Shown: positions 1 through 64,000 of the stretch, one piece after another
Numbering within the stretch: position 1 is the first letter of the stretch
How the letters are laid out: every line of letters starts with the position of its first letter
Origin: Amycolatopsis balhimycina FH 1894
GTDB lineage: Bacteria; Actinomycetota; Actinomycetes; Mycobacteriales; Pseudonocardiaceae
Reading direction: 5' to 3'
NCBI RefSeq assembly: GCF_000384295.1
Contig: NZ_KB913037.1
Span: forward strand, 6,258,822-6,322,821
DNA length: 64,000 bases
Notes under the pieces: generated by a model
Seen by the model: only the letters and a program-made list of their open reading frames with translations
What the model was told of the DNA's origin: nothing
Databases searched by the model: none
Program-made: the position numbers and the translations under genes

Positions 1-33
1 GATCCCGGCCGGGGACTCCTGACCGCACAAGTC

Positions 34-82
34 CGTGAATGGCACATTGAGGGACTCCAAGTCCCTCAATGTGCCATTCACG
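34..82. repeat. Family A palindrome, copy 1 (probable terminator)
   Basis: Perfect inverted repeat with 23-nt arms (34-56 and 60-82) and a 3-nt loop; the arm begins CGTGAATGGCACATTGAGGG. It lies 10 bp past the stop codon of the minus-strand chitinase. Three more copies at about 1252, 2941 and 38836 are also immediately 3' of genes. There is no U-tract, as is usual for hairpin terminators in high-GC actinomycetes, so termination is inferred from position. Confidence 0.8.
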
Positions 83-91
83 GCTTTCGGA

Positions 92-1135
92 TCAGCGGCC
101 CTGCAGGGATTTCACGTTGTTGCCGAACGTCCAGCCCTTCGAGCCGTCCCAGTTGATCGACCAGTCCATCAGGCCCTTCAGGCCCGGAACCGAGCGCCAC
201 GCCTGGGAAACCAGGCTCGGCGACATGTACCCGCCACCCGCGCCGGGCTGCGCGGGCAGGCCGGGGACCTGCTTGTCGTAGGGGACGCGGATCGTCGTGC
301 CCTGCACGACCAGGCCCTGGTTCAGGCACTGCGTCTGCACGGTGAAGCCCTGCACGGTCCCGGCCTGGTAAGAGTCGCCGGAGCAGCCGTACATCGAGCC
401 GTTGTAGTACTGCATGTTGAGCCACCACAGCCGGCCGTTGTCCGCGTACTTCTTGATGATCGGCAGGTACGCGCCCCAGATCGAGCCGTAGGCGATGCTG
501 CCGCCGGTCACGTACGCGGTTTCGGGCGCCATGGTGAGCCCGAAGTTCGACGGCATCTTCGCCAGCACGCCGTCGATGATGCGGATCAGGTTCGCCTGCG
601 ACGCCGAGAGCGTCTTGATGTTCCCGCTGTTCGTCAGCCCGGTTTCGATGTCGATGTCGATCCCGTCGAAGTTGTACTGCTTGAGGATCGGCACGACCGT
701 GGCGACGAACTTGTCGGCCACCGCCGACGAAGACAGGTCTATCCCGGCCGCCGCGCCGCCGATGGACAGCAGGATGGTCGCGCCCGCGGCCTTCGCGGCG
801 CACATCTCGGCGGGCGTCGACACCTTCACCCCGGCGTCCATCCCGTTCTCCCACAGCACTGTGCCGTCGGAGCGGATGACCGGGAAGGCCGCGTTGACGA
901 CGTTGTAGCCGTGCTGCGCGAGGCGGCTGTCGGTGATCGGGACCCAGCCCATCCCGGGGTGGACGCCGTTCGCGGCGCCGTCCCAGTTCTCCCAGTATCC
1001 CTGGAGGACCTTCCCGGCGGGCCGCGACTTCACCGCGCACGTGTCGGCCCGCACCGCCCCCTGCGCGGGAGCCGCCACGAACAGCGGGACGGCGAGCAAC
1101 GCCGTCAGAAGGGTTCCGAGCCAACGGGTTCTCAT
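92..1135 (-). CDS. Secreted GH18 chitinase
   Basis: Glycoside hydrolase family 18 enzyme, expected to cleave beta-1,4 bonds of chitin outside the cell. The GH18 motif DGIDIDIE is intact at about residues 157-164, with E164 the predicted proton donor. The N-terminus (MRTRWLGTLLTALLAVPLF, then an AQGA-type cleavage site) is a Sec signal peptide. I chose the ATG at 1135 because GGGAG lies 5 nt upstream; an ATG at 1147 adds four residues but lacks a site. At 347 aa it is essentially one catalytic barrel; I see no carbohydrate-binding or fibronectin domain. A DasR-like palindrome lies about 85-100 bp upstream and a palindromic element follows the stop. Substrate range (chitin versus other N-acetylglucosamine polymers) is not decided by sequence. 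Confidence 0.88.
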   Translation of the reverse strand: MRTRWLGTLLTALLAVPLFVAAPAQGAVRADTCAVKSRPAGKVLQGYWENWDGAANGVHPGMGWVPITDSRLAQHGYNVVNAAFPVIRSDGTVLWENGMDAGVKVSTPAEMCAAKAAGATILLSIGGAAAGIDLSSSAVADKFVATVVPILKQYNFDGIDIDIETGLTNSGNIKTLSASQANLIRIIDGVLAKMPSNFGLTMAPETAYVTGGSIAYGSIWGAYLPIIKKYADNGRLWWLNMQYYNGSMYGCSGDSYQAGTVQGFTVQTQCLNQGLVVQGTTIRVPYDKQVPGLPAQPGAGGGYMSPSLVSQAWRSVPGLKGLMDWSINWDGSKGWTFGNNVKSLQGR

Positions 1136-1218
1136 ACCGGCTCCCATCGTCGTTGAGGGCGAACGCGGCGGGTCCGCCCAACATAAGCGCCGCGGGAACC
1201 CCTGACTACCGACGAACG

Positions 1219-1234
1219 GGTGGTCTAGACAACT
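1219..1234 (-). promoter_or_regulatory. DasR-like operator (dre) upstream of chitinase
   Basis: On the minus strand the 16-mer reads AGTTGTCTAGACCACC. It matches 14 of 16 positions of the recalled DasR-responsive element AGTGGTCTAGACCACT, including the GTCTAGAC core. It lies about 85 bp upstream of the chitinase start. DasR is the GntR-family repressor of aminosugar and chitin genes in Streptomyces; its presence here is inferred. Confidence 0.6.
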
Positions 1235-1251
1235 GTCGTTGGGGCTAAAGC

Positions 1252-1300
1252 CGTGAATGGCACATTGAGGGACTTCAAGTCCCTCAATGTGCCATTCACG
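1252..1300. repeat. Family A palindrome, copy 2 (probable terminator)
   Basis: Perfect inverted repeat of two 24-nt arms around a single central C at 1276. It sits 9 bp beyond the stop of the M28 peptidase gene and about 120 bp upstream of the chitinase start, so it would insulate chitinase from read-through. Confidence 0.85.
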
Positions 1301-1309
1301 GACTTGGTG

Positions 1310-2920
<1,611 letters not shown>

Positions 2921-2940
2921 TTATGGGGAAGGGGAAAGGC

Positions 2941-2989
2941 CGTGAATGGCACATTGAGGGACTTCAAGTCCCTCAATGTGCCATTCACG
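2941..2989. repeat. Family A palindrome, copy 3 (probable terminator)
   Basis: Perfect 24-nt arms around one central base, extendable by two more pairs (2939-2991). It lies between the M4 protease stop (3005) and the M28 start (2911), about 15 bp downstream of the M4 gene. Its core sequence matches copy 2. Confidence 0.85.
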
Positions 2990-3004
2990 GCTTTGGGGGA
3001 CGGG

Positions 3005-5260
3005 TCAGATGGTCAGCGTCCAGGAGGAGAGGTAGCCGGTGTCGATGGCGGCCGCGTCCTTGATCTGGAGTTTCCAGTCGCCGTTGGCGGCTTCGGTGGA
3101 GGCGTTGACGGTGTAGGTGGCGTCGATGTCGTCGGCGGAGTCGCTGCTGGAGCCCTTCAAGCGGTACGAGGTTCCGTCCGGGGCGATCAGGTCGAGGACC
3201 AGGTCACCACGGTAGGTGTGGGTGATGTGCACCTCGACCTTGGTGGTGTCGGACGCGTTGCGCGCGCAGCCGGCGACGGTGCTGGTGCTGCTCACTGCCG
3301 CTCCCGGGTAGTCCGGGATGTCGAGCCGCGTCGAGTTGGTCACCGGCGGGCAGACCGAGCTGTCGACGGTCAGCGCGTACTGCGCCGTGTGGTCGGTGGC
3401 GGTCCCGTCGGCGGTGATGGTGATCTGGCCGGTGCCTTCCGGGGTCGTCGACGACGTCGTGATGGTCAGCGTCGAGCTGTCGCCCGCCTGGACGGTCGCC
3501 GGGCTGAACGTCGCGGTGGCGTCGGCGGGCAGGCCGGCGGCGGACAGCGTGATCGACTGGGCCGTGCCCGAGGTGAGCTCGGTGTTCACCGTGACGCTGG
3601 CCGAGCCGCCCGGCCGGACGAATCCGGTCGCCGAGCTCAGCGTGACCGCGTAGTCCGGGTCGCCGCCGCAGACCGGCTCACCGGTGCCGGCGGTGACGGA
3701 GATGGCGTTCCACGCGGCCTTGGTGGCGTTGAACTCGGTGCAGCTGTCCGGGAAGAGCGCGAGCGCGGCTTCGAGGGTCGCCTTGCGGGCGGCCTTGTGG
3801 TTCCACGACGAGGTCTTCTTCAGCAGGCCGTTGTAGAAGATCTGGCCGGCCTTCTGGACGCCGATGCCGGTGACCGACGAGCTGTTGCACGTCGGGCTGG
3901 CCGGCTTGCCGCCACCCGGGTTCGAGCCCTCCGCCAGCAGGTAGAACCAGTGGTTCTGCGGGCCGGCCGCGGCGTGCACCTCGGTGCTCGGGATCGACGA
4001 CGAGTAGCAGTTCGGGTCGCCGGCCTTCGACGGGTCGTACATGTAGCGGATCGGGCCGTCGCCGACGAGGTTGACGCCTTCGCCGACCTCGTAGTCCGGG
4101 GTGTCCTTGGCGTTGTTCGCGTACGCCTCGGTGAGCGCGCCGAAGATGTCGTCGGTCGATTCGTTCATCCCGCCGGTCTCGTTGCCCGAACCGGAACCGC
4201 CCGGGGTGAACTGGAAGACGCCGTGCCCGAACTCGTGGCCGACGACGTCCATCGAGGTGGCCTGGCGCTGGTTGTCCTGCGAGTGGCCGAAGTGCGTCGA
4301 CGAGCCGTTCCAGTAGGCGTTGACGTCGGACAGGCCCACGGAAGCCGGGTAGCCGGTGCCGCTGCCGTTGATGCCGTTGCGGCCCAGCCAGTCGGCGAGC
4401 ATCTTCCACTCGGTCTGGACGCTGTAGAGCACGTCCACGCACCCGGTTTCGAGGTCGGTGCCGGAGCCGTTGCCCCAGTCGTCGTCCGGTCCACTGTAGA
4501 CCGAACCACCCTCGCGGCCGCAGCTGATGCCGGTGCGGCCCGGGTCACGCATCGTGTACGTGCTGCCGGACTGCGTCGTGTCGATGGCGACGTTCCCGGC
4601 GTAGTAGCTGTTGCCGGCGCCGGCGAGGTTCGCCGTGCCGGTCCGGTCCTGGCGCCTGGATCCGGAGCCGAACGTCTTGACGTCGTCCCGCTTGTCGAGC
4701 ACCGCGCCGGTCGCGGCGTCGACGAAGACGTGCAGGTTGCTCGGCGCCGTGGCGGTGCGCCCCGCGACGACGACCTCGTAGGCCAGCTTCGGGCTCGTCC
4801 CGGCCAGCACCACCTTCTCCGGCGTGCTCACACTGTCCACAGTGGGCAGTTGAGCGCGCGCGGTGGCGGTGACCTTCGCGACGTCGACGAGTGCCTGCGT
4901 CCCGACGGTGATCGGCGCGGTCTCCGCGGAGCTGGTGCCGCGGACGCGCCCGGCACCGTCGGCGACGACGACCGCGTCCCCGCCCACGACCCGCAGGCCC
5001 TGGTAGGTCCGCTGGTAGGCGCCGTAGAAGAGGCCGGCGCCCCCGGCGGTCAGGCCGACGCGCTGGAACGCTTCGGCGGGGCCACGGCGCAGGGCGTCGA
5101 GACCGCCGGCAGCGGCCTGGTCGGCCGCGCGGGCGGCCGCCACTTCGGGCGCGGCGGGCTGGGCTTGAGAAGCTGCGCTCGCCGGGGTCACCGGTAACGC
5201 GAGCGTCATGGCGAGCCCGGCGGCAGCCGCCAAGCCCGTGCTGAACCCACGATGGGTCAT
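3005..5260 (-). CDS. Secreted M4 (thermolysin-like) metalloprotease with P-domain
   Basis: Neutral zinc metallopeptidase of family M4. Order of parts: signal peptide (about 1-29), FTP/PepSY-type propeptide (about 40-220), catalytic domain with GHEFGH (zinc ligands H342 and H346, catalytic E343) and GGMNESTDDIFG (third ligand Glu), and the active-site His region AAGPQNHWFY. An Ig-like linker domain and a P-domain end at residue 751. I place the start at the ATG at 5260 behind GGAAGGAAG; the open frame continues upstream but lacks a signal-peptide start there. The C-terminal about 230 residues closely match those of the M28 peptidase next door. Secreted as a zymogen and presumably self-processed. 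Confidence 0.92.
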   Translation of the reverse strand: MTHRGFSTGLAAAAGLAMTLALPVTPASAASQAQPAAPEVAAARAADQAAAGGLDALRRGPAEAFQRVGLTAGGAGLFYGAYQRTYQGLRVVGGDAVVVADGAGRVRGTSSAETAPITVGTQALVDVAKVTATARAQLPTVDSVSTPEKVVLAGTSPKLAYEVVVAGRTATAPSNLHVFVDAATGAVLDKRDDVKTFGSGSRRQDRTGTANLAGAGNSYYAGNVAIDTTQSGSTYTMRDPGRTGISCGREGGSVYSGPDDDWGNGSGTDLETGCVDVLYSVQTEWKMLADWLGRNGINGSGTGYPASVGLSDVNAYWNGSSTHFGHSQDNQRQATSMDVVGHEFGHGVFQFTPGGSGSGNETGGMNESTDDIFGALTEAYANNAKDTPDYEVGEGVNLVGDGPIRYMYDPSKAGDPNCYSSSIPSTEVHAAAGPQNHWFYLLAEGSNPGGGKPASPTCNSSSVTGIGVQKAGQIFYNGLLKKTSSWNHKAARKATLEAALALFPDSCTEFNATKAAWNAISVTAGTGEPVCGGDPDYAVTLSSATGFVRPGGSASVTVNTELTSGTAQSITLSAAGLPADATATFSPATVQAGDSSTLTITTSSTTPEGTGQITITADGTATDHTAQYALTVDSSVCPPVTNSTRLDIPDYPGAAVSSTSTVAGCARNASDTTKVEVHITHTYRGDLVLDLIAPDGTSYRLKGSSSDSADDIDATYTVNASTEAANGDWKLQIKDAAAIDTGYLSSWTLTI

Positions 5261-5342
5261 CGAGGTCTTCCTTCCATGAAGGCAGAATCGAGGTCCGGTA
5301 AGGGGGAAGGGGGGAGACGTGTCCGGGGTGCGAACAGGAGGT

Positions 5343-5358
5343 ATGCGTCCGGACGCAT
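5343..5358. promoter_or_regulatory. 16-bp perfect palindrome at the metalloprotease promoter
   Basis: ATGCGTCCGGACGCAT is a perfect dyad starting 4 bp downstream of the predicted -10 box of the metalloprotease promoter, so it overlaps the expected transcription start. This position suits a repressor operator. The cognate regulator is unknown. Confidence 0.5.
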
Positions 5359-5361
5359 CCG

Positions 5362-5390
5362 AGTAAAGGATCAACGGTTCCGGGCGTCAA
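5362..5390 (-). promoter_or_regulatory. Predicted promoter of the M4 metalloprotease gene
   Basis: Minus-strand TTGACG (5390-5385) and TTTACT (5367-5362) are separated by 17 bp, matching a primary-sigma promoter. They lie about 100 bp upstream of the ATG at 5260. Confidence 0.55.
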
Positions 5391-5581
5391 GGCGCCGAAC
5401 GGACCAACAGTATGTTACGGATTCACCGCTCAAATCGTGCAAACCCTGCCGCAACAGGGGATTCTCACCGCGTTCCGCGCCGGAACGACTTTCGTAGGGA
5501 TTGTCCGCGACACCATCCGAACGCCGGATGATCTCGATCATCGGGATTCGTTAGTACAGCTCAGGAACCAGCCCTGGCTCA

Positions 5582-5782
5582 CCCGTGTCGTCCTCCTAAT
5601 CACGAGTGATGCCCCCTCAATCACGCGAGATGCCCGCCCAATCACGCGAGATGCCCCTTCAATCACGCGAGTTCCGGCTCCGATCACGCGAGTTCCGGCT
5701 CCGATCACGCGAAGCTCGGTGACCGGAGGGGCATCGCCCGTGATTGGAGGGGCATCATGCGTGATGGGGAGGACGACACGGG
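5582..5782. repeat. Inverted array of 21-bp repeats, copy 1
   Basis: This array dominates the gene-free stretch 5261-5995. Six units starting ATCACG lie at 5599, 5620, 5641, 5662, 5683 and 5704, exactly 21 bp apart; most continue as ATCACGCGAG then TTCCGGCTCC or ATGCCCCTTC. After a central switch, two units appear in opposite orientation (CGTGAT at 5739 and 5760, again 21 bp apart). The whole is bounded by the 12-bp inverted repeat CCCGTGTCGTCC (5582-5593) and GGACGACACGGG (5771-5782). No unique spacers, so not CRISPR. Both strands happen to be open with a 7-residue period; I regard that as a by-product. Function unknown. Confidence 0.85.
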
Positions 5783-5983
5783 CTGCGAGGCGGACTCGGC
5801 CTGCGCCGGCGAGCCCGTCGTTCGGCGATCGGTGCCGGTCGCCTCCACAGTGGACCGGACGGCGAAGAGAGACGCACTCGTCCGGATGAATTCTCCGGCG
5901 ATGCGCGTTCATGGCCCGGTAACGGGCCCGCCATCGACCTCACCTCTACCGAGCTTCCCGCCTTCTCGCCGGCGGGTACGCCG

Positions 5984-5998
5984 TAGCATGGCGAGGTG
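5984..5998 (+). promoter_or_regulatory. Possible leaderless promoter of first LOG gene
   Basis: TAGCAT (5984-5989) lies 6 nt before the GTG start at 5996, and no Shine-Dalgarno sequence is present. This matches the geometry of leaderless mRNAs that begin at the start codon. Inferred from spacing only. Confidence 0.4.
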
Positions 5999-6781
5999 AG
6001 TGAACAGTCTGAATGGCCGGACGGCCAGTACCCCGAACGCCCGGTAGAGCGCCACAAGGGCCCTGTGGTGCTCCGCCGCGACCGCCGCGACCAGGGCAGC
6101 ACCACCGACCAGCGGCTCCTGGACTCGCGTGGCCCGAGCGACTGGGTCCACACCGACCCATGGCGTGTCCTCCGCATCCAGGCCGAGTTCGTCGAGGGCT
6201 TCGGCGCGCTGGCCGAGGTGCCCCGCGCGGTCACCGTGTTCGGCTCGGCGCGCACCAAGCGTGACAACCCGGAGTACGAGCTCGGCCGCAAGATCGGCGC
6301 CACGCTGGCCAACGCCGGGTTCGCGGTGATGACCGGCGGTGGCCCGGGCGCGATGGAGGCGGTCAACCGGGGCGCGGCCGAAGCCGGCGGCTTCTCCGTC
6401 GGCCTCGGCATCGAGCTGCCGTTCGAGCAGGGCCTGAACCCGTGGGTCGATCTCGGCGTCAACTTCCGGTACTTCTTCGCCCGCAAGACGATGTTCATCA
6501 AGTATTCGCAGGCCTTCATCTGCCTGCCCGGCGGCTTCGGCACGCTCGACGAGCTGTTCGAGGCGCTGACGCTGGTGCAGACCAAGAAGGTCACGAAGTT
6601 CCCGGTCGTGCTGTTCGGCAGCGACTACTGGGGCGGGCTCTACGAGTGGATCAAGAGCTCGGTGCTGGCCGAGGGCAAGATCAGCCCGCACGACCTGGAC
6701 CTGCTGCACGTCACCGACGACATCGACGACGCCGTCCGCGTGGTGCAGGAGTCCTACCAGGCGTGGGAGGACACCCACTGA
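5996..6781 (+). CDS. LOG family protein (TIGR00730), longer paralogue
   Basis: Member of the LOG family, typified by cytokinin riboside 5'-monophosphate phosphoribohydrolase, which cleaves a nucleotide N-glycosidic bond to release a free base. The Rossmann-like core has [24 protein letters not shown] (phosphate binding) and [13 protein letters not shown], the family PGGxGTxxE signature. At 261 aa it is about 65 residues longer than the next gene, mainly through an N-terminal extension. The GTG start appears leaderless. It overlaps the next LOG gene by one base (TGATG), so the two are co-translated. In actinobacteria the physiological substrate is often unclear; nucleotide salvage is an alternative to hormone production. 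Confidence 0.85.
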
Positions 6782-7365
6782 TGCGCCGGATCTGCGTGTT
6801 CTGCGGCTCGTCGATGGGCTTTTCGCCGCGCTACGCCGAGCAGGCGGCCGCGCTCGGCAAGCTGCTGGCCCAGCGCGGCATCGGCCTGGTCTACGGCGGT
6901 GCGAGCGTCGGCACGATGGGCGTCGTGGCCGACGCGGCGCTGGCCGCGGGCGGCGAGGTGATCGGCGTGATCCCGGAGGCGCTCTCCGGCGTCGAGATCG
7001 CGCACGCCGGGCTGACCGAGCTGCACGTCGTCGCGGACATGCACGAACGCAAGGCCAAGATGGCGGCGCTGTCCGACGGCTTCCTCGCGCTGCCCGGCGG
7101 CGCGGGCACCCTGGAAGAGCTGTTCGAGGTCTGGACGTGGGCGCAGCTCGGCCTGCACGGCAAGCCGATCGGCCTCGTCGACGTCGACGGCTACTACGCG
7201 CCGCTGCTGACGTTCGCCGACCACATGGTGGCCGAGGGGTTCGTCAAGCAGGCCTACCGCGAGCTGCTGCTCGCCGACGCCGACCCGGCGGCGCTGCTGG
7301 ACCGGTTCGAGACGTACGAGCCGCCGGCCCCGCCGAAGTGGGCGAAGGAGCCGCCGGGGATCTAG
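6781..7365 (+). CDS. LOG family protein (TIGR00730), cytokinin-activating type
   Basis: A 194-aa LOG protein of standard length. It begins [12 protein letters not shown], has [11 protein letters not shown] at about residues 38-48, and carries [13 protein letters not shown], the catalytic and substrate-binding motif of lysine-decarboxylase-like phosphoribohydrolases. It releases free base from nucleoside 5'-monophosphates such as isopentenyladenosine monophosphate. Its ATG overlaps the stop of the preceding paralogue. The gene ends in a 4-bp tail-to-tail overlap with plsC. It corresponds in position to M. tuberculosis Rv1205, as I recall it. Confidence 0.88.
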
Positions 7366-8036
7366 GCGACGCCTTCGCTCGGGCGCTTGTGGTAGGTGTC
7401 GACGTACTCCTGGCCCGAGATCTCCAGGATCGCGTACATCACCTCGTCGGTGACCGACCGGCGGATCGCCGGCGCGTAGTCCTGGCCCTCGTAGCGGGAG
7501 AAGTCGAGGGGCTTGCCGAACGTGATGCCGATCTTCGCCGGGCGCGGGACGCGGGCGCCCTTCGGCTGGAGGTTTTCGGTGCCGGTCAGGGCGACCGGGA
7601 CCACCTTCGCGCCGGTCGCCAGGGCCAGCGCGCCGACGCCGGTGTGGCCGCGGTGCAGCCGGCCGTCCAGCGAGCGGGTGCCCTCCGGATAGATCGCGAA
7701 GACGCCGCCCGCGTCGAGGACCTTCCGGGCCGCCTCCAGCGCGGCGAGCCCGGCCTGGGCGTTGCCGCGCTCGACCGGGACGTACCCGAGGCCGCCGAGC
7801 AACCCGGCGAGCAGCTTGCCCTTGACGCCCTTGCCGACGAAGTACTCCGCCTTGCCGAGGAACTTGACCTGCCGCGGCGTCGTGAACGTGATCACGCCGG
7901 TGTCGAGCGCCGCCCGGTGGTTGGCGGCCAGGAGCACCGGGCCCGTCGCGGGCACGTTCTCCACGCCGTGCACCTTGGGCCGGTACACCGCCCTGACCAG
8001 CGGTCCCAGTACGAACCGGACAAGCAGCGCGATCAA
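7362..8036 (-). CDS. plsC: 1-acyl-sn-glycerol-3-phosphate acyltransferase
   Basis: Membrane-associated acyltransferase of phospholipid synthesis that transfers an acyl chain to lysophosphatidic acid. The 224-aa protein has a hydrophobic N-terminus, the catalytic HX4D motif as NHRAALD (H40, D45), and the substrate-binding motif YPEGTRS near residue 120. The Pro-rich motif IV is represented around VVPVALTG. It is divergent from gpgS with only 33 bp between starts, and ends by overlapping the LOG gene by 4 bp. Acyl-donor and lysolipid specificity cannot be read from sequence. Confidence 0.88.
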
Positions 8037-8069
8037 CTGGTCCTCCTCCTCGGTAGCGGTGCCATCAGC

Positions 8070-8990
8070 ATGGCACGATCGTTACTCGTGAGTTGGTTCG
8101 AGCGGCGTACGTGGCAGGAGCCCGGTTGGACGCCCGAGGACATCCTGGCCGCGAAGGGTGACCGGACGGTTTCGGTCGTGCTACCGGCCCTGGACGAAGA
8201 GCGGACCGTCGGTGACGTCGTCGCGTCGATACGACCGCTGGTCGGCGGGGTGGTCGACGAGCTGGTGGTCATGGATTCGGGTTCCACGGACGCCACGGTG
8301 GAAACGGCCGAGGCGGCCGGCGCGCGGGTGGTCCGGCGCGAGGACGTCCTGCCGGACGTGCCGCCGGTGCCCGGCAAGGGCGAGGTGTTGTGGCGTTCCC
8401 TGGCCGCGACCAGCGGCGACTTCGTCGTCTTCCTCGACTCGGACCTGGTCGACCCGGACCCGGCGTTCGTGCCGTCGCTGCTCGGGCCGCTGGTCTCCGA
8501 AAGCGGCGTCCACCTGGTCAAGGGCTTCTACCGCCGTCCGCTGCGGCTGGAGAGCAGTGGCGGCGGGCGCGTCACCGAGCTGCTCGCGCGGCCGGTGCTT
8601 TCGGCGCTGCGCCCCTCGCTCGGCGGGCTGGTCCAGCCCCTCGGCGGCGAGTACGCGGGCACGCGCGAGTTCCTCGAATCGGTGCCGTTCGCCGCCGGGT
8701 ACGGCGTCGAGATCGGGCTGCTGCTCGACGCCGAGGCGCGCTACGGCCTCGACGGGCTCGCGCAGGTCAACCTCGGGGTCCGCAAGCACCGGAACCGGTC
8801 GCTGCGGCAGCTGGGCGTGATGTCCCGGCAGATCCTGGGCACGGCACTGGACCGCTGCGGGGTCCCGGCCGCCGACGCGCCGTTCACGCAGTTCGTGCAG
8901 GTCGACGAGGAGTGGCTGCCGGACGTCACGGAGGTCCGGGTCGCCGGCCGGCCGCCGATGCGGGACGTACTCGCCCGTCCTCGAGAGTGA
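8070..8990 (+). CDS. gpgS: Glucosyl-3-phosphoglycerate synthase
   Basis: GT2/GT81-type glycosyltransferase expected to make glucosyl-3-phosphoglycerate from UDP-glucose and 3-phosphoglycerate, the first step to methylglucose lipopolysaccharides or glucosylglycerate. Motifs: SVVLPALDEERTVG at the N-terminal nucleotide fold, VMDSGSTDAT, and the metal-binding DSD in FLDSDLVDP. Length is 306 aa from the ATG at 8070; an in-frame GTG at 8088 is an alternative start and neither has a clear ribosome site. The 3' end overlaps the convergent cydC gene by 65 bp. As in mycobacteria, a DivIVA-like gene and tag lie downstream, but here the cyd operon has come between. Confidence 0.88.
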   Translation: MARSLLVSWFERRTWQEPGWTPEDILAAKGDRTVSVVLPALDEERTVGDVVASIRPLVGGVVDELVVMDSGSTDATVETAEAAGARVVRREDVLPDVPPVPGKGEVLWRSLAATSGDFVVFLDSDLVDPDPAFVPSLLGPLVSESGVHLVKGFYRRPLRLESSGGGRVTELLARPVLSALRPSLGGLVQPLGGEYAGTREFLESVPFAAGYGVEIGLLLDAEARYGLDGLAQVNLGVRKHRNRSLRQLGVMSRQILGTALDRCGVPAADAPFTQFVQVDEEWLPDVTEVRVAGRPPMRDVLARPRE

Positions 8991-10785
8991 GGACCTCGTC
9001 GAAGCCGTCGAGGTGCTCGGGCCGGTGGGTGACGAGGACCACGGTGCCTTTCGCCTTCGCGAGGACGCGGGCCAGGACGGCGTCGCCGTGGGCGGGGTCG
9101 AGGCCTTCGACGGGCTCGTCGAGCACCAGGACCTCCGGCGCGGCCAGGACCGCGCGGGCCAGGACCAGGCGCTGCCGCTGACCGCCGGACAGCGCTTCGC
9201 CGTCCGGGCCGGTGTCGCGGTCGAGGTCCAGGTCGAACCCGGCGGTTTCGCAGGCTTCCTTCAGCTCTTCGTCGCTCGCGTCGGGCTTCGCGAGCAGGAG
9301 GTTTTCGCGGACGGTCGTGTGGAAGACGTGGGCGTCGGCCTCGGCGCCCGAAATGACCCGGGAAAGGTCGGCGTACTCGGCGAGCGGGTGGCCGTCGAGG
9401 GTCACCTGGCCTTCGGTGGGGGTTTCGCTGCCGAGCAGGAGGTTGAGGAGGCTCGTCTTCCCGGCGCCGCTGGAGCCGAGGACGCCGACGCGCTTGCCGG
9501 GCGGAAGGTCGAGGTCGACGGCGTGGAGGGCGGGCGCGCGACCCGGGTACCGCAGGCCGGCGTTCCGGAGGCGGAAGTGTCCTTCTCGCGGAGTGCGGGT
9601 GCCTTCGGGGCGGGCCGGTTCGCTCAGCACGGCTCGTACGCGGGCGGCCGACGCGCGGATCTCCGGCACGCGCCGGGCGGCGCCGATCAGCGGGAGCACG
9701 ACCTCGAAGGCCGTCATGGCGGCGAGCGCCAGCGCGGCGGTCCACGGCACCGAGGCGTGGGCGAGCAGTGCGACGGCGATGGTCGTGAGCAGCTGGACGA
9801 GCACCCCGGCGGCGGTGAGCAGGGCGGTCTTGGCGGAGGTGGCCCGTTCGCGACGGGCGAGGTCATCGACGACCCCGGCCGCCCGCGCGCGGTTTTCGCC
9901 GAATGCCCCGGCGGCGACGAGCTCCCGGTGCCCGGTGACGAGTTCGACGGCGCGTTCGGCCAGTTCGGCGCGTTTCGGGGCACTCTCCCGGGCGGCTTGG
10001 CCGGTGGCGCGCACGACCAGCCACGGCAGAAGCCCGCCCGCGACGACCAGCCCGGCCGCGAGAGCCAGCGCGGCCGGCGTCGACGTGACGGCGGTGGTCC
10101 CGACGGCGACGAGCCCGACGACCGCGGCGACCCCCACGGGCAGCAGCCACCGCAGCACGGCGTCCTGCAGAGCGTCCACATCGGACACGAGCCGGGTGAC
10201 GAGGTCCCCGCCGGAGTACCGGGACCCGGGCAGCAGGGCCTGGTAGACCCGGCCACGCAGGGCACCGAGCCACCGCAGGACGACCTCGTGCCCGGCGAGC
10301 CGCTCGGCGTACCGCAGGCCGCCGCGGAGGAGAGCGAGAGTCCGGACGGCGACGATGGCGAGGGTGAGCGCGGCAAGCGGAGGCCGTTCGGCGGCCCGGA
10401 GCAGCAGCCAGGCGGCGGTGGCCATGAGGGCGAGAGCGGCGAGTTCGGCCCCGGCGCCCAGGAGCGCGGCGCGGAGGAGGCGGAGGAAGTCCTTTGTGGA
10501 CACAGCCCACAGTTCCGTTCGGGCGCTACGCCTGAGCCGGGGCGCCTGTCCATTTGCCGGAGTGCTTTGGGGTCGCTGCTGCGATGTCATGAACGACTCG
10601 TTCACCTCGTCGGATGACATGAACGAGTCGTTCATGTCGTTGGATGGGTCGCCGACCGGCGGAGCGGGCTGACTTTGCCGCGCCTGCCCGGAAAAACGGG
10701 CCGCTCGGCGATCTGTGGACAACTGCCGCCCGGTGGCGGGCGAATCCGACAGCACGCCCTGCCCTGTGGATGACGGATTTGACAT
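8926..10785 (-). CDS. cydC: Thiol reductant ABC exporter subunit CydC
   Basis: One half of the CydDC heterodimeric ABC exporter, which exports glutathione/cysteine-type reductants or handles heme for cytochrome bd assembly. The transmembrane region starts near residue 100 and the ATPase has GSSGAGKT (Walker A), LSGGQRQRL (signature) and VLVLDEP (Walker B). The ATG at 10785 overlaps the cydD stop (TGATG) behind GAGGTGG. This start gives an unusual 95-residue hydrophilic N-terminal extension that contains a translated copy of the family C repeat. A GTG at 10503, just before STKDFLRLL, would give a normal N-terminus. The 3' end overlaps gpgS. Confidence 0.85.
   Translation of the reverse strand: MSNPSSTGQGVLSDSPATGRQLSTDRRAARFSGQARQSQPAPPVGDPSNDMNDSFMSSDEVNESFMTSQQRPQSTPANGQAPRLRRSARTELWAVSTKDFLRLLRAALLGAGAELAALALMATAAWLLLRAAERPPLAALTLAIVAVRTLALLRGGLRYAERLAGHEVVLRWLGALRGRVYQALLPGSRYSGGDLVTRLVSDVDALQDAVLRWLLPVGVAAVVGLVAVGTTAVTSTPAALALAAGLVVAGGLLPWLVVRATGQAARESAPKRAELAERAVELVTGHRELVAAGAFGENRARAAGVVDDLARRERATSAKTALLTAAGVLVQLLTTIAVALLAHASVPWTAALALAAMTAFEVVLPLIGAARRVPEIRASAARVRAVLSEPARPEGTRTPREGHFRLRNAGLRYPGRAPALHAVDLDLPPGKRVGVLGSSGAGKTSLLNLLLGSETPTEGQVTLDGHPLAEYADLSRVISGAEADAHVFHTTVRENLLLAKPDASDEELKEACETAGFDLDLDRDTGPDGEALSGGQRQRLVLARAVLAAPEVLVLDEPVEGLDPAHGDAVLARVLAKAKGTVVLVTHRPEHLDGFDEVLTLEDGRVRPASAAGRRPGPP
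10578..10653. repeat. Family C dual palindrome inside the cydC reading frame
   Basis: Diverged copy of the element seen at 21841, 26552 and 54301, sharing the left flank GCTGCGATGTC with the 54301 copy. It contains two short palindromes, one of them CATGAACGAGTCGTTCATG, about 15 bp apart. It lies within the predicted N-terminal extension of CydC and is open in that frame, encoding NDSF and NESF motifs. Confidence 0.7.
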
Positions 10786-12341
10786 CACGCCGCCACCTCG
10801 CTAAGAACCCGGCCCTCGCGCAGCTCCACCACGCGCTCGGCCAGCGAAACCATCGCCGGCCGATGCGCGACGAGCACAGCGGTCCGCCCAGGCAGCAGCC
10901 GGCGGGTCGCTGCGAGCACCGCCGCTTCCGTGCGGGAGTCCAGGCGGGCCGTCGGCTCGTCGAGCAGCACCAGGCCCGCCGACGAACGCGCCAACGCCCG
11001 GGCCACTCCCACCCGCTGCCGCTGGCCCGCCGACAGGACCGAACCCAGTTCGCCCACCTGGGTCTCGAACCCCAGCGGCAACCCCGCCGCCACCGGATCG
11101 AGGGCCGCTGCCCGGGCGGCCGAGGCAATGTCCGCCGACGGGACGCCAAGGGCGATGTTCGCGGCCAGCGACCCCCGGAACAACGTCGGCCGCTGCGGGA
11201 CCCAGGCCACGTCGGCCAGCCACCCGGCGGACGACAGCGAACGCAGGTCGACCCCGTCCACCAGCACCCGCCCCGAAGTGGGCGGCACGAACCCCAGCAG
11301 CACCGACAGCAACGTGCTCTTCCCCGACCCGCTCGGCCCCACCAGCGCGACACTCGAACCGGCGGGCACGGAAAGGTCCACTTCGGACAATGCGAGAACA
11401 CCGCCGTAGGAGACCGAAACCCGTTCCAAGACCACCGAAGGCGCGCCCCGGCGGCGAACAATGGCACCCGAACGCGAAGCGACCACCGGAACCGCGAGAG
11501 CCTCCCGCAACGCCGCCAGCCCCTCCTCCGCGGCGTGGAACTTCGCGCCCGCCGCCCGCAGCGGCAGGTAGGCCTCCGGCGCCAGGACCAGCACCAACAG
11601 CGCCGTCCGCGCGTCCATGCCCCCGGCCAGCAACCGGAACCCGATCGGCACCGCCACCAGCGCCACCGACAGCGTCGCCACCAGTTCCAGCACCAACGCC
11701 GAAAGGAACGCGACCCGCAGCGTCTTCACCGTCGCGTCGGCGTGGGCGTCGGCCAGGGAACGGACTGTCCGCACCTGGGCCCGCGCCCGCCCGAACACCT
11801 TCAGCGTGCCGAGCCCGCGCACGACGTCGAGGAAGTGCCCGCCCAGCTTCGTCAGCAACTGCCACTGGACGGACGCCCGGGTGTGCTTGCCGACGAGGAT
11901 CGCGAACACCGGGATCAGCGGTAACGTGCCCGTGACGACCAGCGCCGACGTCAGGTCCGTCGTGAACAGCCGCGCGATCACCGCGACCGGCACGACCACC
12001 GACACGACGAGCGACGGCAGGTACCCGGTCAAGTAGCTGTCCGTCGCGTCGACCCCGCGCGTCACCTGGGTCGCGACGACGCCGGCGGGGTCCGGAGAGG
12101 ACTCGAGCAGACGTCGTCGCAGCCCGGTGCGCACCGTGGCGGCGAACCGTCCACTCAGGACGCCGTGGCTCCACGAAAGCAGCACCCGTGCGGCGATCGC
12201 CACGAGCAGGAAGACCGAAACCCCGCCGCCGGTCAGCAGCGTGGCGAGACCTTCGGCCTGGAGGAGCACCGCCGCGGCGGTGAGCACGCCGAGCAGGCTC
12301 AACGCGCAGAGATACCGCCGGAGTCCGGGTAGCGCGGGCAC
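10785..12341 (-). CDS. cydD: Thiol reductant ABC exporter subunit CydD
   Basis: Partner of CydC in the exporter needed for cytochrome bd maturation. The 518-aa protein has an N-terminal membrane domain of about six helices and a C-terminal ATPase with GPSGSGKST (Walker A) and VLLDEPTARLD (Walker B). The signature is LSAGQRQRV rather than LSGGQ, a mild deviation seen in CydD proteins. The GTG start at 12341 is preceded by AAGGAGA. The gene lies 9 bp after cydB and overlaps cydC, so all four genes form one operon. Separate cydD and cydC contrast with the fused CydCD of Streptomyces. Confidence 0.9.
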   Translation of the reverse strand: MPALPGLRRYLCALSLLGVLTAAAVLLQAEGLATLLTGGGVSVFLLVAIAARVLLSWSHGVLSGRFAATVRTGLRRRLLESSPDPAGVVATQVTRGVDATDSYLTGYLPSLVVSVVVPVAVIARLFTTDLTSALVVTGTLPLIPVFAILVGKHTRASVQWQLLTKLGGHFLDVVRGLGTLKVFGRARAQVRTVRSLADAHADATVKTLRVAFLSALVLELVATLSVALVAVPIGFRLLAGGMDARTALLVLVLAPEAYLPLRAAGAKFHAAEEGLAALREALAVPVVASRSGAIVRRRGAPSVVLERVSVSYGGVLALSEVDLSVPAGSSVALVGPSGSGKSTLLSVLLGFVPPTSGRVLVDGVDLRSLSSAGWLADVAWVPQRPTLFRGSLAANIALGVPSADIASAARAAALDPVAAGLPLGFETQVGELGSVLSAGQRQRVGVARALARSSAGLVLLDEPTARLDSRTEAAVLAATRRLLPGRTAVLVAHRPAMVSLAERVVELREGRVLSEVAA

Positions 12342-12350
12342 GACGTCTCC

Positions 12351-13337
12351 TTAGTAGTGCAGCAGCGAGTGCTGGTCGACGGGACGGCGATGCGCGCGCC
12401 AGGTCAGCCACTGCACCACCAGCAGCACCAGCACGGCCGGCGGCGCGAACCAGGCCAGCACCGCGAACGTCGCCGGCGCGGTCGCCGCCTGGCCGACGGT
12501 CAGGGCGTACCCGGACGACGCCAGCACGGTGGGGAACCGCAGCGTGCCGGCGAGCATTGCGGGGCAGGCCGAAAGCACCATCGAACCGACGAGCGCCACC
12601 CGGTACCGCCGGACCGTCAGGCCCAGGTGAGCGACGGCGAAGGCCGCGAAGGCCAGCACCACCACGCCGACGCCGAGCGCGGTGACGCCGTCGAGAGCGA
12701 AGAAGCCCCACCCCGTGGCGACGACGAGGAAGGCGAAGACCGGCGCCGAGAAGGCGCGAGCCAGCCGTGCCGCGCGGCCGGTCAGTTCGGCCGGCGCGCG
12801 CACGGCCAGGAACGCCGCGCCCTGGAGGCAGAACAGGGCGACGAACCCGAGTCCCCACAGCACTGCGTACGGCGAGAACAGGGCGAGCACGTCTCCCGAA
12901 GGCGAGCCGTCGGGGGACAGCGGCAGCCCGACGATCAGGTTGCCGAGGAACAGGCCCCAGGACAACGCCGTCACCAGCGCGCCGCCGACGATGCCCGCGG
13001 TCCAGGCGCCGCGCCGGGCGTCCGGGCGGCGGCTGCGCAGCTGCATCGACGCCGTGAACGTCACCAGGCCCAGCAGCAGCGTCACGACCAGGACGTACGC
13101 CCCGGCGAACACCTTGCCCTCCAGGTGCGGGAACGCGCCGAACAGCAGGCCGACCGCGGCCACCAGCCACACCTCGTTGGCCAGGAAGAACGGCCCGAGC
13201 GCGCCGAGCGTCTGCCGTCGCCGCCGCTCGCCGGACTCGAACCCGGGAAGGAGCATGCCGACGCCGTAGTCGTACCCCGCCAGCGCGAAGTACCCGCAGG
13301 TCAACAAGCCCAGCACGCACCACCAGAAGGTCACCAT
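12351..13337 (-). CDS. cydB: Cytochrome bd oxidase subunit II
   Basis: Integral membrane subunit of the quinol:oxygen oxidoreductase that supports respiration at low oxygen or under electron-transport stress. The 328-aa protein begins MVTFWWCVLGLLTCGYFALAG and has GYDYGVGMLLP, characteristic of CydB helix 1, then about eight or nine hydrophobic helices. It starts 3 bp after cydA and is followed 9 bp later by cydD. Confidence 0.92.
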   Translation of the reverse strand: MVTFWWCVLGLLTCGYFALAGYDYGVGMLLPGFESGERRRRQTLGALGPFFLANEVWLVAAVGLLFGAFPHLEGKVFAGAYVLVVTLLLGLVTFTASMQLRSRRPDARRGAWTAGIVGGALVTALSWGLFLGNLIVGLPLSPDGSPSGDVLALFSPYAVLWGLGFVALFCLQGAAFLAVRAPAELTGRAARLARAFSAPVFAFLVVATGWGFFALDGVTALGVGVVVLAFAAFAVAHLGLTVRRYRVALVGSMVLSACPAMLAGTLRFPTVLASSGYALTVGQAATAPATFAVLAWFAPPAVLVLLVVQWLTWRAHRRPVDQHSLLHY

Positions 13338-13340
13338 CGG

Positions 13341-14501
13341 TCAGACTCCGCTCAGGACGGGCAGTTCGGCGGGCTCGTCGACCGGGTCCGGGCCGCGCTT
13401 GGCGACGCGCGCCATGAGCACCCAGTCGGCGACCGCGAGCGCGGCGAACAGCAGTGTGAAAGCGATGAAGGAGAACAGGATCTGGCCGGCGGGGACGTCC
13501 GCGATCGCGTCCGCGGTGCGCAGCTTCCCCCAGACCAGCCACGGCTGACGGCCGAGTTCGCGCACCAGCCAGCCCATGATCGCCGCGAGGAACGGCAACG
13601 GGATCGCCGCGACCATCAGGTAGTGCAGGAACCGCGCCCGGGTGATCCGGTTCCGGACCAGCAGCACCGTGCCGAGGATCGCGCAGGCGAACATGAGGAA
13701 CCCGAGCCCGATCATGGCGCCCAGCGGCGCCCCCACCGCGCTCTCGCCGAGCTTGTCCGGCTGGTACATCTTCAGCTCGCCGAACTGCGCGAAGCCCTGG
13801 TTGACCACGAAGACCGAGCCGAGCAGCGCCGCCACCACGCCGACGCGCATCGACCGCCGGAAGAACTCGACCTCGGTGGTGCGCTTGAGGAAGTGCCAGG
13901 CGCTGACGCCGACGACGAAGAACCCGCCGGTCACGATCGCCGCGCCGGCGACGTGCGGCAGGGACGCCACCAGCGCCGGGTTGGCGAACAACGCGCCGAA
14001 GTCGTCGAGGCGCAGCGTGCCGTTTTCGACGTGGCTGCCGACCGGGTTCTGCAGGAACGAGTTCGCCAGCATGATGAACAGCGCCGACGCATACGCGGTG
14101 AGCGTGACCAGCCAGATCAGCGTCAGGTGCAGCCACTTGTCCATCCGCCCGAAGCCGAAGATCCACAGGCCGAGGAAGGTCGACTCGAGGAAGAACGCGA
14201 CCAGCGTCTCGATGGCCAGCGGCGCGCCGAAGACGTCGCCCGCGAAGGCGGACAGTCCGGTCCAGGTCAGCCCGAACTGGAACTCCATCACGATTCCGGT
14301 GACGATCCCCAGCGCGTAGTTGATCACGTAGAGGCGGCCCCAGAAGCGCGTCATCCGCAGCAGTTCCGGCTTTCCGCCGACGGTCCAGCGCGTCTGCATC
14401 ACGGCCACCAGCGTGACCAGGCCCAGGGTGAGCAGCACGAACAGGAAGTGGAACGAGGTCGTCGTCGCGAACTGGAGTCTCGCGATCGGGAGTGCGTTCA
14501 T
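13341..14501 (-). CDS. cydA: Cytochrome bd oxidase subunit I, short Q-loop form
   Basis: Heme-bearing catalytic subunit of cytochrome bd. Conserved features include RLQFATTTSFHFLFVLLTLG with the axial heme His near residue 18, HVAGAAIVTGGF with a second heme His, and GRQPWLVWG near the C-terminal half. At 386 aa it is far shorter than the roughly 520 aa of E. coli CydA. The quinol loop between helices 6 and 7 is reduced to about YQPDKLGESAVGAP before the next helix. The ATG has no ribosome site; TAGCCT lies 6 nt upstream within a set of operator-like dyads, suggesting a leaderless, PadR-controlled transcript. Confidence 0.9.
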   Translation of the reverse strand: MNALPIARLQFATTTSFHFLFVLLTLGLVTLVAVMQTRWTVGGKPELLRMTRFWGRLYVINYALGIVTGIVMEFQFGLTWTGLSAFAGDVFGAPLAIETLVAFFLESTFLGLWIFGFGRMDKWLHLTLIWLVTLTAYASALFIMLANSFLQNPVGSHVENGTLRLDDFGALFANPALVASLPHVAGAAIVTGGFFVVGVSAWHFLKRTTEVEFFRRSMRVGVVAALLGSVFVVNQGFAQFGELKMYQPDKLGESAVGAPLGAMIGLGFLMFACAILGTVLLVRNRITRARFLHYLMVAAIPLPFLAAIMGWLVRELGRQPWLVWGKLRTADAIADVPAGQILFSFIAFTLLFAALAVADWVLMARVAKRGPDPVDEPAELPVLSGV

Positions 14502-14559
14502 GTAGTCAGGCTACACGTAGTCTGTCTACATGTAGCTAGGCGACGTGTAGACTGCGTAC
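14502..14559. promoter_or_regulatory. Four tandem 15-bp-spaced dyads between cydA and padR
   Basis: Four 13-bp units of the form GTAG-N5-CTAC begin at 14502, 14517, 14532 and 14547, exactly 15 bp apart. They read GTAGTCAGGCTAC, GTAGTCTGTCTAC, GTAGCTAGGCGAC and GTAGACTGCGTAC. They fill the whole gap between the divergent starts and contain both putative -10 hexamers (TAGCCT for cydA, TAGACT for padR). Most likely the binding array of the adjacent PadR repressor controlling both directions. No Rex-type site (TGTGAA-N6-TTCACA) is visible. Confidence 0.7.
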
Positions 14560-14561
14560 TC

Positions 14562-14879
14562 ATGAAGCCGGACACCTTGCGCGGGCACCTCGACGCCTTG
14601 CTGCTGGCCGTGCTCGATGGCCGGAAACTGCACGGCTACGCGATCATCGAGGCGCTCCAGCTGCGCAGCGACGGCGCGCTCGACCTGCCGACCGGCACCG
14701 TCTACCCGGCGCTGCGCCGGCTCGAGCGGGCCGGCTGGCTGGCCAGCGAGTGGGACGTCGTGTCCGGGCGCAAGCGGCGCACCTACCGCCTCACCGGCTC
14801 CGGCGAACAGGCCCTGGCCGCCGAACGCACCGAGTGGCGGGAGTTCACCACGGTCATCGGGGGAGTGCTGGGCACATGA
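14562..14879 (+). CDS. PadR family transcriptional regulator
   Basis: A 105-aa PadR-type winged-helix repressor: LRGHLDALLLAVLDGRKLHGYAII, then LPTGTVYPALRRLERAGWL (recognition helix) and the wing GRKRRTYRLTGSG. It is the minimal PadR-s2 type without the long C-terminal coiled coil. TAGACT lies 8 nt before the ATG with no ribosome site, suggesting a leaderless message. Stop and next start overlap (ATGA). It faces cydABDC across an array of four dyads, so it probably regulates both itself and cytochrome bd. Confidence 0.88.
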   Translation: MKPDTLRGHLDALLLAVLDGRKLHGYAIIEALQLRSDGALDLPTGTVYPALRRLERAGWLASEWDVVSGRKRRTYRLTGSGEQALAAERTEWREFTTVIGGVLGT

Positions 14880-15544
14880 TCGACGAGTACCTGGGGGACC
14901 TGGACCGCAGGCTGCGCGGCTGCGGCCGGTTCAAGGCCGACCTGCTGGGCGAGGCACGCGACGGCCTGAACGACGCGGCCGACGCCTACCGTGCCGGCGG
15001 GTGGAACGACGAAGAAGCCGAGCGGCGCGCGGTCGCCGACTTCGGCCCGGCGGCGGTCGTCGCCCACGACTACCAGGCCGAGCTGGCCATGCTCAGTGGC
15101 GTCCGCACGCTGTGGAAGCTCGTCCTCGGCGTCCCGGCGATGCAGATCGCGTGGGACTACGCGCGGATCCTCACCTTCGGCGCGTGGACGAAGCTGCCGA
15201 CGCCGTCCCCCGGGTGGTACATGGTGATCACGCGCGTCTCCCACGGCTCGGTGTTCCTCGTACCGGTGATCGGCCTGCTCGCGCTGCTCGGCACCCGCTG
15301 GCTCAGCCGTCGCCTCGACGGGACCCGGCTGTCCCGGTTCTGCGGGCTGCTGATCGCCGTCGCCGTGGGCATCAATCTCGGGTCGCTCGGGCTGCTGATC
15401 GCGGCGACCGGCTTCGTCGACGTCTCGAGGCTGTTCCTCAGCGTCCCGTGCGCGCTCCTGATGCTCGCGTGGGTGGCGCTTTCCCTCCGGCTCGTCGTGC
15501 TCGCGAGACGTTCCTGGGGCGGGTATGCCACGATCGTCGCGTGA
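14876..15544 (+). CDS. HAAS-like domain membrane protein (permease-prefix type)
   Basis: A 222-aa protein with an N-terminal cytosolic helical domain (IDEYLGDLDRRLRG through RAVADFG, about residues 1-55). This resembles the HAAS/permease-prefix domains encoded next to PadR regulators, where ADFG is typical. Three to four transmembrane helices follow (about 115-215). Start ATG overlaps the PadR stop and the stop overlaps the next GTG start, so it is co-translated on both sides. Function unknown; the PadR-HAAS pair is known as a small signalling cassette. Confidence 0.7.
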   Translation: MIDEYLGDLDRRLRGCGRFKADLLGEARDGLNDAADAYRAGGWNDEEAERRAVADFGPAAVVAHDYQAELAMLSGVRTLWKLVLGVPAMQIAWDYARILTFGAWTKLPTPSPGWYMVITRVSHGSVFLVPVIGLLALLGTRWLSRRLDGTRLSRFCGLLIAVAVGINLGSLGLLIAATGFVDVSRLFLSVPCALLMLAWVALSLRLVVLARRSWGGYATIVA

Positions 15545-15864
15545 CGACCGCGCTGATCTACCTCGTAGTCATGCTGCTGGTGGCGGCCGTGGTGTTCCTG
15601 CTCGCCGCGGTGGTGTTCGGCCGGGGTGAGGAGCTCGCCCCGCTGCCTCCGGGCAGTTCGCCGACGCGGCTGCCCGCCGAGGACATCACCGGCGAAGACC
15701 TGCAGGACGTCCGCTTCCAGCTGGTCTTGCGCGGCTACAAGATGTCCGAAGTGGACTGGGTGATGCGGCGGCTCGGCGCCGAGCTCGACGAGCTGCGCGC
15801 CCGCGTCGCCGAGCTGGAGCAGCGTGAGCGGGAGCGGGAGAGCTCGGCCGAGGGTGCCCCGTGA
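15541..15864 (+). CDS. DivIVA domain-containing membrane protein
   Basis: A 107-aa protein with one N-terminal transmembrane helix (about residues 5-27). A short DivIVA-like motif follows (LQDVRFQLVLRGYKMSEVDWVMRRLGAELDE), ending in a charged coiled coil. It corresponds in position and form to M. tuberculosis Rv1209 next to gpgS and tagA, as I recall. GTG start overlaps the upstream stop; its own stop overlaps the next GTG. Possible role at curved or polar membrane; unproven. Confidence 0.75.
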   Translation: MTTALIYLVVMLLVAAVVFLLAAVVFGRGEELAPLPPGSSPTRLPAEDITGEDLQDVRFQLVLRGYKMSEVDWVMRRLGAELDELRARVAELEQRERERESSAEGAP

Positions 15865-16319
15865 CGGACCTGGTGCTCTCGGTCGACGTCCGCGCGCCGG
15901 CCGGGACGACCTGGCTCGCGCTGACCGACTGGACGCGTCAGGGCGAGTGGATGCTCGGCACCGAGGTCGAGGTCGTCGAGGGCAACGGCCGCAGCGTCGG
16001 GTCGCGGCTGGCGGCGTTCACCGGGGTGGCCGGCATCGGCTTCACCGACACCATGGAGATCACCGGCTGGGAGCCGCCGGTGCGGTGCACGATGCGGCAT
16101 CTCGGCAGCGTCGTCCAGGGCACCGGCGTGTTCCAGGTGGTGCCGAAGGGCGCGACGCGCTCGACGTTCGTCTGGGCCGAGCACCTGCGGCTGCCGTTCG
16201 GGCCGCTGGGCAGGCTCGGCTGGCCGGTGGCGCGGCCGGTGTTCGTGCTGGGGGTGCGCCAGTCGCTGCGGCGGTTCGCGCGGTTCGCGGAGAACTATTC
16301 GGTGGGCGGGAATGACTGA
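15861..16319 (+). CDS. SRPBCC (START-like) family protein
   Basis: A 152-aa polyketide-cyclase/dehydrase-like protein with the SRPBCC beginning LSVDVRAPAGTTWLALTDWTRQGEWM and later STFVWAEHLRLPFGPLG, typical of the helix-grip fold that binds hydrophobic ligands. No catalytic signature allows a substrate to be named. GTG start overlaps the previous stop by 4 nt and the 3' end overlaps tag by 8 nt. Confidence 0.75.
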   Translation: MTDLVLSVDVRAPAGTTWLALTDWTRQGEWMLGTEVEVVEGNGRSVGSRLAAFTGVAGIGFTDTMEITGWEPPVRCTMRHLGSVVQGTGVFQVVPKGATRSTFVWAEHLRLPFGPLGRLGWPVARPVFVLGVRQSLRRFARFAENYSVGGND

Positions 16320-16875
16320 ACTGATCGGCACCGACGGCCTTCCGCGGTGCAGCTGGGGCAATTCGGCCCCGGACTACGTGGCCTACCACGACGAAGAGTG
16401 GGGCGTGCCGCTTCACGGCCAGGACGAACTGTACGAACGGCTGTGCCTCGAGTCGTTCCAGTCGGGCCTGTCGTGGATCACGATCCTGCGCAAGCGGGAG
16501 GCGTTCCGGAAGGCGTTCAAGCAGTTCAAGCCGGCGAAGGTGGCGAAGTTCGGCGACGCCGACGTCGAGCGGCTGATGCAGGACGCGTCGATCGTGCGGA
16601 ACCGGGCGAAGATCCTGGCCGCGATCAAGAACGCGCAGGCGATCGCTTCGCTCGACACGCCGCTGGACGAGCTGCTGTGGTCGTTCGCGCCCGCTTCGCA
16701 CAAGCGGCCTGCCTCGATGGCCGACGTCCCGGCGATCACGGACGAGTCCAAGGCGATGGCGAAGGAACTGAAGAAGCGCGGCTTCGTCTTCCTCGGTCCT
16801 ACGACCTGCTACGCGCTGATGCAGGCCACCGGCATGGTCGACGACCATATCCAGGGCTGCTTCCGGGCCTCGTGA
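16312..16875 (+). CDS. tag: DNA-3-methyladenine glycosylase I
   Basis: Base-excision repair enzyme that removes 3-methyladenine from alkylated DNA. The 187-aa protein has the Tag hallmarks: RCSWG (zinc Cys), YHDEEWGVP (zinc His and catalytic-site Glu-Trp), ERLCLESFQSGLSW, and a C-terminal DDHIQGCF that supplies the remaining zinc His and Cys. It is the last gene of the PadR operon; its stop codon lies inside a perfect 20-bp-arm palindrome. Confidence 0.92.
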   Translation: MTELIGTDGLPRCSWGNSAPDYVAYHDEEWGVPLHGQDELYERLCLESFQSGLSWITILRKREAFRKAFKQFKPAKVAKFGDADVERLMQDASIVRNRAKILAAIKNAQAIASLDTPLDELLWSFAPASHKRPASMADVPAITDESKAMAKELKKRGFVFLGPTTCYALMQATGMVDDHIQGCFRAS

Positions 16876-16912
16876 GTGAGAAACAGTGTTAGAACACTGT
16901 TTCTCACTCACG
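16871..16912. terminator. Bidirectional hairpin terminator overlapping the tag stop
   Basis: Perfect 20-bp arms (16871-16890 and 16893-16912) with a 2-nt loop; the arm is CGTGAGTGAGAAACAGTGTT. The tag stop codon (16873-16875) is inside the left arm and the convergent enoyl-CoA hydratase stops 4 bp past the right arm. Confidence 0.8.
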
Positions 16913-16915
16913 ACG

Positions 16916-17710
16916 TCACTTGCCCTGGAAGGCCGGCTTGCGCTTGCCGACGAAGGCCTCGACGGCCTCGGTGTGGTCGGCGGTCGCGCCGAGCGCGGTC
17001 TGGGCGGCGTCCTCGGCGGCCAGTGCCTCGTCGAACGTCGACTGGGCGGCCAGGTTGAGCACGCCCTTGATCTTCGCGTAGGCGACGGTCGGGCCGGCCG
17101 CGAGCTTCGCCGCGATCTTCTGGGCGCGGGCCGGCAGTTCCTCGTCCGGCACGACCTCGCCGACCAGGCCGAGCCGCAGCGCTTCGGCCGAATCGACGGT
17201 GCGGGCCAGCAGCATCAGCTCGGCGGCGCGGCCGTAGCCGACCAGCCGCTGCAGCGTCCACGACGCGCCGGAGTCCGGGCCGAGCCCGACGTTGGCGAAC
17301 GCCATCAGGAACGACGACGACTCGGCGGCGATCCGCAGGTCGCTGGCGTAGGCGAAAGCGGCCCCGGCGCCGGCGGCGGTGCCGTTGACCGCCGCGACGA
17401 CCGGCTTCGGCATTTCCACGATCGTCTTGACGATCGGGTTGTAGTGTTCCTTCACCGTGTGTAGCGGAGCGGGGTCACCCGCTTGCAGCAGTCCCACGTG
17501 CTCCTTCAAATCCTGGCCGGCGCAGAACGCCTTGCCGGAACCGGTCAGCACGACCGCGCGGACTCCTTCGTCGTCCGCCGCCTCGCGCAGCGCCGCGAGC
17601 AGTGCTTCCTTCAGCTCGACGGTCAGCGAGTTGTACGCCTGGGGCCGGTTGAGGGTGAGGGTGCGCACCCCGTCGGCGTCGGCGGTCACCAGGACGTCGG
17701 ATGTGGTCAC
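16916..17710 (-). CDS. Enoyl-CoA hydratase/isomerase family protein (PaaG-like)
   Basis: A 264-aa crotonase-fold enzyme acting on enoyl-CoA or related CoA thioesters. The oxyanion-hole segments are FCAGQDLKEH and VNGTAAGAGAAFAYASDLRIA. GLGPDSGASWTLQRLVG resembles the active-site Asp region of PaaG (epoxyphenylacetyl-CoA isomerase) rather than the Glu pair of classic hydratases. No other paa genes are nearby, so the substrate is open. It is convergent with tag and divergent from the DUF3117 gene. Confidence 0.8.
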   Translation of the reverse strand: MTTSDVLVTADADGVRTLTLNRPQAYNSLTVELKEALLAALREAADDEGVRAVVLTGSGKAFCAGQDLKEHVGLLQAGDPAPLHTVKEHYNPIVKTIVEMPKPVVAAVNGTAAGAGAAFAYASDLRIAAESSSFLMAFANVGLGPDSGASWTLQRLVGYGRAAELMLLARTVDSAEALRLGLVGEVVPDEELPARAQKIAAKLAAGPTVAYAKIKGVLNLAAQSTFDEALAAEDAAQTALGATADHTEAVEAFVGKRKPAFQGK

Positions 17711-17909
17711 GTCTTCTCCTTGCGCGGAAAACTTCGGTCGGCCGAGAGTCTTTCACCTCGCGCGGGCCGCATACCAGCACCGATACGGCGGCAAAAGATC
17801 CCCTCCGCTGATGCGCCCGGCCGCTGATGAGGGACAATGGACACCAGACCCGGCTGGCTTTCACGCGAGCGCGACCCGGGCGCGCCGGTTGAGACGGAGG
17901 GAGCACGCT

Positions 17910-18077
17910 ATGGCGGCCATGAAGCCCCGGACCGGAGATGGTCCCCTCGAAGTGACTAAGGAGGGGCGGGGCCTCGTGATGCGCGTACCGCTCGAGGGTG
18001 GTGGGCGACTCGTCGTCGAACTCTCTGCGGAAGAAGCGAAGGACCTCGGCGCCGCGCTGGCGGAGGTCACCGGCTGA
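17910..18077 (+). CDS. DUF3117 small protein
   Basis: A 55-aa acidic protein conserved across actinobacteria (M. tuberculosis Rv1211 is the recalled counterpart). It contains MKPRTGDGPLEVTKEGRGLV then RLVVELSAEEAKDLGAAL. The ATG follows a strong GGAGGGAG site by 6 nt. Function unknown; synteny with gpgS and tag is conserved. A 12-bp stem with a CTTC loop follows it. Confidence 0.9.
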   Translation: MAAMKPRTGDGPLEVTKEGRGLVMRVPLEGGGRLVVELSAEEAKDLGAALAEVTG

Positions 18078-18107
18078 GCAGGCCCCCTCGAACCGTCCTT
18101 CCGTCGC

Positions 18108-18135
18108 ACCCCGGTCTCCCTTCGGAGGCCGGGGT
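18108..18135 (+). terminator. Hairpin terminator after DUF3117
   Basis: ACCCCGG (18108-18114) pairs with CCGGGGT (18129-18135), and TCTCC pairs with GGAGG (one wobble), leaving the loop CTTC. It is 30 bp after the DUF3117 stop and 33 bp before the aminopeptidase start. Confidence 0.65.
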
Positions 18136-18167
18136 CGCGGTTCCTCTGCGCCCGAAGGTTGCTCACT

Positions 18168-19619
18168 GTGCGTAATCCGCTACCGCCCGTTCCGACTACT
18201 CTGCTCGACATCGAGGTCGCGGCGGAGCTCCGCCGCGGCGTCCCGACGGCCCGGCTGGTGGCGGCTCCCGACAACGATGACGTCGAGCCCTTGGAGATCG
18301 AGGGCGTCCGGATCAGCGGCAAGGCGGGCACCGTCCAGACGGTGCCCGGCGACGGCCCCCGCTGGGTCGCGGGGCTCGGCGGCGGTGAGCCGAAGGAGTA
18401 CCGCAAAACCGGCGCGGCGCTGGTCCGCGCGGTGAACGCGGCCCTGGCCGACGATGTCGACCACGGCGGCAAGGCGTTCCGCGCGGTGCAGCTCGCGCTG
18501 CCCGAGGAGGCGGACGGCGAGCACGTCACCGAGCTGGCGCTGGGCCTTCTGCTCGGCGGCTACCGGTACAAGGTGTCCGGCGAGGACCCGAAGCCGTCGG
18601 TGCGCACGGTCCGGCTGGTGACCGAGAACCCGGCGTTCGGCGAGCTGGTTTCCCGCGCCGCGCAGCTGGCCGCGGCGACGGCGCTGACCCGCGACCTCGC
18701 GAACACGCCGTCCAACGTGAAGACGCCGGCGTGGCTGGCGGACACGGCTGCCCGGGTGGCCGGCCCGCTTGTCGACGTGACGGTCCGGGACGAGAAGTGG
18801 CTGGCGGCGCAGGGCTTCGGCGGCATCCTGGCGGTGGGCGGCGGTTCGGCCCGGCCGCCCCGGCTGATCGAGCTGGCGTACCGGCCGCAGGGGGCTTCCC
18901 GGCATCTTCTGCTGGTGGGCAAGGGCATCACGTTCGACACGGGCGGCCTGTCGATCAAGCCGGCCGACGGCATGCACCTGATGCGCACGGACATGGCGGG
19001 CGGCGCGGCGGTGATCGCGGCGACCCGCGCGATCGCCGCTTTGGAGCTGCCGGTCCGCGTGACGGCCTTGGTGCCGGCGGCGGAGAACCACGTCTCGGGA
19101 TCGTCGTACCGGCCCGGCGACATCGTCCGCCACTACGGCGGCAAGACGACCGAGGTGGCGAACACGGACGCGGAAGGCCGCATGGTCCTGGCCGACGCGT
19201 TGGTGTACGGCATCGAGCGGTTCACCCCGGACTACGTGGTCGACGCGGCGACGTTGACGGGCGCGATGAAGGTCTCGCTGGGGCTGCGCACGGGCGGCCT
19301 GTTCGCTTCCGACGACTCGTTGGCCGCGCTGGTGTCCGCGGCCGGCTCGCGGGTGGGCGAGGCGTGGTGGCGGATGCCGTTGGTGGAGGACTACGCGGAC
19401 AACGTCCGCGGCGAGTTCGGCGACGTCCGCCAGACCCCGCCGGGCCCGGGCGGCATCACGGCGGCGCTGTTCCTGCGCGAGTTCACGGCCGGTCTGCCCT
19501 GGGCGCACCTGGACATCGCGGGCCCGGCCCGATCGGAGAAGAACTACGACGACGTGGTCCCAGGCGCGACAGGCTTCGCGGCTCGCACCCTGGTCGAGCT
19601 GGCGGCTTCGCTGGGGTGA
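18168..19619 (+). CDS. pepA: Leucyl aminopeptidase (family M17)
   Basis: Cytosolic di-metal aminopeptidase for peptide turnover. The 483-aa protein has the M17 C-terminal catalytic domain: VGKGITFDTGGLSIKP (metal ligands Lys and Asp), MRTDMAGGAA, and the signature NTDAEGRMVLADAL. The N-terminal about 170 residues form the less conserved hexamer domain. I prefer the GTG at 18168, which has GAAGG 9 nt upstream; a TTG at 18159 is too close to it. The gene ends at a palindromic element shared with the convergent lysR. Confidence 0.92.
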   Translation: MRNPLPPVPTTLLDIEVAAELRRGVPTARLVAAPDNDDVEPLEIEGVRISGKAGTVQTVPGDGPRWVAGLGGGEPKEYRKTGAALVRAVNAALADDVDHGGKAFRAVQLALPEEADGEHVTELALGLLLGGYRYKVSGEDPKPSVRTVRLVTENPAFGELVSRAAQLAAATALTRDLANTPSNVKTPAWLADTAARVAGPLVDVTVRDEKWLAAQGFGGILAVGGGSARPPRLIELAYRPQGASRHLLLVGKGITFDTGGLSIKPADGMHLMRTDMAGGAAVIAATRAIAALELPVRVTALVPAAENHVSGSSYRPGDIVRHYGGKTTEVANTDAEGRMVLADALVYGIERFTPDYVVDAATLTGAMKVSLGLRTGGLFASDDSLAALVSAAGSRVGEAWWRMPLVEDYADNVRGEFGDVRQTPPGPGGITAALFLREFTAGLPWAHLDIAGPARSEKNYDDVVPGATGFAARTLVELAASLG

Positions 19620-19621
19620 TT

Positions 19622-19670
19622 CATGAGGGGCACTCTCATGGCTTTCCCGTCCATGAGGGTGCCCCTCATG
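19622..19670. terminator. Bidirectional hairpin between pepA and lysR
   Basis: CATGAGGGGCACTCTCATG (19622-19640) pairs with CATGAGGGTGCCCCTCATG (19652-19670) with one G-T position, across an 11-nt loop. Each end is itself the palindrome-like CATGAG/CTCATG. It starts two bases after the pepA stop and covers the last codons of the convergent lysR gene. Confidence 0.75.
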
Positions 19671-20598
19671 GACTTGCCTCGGCCGTCGTCAGGACGTGGT
19701 CGCGGAAGCCGGTCACCGCCGGGGTCATCGGCTCCTCGGCCCGCCACACCAGGCCGATCGTCCGGTACGGCCGCGGCGACAGCGGCACCTCCGCCACGCC
19801 CGCCGGTGTCCCCGGCCCGAACCGCGGCAGCAACGCCACCCCCAGCCCCGCGGCCACCAGGCCGCGCACCGTGTCCGACTCCTGGCCCTCGAACGCGATC
19901 TTCGGCGTGAAGCCCGCCGCCGCGCAGAGCTCGTCCGTCAGCGTCCGCACCCCGTAGCCCTGCTCGAGCAGCACGAACTCCTCGTCCGCCAGCTCGGCCA
20001 CCCGCACCGAGTGCCGCCCCGCCAGGCGGTGGCCCGCCGGGACCGACAGCAGGATCTCCTCGTCCACCAGGCCCGCCGAGGTCAAGGACGGAACGGCGGG
20101 CAGCGGCGCCACCAGCGCCAGATCCAGCTCGCCGCCGGCCAGCCGGTCGACCATGTCCTGCCGCGAGCCCTGGACCAGCGTGAACCGCACACCCGGATAC
20201 CGCGCCCGGTGGCCGCGCAGCAGCGAAGGCACCAGCGACCGCCCCAGCAGGTGCAGGAACCCGAGCACGACGTGACCCGACTCCGGCGACACCTCCTCGC
20301 GCGCCAGCCGGACGCCGTTCTCGACCGCCGCCAGGCCGCGTGAAGCCGCCTCCGCCAGGAGTTCCGCCGCCCGCGTGAGCCGGATGCCGCGGCCGTCGGG
20401 GACCGTCAGCGGCGCTCCCAGCGCGTCGGCCAGCGCCGCGAGACGGCGGCTCACGGTCGGCTGCGGCACGCCCAGCAGCTCCGCCGCCCGTGTGATGTTC
20501 CTCGTCTCCCGCAGCGCGGCGAGTAACGGCAGGTGCGGCGCGACCTGCGCCGACAGTGAGTCATACGTCACCGCATCAATCATTCCAGACGAGCGCAT
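19666..20598 (-). CDS. LysR family transcriptional regulator
   Basis: A 310-aa LysR regulator with winged-helix domain LLAALRETRNITRAAELLGVPQPTVSRRLAALADALGA and a periplasmic-binding-protein-like effector domain (about 100-300). It is divergent from an MFS transporter, an arrangement like E. coli ynfL-ynfM; it probably controls that transporter. The AT-rich intergenic stretch at 20598-20620 is the likely operator. An ATG at 20583 is an alternative start. Confidence 0.88.
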   Translation of the reverse strand: MRSSGMIDAVTYDSLSAQVAPHLPLLAALRETRNITRAAELLGVPQPTVSRRLAALADALGAPLTVPDGRGIRLTRAAELLAEAASRGLAAVENGVRLAREEVSPESGHVVLGFLHLLGRSLVPSLLRGHRARYPGVRFTLVQGSRQDMVDRLAGGELDLALVAPLPAVPSLTSAGLVDEEILLSVPAGHRLAGRHSVRVAELADEEFVLLEQGYGVRTLTDELCAAAGFTPKIAFEGQESDTVRGLVAAGLGVALLPRFGPGTPAGVAEVPLSPRPYRTIGLVWRAEEPMTPAVTGFRDHVLTTAEASP

Positions 20599-20634
20599 TA
20601 GACGTATTGATTAGCCTTCCTTACTTTCAACGGC

Positions 20635-21816
20635 GTGACCACGCGCCGAGTCAAGACCGCTGTCGCCGCAGCCGGGATCTCCTCCTTCGCCCTGCTCTAC
20701 GCCCCGCAGCCGGTGCTGCCGCAGCTCGCCGCGCAGTACCACCTCGACCCCGGCGGCGCGGCGCTGGCGATCAGCGTCGCGACCGGCGCGCTCGCCATCG
20801 CCGTCCTGCCGATCGCCGCGTTGTCCGAGGTCGTCGGCCGCCGGCCGGTGATCCTGACGTCCGTCGTCGCGTCGGTCGTGTTCGGGCTGCTGGTGCCGCT
20901 GATGCCGACGTACCCCGCGCTGCTGGTCATGCGGGCGCTCCAGGGCATCGCCATCGCCGGCTTCCCCGGGGTCGCGGCCGCGTACCTGGCCGAACGGCTC
21001 GGCCGCGCGGGCGTCGCCGCGGCGGTCGGCGCGATGATCGCGGGCAACACGGTCGGCGGCATGCTCGGCAGGCTGGCCAGCGGGTTCACCGCCGGACCGC
21101 TCGGCTGGCGCGGCGCGCTGTACGTCGTCGCGGGGGTGGGTGCGGTGTGCTCGGCGATCACCGTTGTGACGCTGCCGCCGGGCACCAGCCGCAGGAAGGT
21201 CCGGCTCCGGACGGTGGCGACCGGCCTGGTCACGGCGCTGCGCCGCCCGGTGCTGCTGGCCCAGTACGCCGTCGCGCTGCTCGCCATGGGTTCGTTCGTC
21301 GCCCTCTACAACGCGGCGGGCTTCCGGCTGACCGGCGATCCGCTGCACTTGTCCCCGGCGGTGGCGTCGCTGGTGTTCCTCGCCTACGCAACCGGTTCGG
21401 TGTCGTCGGCCGCGGCCGGACGCCTGGTGGCCCGGGTGGGCCGCCGCCGGGCACTGATCGGCTCACTGCTGCTGACAGCGGCCGGCGCGACGCTGACCCT
21501 GCCCGACTCGTTACCGCTGGTGATCGCCGGATTCCTGCTCCTGACATGCGCATTCTTCGCGGCGCACGCGGTCGCGAACGGCTGGGCGGCGGCGGAGGCC
21601 CCCGAGGACGCACGCGGCCAGGTCGGCGGCACGTACACGGCGTCGTACTACCTCGGCAGCAGCGTGGGCGGCGCGGCCGGAGCATGGGTGTACGGCCATG
21701 CGGGGTGGGCGTGGCTGATCGCCGTGGTCGCGGCGTGGCTGCTGCTGGCTGTGGCGGTGGTCGGCGCCGCGACGCGGGTGCGCGTGCCACGGCGCGAGCT
21801 GGTGACCGCGGGCTGA
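20635..21816 (+). CDS. MFS transporter (YnfM-like)
   Basis: A 393-aa major facilitator with 12 predicted helices. Early features are FALLYAPQPVLPQLAAQYHL and the loop 2-3 motif LSEVVGRRPVIL (motif A variant). Likely drug or metabolite efflux by proton exchange. The GTG start at 20635 has no clear ribosome site. It is divergent from the LysR regulator that probably controls it. Confidence 0.85.
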   Translation: MTTRRVKTAVAAAGISSFALLYAPQPVLPQLAAQYHLDPGGAALAISVATGALAIAVLPIAALSEVVGRRPVILTSVVASVVFGLLVPLMPTYPALLVMRALQGIAIAGFPGVAAAYLAERLGRAGVAAAVGAMIAGNTVGGMLGRLASGFTAGPLGWRGALYVVAGVGAVCSAITVVTLPPGTSRRKVRLRTVATGLVTALRRPVLLAQYAVALLAMGSFVALYNAAGFRLTGDPLHLSPAVASLVFLAYATGSVSSAAAGRLVARVGRRRALIGSLLLTAAGATLTLPDSLPLVIAGFLLLTCAFFAAHAVANGWAAAEAPEDARGQVGGTYTASYYLGSSVGGAAGAWVYGHAGWAWLIAVVAAWLLLAVAVVGAATRVRVPRRELVTAG

Positions 21817-21840
21817 GCCAGGCCGTCCCCGCCGCTACCG

Positions 21841-21909
21841 CGGTGTCTTGAATGAGTCATTCAGGTCTTCGGAGGTCTTGAATGAGTCATTCAAGACCTC
21901 CGGCGAGCC
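21841..21909. repeat. Family C dual palindrome, copy 2
   Basis: About 69 bp with two palindromic units, TCTTGAATGAGTCATTCAGG and CTTGAATGAGTCATTCAAG, separated by about 10 bp; the right flank is CCTCCGGCGAGCC. It lies 24 bp after the MFS stop. The same element occurs reversed at 26552-26620 and again at 54301-54373. Confidence 0.8.
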
Positions 21910-21934
21910 ACCGACCCGCGAACCGGCCGCCCCT

Positions 21935-22046
21935 ACGCAGCCCCCACCCGTCCCGGGGGGCGACCCCACGTCCAGTCTATCGGCACCCACCGACGGACCC
22001 GGCCGCCAACGGCGAGTTGTCCACAACTCGACGGGCCTGTGGACAA
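21935..22046. repeat. Conserved 110-bp element with paired DnaA-box-like 9-mers, copy 1
   Basis: Begins ACGCAGCCCCCACCC and includes CCAGTCTATCGG, both shared with 24277-24337. It ends in TTGTCCACA (22017-22025) and its reverse complement TGTGGACAA (22038-22046), each matching the actinobacterial DnaA box TTGTCCACA. It lies in the convergent gap between the MFS and O-methyltransferase genes. Confidence 0.65.
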
Positions 22047-22050
22047 CTGC

Positions 22051-22695
22051 TCAGATCGCCGCCGCGACCAGCAGGCCGCCGCCTACTGGCAGGAGGGCCG
22101 GGACCAGGCGTTCGTCCTCGCGGAAAGCGCGCGCCACCTCGCGCAGGGCGAGGGTCTCGGGGTCGCGGTGGGACGGGTCGATCACCCGGCCGCCGGCCAG
22201 CACGTTGTGGAACGCGATGATTCCGCCGCGCCGCAGCAGCGACACGCCCAGCTCGTAGCAGCCGGGGTACTCGATGTGCGCGGAGTCGACGAACACCAGG
22301 TCGTAGCCGCCCGGCGTGAGGCGCTGCAGCACGTCGAGCGCCCGGCCGATGATCAGCCGGGTGCGGCCCGGCGCGAACCCGGCCTCGCGGAACGTCGCAC
22401 GCGCGGCCCGCTGGTACTCCGGTTCGACGTCGATCGAGGTCAGCACGCCGTCGGGCGCCATCCCGCGCAGCAGGCTCAGCCCGCTCACTCCGGCGCCGGT
22501 GCCGACCTCGACGACCGCCTTCGCACGCAGCGTCGCGGCCAGGAAACGCAGCGTCGCGCCCGCACCCGCGCTGAGCGGGGTGCAGCCCAGGTCCTCGGCC
22601 CGTGCTCGCGCCGAAGACAGCACCTCGTCGTCGGGCAGGTACCCGTCGACGAACCCGGAATCGGCCGGTGCGGCCGCAGGGGTGGGCGTGTTCAC
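22051..22695 (-). CDS. O-methyltransferase (Rv1220c-like)
   Basis: SAM-dependent methyltransferase of the catechol/caffeoyl-CoA O-methyltransferase type. Motif I is VVEVGTGAGVSGLSLL, VLTSIDVEPEY follows, and VFVDSAHIEYPGCYE carries metal and catechol-binding residues. Length 214 aa fits the family. GTG start. It is divergent from sigE, the same arrangement as Rv1220c-sigE in M. tuberculosis as I recall it. Acceptor substrate unknown. Confidence 0.85.
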   Translation of the reverse strand: MNTPTPAAAPADSGFVDGYLPDDEVLSSARARAEDLGCTPLSAGAGATLRFLAATLRAKAVVEVGTGAGVSGLSLLRGMAPDGVLTSIDVEPEYQRAARATFREAGFAPGRTRLIIGRALDVLQRLTPGGYDLVFVDSAHIEYPGCYELGVSLLRRGGIIAFHNVLAGGRVIDPSHRDPETLALREVARAFREDERLVPALLPVGGGLLVAAAI

Positions 22696-22762
22696 GCACG
22701 GAGGTTAGCGTTGGTTGTCGATAAATCCGCGCAGGCTCCCTGGTAAGCACCCGGGAAGAAGT

Positions 22763-22790
22763 TCTCAGCCTGCTCTCAGTCCAGTCTCAC
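22763..22790. promoter_or_regulatory. Three 11-bp-spaced direct repeats upstream of sigE
   Basis: TCTCAG at 22763, TCTCAG at 22774 and TCTCAC at 22785 are spaced exactly 11 bp. OmpR/PhoB-type response regulators bind such direct repeats. In mycobacteria MprA binds CTCAG-like repeats upstream of sigE, so an MprA-like site is plausible; no such regulator is in the window. Confidence 0.5.
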
Positions 22791-22834
22791 TAGAACCATA
22801 AGGAGTCCGGAGAGACTGAAATCCGAGCACACGG

Positions 22835-22860
22835 GGAACACCGTGGCCACAGCCCGCGTT
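22835..22860 (+). promoter_or_regulatory. SigE-type (ECF) promoter of sigE
   Basis: GGAAC (22835-22839) and CGTT (22857-22860) are 17 bp apart, matching the ECF SigE consensus (GGAAC and CGTT). Transcription would begin near 22867, which rules out a GTG start at 22863 and fits the ATG at 22887. This implies positive autoregulation. Confidence 0.6.
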
Positions 22861-22886
22861 GGGTGGAGCAGACAGGAGAAACGCAG

Positions 22887-23504
22887 ATGGAGGTGCCTGC
22901 TCCCGCGATGCAGAACGCCGTTGCCGATGACGCTGTCGCGGTTCAGCCCGTGACCTTGGACGAGGCGGCCTGGACGCCGCCGTCCTGGGACGAGGTCGTC
23001 CGCGAACACGGTGACCGGGTCTACCGGCTCGCCTACCGCCTGACCGGCAACACGCACGACGCCGAGGACCTGACGCAGGAGACCTTCATCCGGGTCTTCC
23101 GCTCGCTGGCGTCGTACAAGCCGGGCACGTTCGAGGGCTGGCTGCACCGGATCACCACCAACTTGTTCCTGGACATGGCCCGCCGCCGCTCGCGCGTGCG
23201 GATGGAAGGCCTGCCCGAAGACACCGACCGCATCGTAGGCGACGACCCGAGCCCCGAGCAGGTCTACTCGGACACCCACCTGGACCCGGACCTGCAGGCG
23301 GCACTCGACGAGCTGCCCCCGGAGTTCCGCGCCGCCGTCGTGCTGTGTGACGTCGAAGGGCTGTCGTACGAGGAGATCGGCGCGACGCTGAGTGTCAAGC
23401 TGGGCACCGTCCGCAGCCGGATCCACCGCGGCCGCCAGGCACTGCGCGCTTCGCTGGAGCGTCGGCGCACTTACACACCGGAATCTGCGAAGGTGACGGT
23501 ATGA
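22887..23504 (+). CDS. sigE: ECF sigma factor SigE
   Basis: RNA polymerase sigma-70 family ECF factor for envelope stress. The 205-aa protein has region 2 ([28 protein letters not shown], then [19 protein letters not shown]) and region 4 ([43 protein letters not shown]). The ATG at 22887 lies 7 nt after GGAGAA and downstream of an ECF-type promoter. A four-base overlap couples it to the anti-sigma gene. The order sigE-rseA-htrA-tatB and the divergent methyltransferase match M. tuberculosis. Confidence 0.93.
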
Positions 23505-24154
23505 CCGCACCGCGAGGCTGGGGACTCGCCGAGTCGCACCTGTTGCCGGACGTCGTGGTGGCGTTCGTCGACGGCGAGCTCTCGCACGGCGCCCGCGACC
23601 GCGCGGCATCGCACATCACCCGCTGCGCGGCATGCGCGGCCGAAGTACGCGCGCAGCGTCAGACGATGGAAGCGATCCGCCACGCGTCGGCGCCGTCGAT
23701 GTCGGCGGGCTTCCTGGCGAGCCTGCAGTCCATCCCGCAGCACACGGAGCTGCCGAGCACCCCGGACAACCTGGCGATCACGGCCGACGGCCAGCTGGTC
23801 GCGGTCCAGCGTCCCGACCGCGTCGCGGGCCTGCGCGACGCGGGCGTCCTGGGCGGCGTGGCGCCGCTGGGATCGTCGGCACCGCTGGGCCAGTCCCCGA
23901 ACGTCCTGGGCGGCGGCCGTTTCAAGCGCCGCGCGGCGCAGGGAGCGGGTGTAGTGGTGTCCGGGCTGGTGCTGAGCGCGCTGGCGCTGGTGGGCACGTC
24001 CGCGGACGGCGGAGACGGAGTCCCGGAGACGGGCGGCGGAGCGCCCCAGCCGGCGAACCTGCTCCCGGCCCAGATGGCGGTACCCCAGCACCAGGTGCCG
24101 ACTTCGATCGCGCCGACCACTACACCGGTCGCGGTTCCGGCCGGCATTCGCTGA
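23501..24154 (+). CDS. rseA: Zinc-binding anti-sigma factor (RseA-like)
   Basis: Partner that holds SigE inactive. The N-terminal anti-sigma domain carries the zinc motif HX3CX2C (HITRCAAC, about residues 38-45), a thiol-redox switch in the family. A long flexible middle follows, then one hydrophobic helix ([16 protein letters not shown], about residues 150-165) and a Pro/Thr-rich tail. ATG overlaps the sigE stop. The M. tuberculosis protein is soluble and shorter, so the transmembrane segment here suggests membrane anchoring and proteolytic control. Confidence 0.85.
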
Positions 24155-24175
24155 GGCTGATTTTCGCGGGTCTGT

Positions 24176-24210
24176 GAAGGCCGCTGTGAGGGATCCTCGC
24201 GGCGGCCTTC
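24176..24210 (+). terminator. Hairpin terminator after rseA
   Basis: GAAGGCCGC (24176-24184) pairs with GCGGCCTTC (24202-24210) around a loop that can pair further (GAGG/CCTC). It starts 22 bp beyond the rseA stop, so htrA probably has its own promoter. Confidence 0.7.
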
Positions 24211-24276
24211 GTCGTGCGCCTACCGGCCCTCTCGCGCCGGGGCGCGGCCGCTGCTCCCGAGGCGCCCTCGCCCCGA

Positions 24277-24395
24277 ACGCAGCCCCCACCCTCCCTGGGG
24301 GGCGTCCCCAGTCCAGTCTATCGGTGCCCACTGACGAAAACCCCTGATCACCTTCCCAGGCCGCCGACCTGTCCACATTGCCGCCGCCCTGTGGG
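24277..24395. repeat. Conserved 110-bp element, copy 2, upstream of htrA
   Basis: Same beginning ACGCAGCCCCCACCC and same CCAGTCTATCGG core (24311-24323 region) as 21935-22046. CTGTCCACA and a weaker TGTGGGCAA follow at about 24369 and 24390. The paired 9-mers are thus conserved in arrangement but degenerate in this copy. Confidence 0.6.
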
Positions 24396-24521
24396 CAACT
24401 CCGTGAGACCCCACCCACGCCTCGCCAAGAAACAGCCATTTCACTGGCGGACCGGCAGACTCGGAGCACTGGGCTTGGGTATCGTCACGCCCAGCCACCT
24501 GATCTTCTGCACCGGGGAATG

Positions 24522-26036
24522 ATGACCGAGCCGAACGAGAATCCCGAGCAGCCCGGCGCGCACGAAGCCGACCGGCTGGGTCCGCGGCCGCTCGCGCGGC
24601 CGGCTGTCGATCCGGCGCAGGCCGTCGTGTTCGGCAGGCCGCACGGGGTCGACGGCGCATTCGACAAGCTCTACACCCCGCGGAAAGCCAACGGCGTCAA
24701 CCTCGCGCCGCCCGCGCCCGAGTCGCTCGCCGAGGCTTTCCGGCGGCCGCCGGGGGCCGAAGGTGTTCTCCTCGAACGGCCGCGGGAAGCCACCGGCGAT
24801 GCGCCGGACGCCGAACCGCCCCTGTGGACCGGGACCGGCGATCCGTGGCGTGATCCGGGGGCCGCCGCCGTCCTCGCCGGGCCCGCGATGCCCGCCGAGG
24901 ACGAGGAGAAACCCGCCAAGCGGCCACCCGGTGCCCTGCTCAGCCTGCCCGAGGTGCTGTTCGGCCGCCGCGTGCAGCCGAAGGCGCTCGGCCTGCTCGG
25001 TGTCGTCGCGTTGCTCATCGGTGCGGCCGGGGGATTCGTCGGCTGGTGGGTCGCCGACACCGGCGGCGAGCTCACCGGCTCCGCCACGATCTCCGAGGCC
25101 GAGGTGGGCAAGGAACGCCCGGCCGGGTCGGTCGCCGAAATCGCCAAGCGCGTCGCCCCCGCCGTCGTCTCGCTCGAGGTGTTCAAGCCCGGCGCCGACT
25201 CCGGTGAGCAGGGCTCCGGCGTGATGATCGACCCGCAGGGCTACATCCTCACCAACGAGCACGTCATCGCCTCCGCCGCCGCTGACCCGGGCGTCAAGAT
25301 CACGGCCGTCTTCATCGACGGCACCCGCACCGGGGCCAAGCTCGTCGGCGCCGACCAGAAGACCGACCTCGCCGTCGTGAAGGTCAACGTCACCAACCCG
25401 ACCGTGCTGCAGATCGGCAAGTCCGCGGACCTGCAGGTCGGCGACACCGTGATGGCGATCGGCTCGCCGCTGGCGCTGCAGAACTCGGTGACCGCCGGGA
25501 TCGTCAGCGCGCTGAACCGGCCGATCACCGCGGGCGGCGACAACGGCGCCCCGCCGGTCACCTACGAGGCCATCCAGACCGACGCCGCCATCAACCACGG
25601 CAACTCGGGCGGCGCGCTCGTCGACTCCACCGGCGCGCTGGTCGGCATCAACTCGTCGATCCGCTCGGCCGGCGCGGACGGCGGCAGCATCGGCATCGGC
25701 TTCGCCATCCCGAGCGACTACGCGATCAAGATCGCGAAGGCGCTGATCAAGGACGGCAAGGTCCAGCACGCCGACATCGGCATCAACGCTTCCTCGACGG
25801 TCGCCGGCTCGGCCACGATGGGCGCGCAGGTGAAGAACGTCGCGCCCGGCGGCCCGGCCGCGAACGCGGGCATCAAGGAAGGCGACGTGATCACGAAGAT
25901 CGGGAACCGGCTCGTCCGCGACTCCGCGGAACTGACGGTCGCGGTCCGCGCGCACGACGTCGGCGAAGTGGTCCCCGTGTCGCTGGCGCGCGACGGCGCG
26001 AGCTTCGTCGTGGACGTAACCCTGGCTTCCGACTGA
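24522..26036 (+). CDS. htrA: HtrA-like membrane-anchored serine protease
   Basis: Envelope protein quality-control protease. An approximately 155-residue acidic, Pro-rich cytosolic region is followed by a transmembrane helix (about residues 157-178), a trypsin-like domain with triad H247 (TNEHVI), D282 (KTDLAVV) and S362 (GNSGG), and a C-terminal PDZ domain (about 405-500). I use the second of two adjacent ATGs because GGGG lies 4 nt upstream of it; the open frame continues upstream without support. Synteny and family knowledge put it in the SigE regulon. Confidence 0.92.
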   Translation: MTEPNENPEQPGAHEADRLGPRPLARPAVDPAQAVVFGRPHGVDGAFDKLYTPRKANGVNLAPPAPESLAEAFRRPPGAEGVLLERPREATGDAPDAEPPLWTGTGDPWRDPGAAAVLAGPAMPAEDEEKPAKRPPGALLSLPEVLFGRRVQPKALGLLGVVALLIGAAGGFVGWWVADTGGELTGSATISEAEVGKERPAGSVAEIAKRVAPAVVSLEVFKPGADSGEQGSGVMIDPQGYILTNEHVIASAAADPGVKITAVFIDGTRTGAKLVGADQKTDLAVVKVNVTNPTVLQIGKSADLQVGDTVMAIGSPLALQNSVTAGIVSALNRPITAGGDNGAPPVTYEAIQTDAAINHGNSGGALVDSTGALVGINSSIRSAGADGGSIGIGFAIPSDYAIKIAKALIKDGKVQHADIGINASSTVAGSATMGAQVKNVAPGGPAANAGIKEGDVITKIGNRLVRDSAELTVAVRAHDVGEVVPVSLARDGASFVVDVTLASD

Positions 26037-26113
26037 GTTCCCGTGTTCGGCCTGCCGGAGCGCGGCGGGTGGCGGGTACCCTGGGCGGGTAGGTTCCGAG
26101 TGGAGGTAGACGG

Positions 26114-26536
26114 GTGTTCGACAGTGTCGGATGGGGGGAAATCCTCGTCCTCATCATCGCCGGTCTCTTCATCCTCGGCCCGGAACGGCTTCCCGAAGCG
26201 GCGTCCTGGCTCGCGAAGAGCGTGAAGAAGGTCCGCGACTTCGCGACCGGCGCCAAAGAGCAGCTCCGCGAGGAGATGGGCCCGGAGTTCGACCAGCTGC
26301 GCAAGCCGCTGGAAGACCTGCGCGGGCTGCGCAACTTCGACCCGAAACGGGTCGTGACGCAGCACCTCTTCGACGGCGACGCCGACCCGCTCGGCCTGAA
26401 GGGCATCACGAACGGCGGCAGCACGGCGACGAACGGGACCAACGGCTCGAACGGCTACCTGGCAGGCCAGACGCAGTCCCAGCCCGAGCCGCTCAAGCCG
26501 GGCGAGCGCCCGCCGATCGACCCGGACGCCACCTAG
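26114..26536 (+). CDS. tatB: Sec-independent translocase subunit TatB
   Basis: Twin-arginine export component that works with TatC in substrate recognition. The 140-aa protein starts [20 protein letters not shown] (membrane helix) then [10 protein letters not shown], the TatA/B hinge, followed by an amphipathic helix and a Gly/Thr/Asn-rich tail. GTG start behind GGAGGT. It directly follows htrA as in mycobacteria. Confidence 0.92.
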
Positions 26537-26551
26537 TCCGGTCCGGTTGCG

Positions 26552-26620
26552 GCTCGCCAGAGGTCTTGAATGACTCATTCAGGACCTCCGAAGACCTGAA
26601 TGAGTCATTCAAGACACCGC
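26552..26620. repeat. Family C dual palindrome, copy 3 (reverse orientation)
   Basis: Reverse complement closely matches 21841-21909, including the GGCTCGCCAG flank and the CACCGCGG end. It contains CTTGAATGACTCATTCAGG and CTGAATGAGTCATTCAAG. It fills the gap between tatB and the convergent mrp gene, so it can serve both as a transcription end. Confidence 0.8.
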
Positions 26621-26643
26621 GGCAGCTGCCGCGCGGCCGGCCC

Positions 26644-27798
26644 TCAGCGGCCCGCGGGCGTCACGTTCAGCATCATCCCGGCCAGCCCGCGCGCTCGGAC
26701 CGAAAGCTTCTTCGCCGCTTCCAGCAGCACCACCGAAGCCGGCGCCTCCGGGTCGGAAAGCACGATCGGTGTGCCCGCGTCGCCCTGGGCGACGACCCTC
26801 GGGTCCATCGGCACCTGGCCGAGCAGGGGGACCTCGGAGCCGATCGACTTCGTCAGCGAATCAGCCACCGTCTGGCCGCCGCCGGCGCCGAACAGCTCCA
26901 GGCGGGAACCGTCGGGCTGCTCCAGCCATGACATGTTCTCGATGACGCCGGCCACTCGCTGACGCGTCTGCAGCGCGATCGCGCCCGCCCGCTCCGCGAC
27001 CTCGGCCGCCGCCTGCTGGGGGGTTGTCACCACCAGGATCTCCGCGTTCGGGATCAGCTGGGCCACCGAGATCGCGATGTCGCCCGTGCCCGGGGGGAGG
27101 TCCAGCAGGAGGATGTCCAGGTCGCCCCAGAACACGTCCGCCAGGAACTGCTGCAACGCCCGGTGCAGCATCGGGCCGCGCCACACCACCGGCGTGTTGC
27201 CCGGGGTGAACATGCCGATCGAGATCACCTTCACGCCGTGCGCCTGCGGCGGCATGATCATCGTGTCGACCTTGGTCGGCTTCTCGCGCGCGCCCAGCAT
27301 GCGGGGGATCGAGTGGCCGTAGATGTCCGCGTCCACGACACCCACCGAGAGGCCGCGCGCGGCCATCGCCGCCGCCAGGTTGACCGTCACCGATGACTTG
27401 CCCACGCCGCCCTTGCCCGACGCCACGCAGTACACCCGCGTCATCGAGCTCGGCTGCGCGAACGGGATCACCGGCTCCGCCGCGTCGCCGCGCAGGGACT
27501 TCCGCAGCTCCGTGCGCTGCTCGTCGCTCATCACGTCCAGCTCGACCCGGACGTTCGAAACACCCGGGAGCTTCGAGACGGCGGCCTGCGTGTCGGCCGT
27601 CAGCGTCGCTTTCAGGGGGCAGCCCGCCACCGTCAGGTAGATCCCGACCGTGACCACGCCATCGTCACCGACGACCACGTCCTTGACCATCCCCAGGTCC
27701 GTGATGGGTTTCCGGATCTCGGGGTCTTGCACGCTCTTCAGCGCGCTGCGGACGTCGTCGACGCTGGGGAGCTGCTGGGTGCTGGTCACCCCGTCCAT
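26644..27798 (-). CDS. mrp: Mrp/ApbC family Fe-S cluster carrier ATPase
   Basis: P-loop ATPase that binds and delivers iron-sulfur clusters. The N-terminal MIP18/DUF59 domain (about residues 10-85) is followed by the deviant Walker A CVASGKGGVGKSS and LLDLPPGTGD. The usual CxxC cluster motif is not visible near the C-terminus, which occurs in actinobacterial Mrp proteins. It is the last gene of an operon after the MgtE-like and DUF1003 genes; only one base separates it from the latter. Confidence 0.9.
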   Translation of the reverse strand: MDGVTSTQQLPSVDDVRSALKSVQDPEIRKPITDLGMVKDVVVGDDGVVTVGIYLTVAGCPLKATLTADTQAAVSKLPGVSNVRVELDVMSDEQRTELRKSLRGDAAEPVIPFAQPSSMTRVYCVASGKGGVGKSSVTVNLAAAMAARGLSVGVVDADIYGHSIPRMLGAREKPTKVDTMIMPPQAHGVKVISIGMFTPGNTPVVWRGPMLHRALQQFLADVFWGDLDILLLDLPPGTGDIAISVAQLIPNAEILVVTTPQQAAAEVAERAGAIALQTRQRVAGVIENMSWLEQPDGSRLELFGAGGGQTVADSLTKSIGSEVPLLGQVPMDPRVVAQGDAGTPIVLSDPEAPASVVLLEAAKKLSVRARGLAGMMLNVTPAGR

Positions 27799-27799
27799 G

Positions 27800-28300
27800 T
27801 TACGAGCCGGTAGGAGTGCGGGACTTCCTGGGCTGGATGGACAGGTCCTCGCGGAGCCGGTCCAGCTCGCTGCGGAGGTAGTCGCGCGTCGCCACCTCGC
27901 CGATCGCCAGCCGCAGCGCCGCCAGCTCCCGGGCCAGGTACTCCGTGTCGGCCTTCGTCTGCGCCGCGCGGTTGCGATCCTCGTCCAGAGAAACGCGGTC
28001 GCGGTCGTCCTGGCGGTTCTGCGCGAGCAGGATCAGCGGTGCCGCGTACGCCGCCTGCGTCGAAAACGCCAGGTTGAGCAGGATGAACGGGTACGGGTCC
28101 CATTGCAGCGACACCGCCGTGATGTTCAGCACGACCCAGACGAGCACGAGCATCGTCTGCCAGAACAGGTACTTCCCGGTGCCGAGGAACCGGGCCAGCC
28201 GCTCGGACAGCCGGCCGAAGGTGTCGGGGTCGATGTTCAGCCTGAACCGGTTCTGGCCGCGGGGCTGGTCGAGCCGCCGTCCCGAAGTCAGCTCAGGCAC
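27800..28300 (-). CDS. DUF1003 membrane protein
   Basis: A 166-aa protein with two transmembrane helices (FWQTMLVLVWVVLNI and PFILLNLAFSTQAAYAAPLIL, about residues 45-90) and a charged C-terminal coiled coil. This is the layout of the DUF1003 family, in which LLNLAFS-type and QNRQ segments are typical. GTG start overlaps the upstream MgtE-like gene by 8 bp. Function unknown; its pairing with an MgtE-N/CBS protein suggests a link to divalent cations. Confidence 0.85.
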   Translation of the reverse strand: MPELTSGRRLDQPRGQNRFRLNIDPDTFGRLSERLARFLGTGKYLFWQTMLVLVWVVLNITAVSLQWDPYPFILLNLAFSTQAAYAAPLILLAQNRQDDRDRVSLDEDRNRAAQTKADTEYLARELAALRLAIGEVATRDYLRSELDRLREDLSIQPRKSRTPTGS

Positions 28301-29570
28301 GGTCTTCCTCCAAGGTGTCGTGCAGACCGGTCTCGCGCCAGTCCTCGGGCAGCAGGTGGTCGAGGACGTCGTCGACGGTCACCGCGCCGATCAGGTGGTC
28401 CTCGGCGTCGATGACCGGTCCGCAGGTCAGGTTGTAAGCCGCGAAGTACCGCGTGACCTCGGCGAGCGAGGCGCCCGGTTTCAGCGGCGGGAGCCCGGTG
28501 TCCACGGCGCTCGCCACCAGCTCCGCCGGCGGCTCCCGCAGGAGCCGCTGGAAGTGGACGACGCCGACGTAGCGGCCGGTCGGCGTCGCGGTCGGCGGGC
28601 GGCAGACGAACACCATGCTGGCCAGCGCCGGCGGCAGCTCGGCGTTGCGGATGTGGGCCAGTGCTTCGGCGATCGTCGTGTCCGGGGTCAGCACCACCGG
28701 CTCCGGCGTCATCAGGCCGCCCGCGGTGTCGGACGAGTACTCCAGCAGCCGCCTGACCGGCGCGGACTCCTCCGGCTCCATCAGCTCCAGCAGCCGGCTC
28801 TGGTCGGCCGGCGCGAGCTCGGCCAGCAGGTCGGCCGCGTCGTCGGGGTTCATCGCCTCCAGGACGTCGGCCGCGCGCTCCTCGGCCAGGTAGGCCAGCA
28901 GCTCCTTCTGGTCGTCGTCCGGCAGTTCCTCGATGACGTCGGCGAGGCGCTCGTCGTCCATCGCGTCGGCGACCTCGTGCCGCCGCTTGAGCGGCAGGTC
29001 GCGCACGGTCGCGGCGATGTCGGCCGGGCGCATCGTGTCGAACAGCATCAGCAGCTGCCCGGCGCCCTGGGGCTGGCCGGTGAGGTCGGTGAGCCCCAGC
29101 CCGGCCACCTCCGGCCACGGCAGCACCTGCATCGCCGACCGGCGGCGGCCCAGGCCCCCGCGCCGCTCCCGGATGGCGAGCTTGGCCAGGACCCAGTCCC
29201 GGGTGCGGGTCGGCTCCATCCCGGCGTCGACGACGGTGACCCGCGTGTCCGAGCCGGCCAGCGTGGCGTGCGCGTCGAGCAGCTGGCCGAGCACCAGGAC
29301 CTCGTTGGGCCGCTGGGTGAACTGGCGCATGTTGACCGAGCCGGTGGCGAGCGTCACGGCGGTCGGTTCGATCGAGGTGACCCGAAGCATGGGGACGAAG
29401 ACGCGCCGCCGCGTGGTCAGCTCGACGACCAGGCCGAGGATCCGCGGCGGCTGCGCGTCCAGCCGCAGCCCGGCGACCAGGTCGCGGACGCGGCCGATCG
29501 ACTCGCCGTCGGGGCCGAATACCGGCAACCCGGACAGCTGAGCTGCGAAAACCCTGGTGACCCCGGCCAT
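28293..29570 (-). CDS. MgtE N-domain and CBS-domain protein without a channel
   Basis: A 425-aa soluble protein resembling the cytosolic half of MgtE magnesium channels (Rv1232c-like). A PRC-barrel-like start (LPVFGPDGESIGRVRDLVAG) is followed by the helical MgtE-N superhelix (about 170-285, repeated DDERLADVIEEL, AEERAADVLEAM, NPDDAADLLAEL). A CBS pair ends the protein (about 290-415; GGLMTPEPV, GAVTVDDVLDHLLP). No transmembrane helices, so it cannot transport alone; probably a Mg2+ or nucleotide sensor working with the DUF1003 protein. Confidence 0.85.
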   Translation of the reverse strand: MAGVTRVFAAQLSGLPVFGPDGESIGRVRDLVAGLRLDAQPPRILGLVVELTTRRRVFVPMLRVTSIEPTAVTLATGSVNMRQFTQRPNEVLVLGQLLDAHATLAGSDTRVTVVDAGMEPTRTRDWVLAKLAIRERRGGLGRRRSAMQVLPWPEVAGLGLTDLTGQPQGAGQLLMLFDTMRPADIAATVRDLPLKRRHEVADAMDDERLADVIEELPDDDQKELLAYLAEERAADVLEAMNPDDAADLLAELAPADQSRLLELMEPEESAPVRRLLEYSSDTAGGLMTPEPVVLTPDTTIAEALAHIRNAELPPALASMVFVCRPPTATPTGRYVGVVHFQRLLREPPAELVASAVDTGLPPLKPGASLAEVTRYFAAYNLTCGPVIDAEDHLIGAVTVDDVLDHLLPEDWRETGLHDTLEEDRA

Positions 29571-29580
29571 GCCGCTGACA

Positions 29581-30489
29581 CTATCGGCTGGCCGCCCAGA
29601 CAGCGATTTCCGGCACTGTGACGTAGGCCGGGTCGTCGCTGTCTTCTCCTGTCTCCTCGTACTCCTCGAGCATCCAGATCCAGTTCTGCACCGCCCGCAC
29701 GAGCGTCCAGGCCCGCGCCTTCGCGGCGTCGAGGCCCTGCGACGCGACGATCAGCGCCATCCGTTCGTCCAGTGTGGACTCGGTGAAGCGGTTCCAGAAC
29801 AACGGGATGACGCCCCACTCGAGATCGCCGGACAGCGGTTTCGGGTCGATCACCAGCCACGGCTCCCGCGTGCCGCCCAAGACGTTCTCGAAGTGCAGGT
29901 CCTCGTTGACCAGCTCCGCGCCCGCCGACGGTCCCAGTTCGCGGCAGATCGCCACGGCGTCGTCGACGTGCCGCCGGTCGAACGGTTCGCCGAGCTCGGC
30001 CCAGCGCCGAGGGAGCTCTTCGATCAACCGCGCCGCTTCGGCGCGCAGGTTCCGGGTCAACGCCGGCGGCGCGGGGACGGCCAAGCGCCGCGCCAGGTCG
30101 CCGATGAGCGGGATCGCCGAGCTCAGCGGGAGGTCGTCCAGGGTGCGCCCGGCGTCGAGCCGTTCGAGCAGCAGGACGCCGTCGTCCGGCGCGGACTCCA
30201 GCAGCAGCACCGCACCCTGACCGGCCCATGTGGACAGTGCGAGCGGCTCGTCGGCGGACTCTTCGTCGCGCCGGCCCAGTTTCAGCACCACCGGTGTGCC
30301 GTCGGCCCGGCGCGCGGGCTGCGCGACGCCGACGTAGCCGTGCATCGCCTCGCCCTCGAACGTCAGGCCCCACTCCCGGGCGTATTCCGCGGCGAGGCCC
30401 GGCAGGGCCGCGAGCCACGGGACCGCCTCCGCGCCGAGCACCCGCGGTGCGCGGGCGGCGAACAGCGGGGGCACGCGGAGATCGTTCAC
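29581..30489 (-). CDS. Aminoglycoside/hydroxyurea kinase family protein (APH(6)/Hur type)
   Basis: A 302-aa phosphotransferase-fold protein of the streptomycin 6-kinase/hydroxyurea resistance type. It has an N-lobe with PVVLKLG (ATP-binding Lys), then ELVNEDLHFENVL (catalytic loop, with Asn-Glu-Asp-Leu-His in place of HGDLH) and WLVIDPKPLSGDLEW (metal Asp). I chose the GTG at 30489, preceded by GGGGTG; a longer frame starts at 30558. The substrate could be an aminoglycoside or a housekeeping metabolite. No antibiotic gene cluster is nearby. Confidence 0.75.
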   Translation of the reverse strand: MNDLRVPPLFAARAPRVLGAEAVPWLAALPGLAAEYAREWGLTFEGEAMHGYVGVAQPARRADGTPVVLKLGRRDEESADEPLALSTWAGQGAVLLLESAPDDGVLLLERLDAGRTLDDLPLSSAIPLIGDLARRLAVPAPPALTRNLRAEAARLIEELPRRWAELGEPFDRRHVDDAVAICRELGPSAGAELVNEDLHFENVLGGTREPWLVIDPKPLSGDLEWGVIPLFWNRFTESTLDERMALIVASQGLDAAKARAWTLVRAVQNWIWMLEEYEETGEDSDDPAYVTVPEIAVWAASR

Positions 30490-30584
30490 CACCCCATCGT
30501 GGCCGCTGTGTCCAGTGCGTTTCGTCGGGGTCCGCACGGGCGTACGCTGGGATTTCACGGGATAACGAAACCCCGGGAGCAGTC

Positions 30585-31475
30585 ATGGTGGTGGAGATTC
30601 TCAGCGCCGTCGTCGTCGCGGGTGGAGCCTGGCTCGCGGCCAGTGTGCGCGTGGTCAAGCAGTACGAACGCGGTCTGGTCTACCGGTTCGGCCGGGTGCG
30701 CTCGCGGATCGCGGAACCCGGCCTGATGGTGCTGATGCCGTTCGCGGACCGGCTGCAGAAGGTCAACATGCAGATCGTGACCATGCCGGTGCCCGCCCAG
30801 GACGGCATCACCCGCGACAACGTCACGGTCCGGGTCGACGCGGTCGTCTACTTCAAGGTCATCGACCCGGTCGTCGCGGCGGTCAACGTGCAGGACTACC
30901 GGTCGGCCGTCGGCCAGGTCGCGCAGACGTCGCTGCGCTCGATCATCGGCAAGAGCGAGCTCGACGACCTGCTCTCCAACCGCGAGCGCCTCAACGAGGG
31001 CCTGGAGCTGATGATCGACAGCCCGGCACTGGACTGGGGCATCCACATCGACCGCGTCGAGATCAAGGACGTCGCGCTGCCGGAGGCGATGAAGCGCTCG
31101 ATGTCACGGCAGGCCGAGGCGGAGCGGGAACGGCGCGCGCGCGTCATCTCCGCCGACGGTGAGCTGCAGGCGTCGTACAAGCTCTCGCAGGCCGCCGCGC
31201 AGATGGCCGACACCCCGGCGGCGTTGCAGCTGCGGCTGCTGGAGACGGTCGTGCAGGTGTCGTCGGAGAAGAACTCGACGCTGGTGCTGCCGTTCCCGGT
31301 GGAGCTGCTGCGATTCCTGGACGCGCAGACGCCGAAGCCCGCGGCGGCGGCCGCTCCCGAAGCGCCCGCTGCCAAGCCGGAACCCGAAGCCGTGGAGGCG
31401 AAGCCGGAGGCGAACGGCCATGCGGCGCCGGCGCCGCGCAGCCCCGGCGACGCGGTGCTGCCGGCGGCGGACTAG
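30585..31475 (+). CDS. SPFH/Band 7 (slipin-like) membrane protein
   Basis: A 296-aa stomatin/slipin-like scaffold. One N-terminal membrane helix is followed by VKQYERGLVYRFGRVRSRIAEPGLMVLMPFADRL and the Band 7 domain (TMPVPAQDGITRDNVTVRVDAVVYFKV). A helical region with MSRQAEAERERRARVISADGE and an Ala/Pro/Glu-rich tail end it. The ATG follows GGGAG by 5 nt. It usually organises membrane microdomains, often with an NfeD partner, but none is adjacent. It overlaps the convergent DUF4190 gene by 4 bp. Confidence 0.88.
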   Translation: MVVEILSAVVVAGGAWLAASVRVVKQYERGLVYRFGRVRSRIAEPGLMVLMPFADRLQKVNMQIVTMPVPAQDGITRDNVTVRVDAVVYFKVIDPVVAAVNVQDYRSAVGQVAQTSLRSIIGKSELDDLLSNRERLNEGLELMIDSPALDWGIHIDRVEIKDVALPEAMKRSMSRQAEAERERRARVISADGELQASYKLSQAAAQMADTPAALQLRLLETVVQVSSEKNSTLVLPFPVELLRFLDAQTPKPAAAAAPEAPAAKPEPEAVEAKPEANGHAAPAPRSPGDAVLPAAD

Positions 31476-32182
31476 TTCAGGTAGCCGTTGGCGCCGAGGA
31501 TGATCAGGGTGGTGAAGAAGCCGATCCACAGCGCGATGACGACGTAGCCGACGATCACGGCGGCCGTGGCCAGCCCGCGGCCGCCCGCTTCGCCGCGGTT
31601 GGTCTTGCTCAGCGCGATGTGGCCCATGATCAGCCCGGCGAGCGCGGTGACGCCGGAGCAGAAGCCGAGGATCGAGCAGACCAGGGCGCCGATCGCGAGC
31701 GCGTTGTCCTGCCCGCGCGGCGAAGCCGGGTACGGCTGCCCGTACGGCGCCGGCGGGACGTACGGCTGTCCGTACGCGGGCGGGTAGGGCTGCTGGTAGG
31801 TCGGCTGCGGGAACGACGGCTGGTACATCGGCTGCGGTTGGCCCGGGGCGGCGTACGGCGTGCCCGGGATGTGCGCCGCGGGCGTCTCGAACGCGCCGGG
31901 CGGCAGGTGGCCGGGCTGTTCGGGGGCGGCCGGGTAGTCCCGGGCGGCCGTGGTGCCGTCGACGGCCGGGCCCGGCGCCGGCATGTCGGACGCCGTCGTC
32001 TCGGACCCCGCCGTGGCGGACACGGTCGTGTCGGACCCCGTCGGATCGGACACGGTCGGATCGGGCGCCGGTGGGTCGTAGTTCTCCGGCGCGTAGGTCG
32101 CCGGGTCGGCGGTCGGCGGCGGGTCGTACGCCGCGGCCGGGTCGGCGGCCGGACGGTCCTTGTCCCCGGACGGGTCGGTCAT
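31472..32182 (-). CDS. DUF4190 domain membrane protein
   Basis: A 236-aa protein with a long disordered, Pro/Tyr/Thr-rich cytosolic N-terminus (about residues 1-160, repeats such as QPYPPAYGQPY) and two C-terminal helices (ALAIGALVCSILGFCSGVTALAGLIMGHIAL and AAVIVGYVVIALWIGFF). The G-IALS-T motif between them is typical of DUF4190. Start ATG at 32182 lies 7 nt after GAGGGG. Function unknown; it sits where Rv1233c lies in M. tuberculosis, as I recall. Confidence 0.8.
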   Translation of the reverse strand: MTDPSGDKDRPAADPAAAYDPPPTADPATYAPENYDPPAPDPTVSDPTGSDTTVSATAGSETTASDMPAPGPAVDGTTAARDYPAAPEQPGHLPPGAFETPAAHIPGTPYAAPGQPQPMYQPSFPQPTYQQPYPPAYGQPYVPPAPYGQPYPASPRGQDNALAIGALVCSILGFCSGVTALAGLIMGHIALSKTNRGEAGGRGLATAAVIVGYVVIALWIGFFTTLIILGANGYLN

Positions 32183-32367
32183 GACGGGTCCCCTCGATGC
32201 GTGCTGGGCTCCCACGTTAGCCGCCCACCCGCGGCCGCCGGCGGGAGATCCGCCGACCGTGGCCGCCGGGAGCGTGAGCGTCCTCATAGCAGGGTTGCGG
32301 CTTTCGGGTCATACTCACCGGTAACCCAGCGCCGGGAGCGGCGTCGTACTCCGGAAAGGGAGCCGTG

Positions 32368-33564
32368 ATGGCCCGTCTCGCCCAGACCGCCGGCCTGTCC
32401 GACGTGCAGTCGGAGATCCTCGCGACCGTCCGCCAGTTCGTGGACAAGGAGGTCATCCCGCACGCGCAGGAGCTCGAGCACGCCGACACCTACCCCGCCG
32501 ACATCGTCGAGGGCATGAAGGAGATGGGCCTGTTCGGGATCACCATCCCGGAGGAGTACGGCGGGCTCGGCGAGTCGCTGCTCACCTACGCGCTGGTCGT
32601 CGAGGAGATCGCGCGGGGCTGGATGAGCGTGTCCGGCGTGATCAACACGCACTTCATCGTGGCGCACATGATCTCCCGCCACGGCACGGAAGCGCAGAAA
32701 CAGCACTTCTTGCCGCGGATGGCGACGGGCGAAGTCCGCGGCTCCTTCTCGATGTCGGAGCCCGACCTCGGCTCGGACGTCGCCGCGATCAAGACGAAGG
32801 CGAAGAGGACCGACGACGGTTACGTCATCGACGGCTCGAAGATGTGGCTGACCAACGGCGGCTCGTCCAACCTGATCGCGCTGCTCGTCAAGACCGACGA
32901 AGGCGCGGAGAAGCCGCACCAGAACCTGACGACGTTCCTCGTCGAGAAGCCGGAGGGCTTCGGCGAGGTGGCGCCCGGGCTGACCATCCCCGGCAAGATC
33001 GACAAGATGGGCTACAAGGGCGTCGACACGACCGAAGCGGTCTTCGACGGTTACAAGATCGGCGCCGACATGGTCCTCGGCGAGGCCCCGGGTCGCGGGT
33101 TCGCGTACATGATGGACGGTGTCGAGGTCGGCCGCGTGAACGTCGCGGCGCGGGCGTGCGGCATCGCGATCCGGGCGTTCGAGCTCGCGGTGGAGTACGC
33201 CCAGCAGCGCAAGACGTTCGGCAAGGCGATCGCCGAGCACCAGGCCGTGGCGTTCAAGCTGGCGGAGATGGCGACCAAGGTCGAGGCGGCCCACCTGATG
33301 ATGGTGAACGCGGCCCGGCTCAAGGACTCCGGCGCGCGCAACGACGTCGAGGCCGGGATGGCGAAGCTCATCGCGTCCGAGTACTGCGCGGAGGTCACGC
33401 AGGATTCCTTCCGCATCCACGGCGGCTACGGGTACTCCAAGGAGTACGAGATCGAGCGGCTCATGCGCGAGGCGCCGTTCCTGCTGATCGGCGAGGGCAC
33501 CAGCGAGATCCAGAAGACCATCATCAGCCGCGGTCTGCTGCGGGAGTACAAGTCCCGCTCCTGA
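32368..33564 (+). CDS. Acyl-CoA dehydrogenase
   Basis: FAD-dependent acyl-CoA dehydrogenase of beta-oxidation or short-chain catabolism, 398 aa. Signatures: FSMSEPDLGSDVAAI (ACADS_1), RRTFGK-like QQRKTFGKAIAEHQAVAFKLAEM, and IHGGYGYSKEYEIERLMREA with Glu in the catalytic-base region. GEGTSEIQKTIISRGLL is at the C-terminus. The ATG at 32368 lies 5 nt after AAGGGAG; a GTG at 32365 is less well placed. Monocistronic, ended by a family B palindrome. Confidence 0.92.
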   Translation: MARLAQTAGLSDVQSEILATVRQFVDKEVIPHAQELEHADTYPADIVEGMKEMGLFGITIPEEYGGLGESLLTYALVVEEIARGWMSVSGVINTHFIVAHMISRHGTEAQKQHFLPRMATGEVRGSFSMSEPDLGSDVAAIKTKAKRTDDGYVIDGSKMWLTNGGSSNLIALLVKTDEGAEKPHQNLTTFLVEKPEGFGEVAPGLTIPGKIDKMGYKGVDTTEAVFDGYKIGADMVLGEAPGRGFAYMMDGVEVGRVNVAARACGIAIRAFELAVEYAQQRKTFGKAIAEHQAVAFKLAEMATKVEAAHLMMVNAARLKDSGARNDVEAGMAKLIASEYCAEVTQDSFRIHGGYGYSKEYEIERLMREAPFLLIGEGTSEIQKTIISRGLLREYKSRS

Positions 33565-33573
33565 CCCGGTGCA

Positions 33574-33630
33574 AGTTCGTGAAGGCCACCTTGCCGAACT
33601 ACAAGTTCCTCAAGGTGGCCTTCACGAACT
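33574..33630. repeat. Family B palindrome, degenerate copy (probable terminator)
   Basis: AGTTCGTGAAGGCCACCTT (33574-33592) pairs perfectly with AAGGTGGCCTTCACGAACT (33612-33630); the inner part has mismatches. It starts 9 bp after the acyl-CoA dehydrogenase stop. The perfect version is at 59857-59905. Confidence 0.8.
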
Positions 33631-33743
33631 TCGGGAGAATGTCGCTCTGTCGACAAAACGCGCCGGGCCTTTCGGGGTAAGCGGCTCGCACGGCCGGTGT
33701 GTTCTTGACAAGATGGACGCCCAGGACCACGAGTGCGCAGGTG

Positions 33744-34268
33744 ATGATGGTGAGTAGTCCCTTTGGCGGGGGCCGGGCGCCCGGTGGGCTGCCGCGGCTG
33801 CCGACCCCGCCGACCGGCTGGCCGATCGGGTCGTACGCGACCTACGGCGAGGCGCAGCAGGCGGTCGACTTCCTCGCGGACAGCGAGTTTTCCGTCGGTG
33901 ACGTCACGATCGTCGGCGTCGACCTGATGCTGGTCGAGCGTGTCATCGGGAAGCTCAGCTGGGGCCGCGTCCTCGGCACCGGCGCGGTGTCCGGGGCGTG
34001 GTTCGGCCTCTTCGCCGGGCTGCTGCTCGGGCTGTTCGTCAACCAGGGCTTCGCGCTCCAGCTGCTGACCGGGCTGGTGCTCGGCGTGCTGTCCGGGCTG
34101 ATGTTCGCCGCCATCGGGTACAGCATGTCGCGGGGACGGCGGGACTTCTCGTCGGCGAGCCAGCTGGTCGCCGGCCGCTACGACGTCCTGTGCCAGCCGC
34201 GCTCGGCCGAGCAGGGCCGGGAACTGCTCGCCAAGCTCGCCCTGAAACCGCCGTCCGCGAATGCCTGA
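33744..34268 (+). CDS. General stress protein 17M-like membrane protein
   Basis: A 174-aa protein related to the general-stress-protein 17M N-terminal domain (IGSYATYGEAQQAVDFLADSEFSVGDVTIVGVDL). A glycine-zipper-like pair of helices follows (WFGLFAGLLLGLFVNQGF and LLTGLVLGVLSGLMFAAIGYSMSRG), and it ends QLVAGRYDVLC. Position between the DUF4190/acyl-CoA dehydrogenase genes and lpqY matches Rv1234 in M. tuberculosis. Start chosen among adjacent ATG/ATG/GTG codons after AGGTG; uncertain by two residues. Confidence 0.75.
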   Translation: MMVSSPFGGGRAPGGLPRLPTPPTGWPIGSYATYGEAQQAVDFLADSEFSVGDVTIVGVDLMLVERVIGKLSWGRVLGTGAVSGAWFGLFAGLLLGLFVNQGFALQLLTGLVLGVLSGLMFAAIGYSMSRGRRDFSSASQLVAGRYDVLCQPRSAEQGRELLAKLALKPPSANA

Positions 34269-34457
34269 AAAAGCCGCCTTCTACCAGGGAAAAATCACGA
34301 TTCGACGCGCGGTGCGCTGAATCGTTACCGATACTGCTTGCGGGGTGTGATCGCCCGGCATAAGTTGGCCGACACCAGTCGGGCGGCCTCGCCCAACCAG
34401 CGCGGCGGCCCGAGCACTAGCACGTCGGGGTGCTGGCGCGGTTCGCCTCATCGCGTC

Positions 34458-34478
34458 GCGGTGCCCACCGGGCACCGC
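34458..34478. promoter_or_regulatory. Palindrome upstream of lpqY
   Basis: GCGGTGCCC (34458-34466) and GGGCACCGC (34470-34478) form a perfect 9-bp dyad around ACC, 34 bp upstream of the lpqY ATG. It could be an operator or a 5'-UTR hairpin. Nothing else is evident in the 240-bp gap before lpqY. Confidence 0.4.
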
Positions 34479-34511
34479 GGTAACCGGCGTGCACGCGGGT
34501 GAGGAGGCCTG

Positions 34512-35834
34512 ATGGGGAAGAGGATCGGCGCGGGCAAACGGGGACGCTCGCCCGGCCGCACCGCGGTCCTGCTGGGGGCAGGGGCTTTGGTGACCGGCAT
34601 GCTGGCCGGGTGCGGAACGAGTTCCGGACTCAAGATCAACATCTACATGTCGCCCGAGGACAACTTCCAGAAGGTTGTCGACGCCTGCAACGTGAAGGCG
34701 GCCGGGAAGTACGAGATCGTCTACAACAAGCTGCCGCGCGGGGCGGACGACCAGCGGCTGCAGATGGCGCGCCGGCTGGCCGCGGGCGACAGCGCCATGG
34801 ACATCCTGGGCCTGGACGTCACGTGGGTTTCGGAGTTCGCCGAGGCGGGCTGGGCCGAGGAGTGGACCGGCCAGAACAAGGACGAGGCGTCGCAAGGCGT
34901 CCTGCAGGGGCCGTTGGACACGGCGACCCACAACGGGAAGCTCTACGCGGCCACGAAGAACACCAACGTCCAGTTGCTCTGGTACGACGACCGGGTCACG
35001 CCCACGCCGCCGAAGACGTGGGACGAGATGATGCAGAAGTCCCAGGAGCTCAAGGGGCAGGGCAAGCCCTACGAGATCGTGTTCACCGGCGCGCAGTACG
35101 AAGGCCTCGTCGTCTTCTACAACACGCTGGTCGCGTCGCTGGGCGGGCACATCCTGTCCGACGACGGCAAGTCCGTCGTGATGGACGACGGCGCCGTGAA
35201 GGCGTTGGAACTGCTCAAGAAGGTGTCGACTTCGGGGCTCACCGACCCGTCGCTGAGCAACATGAAGGAGGACGACATCCGGCAGGCGTTCCAGCGCGGC
35301 CGGGCCGCGTTCCAGCTCAACTGGCCGTACGTCTACGCCGCCTACGCCAAGGACAAGAAGGCGGACCTCTCGCACTTCAAGTGGGCCGTCTACCCGGAGG
35401 CCCAGGCCGGGATGCCCGCCCGGACCACGATCGGCGGGTTCGACCTGGCCGTGAGCACCTATTCGCAGCACAAGCCGGAAGCCTTCGAGGCGGCGCTGTG
35501 CCTGCGCAGCCCGGAAAGCCAGAAGATCTCCGCGATCAACGACGGCGTGCCGCCGAGCATCGAGTCGGTGTACCACAACGACGTCCCGCTCGACCCGGGC
35601 AAGCCGGCGTCGGACGACAACCCGAACATGGCGAGCAAGTACCCGATGCGCGACGCGATCCTCGCCGCGCTCAAGACCGCCGCGGTGCGCCCGCTGACCC
35701 CGGCCTACCAGAACGCCTCGACGGTCATGTCGAAGGTCCTTTCGCCGCCGTCGGACATCGACCCGCAGGCCACCGCGGCCAAGCTGCGCGAGCAGCTCGG
35801 TGACGCGCTCCAGTCGAAGGGAGTGATCCCGTGA
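34512..35834 (+). CDS. lpqY: Trehalose ABC importer substrate-binding lipoprotein
   Basis: A 440-aa extracellular sugar-binding lipoprotein, family SBP_bac_1. The lipobox LAGC gives Cys34 at the membrane anchor. The mature part has KINIYMSPEDNFQKVVDACN and VYNKLPRGADDQRLQMARRLAAGDSAMDILGLDVTW, which strongly resemble mycobacterial LpqY. GAGGAGG lies 5 nt before the ATG. It overlaps sugA. Together with SugABC it recycles trehalose released during mycolate or cell-envelope metabolism; the pathway assignment follows from family and synteny. Confidence 0.9.
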   Translation: MGKRIGAGKRGRSPGRTAVLLGAGALVTGMLAGCGTSSGLKINIYMSPEDNFQKVVDACNVKAAGKYEIVYNKLPRGADDQRLQMARRLAAGDSAMDILGLDVTWVSEFAEAGWAEEWTGQNKDEASQGVLQGPLDTATHNGKLYAATKNTNVQLLWYDDRVTPTPPKTWDEMMQKSQELKGQGKPYEIVFTGAQYEGLVVFYNTLVASLGGHILSDDGKSVVMDDGAVKALELLKKVSTSGLTDPSLSNMKEDDIRQAFQRGRAAFQLNWPYVYAAYAKDKKADLSHFKWAVYPEAQAGMPARTTIGGFDLAVSTYSQHKPEAFEAALCLRSPESQKISAINDGVPPSIESVYHNDVPLDPGKPASDDNPNMASKYPMRDAILAALKTAAVRPLTPAYQNASTVMSKVLSPPSDIDPQATAAKLREQLGDALQSKGVIP

Positions 35835-36802
35835 CCGTCCAGGACTCGACCCCGGCCGACACCGCAGGGGCCACGGTCGCCGAGGAGGCGACGTCGCCCA
35901 AGAAGGGCAAACCCGTTCTCTCCGAAGGGAAGAAGGCCGAGCGGCGGCTCGGGCTGTGGCTGTGCGCGCCCGCGTTCATCGTGATGATCGCGGTCACCGG
36001 CTACCCGATCCTCTACTCGCTCTGGTTGTCGCTGCAGCGGTACGACCTGCGGTTCCCGTCGCAGCAGAAGTTCATCGGCTTCGACAACTACGCGGCCGTG
36101 CTGTCCAGTTCGTACTGGTGGACAGCCTTCGGCACCACGATGTTCCTGACCGTCGTGTCGGTGGCGATCGAGTTCGTGCTCGGCATGGCGCTGGCGCTGA
36201 TCATGCACCGGACGCTCGTCGGCCGCGGCGTGGTCCGCACCGTCGCACTGATCCCGTACGGCATCGTCACGGTCGTCGCGGCGTTCTCGTGGTACTACGC
36301 GTGGACGCCGAAGACCGGTTACCTGGCGAACTTCCTCTCGGCCGACGCGGCACCGCTGACCGACCGGTGGCCGTCGCTGTTCATCATCATCGGCGCCGAG
36401 GTGTGGAAGACCACGCCGTTCATGGCGCTGCTGCTGATGGCCGGCCTCGCGCTGGTGCCCGAGGACCTGCTCAAGGCCGCGGCGATGGACGGCGCGACCG
36501 CGTGGCAGCGGTTCACGAAGGTGATGCTGCCGGTGATGAAGCCGGCGATCCTGGTGGCGCTGCTGTTCCGCACGCTCGACGCCTTCCGGATCTTCGACAA
36601 CATCTTCGTGCTCACCAACGGCGCGCAGGACACCGGGTCGGTGTCGATGCAGACCTACGACAACCTCGTCAAAGGCCTCAACCTCGGCATCGGGTCGACG
36701 ATGGCGGTGCTGATCTTCATCACGGTGGCGATCATCGCCTTCCTCTTCATCAAGGTGTTCGGCACGGCCGCACCGGGTTCGGACGACGGGGGTAAACGCT
36801 GA
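35831..36802 (+). CDS. sugA: Trehalose ABC importer permease SugA
   Basis: A 323-aa MalF-type permease with six helices after an acidic N-terminus. The cytoplasmic EAA loop is [27 protein letters not shown] start overlaps the lpqY stop (GTGA), and its stop shares one base with the sugB ATG. Confidence 0.9.
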
Positions 36803-37641
36803 TGACGATGGGAACCGTCACGACGGGCCGCAAGGCCAGGTGGGGCCTGGTCGACATCCTCGTGCTGGTGTTCGCGCTGGTGCCGGTGCTCTGGGTGGTT
36901 TCGCTGTCGTTCAAGACCAAGGACACGATCACCGACGGGTCGTTCATCCCGCAGTCGTGGACCTGGCAGAACTACGCGGACATCTTCCAGACGTCGGAGT
37001 TCCCGCTGGCGCTGGTCAACTCGATCGGCATCGCGATCATCTCGACGGTGATCGCGGTGGTGCTGGGCACGATGGCCGCGTACGCGGTCGCCCGGCTCGA
37101 CTTCCCCGGCAAGCAGCTGCTCGTCGGGCTGTCGCTGCTGATCGCGATGTTCCCGCAGGTGTCGCTGGTGACGCCGTTGTTCAACATCGAGCGGAACATC
37201 GGGTTGTTCGACACGTGGCCGGGGCTGATCCTGCCCTACATCACGTTCGCGCTGCCGCTGTCGATCTACACGCTGTCGGCGTTCTTCCGGGAAATCCCGT
37301 GGGAGCTGGAAAAAGCGGCGAAGATGGACGGCGCGACGCCGGCCCAGGCCTTCCGGAAGGTGATCGCGCCGCTGGCCGCGCCGGGCGTGTTCACCACGGC
37401 GATCCTGGTGTTCATCTTCTGCTGGAACGACTTCCTGTTCGCCATCTCGCTGACGTCGACCACGGCGTCGCGCACGGTGCCGGCGGCGCTGTCGTTCTTC
37501 ACCGGGTCCTCGCAGTTCGAGGACCCGACCGGGCAGGTGAGCGCGGCGGCGGTCGTGATCACCATTCCGATCATTGTGTTCGTGTTGTTCTTCCAGCGTC
37601 GCATCGTGGCGGGGCTGACCTCCGGTGCGGTGAAGGGGTAG
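36802..37641 (+). CDS. sugB: Trehalose ABC importer permease SugB
   Basis: A 279-aa MalG-type permease with six helices (first [21 protein letters not shown]). EAA loop: [24 protein letters not shown]. It pairs with SugA to form the channel. It is 4 bp upstream of sugC. Confidence 0.9.
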
Positions 37642-37645
37642 CGCT

Positions 37646-38827
37646 ATGGCAGAGATCGTGCTCGACAAGGTGTCGAAGAAGTACCCCGACGGCGCGCTCG
37701 CGGTGTCCGAAGTGGACATGACGATCGGGGACGGCGAGTTCCTCGTCCTGGTCGGCCCGTCCGGCTGCGGGAAGTCGACCATGCTGAACATGGTGGCCGG
37801 GCTGGAGGACATCACTTCCGGTGAGCTGCGCATCGACGGGCAGCGCGTCAACGAGAAGGCGCCGAAGGACCGGGACATCGCGATGGTGTTCCAGTCCTAC
37901 GCGCTGTACCCGCACATGAGCGTCCGCGAGAACATGGCCTTCCCGCTGCGGCTGGCCAAGGTGGACGACAAGACCGTGCGGGCGAAGGTCGAAGAGGCGG
38001 CGAAGATCCTCGACCTGACCCAGCACCTGGACCGCAAGCCGGCCAACCTCTCCGGTGGCCAGCGGCAGCGCGTCGCGATGGGCCGGGCGATCGTCCGGAA
38101 CCCGAAGGCGTTCCTGATGGACGAGCCACTGTCCAACCTGGACGCCAAGCTCCGCGGCCAGATGCGGACGTCGGTGTCGAAGATCCAGAAGCAGCTCGGC
38201 ACGACGACGCTGTACGTGACGCACGACCAGACCGAGGCCATGACCCTGGGCGACCGGGTCGTGGTGCTGCGCGGCGGCTACGTGCAGCAGGTCGGGGCGC
38301 CGCAGTTCCTCTACGACAACCCGGCGAACCTGTTCGTGGCCGGGTTCATCGGCTCGCCGTCGATGAACTTCGTCCCGGCGACACTGGAGAACAACGAACT
38401 GCGGAGTGCGTTGGGGACGACGCCGCTGACGGACCGCGTCCGGCAGCTGGTGGAGAAGGCGAACGCGCCCCGCGACTTGCTGATCGGCATCCGGCCGGAG
38501 CACTTCGAGGACGCGGCGCTGGTCGAGGCCGGGCAGAAGACGGGCGGCGGCACGTTCACCGCGCACATCGACGTGCTCGAGTCGATGGGCTCGGAGAAGT
38601 TCGCCCACTTCACGCTGGAGGGCGAAGCCGCCACCGCCGCGGAACTCGCCGAACTCGCCGCGGACAGCGGCTCGGCGGACGTGCCAGGCGCGGAGTCCCA
38701 GATCGTGGCTCGCCTTTCGGCGGAGTCGTCCGCGGCGGAGAACGCGGACCTCGAGGTCTGGTACGACGCGGACAAGATCAAGCTGTTCGACCCCTCGAAC
38801 GGCAAGAACCTCACCTACGAGGACTGA
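37646..38827 (+). CDS. sugC: Trehalose ABC importer ATPase SugC
   Basis: A 393-aa MalK/UgpC-type ATPase. The nucleotide-binding domain has VGPSGCGKST (Walker A), Q-loop MVFQSYALYPHMSV, NLSGGQRQRV, and FLMDEPLSNLDAKLR. The C-terminal regulatory TOBE/OB region begins near GSPSMNFVP and carries IGIRPEHFE. An Ala/Glu-rich low-complexity stretch near residues 331-365 interrupts this domain, as in long actinobacterial homologues. Last gene of lpqY-sugABC; ended by a family A palindrome. Confidence 0.92.
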   Translation: MAEIVLDKVSKKYPDGALAVSEVDMTIGDGEFLVLVGPSGCGKSTMLNMVAGLEDITSGELRIDGQRVNEKAPKDRDIAMVFQSYALYPHMSVRENMAFPLRLAKVDDKTVRAKVEEAAKILDLTQHLDRKPANLSGGQRQRVAMGRAIVRNPKAFLMDEPLSNLDAKLRGQMRTSVSKIQKQLGTTTLYVTHDQTEAMTLGDRVVVLRGGYVQQVGAPQFLYDNPANLFVAGFIGSPSMNFVPATLENNELRSALGTTPLTDRVRQLVEKANAPRDLLIGIRPEHFEDAALVEAGQKTGGGTFTAHIDVLESMGSEKFAHFTLEGEAATAAELAELAADSGSADVPGAESQIVARLSAESSAAENADLEVWYDADKIKLFDPSNGKNLTYED

Positions 38828-38835
38828 CCCAAGTC

Positions 38836-38884
38836 CGTGAATGGCACATTGAGGGACTCTAAGTCCCACAATGTGCCATTCACG
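38836..38884. repeat. Family A palindrome, copy 4 (one mismatch)
   Basis: Same 24-nt arm design as copies 1-3, with loop base T, and one unpaired position in the right arm (CCCACAA instead of CCCTCAA). It starts 8 bp after the sugC stop and extends over the last codons of the convergent lipoprotein gene. Confidence 0.8.
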
Positions 38885-39788
38885 GCTTTCCGGGAGTCGG
38901 GAGGCGCGGGAAGATCGACGTCGCCGCCGTGCGGGCCAGCGCGCACGTGGCGTCGCCCGCCGTGCCCGCGGTTTCGACGACGCTGATCTCCGCCAGTTCG
39001 CGGCGTCCGGGCAGGCCCGGTGCCGGCTGAGTGGTGTCGACCAGGCAGAACGCGCCCGCGACGCGGACACGGGCCTCGCGGCCGCCCAGTGTCTCGGGCG
39101 GGGTGTCCGCCGCCTCCACCGTTTCCACCGTCAGCTTGAGGCTGACCTTGCCGCGGTAGCAGCTGTGCCCGGTCAGGCCGGTCGTCGGCCGGCTGGCGGG
39201 CCCGGCGGCGGCGTCGAGCTCGTGGCTGTCGAGCGGGACGCACGGCGCGACCCGGCCCCACGAGCGGTCCGGGAACGTCAGCCGCCGGACCTTGTTCTCG
39301 GTGATCGCGGCCAGCGCCGAGCCGACGGTGGCGTCCGCGATGCCGCAGCGCGAGGCCTGGTCGTTGCCGGTGTCGGTGACCGACAGGTCGAGCCGGGTGC
39401 CGTCGGCGAAGGTGATCGCCCGGGTGCACGCGCTGTGGTCGTTGAACGTCGACTCCTGGATCGCGACGCCGTCGGGCACCGGCCCGAGGTAGGCGTAGGG
39501 CTTGATGTTCGGGTCGGAGTCGAACGCCAGCGGCCCGACGAGGATCGTGCGCGGGCCGGCCGCGGCCCGGCAGCTTTCGAACGTCGGGACGGCGACCGCG
39601 CCGGGCGCCACGTCGGGCACGTTCAGCAGGCTGCAGTAGTCGACGCTCCCGAAGTCGCCGAGCGCGGCGGAGGCGGTCAGCGGGGTGGGCCCGGAACTCT
39701 GCTGGGGCGCGGCCTGGGTCTTCGCGCATCCAGCAGCGAACAGGGCGCAGAGCATCGCGACGACCAAGGTTTTCGAACGCGGGTACAC
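38880..39788 (-). CDS. Putative DUF3558-like lipoprotein
   Basis: A 302-aa lipoprotein with lipobox FAAGC (Cys about residue 21) followed by a Gln/Ser/Pro-rich linker. The mature part has spaced cysteines (VDYCSLL, FESCR, SACTR, SRCG, PCVP, HSCY) and resembles DUF3558-type actinobacterial lipoproteins. The GTG at 39788 is chosen because GATACT lies 8 nt upstream, a leaderless arrangement; a TTG at 39797 would abut that hexamer. Function unknown. Confidence 0.65.
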   Translation of the reverse strand: MYPRSKTLVVAMLCALFAAGCAKTQAAPQQSSGPTPLTASAALGDFGSVDYCSLLNVPDVAPGAVAVPTFESCRAAAGPRTILVGPLAFDSDPNIKPYAYLGPVPDGVAIQESTFNDHSACTRAITFADGTRLDLSVTDTGNDQASRCGIADATVGSALAAITENKVRRLTFPDRSWGRVAPCVPLDSHELDAAAGPASRPTTGLTGHSCYRGKVSLKLTVETVEAADTPPETLGGREARVRVAGAFCLVDTTQPAPGLPGRRELAEISVVETAGTAGDATCALARTAATSIFPRLPTPGKP

Positions 39789-40041
39789 GGGGTGCAAGTA
39801 TCACCACATCGGGCCGAAAAACCAGCCCTGACGGGGACATGTCTCACTATTGACCCAGTACCGGGAGAAGAACGCGCAGGTCATCGGATTTCCCGCCGGA
39901 TTCCGCCCGGTTCGCCGGGTCGGCTGAACGATTTTCGGCTTTACCGTCCCCTAAGGGAGCGATCCTTCCCGCGAGCGATGCGGAAGCGGGTACTCCGGTG
40001 GTGAAGTAGTGGTATCGGAACTTCGAGGAAAGGGAAAGACG

Positions 40042-40236
40042 ATGAGCGCACCGGTCACACGACGGCTGTCCCGTCCCCGCAACGGCCGCGTGATCGGCGG
40101 CGTCTGCGCGGGCTTGGCCCAGCGGTACGGCATGAAGCCCGGCACGGTCCGGCTGCTGGCCGTGGTGTCCTGCCTGCTGCCCGGGCCGCAGTTCGTGGCC
40201 TACCTGATCTTGTGGGCGGTCATTCCGTCCGAGTGA
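40042..40236 (+). CDS. PspC domain protein
   Basis: A 64-aa single-helix protein with the PspC motif RRLSRPRNGRVIGGVCAGLA, then QRYGMKPGTVRLLAV and a hydrophobic end PQFVAYLILWAVIPSE. AAAGGGAAAG precedes the ATG. Stand-alone PspC proteins are associated with membrane-stress responses. It overlaps the convergent DUF397 gene by 17 bp. Confidence 0.88.
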   Translation: MSAPVTRRLSRPRNGRVIGGVCAGLAQRYGMKPGTVRLLAVVSCLLPGPQFVAYLILWAVIPSE

Positions 40237-40402
40237 CGGAAGTGAGGAAGCCGCGCCAAGCGGTGGCCCCGACGGCGAAGTGCGGGCCGGCGGGGTCCTT
40301 GGAGTCCCGGATGGCGACGGCGGGAGAGGTGAAGGCAACCTCGACGCAGGCTTGGTTCTCGTCACCGCTGTAGCTGCTCTTGCGCCAGACCATCCGCTCC
40401 AC
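40220..40402 (-). CDS. DUF397 domain protein
   Basis: A 60-aa DUF397 protein: VWRKSSYSGDENQACVEVAF then VAIRDSKDPAGPHFAV, the complete family signature. GTG start behind GGAGTGAGCT; an ATG three codons in is an alternative. It lies 9 bp after the XRE/DUF5753 gene, a pairing found many times over in actinomycete genomes and linked to development and secondary metabolism (BldB/WhiJ-type systems). Confidence 0.9.
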   Translation of the reverse strand: MERMVWRKSSYSGDENQACVEVAFTSPAVAIRDSKDPAGPHFAVGATAWRGFLTSVTRTE

Positions 40403-40411
40403 AGCTCACTC

Positions 40412-41272
40412 CTACTCGCTCAGCCGGTCCGCGAGCCGGAGTAGGAGATTGCAGGACTCCGCCTCGCTCAGTGCGAGCTTACCGATGTCTTTGAACCGGC
40501 GGGAAAGATCGGCGAGCTGACCGGGCTTGACCAACTGCAGGGCACCGGCGGCATGGTCCACGTAGCCGAGGTCGCCGATCGTGTCGGGCGGGAAGCTGAG
40601 CAGCGAAAATGCGCCACGCAACCCGCGGTAAAGCCCGGTTTCGGCGGCCACCACCTGGATGGTGACGTTGGGCAACTCGGTCAGTTCGACGATGTGCAGC
40701 AGTTGCGCGATCAGAACATGTTTCTCCGCGATCGGCCGAACAAGCGCGGTCTCGTCGACGATCGCGTGCAGTCGCAGGGGATCGTCGCCCTTGAGGCGCT
40801 GGCACCGCCACATCCGCACCTGCAGCTTGTGGTTGCGCTCGCGGGTGCCGTGGTGTGCGTAAATGGCCCGCGAGAAGCTCTCGGTCTGGAGAAGCCCGGG
40901 CACATACGCCAGCTCGAAGTTGCGGACCGAGACAGCCTCCGCCTCCAGCGCCGGATAACTGTTGGCTGAGACCCCCTCGATCCGGTTCTGGTTGGGCCGC
41001 CGCGCTTCCCGGGCGATGTCGACCAGCCGGATGAGATCGTCCTCGGGCACCCGATACAGCTCGGCCATCGCCCGCGCGTGCAGCGGGTGAATCGCCCCCT
41101 GCCCCTTCTCCAGCCGCGACAGCGTGCTCTTCGACAGGTCGAGATCCCCGCCGGCCTGCTCCAGCGTCAGCCCGGCCTGTTCCCGCCAGGCCTTCAGCTC
41201 TCTCCCGAGCTGGAGCCGCCTGATCGCCGGAACGCTGTAATACGCCAACCCGCGCACCTCCCCGTCTGCCAT
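40412..41272 (-). CDS. XRE regulator with DUF5753 domain
   Basis: A 286-aa WhiJ-like regulator. The N-terminal helix-turn-helix is LGRELKAWREQAGLTLEQAGGDLDLSKSTLSRLEKGQG (about residues 22-60). The remaining about 190 residues form DUF5753, including YVPGLLQTESFSRA and LHAIVDETAL. It forms an operon with the DUF397 gene; in this system the small partner is thought to modulate the DNA-binding protein. No developmental gene is adjacent. Confidence 0.9.
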   Translation of the reverse strand: MADGEVRGLAYYSVPAIRRLQLGRELKAWREQAGLTLEQAGGDLDLSKSTLSRLEKGQGAIHPLHARAMAELYRVPEDDLIRLVDIAREARRPNQNRIEGVSANSYPALEAEAVSVRNFELAYVPGLLQTESFSRAIYAHHGTRERNHKLQVRMWRCQRLKGDDPLRLHAIVDETALVRPIAEKHVLIAQLLHIVELTELPNVTIQVVAAETGLYRGLRGAFSLLSFPPDTIGDLGYVDHAAGALQLVKPGQLADLSRRFKDIGKLALSEAESCNLLLRLADRLSE

Positions 41273-41335
41273 GATCGCGCGGGCAGCAGTGTCCGGGCGG
41301 GAGGGCGGTGCCGGGATCCCGTGGCGATCACCCCA

Positions 41336-42001
41336 TCAGGGTCGCCAGCAGGACATCGCCCGGTCGATCTCCTGCTCGTCGAGCGCGGGGTGCGGCAGTT
41401 CCGACGGCTTGCCGGGCTGGGCGCGGAGGCCGTCGAGCAGCATGGCGAGACTGCGGCGCCACAGGTCCGGGTCGACCGCGCACGTGAACTCGACCACCGA
41501 GCCGACCATCATGTGCACCAGCGCCATGTCCGTCGAGGCGAAGTCCGGTCGCAGGCCGCCCGCTTCCTTGGCCCGGTCGACCAGCTGTGTGATCAACGGC
41601 ACCATGCGGGCTTTCTCCGCGGCGACGTGCTCGTGGCCGAACTTGTTGGACAGCATGATCTCGCGCAGCCCGCGGTCCGCCGAGTGCATCTCGGCCGCCT
41701 GCCACGTGAAGTCGACGAACGCCTGCCACGCGTCTTCGGCCTTCAGCGCCTGCTGCGCGAGGTCCCCGATTTCTTCCATCCGCTCGGCGAACATGGCCTC
41801 GACCAGGTGTTCCTTGCTGGGGAACCGGCGGTAGACCGTGCCGACGCCGAGGCCGGCGTGGTGGGCGATGTCGTCCAGGGTGGCCTCGAGCCCGCGCAGG
41901 CCGAACACTTCGCGGGCCGCCGCGAGGATGCGACGGCGGTTGAGTTCAGCGTCACGCCGCAGCGGCCGCGCCGGTGCGGCGGGACCAGCGTCCCGTGCCA
42001 T
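41336..42001 (-). CDS. TetR family regulator of the adjacent MFS pump
   Basis: A 221-aa TetR-type repressor with RRRILAAAREVFGLRGLEATLDDIAHHAGLGVGTVYRRFPSKEHLVEAMF as its DNA-binding domain. The ATG at 42001 has TAGACT 7 nt upstream, so the mRNA may be leaderless. It is divergent from a DHA2 MFS gene, the usual pairing for drug-efflux control. The effector is unknown. Confidence 0.9.
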   Translation of the reverse strand: MARDAGPAAPARPLRRDAELNRRRILAAAREVFGLRGLEATLDDIAHHAGLGVGTVYRRFPSKEHLVEAMFAERMEEIGDLAQQALKAEDAWQAFVDFTWQAAEMHSADRGLREIMLSNKFGHEHVAAEKARMVPLITQLVDRAKEAGGLRPDFASTDMALVHMMVGSVVEFTCAVDPDLWRRSLAMLLDGLRAQPGKPSELPHPALDEQEIDRAMSCWRP

Positions 42002-42120
42002 GCCACCCAGTCTAGCCCCTGAAGTAGAGGCACCATCTCCGGTTCTTGTGTACCTTGGGTCGCGTAAGGGGAGATATCTACTCCACATAGTGTCTTGATC
42101 ACCCTCTGTGAGGACATTCC
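42002..42120. promoter_or_regulatory. TetR/MFS divergent control region
   Basis: This 119-bp gap holds the AGATATCT palindrome (42072-42079), flanked by GGGG and ACTCC, as the best operator candidate for the TetR protein. The TAGACT hexamer for tetR is at 42009-42014. The exact operator is a guess. Confidence 0.4.
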
Positions 42121-43620
42121 ATGACCGAGTCCACACTCGCCGTCGCGCCGTCGGGGGACGCGCGCGCCGCCGAGAACCCCCACCACGCCAGACGCTGGCT
42201 GATCCTGGTGATGATCGGGATCGCCCAGCTGATGGTCGTGCTGGACGCGACCGTCGTGAACATCGCGCTGCCGTCCGCCCAGGTCGACCTGGGCTTCTCC
42301 AACGACGCCCGCCAGTGGGTCGTCACGGCGTATGCGCTCGCGTTCGGCAGCCTGCTGCTGCTCGGCGGGCGGCTCGCGGACGTCTTCGGCCGCAAGAACG
42401 CCCTGCTCGTCGGCCTGGCCGGCTTCGCCGCGGTGTCCGCGCTCGGGGGCGCGGCGACCAACATCGAAATGCTGCTGGTCGCCCGGGCGGCCCAGGGCGT
42501 GTTCGGCGCGCTGCTCGCGCCCGCCACGCTTTCGCTGCTCACCACGACGTTCACCGACCCGAAGGAACGCGGCCGCGCGTTCGGCGTCTTCGGCGCCATC
42601 GGCGGTGGCGGCGCGGCGGTCGGGCTGCTGCTCGGCGGTGTGCTCACCGAGTACCTCGACTGGCGCTGGTGCATGTTCGTGAACATCATCTTCGCCGTCA
42701 TCGCGTTCGCCGGCAGCTCGATCCTGCTGAGCAACCAGAAGGACGGCGGCCCGCGGCCGAAGCTGGACCTGCCGGGCACGGTGACGGCGTCGGCCGGTCT
42801 GTTCGCCCTGGTCTACGGCTTCGCGAACGCCGCGTCGGACTCGTGGTCGGCGGTGTCGGTCTGGGGCTTCCTGACCGCGGGCGTGGTGCTGCTGGGCGTG
42901 TTCGTGTGGCTGCAGCAGCGCGTCGAGCACCCGCTGCTGCCGCTGCGCGTGCTGCTCGACCGGGACCGCGGCGGCTCGTACCTGGCGATGTTCCTGCTCG
43001 CCATCGGGATGTTCGCGATCTTCCTGTTCCTGACGTTCTACGTGCAGCAGAACCTGCAGTTCACGCCGATCCAGAGCGGCGTCGGGTTCCTGCCGATGGT
43101 GGCGACGCTGATGCTGTCCGCCACGTCGGCGACGGCCGTGCTCCTGCCGCGGTTCGGCCCCCGGCCGCTGGTGCCGACCGGCATGGCGATCGCCGCCGGC
43201 GGCCTCTTCTGGTTGAGCGGGATCGGCCTCGACAGCACGTACGCCTCCGGTGTCCTGGGCCCGCTCCTGGTGATGGGCTTCGGCATCGGGCTGGCGATGG
43301 CGCCGGCGATGAGCGTCGCGACGTTCGGCGTCGAGGCGCACGACGCGGGTGTCGCGTCGGCGGCGGTGAACACGATGCAGCAGGTCGGCGGTTCGATCGG
43401 CACGGCACTGCTCTCGACGCTCGCCGGTAACGCGGCGACGGCCTTCGTCGCGGGCAAGGTCCCGACCCCGCAGCTCGCGGCCGAAGCGTCGATCGAGAGC
43501 TACACGACGGCGTTCACCTGGGCCGCCGTGATCTTCGTGGCGGGCGCGGTGTTGAGCGCGCTGCTGCTGCGCCCGGGCGTCCCGAAGGGCGAAGCGGCGC
43601 CGGGCGCCGTCCACATGTAG
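42121..43620 (+). CDS. DHA2-family MFS multidrug transporter (EmrB/QacA type)
   Basis: A 499-aa proton-driven efflux pump with about 14 helices. QLMVVLDATVVNIALPS is the DHA2 motif D1, and LGGRLADVFGRKNALL is motif A. A motif C region lies near IGGGGAAVGLLLGG. It is divergent from its probable TetR repressor. A perfect 30-bp palindromic terminator follows. Confidence 0.9.
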   Translation: MTESTLAVAPSGDARAAENPHHARRWLILVMIGIAQLMVVLDATVVNIALPSAQVDLGFSNDARQWVVTAYALAFGSLLLLGGRLADVFGRKNALLVGLAGFAAVSALGGAATNIEMLLVARAAQGVFGALLAPATLSLLTTTFTDPKERGRAFGVFGAIGGGGAAVGLLLGGVLTEYLDWRWCMFVNIIFAVIAFAGSSILLSNQKDGGPRPKLDLPGTVTASAGLFALVYGFANAASDSWSAVSVWGFLTAGVVLLGVFVWLQQRVEHPLLPLRVLLDRDRGGSYLAMFLLAIGMFAIFLFLTFYVQQNLQFTPIQSGVGFLPMVATLMLSATSATAVLLPRFGPRPLVPTGMAIAAGGLFWLSGIGLDSTYASGVLGPLLVMGFGIGLAMAPAMSVATFGVEAHDAGVASAAVNTMQQVGGSIGTALLSTLAGNAATAFVAGKVPTPQLAAEASIESYTTAFTWAAVIFVAGAVLSALLLRPGVPKGEAAPGAVHM

Positions 43621-43629
43621 TTCCCGTTG

Positions 43630-43661
43630 CGTGAACGGGCCTCCCGGGAGGCCCGTTCACG
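43630..43661. terminator. Bidirectional terminator between MFS and response regulator
   Basis: GTGAACGGGCCTCCC (43631-43645) and GGGAGGCCCGTTCAC (43646-43660) form a perfect, loop-free dyad, extendable by one pair. The MFS gene stops 10 bp before it and the convergent response-regulator gene stops inside it. Confidence 0.8.
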
Positions 43662-44313
43662 TCACGAGGCCGTGGCGGTAGGCGTAGACGACGGCCTGGA
43701 CGCGGTCGCGCAGCTCGAGCTTGGTGAGGATGCGCGACACGAACGTCTTGACGGTTTCCGGGCTGATCACGAGACTCGCGGCGATTTCGCCGTTCGAAAG
43801 GCCGTCGGCGATGAGCCGGAGGACCTCCAGTTCGCGAGGCGTCAACCGAAGTTCGGGTGTCGTGCCGGTGGGCCGGATGCGGGCCGCGTGGCGCCCCACC
43901 AGCTGGCGCGTCACTTCCGGGTCCAGCAGGGCCGCGCCCGAGGCGACGGTCCGGATCCCGTGCAGCAGCTGATCCGGCGGCGCGTCCTTGAGCAGGAACC
44001 CGCTCGCCCCCGCGCGCAGTGCCTCGTAGACGTACTCGTCGAGGTTGAACGTCGTCAGCACGAGCACCTTGACCGGGTGCGGGACGCCGGCGCCGGCCAG
44101 CAGGCGGGTGGCTTCGATGCCGTCGAGCACCGGCATGCGCACGTCCATCACGATGACGTCCGGGCGCAGCTTCCCGGCGAGGTCGACCGCGGCGCGCCCG
44201 TTCCCGCATTCGCCCACCACCTCGAAGTCGGGTTGCGCGCCGATGATCGTGACGAGCCCGGTGCGGATCAGCATCTGGTCGTCGCAGACCAGGACCCGGA
44301 TCGGCGCGGTCAC
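43657..44313 (-). CDS. NarL/LuxR-family response regulator
   Basis: A 218-aa response regulator. Receiver domain: IRVLVCDDQMLIRTGL (acidic pair) and VIVMDVRMPVLDG (phospho-Asp), with conserved VLVLTTF and LLKDAPP. Output domain: LTPRELEVLRLIADGLSNGEIAASLVISPETVKTFVSRIL, a LuxR-type helix-turn-helix. GTG overlaps the kinase stop (GTGA). Third gene of the CPBP protease-kinase-regulator operon. Confidence 0.92.
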   Translation of the reverse strand: MTAPIRVLVCDDQMLIRTGLVTIIGAQPDFEVVGECGNGRAAVDLAGKLRPDVIVMDVRMPVLDGIEATRLLAGAGVPHPVKVLVLTTFNLDEYVYEALRAGASGFLLKDAPPDQLLHGIRTVASGAALLDPEVTRQLVGRHAARIRPTGTTPELRLTPRELEVLRLIADGLSNGEIAASLVISPETVKTFVSRILTKLELRDRVQAVVYAYRHGLVT

Positions 44314-45455
44314 GACCGGTTCCCCGTCGGAATCCGTGCCCGGACGACGAAACCCGCGCCGGCCTGCTCCGCGCTGAAGTCGCCGCCCAGGACGCGAACC
44401 CGTTCGCGGAGGCCGGCGAGACCCCGCCCGCTCCCGCCGGGGGACGCGTCCCGCGAACCGGAGCCGTCCGTGCCGACCTCCACCTCGATCTCCCGTTCGT
44501 CGTGGCGGACCCGGACCGACGTCCGGCTGCCGTGCGCGTGCTTGAGGGCGTTCGTCAGAGCTTCCTGTACGACCCGGTAGGCCACGAGGTCGGCGCTGCC
44601 CGCCGACTCCGCCGCCGTGCCCTCCTCGGCGAACTCCACCGGCTGCCCGGCCTCGCGGGCGTGCTCCACGAGCGTGCGCAGGCCGCCCGGCGGCGGCGTG
44701 ATTCCGGGGCCGTGGTCGGGGTTGAGCAGGTCGAGCAGGTGGCGCAGGTCGGCGATGGCGCGGCGGCCGGTGCCGGTGATCGCGGTCAGCGTCTGGTCGA
44801 GGCGATCGGGCGCGGCGGTGAGGTAGCGGGCCGCCTCGGCCTGCACGACCATCGCCGTCACGTGGTGGGTGACGACGTCGTGGAGTTCGCGGGCGATGCG
44901 GATGCGTTCGGTGGCACGGGTGTCCTCGGCGACGCGGCGACGGCGGCCCGCTTCCGCGGCACGGGTGGCGCGCAGCCACGACCCGGTCCCCGCCGCGAAC
45001 ACCAGCAGCAGGAAGAACGTCACGAACTCGGCGGGCGGCTCCGAACCGAGCCGGAAGAGGACGACGGCCAGCGGCACGTACGCGACTGAGAACAGCAATG
45101 CGGTGACACGCCGGCGTCGCTCCAGGTGGGCGCCCGCGCTCATCAGCGCGACGGCCAGCGCGGCGCCGGCGACCGAGTGGTAGCCGCGGAGCTGGTCGAC
45201 GGCGAAGCCGAGCGACACCAGCGTGAGGCAGAGGGCCGGCCACCGCCGCCGCACGGCGAGCGGGAGGGATTCGAGGAGGACCACCACGACGGCCAGCGCG
45301 TCGAAGGGGCGCGCCGGCACACCGCCGAGCTCCGTCCCGTGGCTCTGGAACGCCGGCACGAACGACGCCGCCAGGAACGCCAACCCGAGCGGGAGGTCCC
45401 GGACCACGACGTCGAGCCGGCGCCACCGCGCCAGGGCCGGCCGGTGATCGATCAC
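44310..45455 (-). CDS. NarL-type sensor histidine kinase
   Basis: A 381-aa HPK7-family kinase. Five or so N-terminal helices (about residues 20-150) are followed by a dimerisation/phosphoacceptor segment RIRIARELHDVVTHHVTAM (His in ELHDVV) and an HATPase domain (VVQEALTNALKHAH and GRGLAGLRERV). There is no large extracellular sensor, so the cue is probably sensed in the membrane. GTG start overlaps the upstream CPBP gene by 4 bp. Confidence 0.9.
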   Translation of the reverse strand: MIDHRPALARWRRLDVVVRDLPLGLAFLAASFVPAFQSHGTELGGVPARPFDALAVVVVLLESLPLAVRRRWPALCLTLVSLGFAVDQLRGYHSVAGAALAVALMSAGAHLERRRRVTALLFSVAYVPLAVVLFRLGSEPPAEFVTFFLLLVFAAGTGSWLRATRAAEAGRRRRVAEDTRATERIRIARELHDVVTHHVTAMVVQAEAARYLTAAPDRLDQTLTAITGTGRRAIADLRHLLDLLNPDHGPGITPPPGGLRTLVEHAREAGQPVEFAEEGTAAESAGSADLVAYRVVQEALTNALKHAHGSRTSVRVRHDEREIEVEVGTDGSGSRDASPGGSGRGLAGLRERVRVLGGDFSAEQAGAGFVVRARIPTGNRS

Positions 45456-46282
45456 CGGGAAAGTGTATTCGCGTCGGCCTGTTCCGTGCCGCGGCCGCGG
45501 GGCACCAGATTGCCGCGCCGGTGGGCCAGCCACAGGAAAGCGCCCGTCGCCAGGACGCAGAACAGCACCGAGTAAAGGCTGCCCTCCGGGCCGAACTTGC
45601 CGCCGGTGACGGCCGCAGAACCCGACGTCGCGGCGTCCAGCAGGCCCTGCGGGGTGCCGTTGCCCGAGACCTCCGTGCCGAAGATGCCGGCCATGGCGAA
45701 GTTCCAGCCGAAGTGCAGGCCGATCGGGAGCCACAGCTTGCGGGTGGCGACGTACGCGGAGGTCAGCAGGCCACCGGCCTCGATCGCGATGGCGACGGCG
45801 CCCCACAGCGACGCATCCGCGTTGAACAAGTGCACCAGGCCGAACAGGACACCGGTCAGCACCAGGGCGATCCACGTGCCCGTGCGTTCTTCGACGATGC
45901 GGAACAGGACGCCGCGGAACAGCAGCTCCTCCGTCACCGCGGCGGCGGCCATGAAGCCGACGAGCCCCACCGCGGCCGGCACCGAGCCCCAGCCGCGGAC
46001 CTCGTAGTCGCCGAGCAAGGCGATGTTCGCGATGACGAGCCCGACCAGCGCGACCCCGATCAGCGCGCCCCGGCCGAACGCGAGCCGGGCGCCCGGCCGG
46101 CTCAACTCCGTGACCGGCCGGTGCTCGGTCCGCCGCACCACCCAGCGGTAGACGAGCACGGCGAGCACGGCGGTCAGGGCCCCGAGGACGAGCGTCAGCC
46201 ACGGATTCCCCACCGCGTTGACGGCCTGACCACCGAGGAAGGCGACCGCGGCGACGGCCAGGAACTGCCAGACCAGCCTCAT
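45452..46282 (-). CDS. CPBP family intramembrane metalloprotease
   Basis: A 276-aa CAAX-protease/bacteriocin-processing (Abi) family membrane protein with about seven helices. Catalytic motifs: TEELLFRG (EExxxR), FGLVHLFN (FxxxH) and HFGWNFAMAG. It is translationally coupled to a sensor kinase and response regulator, which suggests a role in processing or sensing an envelope signal. The substrate is unknown. Confidence 0.85.
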   Translation of the reverse strand: MRLVWQFLAVAAVAFLGGQAVNAVGNPWLTLVLGALTAVLAVLVYRWVVRRTEHRPVTELSRPGARLAFGRGALIGVALVGLVIANIALLGDYEVRGWGSVPAAVGLVGFMAAAAVTEELLFRGVLFRIVEERTGTWIALVLTGVLFGLVHLFNADASLWGAVAIAIEAGGLLTSAYVATRKLWLPIGLHFGWNFAMAGIFGTEVSGNGTPQGLLDAATSGSAAVTGGKFGPEGSLYSVLFCVLATGAFLWLAHRRGNLVPRGRGTEQADANTLSR

Positions 46283-46464
46283 GAAGAACTCCTTCGAATC
46301 TCGCGGGCCTGCGTGCCGCGGCTGTGAAGAACGCTAGGGATCCGGCGGCCGGGAATCGTCACCACGCGGTGGACACTCGCGCGTAGCTCGCACGGGGGAC
46401 AATCGCTTGAACCTTTCCGGCCCTCCGCGCACTAGTAAGGGGAGAGCGGGGGAAGGAGAGCAGG

Positions 46465-46959
46465 GTGGCGACGTCGAGAGACCTCGATTTCAGCGAGTAC
46501 TTCGCCGCGCGGGTCCAGCGGTTCCGCCGGGTGGCCTTTGCCTTCTGCGGCGACTGGCACGGCGCAGAAGACCTGGTCCAGGCCATGTTCGTCCAGCTGT
46601 ACCGGCGCTGGCGGCGGGTGCGGCCGGACACCGTCGACGCGTACGCGCGCCGCATCCTGCTCAACCTGTTCCTCGCCGGGCAGCGGCGGTCCGGGCGGGA
46701 GTACGTGGTGTCGTTCCCGCCGGATTGGGAGTCGCCACCGGGGCGGGACACGTCGCTGCGTCTCGACGTGGAGCGCGCGCTGGCCGGGTTGACGCCTCGC
46801 CAGCGCGCGATGGTGGTGCTGCGGTTCCTCGAAGACCTCCCGGTGACGGAGGTCGCGGCACTGCTCGGCGTCGCCGAAGGCACGGTCAAGTCCCAGACGG
46901 CCCGCGGGGTCGAGGCCTTGCGCGCGGCCCTGCCGGCGCCGACTACGGAGGAGTCGTGA
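46465..46959 (+). CDS. SigE-family (Streptomyces-type) ECF sigma factor
   Basis: A 164-aa ECF factor distinct from the SigE above. Region 2: FAFCGDWHGAEDLVQAMFVQLYRRWRRV and AYARRILLNLFLAGQRR. Region 4: LTPRQRAMVVLRFLEDLPVTEVAALLGVAEGTVKSQTARGVEAL. These match the SigE-family (SACE/Streptomyces) ECF group normally encoded beside a membrane regulator. Its stop overlaps the start of the next gene by one base. Confidence 0.88.
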   Translation: MATSRDLDFSEYFAARVQRFRRVAFAFCGDWHGAEDLVQAMFVQLYRRWRRVRPDTVDAYARRILLNLFLAGQRRSGREYVVSFPPDWESPPGRDTSLRLDVERALAGLTPRQRAMVVLRFLEDLPVTEVAALLGVAEGTVKSQTARGVEALRAALPAPTTEES

Positions 46960-47708
46960 TGGAAGACGTCCGGTCCGTGTTGACGGCGTACGTGACCGAA
47001 GGCGAACCGCCGATCGGCCTGTCCGGGGAGGAAGTGCTTTCGGCAGCGCGCCTTTCGCGCCGGCGGTACCTGCTCACGGGGGCGGCGGCGCTGGCGGTGG
47101 TGGTCCTCGCGCTGACGCTGGCGGTGGTGGTCCTGCCGCACCGGGGTCAGGTGGCCGGCGCGCCGTGCCCGACGGCGTCGGACACCCGCGCGGCGCTGGT
47201 CGATCGGCTCAGCTGCGTGGTGGGCCGCGCGGTGCGCGCGTTGCTGTCCCCGGACGCGCAGATCACCCGGTTGACGATCCCGGGGGAGACCCCGCCGGAC
47301 GACCCGTTCCACCTGATCGCCGACCCGGCCGGCGACTCGCCCCGGCCTCGGGACGCGTTGTTCCACATGGGGGTCCGGGTGACCGACGCCCAGGGGACCG
47401 GGTCCGTGTACATCCTGATCGTGCCCAGCGCCAACTCGGGTGGCCCGCCGTGCGAAGAACCGGAGGAGATCGTCTGCCGCACGGAACCGACGCCCCAGGG
47501 ACTGCTGTGGCTGTCGACGTTGCGCTCCGGCGACGTCCTGACCCACCGCGTGGCACTGGCCGCGCCGGACGCGGTCGTGCAGTTCTGGTCGAACAACAGC
47601 GGAGTGCTGCAGCAGATGGGCGTCCGCCTGCCGAAGCAGCGCCCGGAGCCGACGCTGACACTGGATCAGGTGCGGCAGCTGGCACTGACACCCGGATTGG
47701 GGTTCTAG
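46959..47708 (+). CDS. Single-pass membrane partner of the ECF sigma factor
   Basis: A 249-aa protein of no recognised family: a cytosolic N-terminus of about 45 residues (MEDVRSVLTAYVTEGEPPIGL), one transmembrane helix (YLLTGAAALAVVVLALTLAVVVL), and an extracytoplasmic domain of about 180 residues with paired cysteines. The layout is that of a membrane anti-sigma or signal partner, though no zinc motif is present. ATG lies 5 nt after GGAGGAG and overlaps the sigma stop. Confidence 0.65.
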   Translation: MEDVRSVLTAYVTEGEPPIGLSGEEVLSAARLSRRRYLLTGAAALAVVVLALTLAVVVLPHRGQVAGAPCPTASDTRAALVDRLSCVVGRAVRALLSPDAQITRLTIPGETPPDDPFHLIADPAGDSPRPRDALFHMGVRVTDAQGTGSVYILIVPSANSGGPPCEEPEEIVCRTEPTPQGLLWLSTLRSGDVLTHRVALAAPDAVVQFWSNNSGVLQQMGVRLPKQRPEPTLTLDQVRQLALTPGLGF

Positions 47709-47714
47709 AACCGG

Positions 47715-48767
47715 TCAGGGGACCAGTGCCACGAAGCCGAGGCCCGTCGTCCGCTCCGCCAGATCGAGGGCGGCCGCCGGGTCGTCCAGGCCGACCGTCA
47801 GCAGCTCGATCGCCGAGAGGTCCAGGAGCCCGGAGCGGACCAGGTTCCACACCGTGGTCACCGTCGCTTCGTCGCTCATCCAGGAGCCGCGCAGGGTGAG
47901 CCTGCGGTGCATCAGGTCGCCGTACGGGATGGGGAGATCCTGGCGTACCCCGCCGATGAGCACCAGGGTGCCGCGCACCCGCAAGCTGTCGTAGGCGGCC
48001 ATGGTCGCGTCCGCCGCCGGCGTGGCGCCGAGGGCGTCGAGGGCCACGTCCACCGGGCCGATGCCCGCCGCGTCCGTCGCGCGGTCGCCGGTCAGCCGGT
48101 GGACGCGCACGCGGGAGCCGAGCCCGGCCAGCCGGTCGAGCGCCCGCTCGTCGCGGCCCACCGCCGTCACGGTCGCCGCGCCTTCCGCCAGCGCCACCAG
48201 CACCGCCGCGCCGCCCAGCTGGCCCGTCGCCCCGATCACCGCGACGTCGCGGCCGGTCAGCGGACCCGCCGCGTGCAGGCCCGAGGCGGCGATGCAGAGC
48301 CACGGCAGGAACCCCAGCCGGGCCGGGTCCGGGTAGGTCTCCGCGCCGGGTAGCTTGATCAGCGTCTCCTTGGCGCAGAGCGCTTTCTCGGCGAAGACGC
48401 CGTCGCGCCACACCGCGCGCATGCGATCCGTGCGCTCGCTGCCGGTGCCGGAACCGCCGAGGCCGACCCAGCCCACCAGGATCTCGTCGCCGCCACCCGC
48501 GTCGAGCAGCGCCGTGTCCAGCACGACGTCGCCCGGGGCGACGTGGAACACGTCGGGCGCGACGCCGGTCACCCGCCCGACGCAGGACGGGCCCAGGGTC
48601 AGGGGGACCGGCAGGCCACCGCGGTTCCCCCGCACCACCGCTTTCGTGTACGCCGGGAGGTGCGCGGCGAGCACCTCGACGAGTACGCCACCGCCCTGGA
48701 GAGCAGGCGCCGGCACTTCGGAGAGGCGTACGTCGTCGTCTTGTGCAGCAACAGTCCAAGCTCGCAT
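47715..48767 (-). CDS. MDR-superfamily zinc-type alcohol dehydrogenase/quinone oxidoreductase-like protein
   Basis: A 350-aa medium-chain dehydrogenase. It has a GroES-like N-terminal half (LTLGPSCVGRVTGVAPDVFHVAPGDVVL) and a Rossmann domain with VIGATGQLGGAAVLVALAEGA, giving the cofactor-binding GxxGxxG. Catalytic-zinc Cys/His-Glu and structural-zinc cysteines are not clearly present, so a zinc-free quinone-oxidoreductase-like enzyme is likely. It is divergent from an MmyB-type regulator that may control it. Confidence 0.8.
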   Translation of the reverse strand: MRAWTVAAQDDDVRLSEVPAPALQGGGVLVEVLAAHLPAYTKAVVRGNRGGLPVPLTLGPSCVGRVTGVAPDVFHVAPGDVVLDTALLDAGGGDEILVGWVGLGGSGTGSERTDRMRAVWRDGVFAEKALCAKETLIKLPGAETYPDPARLGFLPWLCIAASGLHAAGPLTGRDVAVIGATGQLGGAAVLVALAEGAATVTAVGRDERALDRLAGLGSRVRVHRLTGDRATDAAGIGPVDVALDALGATPAADATMAAYDSLRVRGTLVLIGGVRQDLPIPYGDLMHRRLTLRGSWMSDEATVTTVWNLVRSGLLDLSAIELLTVGLDDPAAALDLAERTTGLGFVALVP

Positions 48768-48792
48768 GAGGCCAGCCTCGCGGCTCGTTAAG

Positions 48793-48819
48793 CTGGTATC
48801 CAGAATCGCGTTGTTCTGG
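48793..48819. promoter_or_regulatory. Candidate operator between dehydrogenase and MmyB-type regulator
   Basis: Overlapping dyads: CTGGTATCCAG (48793-48803), then CCAGAA (48800-48805) with TTCTGG (48814-48819) around an 8-bp spacer. They lie in the 68-bp divergent gap, just upstream of the regulator's ribosome site (GGAGG). Likely target of the adjacent XRE regulator. Confidence 0.45.
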
Positions 48820-48835
48820 TACTGGAGGTTCCAGG

Positions 48836-49591
48836 ATGAACATCGAGCTGGGCGCGTTCCTGCGCAGCCGCCGGGAGCGGGTCGCCCCGGCCGACGCGGG
48901 CCTGCCGGTCACCGGGCGCCGCCGGACCCCCGGGCTGCGCCGCGAGGAACTGGCCCTGCTGGCCGGCATCAGCGCCACCTGGCTCACCTACCTCGAGCAG
49001 GGCCGTGACGTCCGCCCCTCCGGCCAGGTGCTCGACTCCCTGGCCCGGGCGCTGCGGCTGACCGGCGCCGAGCGGGAGCACCTGCACCGCCTCGCCGGCG
49101 GAGGAACGTCGCCCGAGGAGGACACCCCCGAGGAGGTCGCGCCCGAGGTCGCGGGGGTCCCGGCGTTGCTGGGCGACAACCCCGCGTACGTCACCGGCAT
49201 CTGTTACGACGTCCTCGCGCACAACGACGCCGCCGCGGAGCTGCTGCGGGGCATCGGACCGGGCGGCAACGTCGTGCGCTGGGTGTTCACCGAGCCCGCC
49301 GCCCGCGAAGTACTCCTCGACTGGGAGCGGGAGGCGCGCGCGATCCTGGCCCGGCTGCGGGCGATCGCGGGGCGGCATCCCGGCCACCCACGCGTGACCC
49401 GGCTCGTGGCCGAGCTGACCGAGGCGAGCCCCGAGGTGCGCGACTGGTGGCCGCGGCACGACATCCAGTTCAGCCACGCGGGCCACAAGCGCTTCCGGCA
49501 CCCCCGGCTGGGCGTCGTCACCATGACGCACGCCGCGTTCCACGTCGCCGAGCGGCCCGAGCAGACGCTGGTGGTCTACCGCCTGCCGTGA
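48836..49591 (+). CDS. XRE regulator with MmyB-like ligand-binding domain
   Basis: A 251-aa regulator: an XRE helix-turn-helix beginning LGAFLRSRRERVAPADAGLP and RRTPGLRREELALLAGISATWLTYLEQGRDVRPS, followed by the MmyB PAS-like domain (VLAHNDAAAELLRG, WVFTEPAARE, HDIQFSHAGHKRFRHPRLG). Such proteins typically control an adjacent, divergent dehydrogenase gene, as here. ATG lies 7 nt after GGAGG. Convergent with the ParB-like gene with a 4-bp gap. Confidence 0.88.
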   Translation: MNIELGAFLRSRRERVAPADAGLPVTGRRRTPGLRREELALLAGISATWLTYLEQGRDVRPSGQVLDSLARALRLTGAEREHLHRLAGGGTSPEEDTPEEVAPEVAGVPALLGDNPAYVTGICYDVLAHNDAAAELLRGIGPGGNVVRWVFTEPAAREVLLDWEREARAILARLRAIAGRHPGHPRVTRLVAELTEASPEVRDWWPRHDIQFSHAGHKRFRHPRLGVVTMTHAAFHVAERPEQTLVVYRLP

Positions 49592-49595
49592 GTGC

Positions 49596-50435
49596 CTACT
49601 GCCGGCGGGAGCGCAGCCGCTCGATGACTTCGTCGTCCCACCGGTGGGTCCGGATCAGCCGGTACCGTTCCGCGGCCACCCACATGTACGCCTCGGCGTC
49701 GGTCCGGTCGCCGACCAGCCCCGCCTGCCGCAGCATCCCCACGACCGGGACGAACTCCTCGTCGAACCACCGCTGCGCCACGCTCGCCCGGTCGCAGAAC
49801 TTGCCCTCGTCCTGCATCAGCCGGAAACCCCACGCCTCCACGTGCTCACCCAGCTTCGCGTAGTCCCACGGGTCCGACACGATCACCGACGCCCGCGCGT
49901 GGCCGGCCAGCGGGACGCGCTCCAGGAACAGCCTGCGGTAGTCCTTGACGATCAGGTCGCCGCGGTGGCGGATGCCGCTCGGGTCCAGCTTGGTCTTCAC
50001 GACCGTCACCGAAGCCTCTATTGTGGACAGTCCCTGCGCCAGCGCGACCGACACCCGGTGGTGGCCGTCGATGATGAAGTGCAGCTCGCCGACGCGGTAG
50101 ACCTCGATCGGCGGGATCTCCTCGCCGCGGCGGGCGGCCAGCGCCAGGCGTTCCCAGCGCTCGCGGACGCGGGCGGACGTCGGGCGGAAGCGGCGGTCGA
50201 AGTCGCGGCTGCGGTCGACCGTGCCCGCGATCGAGTCCAGCTTGATCACCCGCAGCCCGATCCGGTGCTCGCCGAGGTAGCCGAGCGCCTCCACGACCTC
50301 GTGGAAGGGCAGCATGATGTTGACGTCGTCGGGCTCGCGGCGCAGCCACGTCGAAAGCCTCGACAGCACCTGGCCCCGGCGGGCGCGGAGGAAGTCGTTC
50401 TCCGCGTCGGCGCGGGGAAACCCCGTCTCTTTCAT
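49596..50435 (-). CDS. ParB/sulfiredoxin-fold nuclease-like protein
   Basis: A 279-aa protein whose centre (EEIPPIEVYRVGELHFIIDGHHRVSVALAQG, about residues 105-135) is the ParB/Srx-like fold with the GHHR nucleotide-binding motif. The N-terminus is helical and Arg-rich. It lacks the helix-turn-helix of plasmid ParB, so it is not a partition protein; similar proteins are of unknown function. ATG overlaps the stop of the metallophosphoesterase gene. Confidence 0.7.
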   Translation of the reverse strand: MKETGFPRADAENDFLRARRGQVLSRLSTWLRREPDDVNIMLPFHEVVEALGYLGEHRIGLRVIKLDSIAGTVDRSRDFDRRFRPTSARVRERWERLALAARRGEEIPPIEVYRVGELHFIIDGHHRVSVALAQGLSTIEASVTVVKTKLDPSGIRHRGDLIVKDYRRLFLERVPLAGHARASVIVSDPWDYAKLGEHVEAWGFRLMQDEGKFCDRASVAQRWFDEEFVPVVGMLRQAGLVGDRTDAEAYMWVAAERYRLIRTHRWDDEVIERLRSRRQ

Positions 50436-51082
50436 GAGAACTCCATGATCCGGTGGCCCACCACGTTGCGGATCCGGGTTTCGCCGGCGACCCGGTCCGG
50501 CACCGGCTCGCCGTGGGGGTGGATGTGCCCGTGCAGCAGCCATTTCGGGCGCAGGGTGGCGATCGTGGAGTGCAGGCACGCGAACCCGCGGTGCGGCGGG
50601 TCCGGCCGGTCGCCGAGGTTCAGCGGCGGCGAGTGCGTCAGCAGCACGTCGACGTCGCGGCCGTCGCGCCACCGCCGCCACTTCGCGCGCCGCACCAGGC
50701 CGCGGGCCCGGCGGGCCTGCTGGCGCTGCGTCCACTGGTTCGGCCCGTCGTTGTAGCGGATCGAACCGCCGAGCCCGGCGAACCGCAGCCCGGCGACGTC
50801 GACGATCCGGCCGTCGGCGTTGACACCGCCCGCCGGGCCCGGCCACGCCGTCGGGAAACCGTCCTTTATGGACAGTCCGCCGTAGCGTGTGTAGCCGCTC
50901 AGGTCGGGGTCGTGGTTGCCGGGCACGAACACGCACGGCGCGTCGAGCGCGCTGGCCAGGAACGCGAGGTAGTCGTAGGGGAGGTCGCCGGCGCCGATGA
51001 CGAGGTCGACGGAGAGGGCGCGGACCGCGTCGGTCCACAACCGCTCGTCCACCTCGTCGGCGACCACCAGCGCTTTCGGCAT
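50432..51082 (-). CDS. Metallophosphoesterase
   Basis: A 216-aa calcineurin-like phosphoesterase. Metal ligands are in GAGDLPYD, VPGNHDPD, LLTHSPPL and HGHIHPHG; the first DxH is weak (VVADEVDE), so the first metal site may be altered. The substrate is unknown. It lies between corA (with a small membrane ORF) and the ParB-like gene, in an apparent operon. Confidence 0.85.
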   Translation of the reverse strand: MPKALVVADEVDERLWTDAVRALSVDLVIGAGDLPYDYLAFLASALDAPCVFVPGNHDPDLSGYTRYGGLSIKDGFPTAWPGPAGGVNADGRIVDVAGLRFAGLGGSIRYNDGPNQWTQRQQARRARGLVRRAKWRRWRDGRDVDVLLTHSPPLNLGDRPDPPHRGFACLHSTIATLRPKWLLHGHIHPHGEPVPDRVAGETRIRNVVGHRIMEFS

Positions 51083-51106
51083 GGATCCAGGGTACGACGC
51101 CGGGCG

Positions 51107-51223
51107 CTACTTCATGCCGTGAGCGAACCCCGGGTCGGCGACGATGACGAAGGTGATGACGAAGATCCACACGAGGCTGAGCGTGAGCGCCCAGAACTTG
51201 AGGTTGGACAGCATGCGAGGCAT
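51107..51223 (-). CDS. 38-aa single-helix membrane protein
   Basis: Small ORF with GGAG 8 nt before its ATG. It encodes a Lys/Arg-flanked N-terminus MPRMLSNLKF, one hydrophobic helix (WALTLSLVWIFVITFVIVA) and DPGFAHGMK. It is 39 bp after corA and 24 bp before the metallophosphoesterase gene on the same strand. It may be an accessory subunit of the CorA channel, by analogy with small proteins attached to other Mg2+ transporters; that is inference. Confidence 0.65.
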   Translation of the reverse strand: MPRMLSNLKFWALTLSLVWIFVITFVIVADPGFAHGMK

Positions 51224-51262
51224 CACGAATTCTCCGAATACGGTGGGGAAGAAAAGGGGGAC

Positions 51263-52345
51263 CTAGAGCCAGCCGTTCTTCCGGAATATTCGGTACAGCA
51301 ACAGGCAGATCGCCAGGATCACGGTGATCACCAGCGGATACCCGAACTTCCAGTGCAGCTCGGGCAGATAGTCGAAGTTCATTCCGTAAATGCCGGCGAT
51401 CATCGTCGGCACGGTGATGATCGCCGCCCACGACGTGATTTTGCGCATGTCGGTGTTCTGCTGCAGGGAGATCTTCGCGACGGTCGCGTCGACCAGTGTG
51501 GACAGCAGTTCGTCGAACGCCGCCACCCGCTCCGACACGGTCGTGAGGTGGTCGGCGACGTCGCGGAAGTAGGAGCGGACCTCGTCCGGCACCAGCCGCG
51601 TGTAGCCCTCGGCCAGGCGCTGGATCGGCGTCGCCAGGGGCACCACCGCCCGGCGCAGCTCGAGGACCTCCCGCTTCATCAGGTAGATCTGCTCGGCACT
51701 GACCTGCGAGCGGGGCGCGAAGACCTGCGCCTCCATCTCGTCGATGTCGTTCTCGATCCGGCCGGTGACGTCGAGGTAGTGGTCGACGACGTGGTCGGTG
51801 ATCGCGTGCACCACCGCGGACGGGCCCAGCTGCAGCCGCTCCGGGTCCTCGTCCAGCTCGCGGCGCAGCCGCGCCAGCCCCGAGTGGTTCCCGTGCCGCA
51901 CGGTGATGACGAAGTCACGGCCGAGGAACACCATCAGCTCGCCGGTCTCGACGATCTCGTTCGCCGTCGTCGGCGACTCGTGCTCGACGTACCGGACGGT
52001 CTTGACCACCAGGAACAGCGTGTCGTCGTAGCGCTCCAGCTTGGGTCGCTGGTGCGCTTCGAGCGCGTCCTCGACCGCCAGTTCGTGCAGCCCGAACGTG
52101 TCCGCCACACCCTGGATCTGCTGGGCGTCCGGCTCGTGCAGCCCGATCCAGACGAACCCCTCGTGCCGCTTCCGGACCTCTTTGATCGCCTCGGAGTGGG
52201 CCCAGCGGCCGGGCAGGCGCTCACCGGCGACGTACACCGCGCAGTCGACGACGTACGCGGACAGCGGCACCGGAATCGGGCGGACCGGGACAGCACCCTT
52301 GTTGCCGCGGCCGCGAAGGCCGCCGAGCGAGGGAATGGCAGGCAT
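51263..52345 (-). CDS. corA: CorA-type magnesium/cobalt transporter
   Basis: A 360-aa channel subunit. A large cytosolic funnel (about residues 1-295) is followed by the pore helix ending in the signature GMN (IAGIYGMNFDYLPEL) and a second helix (YPLVITVILAICLLLYRIF), with basic C-terminus RKNGWL. AGGAGA lies 4 nt before the ATG. The position after lpqY-sugABC matches Rv1239c as I recall, though here about 12 kb of other genes separates them. A 5' leader region contains a proline-rich small ORF and alternative stems. Confidence 0.92.
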   Translation of the reverse strand: MPAIPSLGGLRGRGNKGAVPVRPIPVPLSAYVVDCAVYVAGERLPGRWAHSEAIKEVRKRHEGFVWIGLHEPDAQQIQGVADTFGLHELAVEDALEAHQRPKLERYDDTLFLVVKTVRYVEHESPTTANEIVETGELMVFLGRDFVITVRHGNHSGLARLRRELDEDPERLQLGPSAVVHAITDHVVDHYLDVTGRIENDIDEMEAQVFAPRSQVSAEQIYLMKREVLELRRAVVPLATPIQRLAEGYTRLVPDEVRSYFRDVADHLTTVSERVAAFDELLSTLVDATVAKISLQQNTDMRKITSWAAIITVPTMIAGIYGMNFDYLPELHWKFGYPLVITVILAICLLLYRIFRKNGWL

Positions 52346-52390
52346 GGGATCTCCTGGTGTCGTGCGTGGTCGTGCGAGACGACTGACCAG

Positions 52391-52410
52391 GGGCGGAAAT
52401 GCGTCCGCCC
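52391..52410 (-). promoter_or_regulatory. Hairpin in the corA 5' leader
   Basis: GGGCGGA and TCCGCCC pair as a perfect 7-bp stem with a 6-nt loop. It lies about 45 bp upstream of the corA ATG, downstream of the leader ORF. Possible attenuator or occluding hairpin. Confidence 0.5.
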
Positions 52411-52419
52411 GGCGACACA

Positions 52420-52478
52420 CCAGCGTTCCCGGGGAGAGAAGGCCTACCTGGAGACGACCCTTGAGGTGGGAACGCTGG
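52420..52478 (-). promoter_or_regulatory. 11-bp stem overlapping the corA leader ORF
   Basis: CCAGCGTTCCC (52420-52430) is the perfect complement of GGGAACGCTGG (52468-52478). On the corA transcript the second block lies inside the leader ORF across its third and fourth proline codons, and the first block lies 14-24 nt after its stop. A ribosome stalled on those prolines would prevent the stem. Confidence 0.55.
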
Positions 52479-52512
52479 GACTACTAGGGAGCGGACTATC
52501 GCCACTACTCAT
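52444..52512 (-). CDS. 22-codon proline-containing leader ORF upstream of corA
   Basis: ATG at 52512 preceded by GGAGGTGAGG, a strong ribosome site, and stop TAG at 52444. The 22-residue peptide begins MSSGDSPLPSS and has prolines at positions 7, 9, 12 and 15. It ends 98 nt before corA. The reading frame is open further upstream, but this ATG is the only start with a good site. By analogy with the mgtL and corL leaders of enteric Mg2+ transporters it may couple translation speed at prolines (Mg2+-sensitive) to corA expression. The rest of the gap 52346-52654 holds only the divergent promoters. Confidence 0.55.
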   Translation of the reverse strand: MSSGDSPLPSSPSVPTSRVVSR

Positions 52513-52654
52513 CGAGTTCCTCACCTCCTTCGGGCCGGGTGCAACAGTGGCGGGGCTCGCGTTGACGCGCGAACACCGATGGTTGAGGGTACTCCTCACC
52601 ACGGATGCGTGTCGTACCAGCCTCACACGGCGTTACGCGAACAGGGAGAGACGA

Positions 52655-53158
52655 GTGCAGTTCGGTCGGTACTACGAGGAGTTCGAGGTCGGTGCGGTCT
52701 ACAAGCACTGGCCGGGCAAAACGGTCACCGAATACGACGACCACCTCTTCTGCCTGATCACGATGAACCACCACCCGCTGCACCTCGACGCGCACTACGC
52801 GGAGCAGTCGACGGACTTCGGCAAGAACGTCGTCGTCGGCAACTACGTCTATTCGCTGCTGCTCGGGATGTCCGTGCCCGACGTCTCCGGCAAGGCGATC
52901 GCGAACCTCGAGGTCGAGTCGCTCAAGCACGTGAAGCCGACCTTCCACGGCGACACGATCTACGGCGAGACCGAGGTGCTGGACAAGACGCCGTCGAAGT
53001 CCAAGGACGACCGGGGCGTCGTGTACGTCGAGACCCGCGGTTACAAGCAGGACGGCACGATCGTGTGCATCTTCCGGCGGAAGGTGATGGTGCCGAAGCG
53101 CTCCTACGGGGAGACTCGCGGCGGGGAGCAGCCGGGCCGGCCGGTGCCGCACGAATGA
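52655..53158 (+). CDS. MaoC-family dehydratase
   Basis: A 167-aa hot-dog-fold enoyl-CoA hydratase-like enzyme. It starts QFGRYYEEFEVGAVYKHWPGKTVTEYDDHLFCLITMNHHPLHLDAHYAEQ; N-P-L-H-L-D-A-Y is the MaoC-type hydratase active site with Asp and His. GDTIYGETEVLDK follows, as in mesaconyl-CoA hydratase relatives. GTG start behind GGGAGAG. Substrate (short-chain or methyl-branched enoyl-CoA) not determined. Divergent from the corA leader. Confidence 0.82.
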   Translation: MQFGRYYEEFEVGAVYKHWPGKTVTEYDDHLFCLITMNHHPLHLDAHYAEQSTDFGKNVVVGNYVYSLLLGMSVPDVSGKAIANLEVESLKHVKPTFHGDTIYGETEVLDKTPSKSKDDRGVVYVETRGYKQDGTIVCIFRRKVMVPKRSYGETRGGEQPGRPVPHE

Positions 53159-53165
53159 GGCTCTG

Positions 53166-54263
53166 ATGGACTTGGACGGGATCAAGGGCGTACTGCGCAC
53201 GTTCGCGGAAGTCGAGGCGCGCGGGGTGTCGCCGCTGTACGAGCACCTGGCGCTGCAGGCGGCGGCGGACGACGACGTGGCGGGGCTGCTGTCGGTGGCC
53301 CGCGACGGCGAGGTCCGCGGGACGCTGCTGATGGCGACCGCGCACCGGCTCGTGCAGGCGGACCCGATCCACCCGCTGTCGCGGTACTACCCGTCGCTGG
53401 GCGGCTTCGACGGCGTCGACTCCGAAACCTGGCCGCTGTTCCGGTCGTTCCTGCTGGAGCGTTCCGAGAAGGCCCGGGCCTTGATTTCGTCGCGCTACAC
53501 GCAGACGAACGAGGTCCGCCGGGCGGCGCTGCTGTACCCGGGCGTGGCGCGGGCGGCTCGCGAAGCGGGCGGGAAGGTGTCGTTGCTGGAGGTGGGCTGC
53601 AGCGCGGGGCTGCTGCTGGGCCTGGACCGCTTCGGCTACCGCTACCAGTGCGACGGCGGAGACCAGCTGACGGCGGGCCCGGCGAAGGCGGCGGTCGGCC
53701 TGCACTGCGCGCTGGACCTGGCGCCGGGCGCGGTGGCGCCCAAGCTGCCGAAGAAGCTGGCCGTGCTCGACCGCGCGGGGCTCGACCGGGCACCGGTGGA
53801 CCTGTCGGACGAGGACGAGCTGGCGTGGCTGGAGGCGTGCGTCTGGGCGGACCAGCCGGACCGCATCAGGCTCCTGCGCACGGCGGCGGCCGAGCAGACC
53901 CGGCACCGCCCGCGGTTGATCACGGGCGACGGCGTGGACGACCTGCCCGCGGCGGCGGCGTCACTGGAGGGGCCGCTGGTGGTGGTGACGAGCCACGCAC
54001 TGGCCTACTTCCCGGCCGACCGGCGTGCGGCGTTCGTCTCGTTGTTGGCCGAACTGGCGGAGTCGCGGCCGGTGTGGTGGGTTTCGGAGGAGTTCTACGG
54101 TGCTGGGCTGGAGCTCGTGCTGCCCGGGCGGTCGGACCTTTCCGGCGGTGCGGACGGGCTCGCGACGCTGGGGGTGGTCCGGTGGGAGGACGGGAAGCCG
54201 GAGGCTGATGCCCTGGCGCGGACCGCGCCGCATGGGCAGCGGATGACCTGGCTGCCGCTCTAG
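53166..54263 (+). CDS. DUF2332 family protein
   Basis: A 365-aa protein of the actinobacterial DUF2332 family: RFRTFAEVEARGVSPLYEHLAL-type N-terminus, then VSLLEVGCSAGLLLGLDRFGYRY. The latter resembles a SAM-binding motif I, followed by VVVTSHALAYFP and a C-terminal WVSEE region. The fold suggests a methyltransferase but activity is unproven. It follows the MaoC gene by 7 bp, so they are likely co-transcribed. Confidence 0.8.
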   Translation: MDLDGIKGVLRTFAEVEARGVSPLYEHLALQAAADDDVAGLLSVARDGEVRGTLLMATAHRLVQADPIHPLSRYYPSLGGFDGVDSETWPLFRSFLLERSEKARALISSRYTQTNEVRRAALLYPGVARAAREAGGKVSLLEVGCSAGLLLGLDRFGYRYQCDGGDQLTAGPAKAAVGLHCALDLAPGAVAPKLPKKLAVLDRAGLDRAPVDLSDEDELAWLEACVWADQPDRIRLLRTAAAEQTRHRPRLITGDGVDDLPAAAASLEGPLVVVTSHALAYFPADRRAAFVSLLAELAESRPVWWVSEEFYGAGLELVLPGRSDLSGGADGLATLGVVRWEDGKPEADALARTAPHGQRMTWLPL

Positions 54264-54300
54264 CCCTTGCCCGGCGGCGTGCGGGGCAGCCGCCGCTGCC

Positions 54301-54373
54301 GCTGCGATGTCTTGAATGACTCATTCAGGTCTCCGGAGGTCCTGAATGAGTCATTCAAGACCTCTGGCGAGCC
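54301..54373. repeat. Family C dual palindrome, copy 4
   Basis: Contains TCTTGAATGACTCATTCAGG and CTGAATGAGTCATTCAAG with flanks GCTGCGATG and CTCTGGCGAGCC. It lies 37 bp after the DUF2332 gene and 9 bp before the end of the convergent NUDIX gene. Confidence 0.8.
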
Positions 54374-54381
54374 TCGGCTGG

Positions 54382-54795
54382 TCAAGCCCGCGGCAGGACG
54401 TCCCAGTCACGAAGCGTCACGTAAAGCAGATCCACCAGCTCCCCGCCGGCCTCAAGCGCGGACAGGTCCGCCGCATCGGACCAACGCGCCTCCGACGCGT
54501 CGTCACCCGCTGTGAGAACCCCGCCGGTCACCACGCAGGCGTAGTCGTGGATCTCGTACGGCCCGCGCGTCACCGTGCCGATCACTGTGCCCGGAATCAC
54601 GTCCAGTCCCGTCTCCTCCCGCAGCTCCCTGATCACGGCCGCTTCGTCCGATTCGCCCGGTTCCACGCGTCCGCCGGGCAGGGACCACAGCCCCGATCCG
54701 GGGTCGTTCAGGCGCCGGATGAGCAGCAAGCGGCCCCGTGAGTCGAACGCGATGCCGCCGACGCAGCGGATCGTGGTGCTCGCGGGGTGTGTCAT
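54382..54795 (-). CDS. NUDIX hydrolase
   Basis: A 137-aa NUDIX protein with a complete Nudix box GX5EX7REUXEEXGU (within [27 protein letters not shown], about residues 35-60). It hydrolyses a nucleoside diphosphate linked to another moiety; MutT-like or sugar-nucleotide pyrophosphatase roles are both possible. The ATG at 54795 lies 6 nt after TACCCT with no ribosome site, suggesting a leaderless mRNA; a longer open frame upstream is unsupported. Confidence 0.88.
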
Positions 54796-54977
54796 GCCCG
54801 AAGGGTAGACGTGACCGAACTGAAAACGGATGTCCTGTACACGGAGAGTAGCCGTACGGTACACTTCGGACCGCGTGCTGCCCCGAGCGCGGGACTTACC
54901 TCCCGCGTACTCGGCCAGTGCGGTACAAGTTAAGTGCCACTTGTCCGGTGTCACCGTAAGAGACGGGATTGATCACG

Positions 54978-55142
54978 GTGAACGTGAAGAAGATTGCGGG
55001 CCTCGCCGGTATCGCGCTGGTGCTGTTCTTCGTCATTGCCCAGCCGGGCCAGGCTGCGGGCCTCGTCGGCAACATCGTCCATTTCCTGCGTGCCTCGGCC
55101 GAATCGGTGATCACCTTCGTCAGCAACGTGTTCAAGGGCTGA
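54978..55142 (+). CDS. 54-aa small membrane protein
   Basis: ORF with GTG start: MNVKKIAGLAGIALVLFFVI, an N-terminal helix like an uncleaved signal, then QPGQAAGLVGNIVHFLRASA and ESVITFVSNVFKG, an amphipathic end. It lies 20 bp before the PH-domain gene on the same strand and codon bias is typical of genes here. No family recognised. Confidence 0.65.
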   Translation: MNVKKIAGLAGIALVLFFVIAQPGQAAGLVGNIVHFLRASAESVITFVSNVFKG

Positions 55143-55162
55143 TCGGGGGCTACCCTCGAACC

Positions 55163-55723
55163 ATGTTCGCGCCACGCGATCCCGACGAGTACCTCCTCGA
55201 CACCGAGCGGCGGGTCATCCGGATCCGCCGCCACTGGGCGGTGCTGCTTTGGGACACCTTCGAGGCGGCCGCGCTGCTGGCCGTCTGCGTCCTGGTGTCC
55301 TACCTGCTGCCACCGGCGCTGTACATCGGCCAGAACATCCTCTGGTACGTCGCGCTGCTCGTCGTCCTGCGGTTCGCCTACGTGGTGATCGAGTGGTGGG
55401 TCGAACGGCTGGTGGTCACGGACAAGCGGTTCGTCATGACCACCGGCGTGTTCACCACCAAGGTGCTGATGATGCCGATCAGCAAGGTCACGGACCTCAG
55501 CTACGTCCGCACGGCGAACGGCCGCATGATGGGCTACGGCACGATGGTGGTCGAGTCCGCCGGTCAGATCCAGGCGCTGAACCGGATCGACTACATCCCG
55601 CGCCCCGAAGAGTTCTACGACACGATCTCGGAACTCGTCTTCGGCGACAAGCAGAAGCAGGCCGAACGCTTCTCGATGATCAAGGCCCAGCGTGCGGCCC
55701 GCGGCAAGAAGCCCGTCGGCTGA
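55163..55723 (+). CDS. PH-domain (bPH2/YdbS-like) membrane protein
   Basis: A 186-aa protein with two transmembrane helices (about residues 28-70) followed by a bacterial PH-like domain (ERLVVTDKRFVMTTGVFTTKVLMMPISKVTDLSYVRT). The C-terminus is Lys/Arg-rich. The ATG lies 6 nt after TACCCT, so translation is probably leaderless. Function unknown. Confidence 0.85.
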   Translation: MFAPRDPDEYLLDTERRVIRIRRHWAVLLWDTFEAAALLAVCVLVSYLLPPALYIGQNILWYVALLVVLRFAYVVIEWWVERLVVTDKRFVMTTGVFTTKVLMMPISKVTDLSYVRTANGRMMGYGTMVVESAGQIQALNRIDYIPRPEEFYDTISELVFGDKQKQAERFSMIKAQRAARGKKPVG

Positions 55724-55762
55724 GTCATCCCGCCGTAAGTGTGACGTAGCGCATCGTCGACA

Positions 55763-56635
55763 ATGGACACGATGCGCATCGACCTGCACGCCCACTCCAC
55801 CGCTTCCGACGGCACCGACTCGCCGGCCGGGCTCGTCGCCGCAGCCGCGAACGCCGGGCTCGACGTCGTCGCGATCACCGACCACGACACCACCGCGGGC
55901 TGGGCGCCCGCCTCCGAGGCGGTGCCGCCGGGCCTGACCCTGGTTCCCGGCGCCGAGCTCTCCACGGTGTCGATCGACCCCGAGACGGGCAGGCAGATCA
56001 GTGTCCACCTGCTCGCCTACCTCTTCGACCCGACGTCCGAGGCCGTCGTCACCGAGCAGACCCGGCTGCGGCTCGAGCGCCGCACGCGGCTGCGCCGGAT
56101 GGCCGAGCGGATGGCCGCCGACGGCCTGCCGATCGACGCCGACGAGATCTTCGGCCTGCTGCCCGAGGACTCGCCGCCCGGCCGCCCGCACCTGGCGCAG
56201 GCCCTGGTCCGGGCCGGGCTCGTCAAGTCCGTCGACGAGGCTTTCGCCGACTACCTGAGCCCCCGGCGCGGCTACTACGTCGCCCGGCGCGACACGCCGG
56301 TCGGGGAAGCCATCGACATGATCGTCGCAGCCGGCGGCGTCACGGTCATCGCGCACCCCTTCGCCTTCAGCCGTGGCGCCACCATCAGCGAGGACACCCT
56401 CGCCGAGCTGGCCGCGCGCGGGCTCACCGGCGTCGAGGCCGACCACCCGAACCACGACGCGCCGACGCGGGCCCGCACCCGCGAGCTCGCCGGCGAGCTC
56501 GGCCTGCTGGTCACCGGGTCCAGCGACTACCACGGCACGAACAAGACGATCGCGCTCGGCGAGTGCACCACCGACCCCGGTCAGTTAGAGGAACTCGTTT
56601 CGCGCGCGACTGGCTACCAGGTCGTGAAGGGCTGA
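55763..56635 (+). CDS. PHP-domain phosphoesterase (RnaAM/YciV-like)
   Basis: A 290-aa PHP hydrolase. Metal ligands: RIDLHAHSTASDG (HxH), ITDHDTTAGW, PGAELST (Glu), the His in HLLAYLFD, VIAHPFAF, and TGSSDYHGTNK. This set matches the 3',5'-nucleotide/oligoribonucleotide phosphatase family, which degrades pAp or short RNAs. ATG at 55763; an ATG at 55772 is also possible. Stop is followed at once by marC. Confidence 0.88.
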   Translation: MDTMRIDLHAHSTASDGTDSPAGLVAAAANAGLDVVAITDHDTTAGWAPASEAVPPGLTLVPGAELSTVSIDPETGRQISVHLLAYLFDPTSEAVVTEQTRLRLERRTRLRRMAERMAADGLPIDADEIFGLLPEDSPPGRPHLAQALVRAGLVKSVDEAFADYLSPRRGYYVARRDTPVGEAIDMIVAAGGVTVIAHPFAFSRGATISEDTLAELAARGLTGVEADHPNHDAPTRARTRELAGELGLLVTGSSDYHGTNKTIALGECTTDPGQLEELVSRATGYQVVKG

Positions 56636-56636
56636 C

Positions 56637-57266
56637 ATGGCGATCGCCGGCTTCTTCGACGTCAAGCTCTTCATGAGCGCGACGATCACGTTGGTCGTCA
56701 TCATGGACCCGCCCGGCACCGTGCCGGTGTTCCTCAGCCTCGTCGGCCGCAAGCCGATGGCGACGCGGGCGCGCGCCGCCCGGCAAGCGGTCCTGGTGTC
56801 GTTGCTGGTCATCACCCTGTTCGCGGTCGCTGGCCAGGCGATCCTGGCCTACCTCGGCATCGGCATCCCGGCGCTGCAGGGCGCCGGCGGGCTGCTGCTC
56901 CTGCTCATCTCGCTGCAGCTGCTCACCGGCAACGGGCACGAGCCGGAGACGGCGGCCGAAGACGTCAACATCGCGCTCGTGCCGCTCGGCACGCCGCTGC
57001 TGGCCGGGCCTGGCGCGATCGCCGCGACCATCGTGTTCGTCCGGCAGGCGGACGGCCACCTCGGCGCGTACATCGCGCTGGCGCTGGCGATCGTCACGAC
57101 CCACCTCGTGATCTACCTCTGCATGCGCTACTCCGGGTTCGTCATCCGGCTGATCAAGGAAAGCGGCATCACGCTGCTGGCCAAGGTGGCCGGCCTGCTG
57201 CTCGCCGCCATCGCGGTCGAGCTCGTCGCGAACTCGGTCCGCGGCTTCATCTCCGGCGCCGGCTGA
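56637..57266 (+). CDS. MarC family integral membrane protein
   Basis: A 209-aa membrane protein with six helices. MarC signature: FMSATITLVVIMDPPGTVPVFLSL near the start and a PLGTPLLAGPGAIAATIV region in the centre. ATG begins one base after the upstream stop. Family function is unknown; an earlier link to multiple antibiotic resistance in E. coli was not upheld. Confidence 0.9.
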   Translation: MAIAGFFDVKLFMSATITLVVIMDPPGTVPVFLSLVGRKPMATRARAARQAVLVSLLVITLFAVAGQAILAYLGIGIPALQGAGGLLLLLISLQLLTGNGHEPETAAEDVNIALVPLGTPLLAGPGAIAATIVFVRQADGHLGAYIALALAIVTTHLVIYLCMRYSGFVIRLIKESGITLLAKVAGLLLAAIAVELVANSVRGFISGAG

Positions 57267-57311
57267 CGCCACCACCCGGGTTGTCCTGCCGGACAGGATG
57301 CGCCGGGTTCG

Positions 57312-57372
57312 TTGACATCGTTGGCACTTCTCCCGCAGCCTGAAGCTCAGCTCAGCGGTTGAAACGATTCAA
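57312..57372 (+). promoter_or_regulatory. LacI-type operator and -35 box upstream of GH78
   Basis: TTGAAACGATTCAA (57359-57372) is a near-perfect dyad with a central CG, the form of LacI-family operators (consensus TGAAACGTTTCA). TTGACA (57312-57317) is a good -35; the -10 is unclear. The operator lies 19 bp upstream of the rhamnosidase ATG. A rhamnose-responsive LacI regulator is plausible, but none is encoded here. Confidence 0.55.
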
Positions 57373-57391
57373 ACGCCTTGCGGAGGCCTCG

Positions 57392-59854
57392 ATGAAGTGG
57401 CTCAGAGCGTTCCTGCCGGTGGCAGTCCTGGTGGCGAGCGGCATGGCCGCCGCGCCCGCCACGGCCGCACCCGGCTGGCAGAAGTACGTCGTCGCCCCGG
57501 CGAACCGGGACGTCCGGCCGGTGCGGGTGCTGTCCACCAGCGGCGACGTCACGAACCCGAACGGCCTGCTCGGGCGCGGGGTGGCGACGCTCAAGCGGCA
57601 GGCGCCGCCACCGAAGCCGGCGTGGCCGGCGGGGACCACGGCCGCCGCGTCGTCGTTCCACGCGCCGAACAACGGCGGGAACGGCCGGCCGCGGACCTAC
57701 GACCCCGGCAACGCCGTCGACGGCAACACCGAGACGTTCTGGAACGACGACACGATCGGCGCCTACCCGGACGTCCTGACGATCACCTCGGCCGCGCCGG
57801 TCGCCCTCCCCGGCGTCACCATTTTGTCCAATGTGGACGGAGTGCCGCAGGACTTCACGGTCGAGGTGCTGGACGCGGGGGCGTGGCGGGTGGCCGCGAC
57901 GGTCGGCGGCAACACCGCCGTGCAGCGTGCGGTCGCCTTCGACCGGCCGGTGACCACCACGCAGGTCCGGATCACCGTGACGAAGGACCAGAGCACCCCG
58001 TCCGGCGAGTTCAGCCGCGTCAGCGAGGTCTGGCCGGGCCTGGTCGCCGATCCGCCGGTGCCGGTCGCGGTGCTCGACTTCGGCAAGGTCGTCGCCGGCT
58101 ATCCGAAGATCGCCTTCGCGGGCGCGTCGGCGAACCGGCCGGGCGTGCGGCTGTCGTTCTCCGAAACCCAGCAGTACCTGGGTGAACGTTCCGACTTCAC
58201 GCGTTCGGACTTCTCCGGCGGGCCGGGCAGCGACCAGTACGCCGTGCCCGCGGCACCGACCGTCTGGCGTGACACGAAGGGCTGCGTTTCGGGGACCCAG
58301 GTGTGCGCGGACGGCTTGCACGGCTTCCGCTACCTGCGGATCAGCCTCGACGCGCTCGCGTCGGACGCACCGCTGGCCCAGCCGTCCGGTGAGGTGCGGA
58401 TCAGCGGTGTCTCGCTCGACTTCACGCCGTTCCTCGGCACGCCGTCGACCTACCGCGGCTGGTTCGAGTCGTCCGACGAAGACCTGAACCGCTACTGGTA
58501 CGCCGCGTCCTACACGAACGAGCTGGGCATGGACACCTTCCGGGAGTCCGATGTGGACCCGCGCGGCGCGTTCTCGCCGTCACTGGACGGGAAGCTGGTG
58601 CTGCACGACGGCGCGAAGCGCGACCGGGACCCGTACGTCGGCGACGTCGCGGTGTCCGGCCTGACGCAGTACCTGACCCACCAGGACGGCACGGCGGCGC
58701 GGAACGTCCTCGCCGACCTGGCCGACCACCAGCGCGCGGACGGCTGGATCCCGCCGGCTTCGATCAACGACTACACGCTGCCGCTGTTCGACTATCCGCT
58801 CTGGTGGGTGACGTCGAGCTGGGACTACGTCCTCTACACCGGCGACACCGCGTACGCGGCTTCGTACTACTCGCACCTCGTGAAGACGCTCGACAGCTGG
58901 TATCCGTCGGTCACCGATTCGCGCGGGTTGCTCGCGAAGGGCCTGAACGGCACCGGCGGTTACGGCGACTACGCGTTCCTGCCGCGTACGGGCGAAGTGA
59001 CGTACTACAACGCGTTGTACGTCCGGGCTCTTCAGGGCGCGGCGGGCTTGGCGCGGGCGACGGGGCACGCGGCTGACGCGGACCGGTGGCTTTCGCGCGC
59101 TTCGGGCGTGGCCGCGGCTGTGAACGCTTATTTGTGGGATCCGGCGGCGGGCGCGTACCTCGACTCGGCGACGGGCGCGGTGCGCCACGGCCAGGATGGC
59201 AACAGCCACGCGATCCTGGCCGGGATCGCTTCGCCGTCGCAGGCGGCTTCCGCGTTGGCCCGGCTGGCGGCCGGGGCGCTGCCGTACGGGAACCCGTTCA
59301 TGGACAACGACACTCTCGTGTCCGATGGCACGAAGCGCGTGTACGCGTTCACGTCGTTCCCTGAGCTGCAGGCGAGGTTCCGGAGCGGGCAGGCGGCGTC
59401 CGCGATCGACCAGATCAAGCGGATGTACGGCTGGATGGCCACGCACGACCCCGGAATCACGGCCTGGGAAGGCATCGGCGAGGGCGGCTCGCACTACGAA
59501 CAGGGCTACACGTCGGCCGCGCACGGCTGGTCGACCGGTGTCGTCCCGGCGCTGACGAACGAGCTGCTGGGCGTCTCGCCGACGTCGCCCGGCTTCGCGA
59601 CGTGGAAGGTCGCGCCGAGCCCGGGCGGCGTTTCTTGGGCGCGAGGAGCGGTGCCGACGCCGAAGGGCGCGTTGTCCGCTTCGTGGACGCAGCAGGGTTC
59701 GGTGTTTTCGCTGACGGTCACGGCTCCGCTCGGGACGTCCGGCTCGTTGGTGGTCCCGGCCGGCCGCCTGGTCCTGCTGGACGGCCGCGCGGTGCGGGCC
59801 GCCGGACCTCTCACGGTGTCCGGCGGCACCCACACGGTCCTGGTGGTGCGGTAG
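57392..59854 (+). CDS. Secreted GH78 alpha-L-rhamnosidase-like enzyme
   Basis: An 820-aa secreted protein. A signal peptide (AFLPVAVLVASGMAAAPATA) is followed by an F5/8-type discoidin-like domain (GNAVDGNTETFWNDDTIGAYPD, about residues 105-215), a beta-sandwich, and an (alpha/alpha)6 barrel typical of GH78. Barrel motifs include GAKRDRDPYVGD, which corresponds to the catalytic acid region, and EGIGEGGSHYEQGYTSAAHGWSTG. The ATG at 57392 follows GGAGG by about 5 nt. Activity on rhamnosides of plant or bacterial glycans is inferred. A family B palindrome ends the gene. Confidence 0.85.
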   Translation: MKWLRAFLPVAVLVASGMAAAPATAAPGWQKYVVAPANRDVRPVRVLSTSGDVTNPNGLLGRGVATLKRQAPPPKPAWPAGTTAAASSFHAPNNGGNGRPRTYDPGNAVDGNTETFWNDDTIGAYPDVLTITSAAPVALPGVTILSNVDGVPQDFTVEVLDAGAWRVAATVGGNTAVQRAVAFDRPVTTTQVRITVTKDQSTPSGEFSRVSEVWPGLVADPPVPVAVLDFGKVVAGYPKIAFAGASANRPGVRLSFSETQQYLGERSDFTRSDFSGGPGSDQYAVPAAPTVWRDTKGCVSGTQVCADGLHGFRYLRISLDALASDAPLAQPSGEVRISGVSLDFTPFLGTPSTYRGWFESSDEDLNRYWYAASYTNELGMDTFRESDVDPRGAFSPSLDGKLVLHDGAKRDRDPYVGDVAVSGLTQYLTHQDGTAARNVLADLADHQRADGWIPPASINDYTLPLFDYPLWWVTSSWDYVLYTGDTAYAASYYSHLVKTLDSWYPSVTDSRGLLAKGLNGTGGYGDYAFLPRTGEVTYYNALYVRALQGAAGLARATGHAADADRWLSRASGVAAAVNAYLWDPAAGAYLDSATGAVRHGQDGNSHAILAGIASPSQAASALARLAAGALPYGNPFMDNDTLVSDGTKRVYAFTSFPELQARFRSGQAASAIDQIKRMYGWMATHDPGITAWEGIGEGGSHYEQGYTSAAHGWSTGVVPALTNELLGVSPTSPGFATWKVAPSPGGVSWARGAVPTPKGALSASWTQQGSVFSLTVTAPLGTSGSLVVPAGRLVLLDGRAVRAAGPLTVSGGTHTVLVVR

Positions 59855-59856
59855 TT

Positions 59857-59905
59857 CGTGAAGGCCACCTTGAGGAACTTCAAGTTCCTCAAGGTGGCCT
59901 TCACG
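59857..59905. repeat. Family B palindrome, perfect copy (probable terminator)
   Basis: Two perfect 24-nt arms around a single C; the arm begins CGTGAAGGCCACCTTGAGGA. It starts 2 bp after the GH78 stop. It differs from family A at four arm positions, each compensated on the other arm. Confidence 0.85.
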
Positions 59906-59958
59906 GCTTTCCGGGTGCCGTGCGGAAAGTGTCGGTGGTGGTGCGTAGCGTGGGGAAC

Positions 59959-60822
59959 GTGAAGGAGCAGATGGGCTTCGACTTCGGCGTCGCGCAACCG
60001 GTGCGGCTGACGAAGGTCTCGCCGGCGCGGCTGGCGACCTTCGACGACTGCCCGCGCCGGTACCAGCTCGCATACCTCCAACGGCCGACACCGCAGCGCA
60101 CCGGGCCGTGGGCGCACAGCACCCTCGGCGCGGTGGTGCACAACGCGCTGCGGGCGCTGTTCGACCTGCCGGTGCTCAAGCGGGTGCCACAGCGGGCGAT
60201 GGCGCTGGTGGCCGAGTTCTGGAAGGACGCCGGCTTCGAGAGCGACGAGCAGGCGGCGCGGTACCGGGCGCGGGCCAAGGGCTGGGTGGCGGAGTACGTC
60301 GAGGACAACGACGTCAGCCACGACCCGGTCGGGCTGGAGCGGTGGGTGTCGGCGCCGGTCAGCCCGGCGCCGGGGGAGCGGCCTTCGATGATCATCGAAG
60401 GCCGCACGGACCGCATCGACGCGCGCGACGGCGAACTGGTGATCGTCGACTACAAGACGGGTCGCCGGCCACCGGACGAGTACGAAGCACGGGCGTCACA
60501 GGCACTTGCGCTGTACGCGGTCGCCGCGGCGCGGACGTTGCGGACGCCGTGCACCACAGTCGAACTGCACCACCTGCCGAGCGGCACGATCGCGGCGGCG
60601 GAGCACACGCCGGAGAGCCTGCGCAGGCACCTGCAACGCGCCGACGAGACCGCCGGAGACCTCAGGCTGGCCACGGATACCCTGGACGCGGGCGGCGACG
60701 GGGACGTGCTGTTCCCGCCCCGCCCGGACCGGCGTTGCGCCTGGTGCGACTTCAGGCCGAGCTGCGCGGCGGGGCAGGAAGCGGCCCCGCAGGCGCAGCC
60801 CTGGGACCTGCTCGCGCCCTGA
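59959..60822 (+). CDS. RecB-family PD-(D/E)XK exonuclease with Fe-S cysteines
   Basis: A 287-aa nuclease-domain protein. The core is IIEGRTDRIDARDGELVIVDYKTGRR (PD-(D/E)XK: D, then D-Y-K), with a C-terminal QALALYA motif. Four cysteines (DDCPRRYQ near the N-terminus; CAWCDFRPSC near the C-terminus) match the AddB/Cas4-type iron-sulfur staple. It lacks a helicase and has no CRISPR genes nearby. GTG at 59959 is used, with TAGCGT about 7 nt upstream; an ATG at 59971 behind AAGGAG is an alternative. Confidence 0.85.
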   Translation: MKEQMGFDFGVAQPVRLTKVSPARLATFDDCPRRYQLAYLQRPTPQRTGPWAHSTLGAVVHNALRALFDLPVLKRVPQRAMALVAEFWKDAGFESDEQAARYRARAKGWVAEYVEDNDVSHDPVGLERWVSAPVSPAPGERPSMIIEGRTDRIDARDGELVIVDYKTGRRPPDEYEARASQALALYAVAAARTLRTPCTTVELHHLPSGTIAAAEHTPESLRRHLQRADETAGDLRLATDTLDAGGDGDVLFPPRPDRRCAWCDFRPSCAAGQEAAPQAQPWDLLAP

Positions 60823-60834
60823 ACGGGAGGGAAC

Positions 60835-61287
60835 GTGGCTTCACCGGACACCGACGAACTGGCCACGGTGCCGTTCGCCACCGACGCCACCGACGCCACC
60901 GACGCCACCGACGCCACCGAGGCGCCCGGGGCGGAGACGGCGCCGCAGCAGCGGGCTGAGCCCGAACTGATCGAACCGGAGCCCGCCGCGCCGGAAGCTC
61001 CGGCCAGGGCGAAGGACGGCGGCCGCTGGTGGCGCGGGTTCACGGGCTCGTTGGCGGCAGGACTCGTGGTCCTGGCCATCGGGGTGCTGGTGGTGGCGGG
61101 AATCGACCTGTACACGGGAGCGCCGGGTCCGGGTCCGGTCCTGCTGGTCGGCCACCCGATCGCGGCGGCGCTGGCCGTGCTGGCTCAGCGGGTCGCGGAC
61201 CGTCGGAACGGCCTCCCGGCCGTGGGAGCGGGTGTCGCGGTGGTGCTGTTCACGGCCTCGGCCCTGACCCTCTTCTGGCTCACCTGA
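60835..61287 (+). CDS. Membrane protein with N-terminal DAT repeats
   Basis: A 150-aa protein of no known family. A disordered acidic N-terminus (about residues 1-62) includes TDATDATDATDATEAP from a 9-bp DNA repeat, followed by three predicted helices (LAAGLVVLAIGVLVVAGI; LLVGHPIAAALAVLAQ; AVGAGVAVVLFTASALTLFWL). GTG start behind GGGAGGG, 12 bp after the nuclease gene, so co-transcribed with it. Possibly a partner of the nuclease; no direct evidence. Confidence 0.7.
   Translation: MASPDTDELATVPFATDATDATDATDATEAPGAETAPQQRAEPELIEPEPAAPEAPARAKDGGRWWRGFTGSLAAGLVVLAIGVLVVAGIDLYTGAPGPGPVLLVGHPIAAALAVLAQRVADRRNGLPAVGAGVAVVLFTASALTLFWLT
60877..60921 (+). repeat. 9-bp minisatellite inside a coding region
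   Basis: Five tandem GCCACCGAC units (the last ends GAG). Because the unit is a multiple of three, changes in copy number alter protein length without frameshift. Confidence 0.85.
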
Positions 61288-61319
61288 CCACGAACCCCCT
61301 CACGTGAGTCCCGCCCCTG

Positions 61320-61597
61320 ATCACGCGAGTTCCGGCTCCAATCACGCGAGTCCCGAGTTCCAGCACCTGAGATGCCCGCTCAATCACGCGAAATGCCTCT
61401 CCACGCACCTGAGTCCGGGTTCGCGCGGCACGTTGACGGCCGAACTCGCGCGTTCGAGCCCGGGCCCCGCGTGATCAGAGCCGTAACTCGCGTGACTGGG
61501 CCCGTAACTCGCGTGATTGGGGCCGGAACTCGGGTGATCGAGGCCGGAAGTCGTGTGATCAAGCGGGCATCACGTGTGATTGGCGGGACGACACGGG
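61320..61597. repeat. Inverted array of 21-bp repeats, copy 2
   Basis: This array nearly fills the 310-bp gap between two convergent genes. Forward units start at 61320, 61341, 61362, 61383 and 61404 (21 bp apart; the third and fifth are degenerate). Opposite-orientation units have CGTGAT-type cores at 61470, 61491, 61512, 61533, 61554 and 61575, again exactly 21 bp apart. The right end carries GGACGACACGGG (61586-61597), the same terminal motif as in the array at 5582-5782, directly abutting the stop of the next gene. The left terminal motif is not recognisable. Confidence 0.85.
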
Positions 61598-62932
61598 TTA
61601 CTTCAAGGCGGTGAGGGTGGTGCCGCGCTCTTCCAGCAGGACCGGGCCTGCCGCGCCGAGGCGGACCACTCCCGTGTAGCCGCGGCGGTCGACGCCGACC
61701 GTGCGGATCGTCGAGCCGTCGTTCTCGTTCAGCACCGCCAGGCCGCCCTTGATCGGGACCACCAGCTGCTGCGCGAACGTGATTCCCGGGCCCTGCGCGC
61801 TGCTCAACGTCCAGCGCGGCGCAAGGTCGTCGCGCGACAACGCCAGCACCTTCGAACCGCTGAACCAGTACACGTTCTGGGCCGTCTGCGTCGTCGCCTC
61901 GACGCCCGCCGGCGGGTCGGCCGCCAGGTCGCCTGCAGGCACGTCCAGGGGGTATGCCGCGCGCTGGGTACCGTCGCCGTTGTAGGTCACCAGGAGCTTC
62001 TGGTCCGGGAGCACGACCGCCGTCAGGTCGCCGGACATCGCGATCACGCGGGCCCGTTTGCCCGCCAGCACCGAACTGAAGCTGACCTGCGGCTCGTCGT
62101 CCTTCTCCGGCGTCGCCTTGTAGACCGTCAGGCGGTCGGCCGGGTCGCCGGGGCAGCGCTCGATCACGCCGATCTTGCCCGACGCCGCCGCGACTGTGCC
62201 GTATGTGCAGCCCGTACGGGGCTGCTTGCCCGCGTTGACCAGCGCCGGGACCTGGCCGTACTCGGCGCTCTTCACCAGGTCGTCGCGCCAGGTGTCGAGG
62301 AGCTTCTTGCCCGTCGCCGTCACGTGCGAGCCGTCGCTGACCAGCTGTGTGCCCAGCTCGGCGTTGCCGTTGCGCTGGGCCGTGATCCGCCCGGTCGCCG
62401 GGTCGAGCTGCGTGACCTCGCTGCAGTTGCGGCTCTTGTGGTAGACGGCGTTGATCCGGCCCCACGTCTCGTTCACCGTGCACAACGGCAGGTCACGCGT
62501 GTAGTGCCAGCGGATCTTCCCGGTCAGCGGGTCGCGGGTGGCGACCTCGCCGCCGTCCGCGGTGGCCACCGCGTCGCCCGCCGTCACCGGGACCGGCGTC
62601 GCGCCGCTGGGGGCGCTCCACAGCTCGGCCATCGAACCCGGCACCTTGTCCGGCGCCGCGGGCAACGGCGGTGGCGGGGCCGCCTCGTTCCGGTCGGTGG
62701 CCGCGCTGTCGCTCGTCTCGCCGATGACCAGCGCGACGGCCACCACGGCCACCGCGATCAGCGCGGCGAGCACCCGGTCCCGCCCGCGGTTCCAAGGCGA
62801 CCGGCGCGCCTTGACCCGCGGGGCGGGCGGAGTGACCTCGCCGGAAACGTCCCCGGGAGTGTCCTCGAGGACGTCTTCGGAGCCGTACTCGGGTTCAGGC
62901 GCGCTTTCAGCCGCCTTCTCGACGTCGCTCAC
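61598..62932 (-). CDS. Membrane-anchored PQQ-like beta-propeller protein (Rv3212-like)
   Basis: A 444-aa protein: acidic cytosolic N-terminus (about residues 1-52), one transmembrane helix (VLAALIAVAVVAVALVIG), and an extracytoplasmic propeller with repeated blade motifs such as GEVATRDPLTGKIRWHYT and LDPATGRITAQRNG. Cysteines in LPLCTV, RNCSEV, TGCTYG and ERCPGD may form disulfides. It lies 26 bp downstream of the rhlE gene, the same neighbour as M. tuberculosis Rv3212 has (rhlE, Rv3211). No enzymatic residues are evident; a structural or scaffold role is likely. Confidence 0.75.
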   Translation of the reverse strand: MSDVEKAAESAPEPEYGSEDVLEDTPGDVSGEVTPPAPRVKARRSPWNRGRDRVLAALIAVAVVAVALVIGETSDSAATDRNEAAPPPPLPAAPDKVPGSMAELWSAPSGATPVPVTAGDAVATADGGEVATRDPLTGKIRWHYTRDLPLCTVNETWGRINAVYHKSRNCSEVTQLDPATGRITAQRNGNAELGTQLVSDGSHVTATGKKLLDTWRDDLVKSAEYGQVPALVNAGKQPRTGCTYGTVAAASGKIGVIERCPGDPADRLTVYKATPEKDDEPQVSFSSVLAGKRARVIAMSGDLTAVVLPDQKLLVTYNGDGTQRAAYPLDVPAGDLAADPPAGVEATTQTAQNVYWFSGSKVLALSRDDLAPRWTLSSAQGPGITFAQQLVVPIKGGLAVLNENDGSTIRTVGVDRRGYTGVVRLGAAGPVLLEERGTTLTALK

Positions 62933-62958
62933 GTACCCGAACCCCCGATGGAGAAGCT

Positions 62959-64000
62959 TCAGTCTGCCGACGCAGGTGTATCAGACGTCGCGGCGGGACG
63001 GCGACGGCGGCGCCGCCGGGCCGGCCGCTCGGCGTTCTCGCCCGATTCCTTTTCGGTGGCCGGGCCGGTCGCCTCCGGCGCGGTGCCGCGGGTGCGGCGA
63101 CGCGACCGGGTGCGTCCCTCCGAGGCCGGAGCCTCATCAGGAGAAGCGGCAGCGGCGTTGTCCGCCGTCTCGATCGCCTCGGCCGAGTGCGCACCGCCGC
63201 GGGTGCGCTTGCGCGGGGTCCGGGCGCGCTTGCGCGGCGCTTCTTCCGAAGCGGCAGCCTCGTCGGCCTTCCCACGGCCACGCGGGCCACGGCGCTTGCC
63301 GCCCAGGTCCTCTTCCTCCTCGGCGGCCAGGCCGGCCCGGGTGCGGTTGGCCAGCGGCAGCCGGCCCTTCGTGCCCTCCGGAATGCCCAGGTCCTCGAAC
63401 AGGTGCGGCGACGACGAGTACGTCTCCACCGGCTCCGGCTTGTCGAGGCCCAGGGTGTCCGAAATCAGCTTCCAGCGGGGCATCTCGTCCCAGTCGACGA
63501 GCGTGACCGCGACACCGGTGCGACCCGCGCGGCCGGTGCGGCCGATGCGGTGGACGTAGGTCTTCTCGTCGTCCGGGCACTGGTAGTTGATCACGTGCGT
63601 GACGTCGTCGATGTCGATGCCACGGGCCGCGACGTCGGTCGCCACCAGCACGTCGACCTTGCCGGAGCGGAACGCGCGCAGTGCCTGCTCACGCGCGCCC
63701 TGGCCCAGGTCGCCGTGCACGGCGGCCGCGGCGAAACCGCGCTCCACCAGGTCGTCGGCCACCTTCTGGGCGGTGCGCTTGGTGCGGCTGAAGATCATCG
63801 TCAAGCCGCGGTCCTGAGCCTGCAGCACGCGGGCGATAACCTCGGGCTTGTCCATCGAGTGCGCCCGGTAGACGAACTGGGTGGTGCGCTCGTGGATCGC
63901 GCTCGCGTCGTTCTCTTCGGCGCGGATGTGCGTCGGCTGCCGCAGGAACGTGCGGGCCAGCGTGATGATCGGGCCGGGCATGGTGGCCGAGAACAACATG
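62959..64000 (-). CDS. rhlE: DEAD-box RNA helicase RhlE-type, 5' part outside the window
   Basis: C-terminal part of a DEAD-box ATP-dependent RNA helicase; the gene continues beyond base 64000, so motifs Q, I and II are missing. Visible motifs: SAT (LFSATMPGPI), MIFSRTKRT (IV), VATDVAARGIDI (V) and HRIGRTGRAGRTG (VI). The C-terminal about 130 residues are a basic, disordered tail rich in Arg/Lys clusters (RKRARTPRKRTRGG, RRRRRRRP), probably for RNA binding. Expected roles are rRNA maturation and RNA decay at low temperature. About 346 residues are visible. Confidence 0.92.
   Translation of the reverse strand, partial: MLFSATMPGPIITLARTFLRQPTHIRAEENDASAIHERTTQFVYRAHSMDKPEVIARVLQAQDRGLTMIFSRTKRTAQKVADDLVERGFAAAAVHGDLGQGAREQALRAFRSGKVDVLVATDVAARGIDIDDVTHVINYQCPDDEKTYVHRIGRTGRAGRTGVAVTLVDWDEMPRWKLISDTLGLDKPEPVETYSSSPHLFEDLGIPEGTKGRLPLANRTRAGLAAEEEEDLGGKRRGPRGRGKADEAAASEEAPRKRARTPRKRTRGGAHSAEAIETADNAAAASPDEAPASEGRTRSRRRTRGTAPEATGPATEKESGENAERPARRRRRRRPAATSDTPASAD

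What the first reader, a model, noticed from the sequence alone, without database searches (positions are those of the whole stretch)
52391..52512. Proline-containing leader ORF and alternative stems upstream of corA
A 22-codon ORF with a strong ribosome site and four prolines precedes corA by 98 nt. Its proline codons overlap one strand of a perfect 11-bp stem whose partner lies just past its stop; a second 7-bp hairpin follows before corA. Stalling at prolines when Mg2+ is low would change the folding, as in enteric mgtL/corL. A peptide-based Mg2+ attenuator for an actinobacterial corA would be new to me.
Basis: partly seen in the sequence, partly recalled or inferred. Interest (0 to 1): 0.8.

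Follow-up and report, generated by a model that had tools for sequence, protein, structure and literature searches.

The report
Magnesium-linked leader peptide before corA
A tiny peptide gene with switchable RNA folds sits before the magnesium-channel gene corA in this soil bacterium and many of its relatives; it matches the unexplained small gene found behind magnesium riboswitches in mycobacteria, which points to a magnesium-dependent switch that still has to be tested at the bench.

Summary
On the minus strand a 22-codon uORF (52512..52444) with a strong SD precedes corA by 98 nt; 74 of 80 related CorA loci have a counterpart, and a model of the leader hits 157 of 200 family genomes, 41 of 46 genera. 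Codons 2-9 are under protein-level selection (pN/pS 0.26), codons 10-15 are not (0.98). A mid-ORF segment can pair with the uORF's own SD (1:2) or with a segment past the stop (2:3); 2:3 is well supported, 1:2 more weakly. Prolines in the stem are not strictly conserved; an N-terminal acidic residue near a proline is (70 of 74).

Unexpected link: the corA-trained model also hits mycobacterial-type loci; 13 of 15 such hits lie just behind an M-box Mg2+ riboswitch. This is evidently the Rv1805A/uORF2 family, described in 2026 as mycobacteria-specific with unknown role. Four genomes of another order read M-box, uORF, corA. No M-box was found in 19 Pseudonocardiaceae genomes. Best reading: a Mg2+-linked cis-acting leader peptide working like enteric corL/mgtL. 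Mg2+ response, polarity and output step are untested; sequestration of the corA SD is not supported.

The parts
52610..52615 (-). -35-like ACGACA, 18 nt before the -10
   Evidence: read; similar ACGACA/GACGAC blocks visible in many rows; not counted
52586..52591 (-). -10-like TACCCT of the leader promoter (GGAGTACCCT)
   Evidence: a loose GTANNCT-type match in 72 of 74 leaders; no chance level measured; alignment by eye
52557..52572 (-). hairpin P0, TCGCG-CGTCAA-CGCGA, between promoter and uORF
   Evidence: by eye; not tested
52516..52528 (-). segment 1: SD of the uORF and flank, GGAGGTGAGGAAC
52444..52512 (-). leader uORF, MSSGDSPLPSSPSVPTSRVVSR*
52463..52478 (-). segment 2 inside the uORF, CCAGCGTTCCCACCTC; pairs with segment 1 or with segment 3
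52420..52430 (-). segment 3, GGGAACGCTGG, 14 nt past the stop codon
52391..52410 (-). hairpin GGGCGGA/TCCGCCC
   Evidence: similar GC-rich hairpins in relatives by eye; no covariation count made
52369..52383 (-). hairpin GTCGT/ACGAC ahead of the corA SD
   Evidence: by eye; no covariation count made
52351..52355 (-). SD of corA, AGGAG
51263..52345 (-). corA, 360 aa, PF01544

Best explanation
A cis-acting leader-peptide switch for corA. Transcription starts upstream of the uORF. The uORF is translated, and where the ribosome is during its first codons decides which of two competing helices forms: 1:2 (mid-ORF segment with the uORF's own SD) or 2:3 (mid-ORF segment with the segment past the stop). 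Shown here: uORF conservation, protein-level selection on codons 2-9, the 2:3 helix, its competition with 1:2 in folding, and family membership with the uORF that follows M-box riboswitches. Inferred: Mg2+ as the signal, slow-down or drop-off at D-S-P, the on/off polarity, and Rho as the output.
For: uORF in 74 of 80 CorA loci, in 19 of 19 Pseudonocardiaceae CorA loci of the order sample (one is the window's own) and in 3 of 51 CorA loci of other families; leader model hits 157 of 200 family genomes, 41 of 46 genera, one per genome in the rows listed. The two CorA paralogues of the own genome lack it. pN/pS of codons 2-9 is 0.26 in frame, 3.26 and 1.33 in the other frames (43 of 43 leaders of Amycolatopsis, Prauserella and two near relatives); Ser2 uses AGT, AGC, TCC and TCG. 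Acidic residue near Pro in residues 1-12: 70 of 74, in 15 of 17 genera; shuffled residues 48.2 on average, at most 58 of 300 shuffles; other frames 1 and 17. Helix 2:3: (32 of 73 perfect cores against 2.0 expected); self against other genera p=0.0056 for 2:3 and 0.035 for 1:2, control pairs 0.89 and 0.40. Folding: mean P(1:2) 0.46 and P(2:3) 0.41 in free RNA; 2:3 rises to 0.78 when the start region is blocked. Mg2+ link: 13 of 15 mycobacterial-type hits of the corA-trained model R1 lie just behind an M-box; 22 of 24 M-boxes in the order sample are followed by a GGAGGT-led short ORF; M-box, uORF, corA in 4 of 4 M-box genomes of one genus in another order. Enteric precedents: PMC11552253 (abstract, Introduction, Discussion part 1), PMC11282234 (passages), PMC8092293 (abstract, one section).
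Against: No expression, probing or Mg2+ data for this leader. corA SD accessibility does not differ clearly between the two folds (0.33 against 0.37 over 66 leaders, up in 36, down in 23, p=0.09; 0.43 against 0.45 in the window), nor on blocking the start region (0.33 to 0.32), so the output step is open. Prolines vary. Four uORFs lack the acidic-Pro motif (L035, L038, L043, L077). In the M-box, uORF, corA genus D5 is H and P7 is R in three of four (read by eye). Support for 1:2 is modest (11 of 17 genera), and 2:3 beats other-genus pairs in only 41 of 74 single loci. 7 of 21 further M-box loci show no recognisable uORF of this kind. 43 of 200 family genomes give no R1 hit. In Mtb the uORF is reported to be most expressed when the M-box operon is on, opposite to the enteric polarity.
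Confidence: 0.62

Rival explanations
1. The uORF makes a small protein that acts in trans on the transporter (the role its describers suggested for Rv1805A with PE20/PPE31). The RNA helices merely limit its synthesis.
For: Protein-level selection on the N-terminus; copies outside M-box or corA context (L195, L255, L260, L263); hypothesis in PMC12810186.
Against: Length varies (18-27 aa, once 43) and the C-terminal part is not conserved; codons 10-15 show pN/pS 0.98; the next gene differs (corA, PE/PPE, NRAMP-like, 60-aa genes); position before the main gene and pairing with post-stop RNA fit a cis role.
Confidence: 0.15
2. The RNA itself senses Mg2+ or another ligand; translation of the uORF is only the read-out of whether its SD is free, as in the translational M-box platform.
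For: SD of the uORF can be masked by the mid-ORF segment; nucleotide-level conservation beyond the peptide: GAT 41, AGT 42, CCG 42 of 43 at codons 5-7; in Mtb the M-box masks the same uORF's SD (PMC12810186).
Against: No Rfam family matches (at E up to 1), no M-box in 20 relatives' loci scanned or in 19 Pseudonocardiaceae genomes (stricter filters); protein-level selection on codons 2-9 needs a peptide role.
Confidence: 0.2
3. The leader senses slow translation of some other kind, for example at rare Ser AGT codons or under ribosome-targeting drugs, and corA is a stress target.
For: AGT is 232 of 430 Ser codons in the uORFs but 9 of 970 in the corA coding regions of the same loci.
Against: The family recurs behind M-boxes and before divalent-metal transporters, which points to Mg2+; only codons 3, 6 and 10 keep AGT, while codon 2 varies freely among Ser codons.
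Confidence: 0.12

Closest known systems
uORF2 / Rv1805A, Rv1535A, Rv0115A of mycobacteria (PMC12810186)
   Same: Short uORF with a strong SD, N-terminal M-S-x-x-D-S-P with proline 7, tied to Mg2+ genes; SD open to masking by a complementary segment. In rv1535-type relatives (L186, L201, L203, L205) a 13-14 bp helix joins the same codons 13-17 to a post-stop segment.
   Different: Here it stands directly before corA with no M-box, in Pseudonocardiaceae; the paper calls the peptide specific for mycobacteria and leaves its role open. Identity with Rv1805A rests on context and on proline 7, since the paper's alignment was not available as letters and the loci used here are unnamed.
Enteric corL leader of corA (PMC11552253)
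   Same: uORF before corA; a stem that sequesters the uORF SD competes with other stems; corL translation inversely related to corA in E. coli.
   Different: No sequence relation was tested; actinobacterial host; output step and polarity unknown here.
Enteric mgtL and mgtQ leader ORFs (PMC11282234, PMC8092293)
   Same: Acidic and Pro codons near the start of a leader ORF linked to Mg2+ uptake; mgtQ uses a 1:2 / 2:3 / 3:4 choice of stems.
   Different: Drop-off at low Mg2+ is shown there, only inferred here; no conserved 3:4 helix with the corA SD was established here.
M-box riboswitch RF00380
   Same: Same downstream uORF family; Mg2+ context.
   Different: No M-box in the window or in the Pseudonocardiaceae genomes searched.

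Membership tests
Rv1805A / uORF2 peptide family | Short ORF with strong SD and conserved N-terminus, proline at position 7 | tested here: met
   Window M1-S-S-G-D5-S-P7; Pro at codon 7 in 43 of 43 leaders of Amycolatopsis and nearest genera; other genera keep D and P at shifted places
Rv1805A / uORF2 peptide family | Sequence homology with M-box-associated uORFs | tested here: met
   Model R1 built only from corA leaders finds 15 hits in f8 genomes, 13 of them behind an M-box, 1 without, 1 not examined; same register MSSGDSPxxxxxSVP in L204
Rv1805A / uORF2 peptide family | Lies behind an M-box aptamer | tested here: not met
   No Rfam hit in the window; none in 19 Pseudonocardiaceae genomes. 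The published Rv0115A also lacks one
mgtL/corL-type Mg2+ leader ORF (by function) | Translated short ORF upstream of a Mg2+ transporter gene | tested here: inconclusive
   Position and coding selection shown; translation itself not measured
mgtL/corL-type Mg2+ leader ORF (by function) | Mutually exclusive RNA structures, one masking the uORF SD | tested here: met
   prediction only, no probing
mgtL/corL-type Mg2+ leader ORF (by function) | Acidic and Pro residues early in the peptide | tested here: met
   70 of 74 against 48.2 in shuffles
mgtL/corL-type Mg2+ leader ORF (by function) | Expression responds to Mg2+; Rho-dependent output | not testable with these tools
   needs expression data
M-box riboswitch RF00380 | Aptamer sequence and structure | tested here: not met

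The most novel reading that the evidence does not exclude
Actinomycetes own a peptide-coded Mg2+ sensor: the MSxGDSP uORF family is a cis-acting leader peptide that works together with the M-box in mycobacteria and other orders and has taken over alone on corA in Pseudonocardiaceae, an arrangement convergent with enteric MgtL/CorL; this would give the unexplained Rv1805A its function.
Probability: 0.45. Interest if true: 0.88.

Novelty: new variant of a known kind. Interest (0 to 1): 0.78.

Why it matters
It joins two stories that have not been joined in print as far as the searches here show: Mg2+ leader peptides of enteric bacteria and the unexplained conserved uORF behind mycobacterial M-boxes. 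If true, the role of that uORF becomes testable in a harmless soil bacterium where it stands alone before corA, and the statement that the peptide is specific for mycobacteria needs revision.

Tried and rejected
Direct masking of the corA SD as a conserved output: tested by blocking and by forcing either helix; no clear effect, not adopted. Complementarity of the corA SD with segment 3 and its 3' flank is slightly above shuffles (mean z 0.40, p 0.014) and with the uORF end too (mean z 0.57, p 0.00037), but the strongest cases of the latter come mostly from a few Amycolatopsis leaders; kept as a lead only.

Proline-codon stalling inside the stem as the conserved sensor: rejected, those prolines vary.

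M-box or another Rfam family in this leader: rejected.

Loose helix search with broad windows: 2:3 above shuffles in 53 of 74, 1:2 in 64 of 74, but several helices found there are off-site; replaced by anchored tests. The first whole-leader alignment was too gappy past segment 3.

A few class-wide R2 hits at E 0.01-0.05 are probably noise; L238 (E 6e-5, f31) gave no short uORF and no M-box. R2 was trained partly on M-box uORFs, so its hits behind M-boxes are not independent evidence.

Rows dropped: L053, L061, L064, L066, L073 (no uORF), L078 (run of N), L012 (43-aa form) before the 74-row analyses (window plus 73 loci); alignment A1 holds 47 of these 74 rows, 27 left out by me, among them leaders whose segment 3 was hard to place, which favours pairing; others (74 rows; 73 rows, L079 without anchor) have no such choice. 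Alignment A2 and R2 leave out some M-box uORFs (L208, L209, L210, L215, L222, L224).

Full report
What is there. corA runs 52345..51263 on the minus strand (360 aa, PF01544 at 212.8 bits). A 22-codon ORF, 52512..52444, lies 98 nt upstream behind AAGGAGGTG. A promoter-like site lies further up (-10 TACCCT 52591-52586); a loose match of this type is found in 72 of 74 leaders, without a measured chance level.

Conservation. The search for related loci gave 80 named CorA loci, nearly all Pseudonocardiaceae. 74 of 80 have a short ORF behind GGAGGT upstream of corA; not L053, L061, L064, L066, L073, and L078 is masked by N. In an order-wide CorA survey of 150 genomes I inspected 70 upstream regions: 19 of 19 of the own family (one is the window) have it; of 51 from other families three have a similar peptide (L120, L126, L129), five more have some SD-led short ORF without the motif, the rest none. 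Two CorA paralogues in the own genome have none. A covariance model of the leader (R1) hits 157 of 200 family genomes and 41 of 46 genera, one match per genome in the rows shown; 43 genomes give none.

Peptide or RNA. In the 43 leaders of Amycolatopsis, Prauserella, Qaidamihabitans and one MAG (all leaders of these taxa in the set), codons 2-9 have pN/pS 0.26 in frame and 3.26 and 1.33 in the shifted frames; codons 10-15 have 0.98. Ser2 is written AGT 24, AGC 11, TCC 6, TCG 1 (Asn once). So the N-terminus is selected as peptide and the middle is not. Codons 5-7 are also fixed as letters (GAT 41, AGT 42, CCG 42 of 43). AGT makes up 232 of 430 Ser codons in the uORFs and 9 of 970 in the corA coding parts. 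An acidic residue near a proline in residues 1-12 is present in 70 of 74 (15 of 17 genera) against 48.2 on average and at most 58 in shuffles. Prolines further on vary.

Competing helices. The mid-ORF segment pairs either with the uORF's SD (1:2) or with a segment a median 16 nt past the stop (2:3). For 2:3, a core with 8 of 8 pairs is found in 32 of 73 leaders against 2.0 expected, 7 or more in 65 against 25.4, 6 or more in 72 against 67.6. In 47 chosen leaders 7 of 11 pairs have a change on both sides, 81.1% of cells pair, and 0 of 500 shuffles reach the covariation score; slid versions pair 37-46%, though the +3 slide has 26 cells changed on both sides against 38. RNAalifold finds the same six-pair core. 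Against other genera, own segments pair better for 2:3 in 13 of 17 genera (p 0.0056; 41 of 74 loci) and for 1:2 in 11 of 17 (p 0.035; 60 of 74 loci); the controls 1:3 and 2:coding give p 0.89 and 0.40. In free RNA both are near balance (means 0.46 and 0.41) and blocking the start region moves 2:3 to 0.78. Forcing either helix leaves the corA SD about equally open (0.33, 0.37; p 0.09). So the switch is supported, its output is not.

The link to Mg2+. Of 15 such hits, 10 of 11 fetched loci carry an M-box (RF00380, 140-155 bits) just upstream, three more lie behind M-boxes by coordinates, one has none (L195), one was not examined. From the other side, 24 M-boxes in 11 of 150 genomes are followed by a GGAGGT-led short ORF in 22 of 24; most read MS..DSP, as in L204 MSSGDSPSRYLTSVPSP against the window's MSSGDSPLPSSPSVPTS. 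Of 21 further M-box loci from a class-wide search (46 M-boxes in 25 of 394 genomes), 14 show such a uORF and 7 do not clearly (L279, L281-L285, L287) (four of the 14 read by eye). In one genus of another order, f32, 4 of 4 M-box genomes read M-box, uORF, CorA (CorA 39-43% identical by tblastn; L239 PF01544 at 222.2 bits), though there D5 is H and P7 is R in three. No M-box was found in 19 own-family genomes (filters that lose weak matches) or in 20 loci scanned with Rfam. In rv1535-type leaders a 13-14 bp helix joins codons 13-17 to post-stop RNA in L186, L201, L203 and L205 (shuffle p at most 0.01), but only 9 bp (p 0.14) in L202, and in most other M-box uORFs 2:3 is not above shuffles; 1:2 is 6 bp at the same place and not significant locus by locus.

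Literature. PMC12810186 (main text parts 1-4 of 6 read; the rest is references) describes this uORF in mycobacteria as Rv1805A with a conserved proline 7, masked SD, Rho-dependent termination and unknown role, and calls it specific for mycobacteria; a search for Rv1805A lists only that paper. PMC11552253 (abstract, Introduction, Discussion part 1) gives the E. coli corA/corL case. PMC11282234 (passages) gives drop-off at the EPDP motif of MgtL at low Mg2+. PMC8092293 (outline, abstract, one section) gives mgtQ, where acidic codons and not the Pro codon matter. Searches for an actinobacterial corA leader peptide found nothing relevant; the library holds only open-licence papers.

How it probably works. 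Geometry by inference: a ribosome on the first nine codons sits in the loop of 1:2 and leaves 2:3 free; a ribosome at the stop leaves segment 2 to segment 1 and crowds segment 3. With enteric precedents this gives low Mg2+, early trouble at D-S-P, 2:3, corA on. The mycobacterial report, where the uORF is most expressed with the operon, would fit 2:3 as on and 1:2 as off too, but not full translation as off. The polarity is therefore open.

Verdict. A real, conserved, uORF-based leader on corA, member of a peptide family known only from mycobacteria, very likely part of Mg2+ control; mechanism partly shown, partly inferred.

Noticed in passing
L239, L274-L277 (f32 genomes): M-box, uORF and corA in one leader in another order; a corA under an M-box with the same uORF.
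   Followed up: partly
L257, L258, L259: A diverged form of the uORF (MCPGDC...) without M-box hit next to it, before PE-like genes in mycobacterial-type genomes.
   Followed up: no
L195, L255, L260, L263: Copies of the uORF without M-box before 58-59 aa genes and, in L263, a TrkA-like gene (names by eye).
   Followed up: no
L242, L264, L267 (f31): M-box and uORF before a 59-60 aa membrane-like protein of unknown role.
   Followed up: no
window 52444-52512 and relatives: Rare Ser codon AGT is 54% of Ser codons in the uORFs and 0.9% in the corA coding parts.
   Followed up: partly
window 52655-53158 (+): Divergent MaoC-like gene (name by eye) shares the intergenic region with the corA leader.
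   Followed up: no
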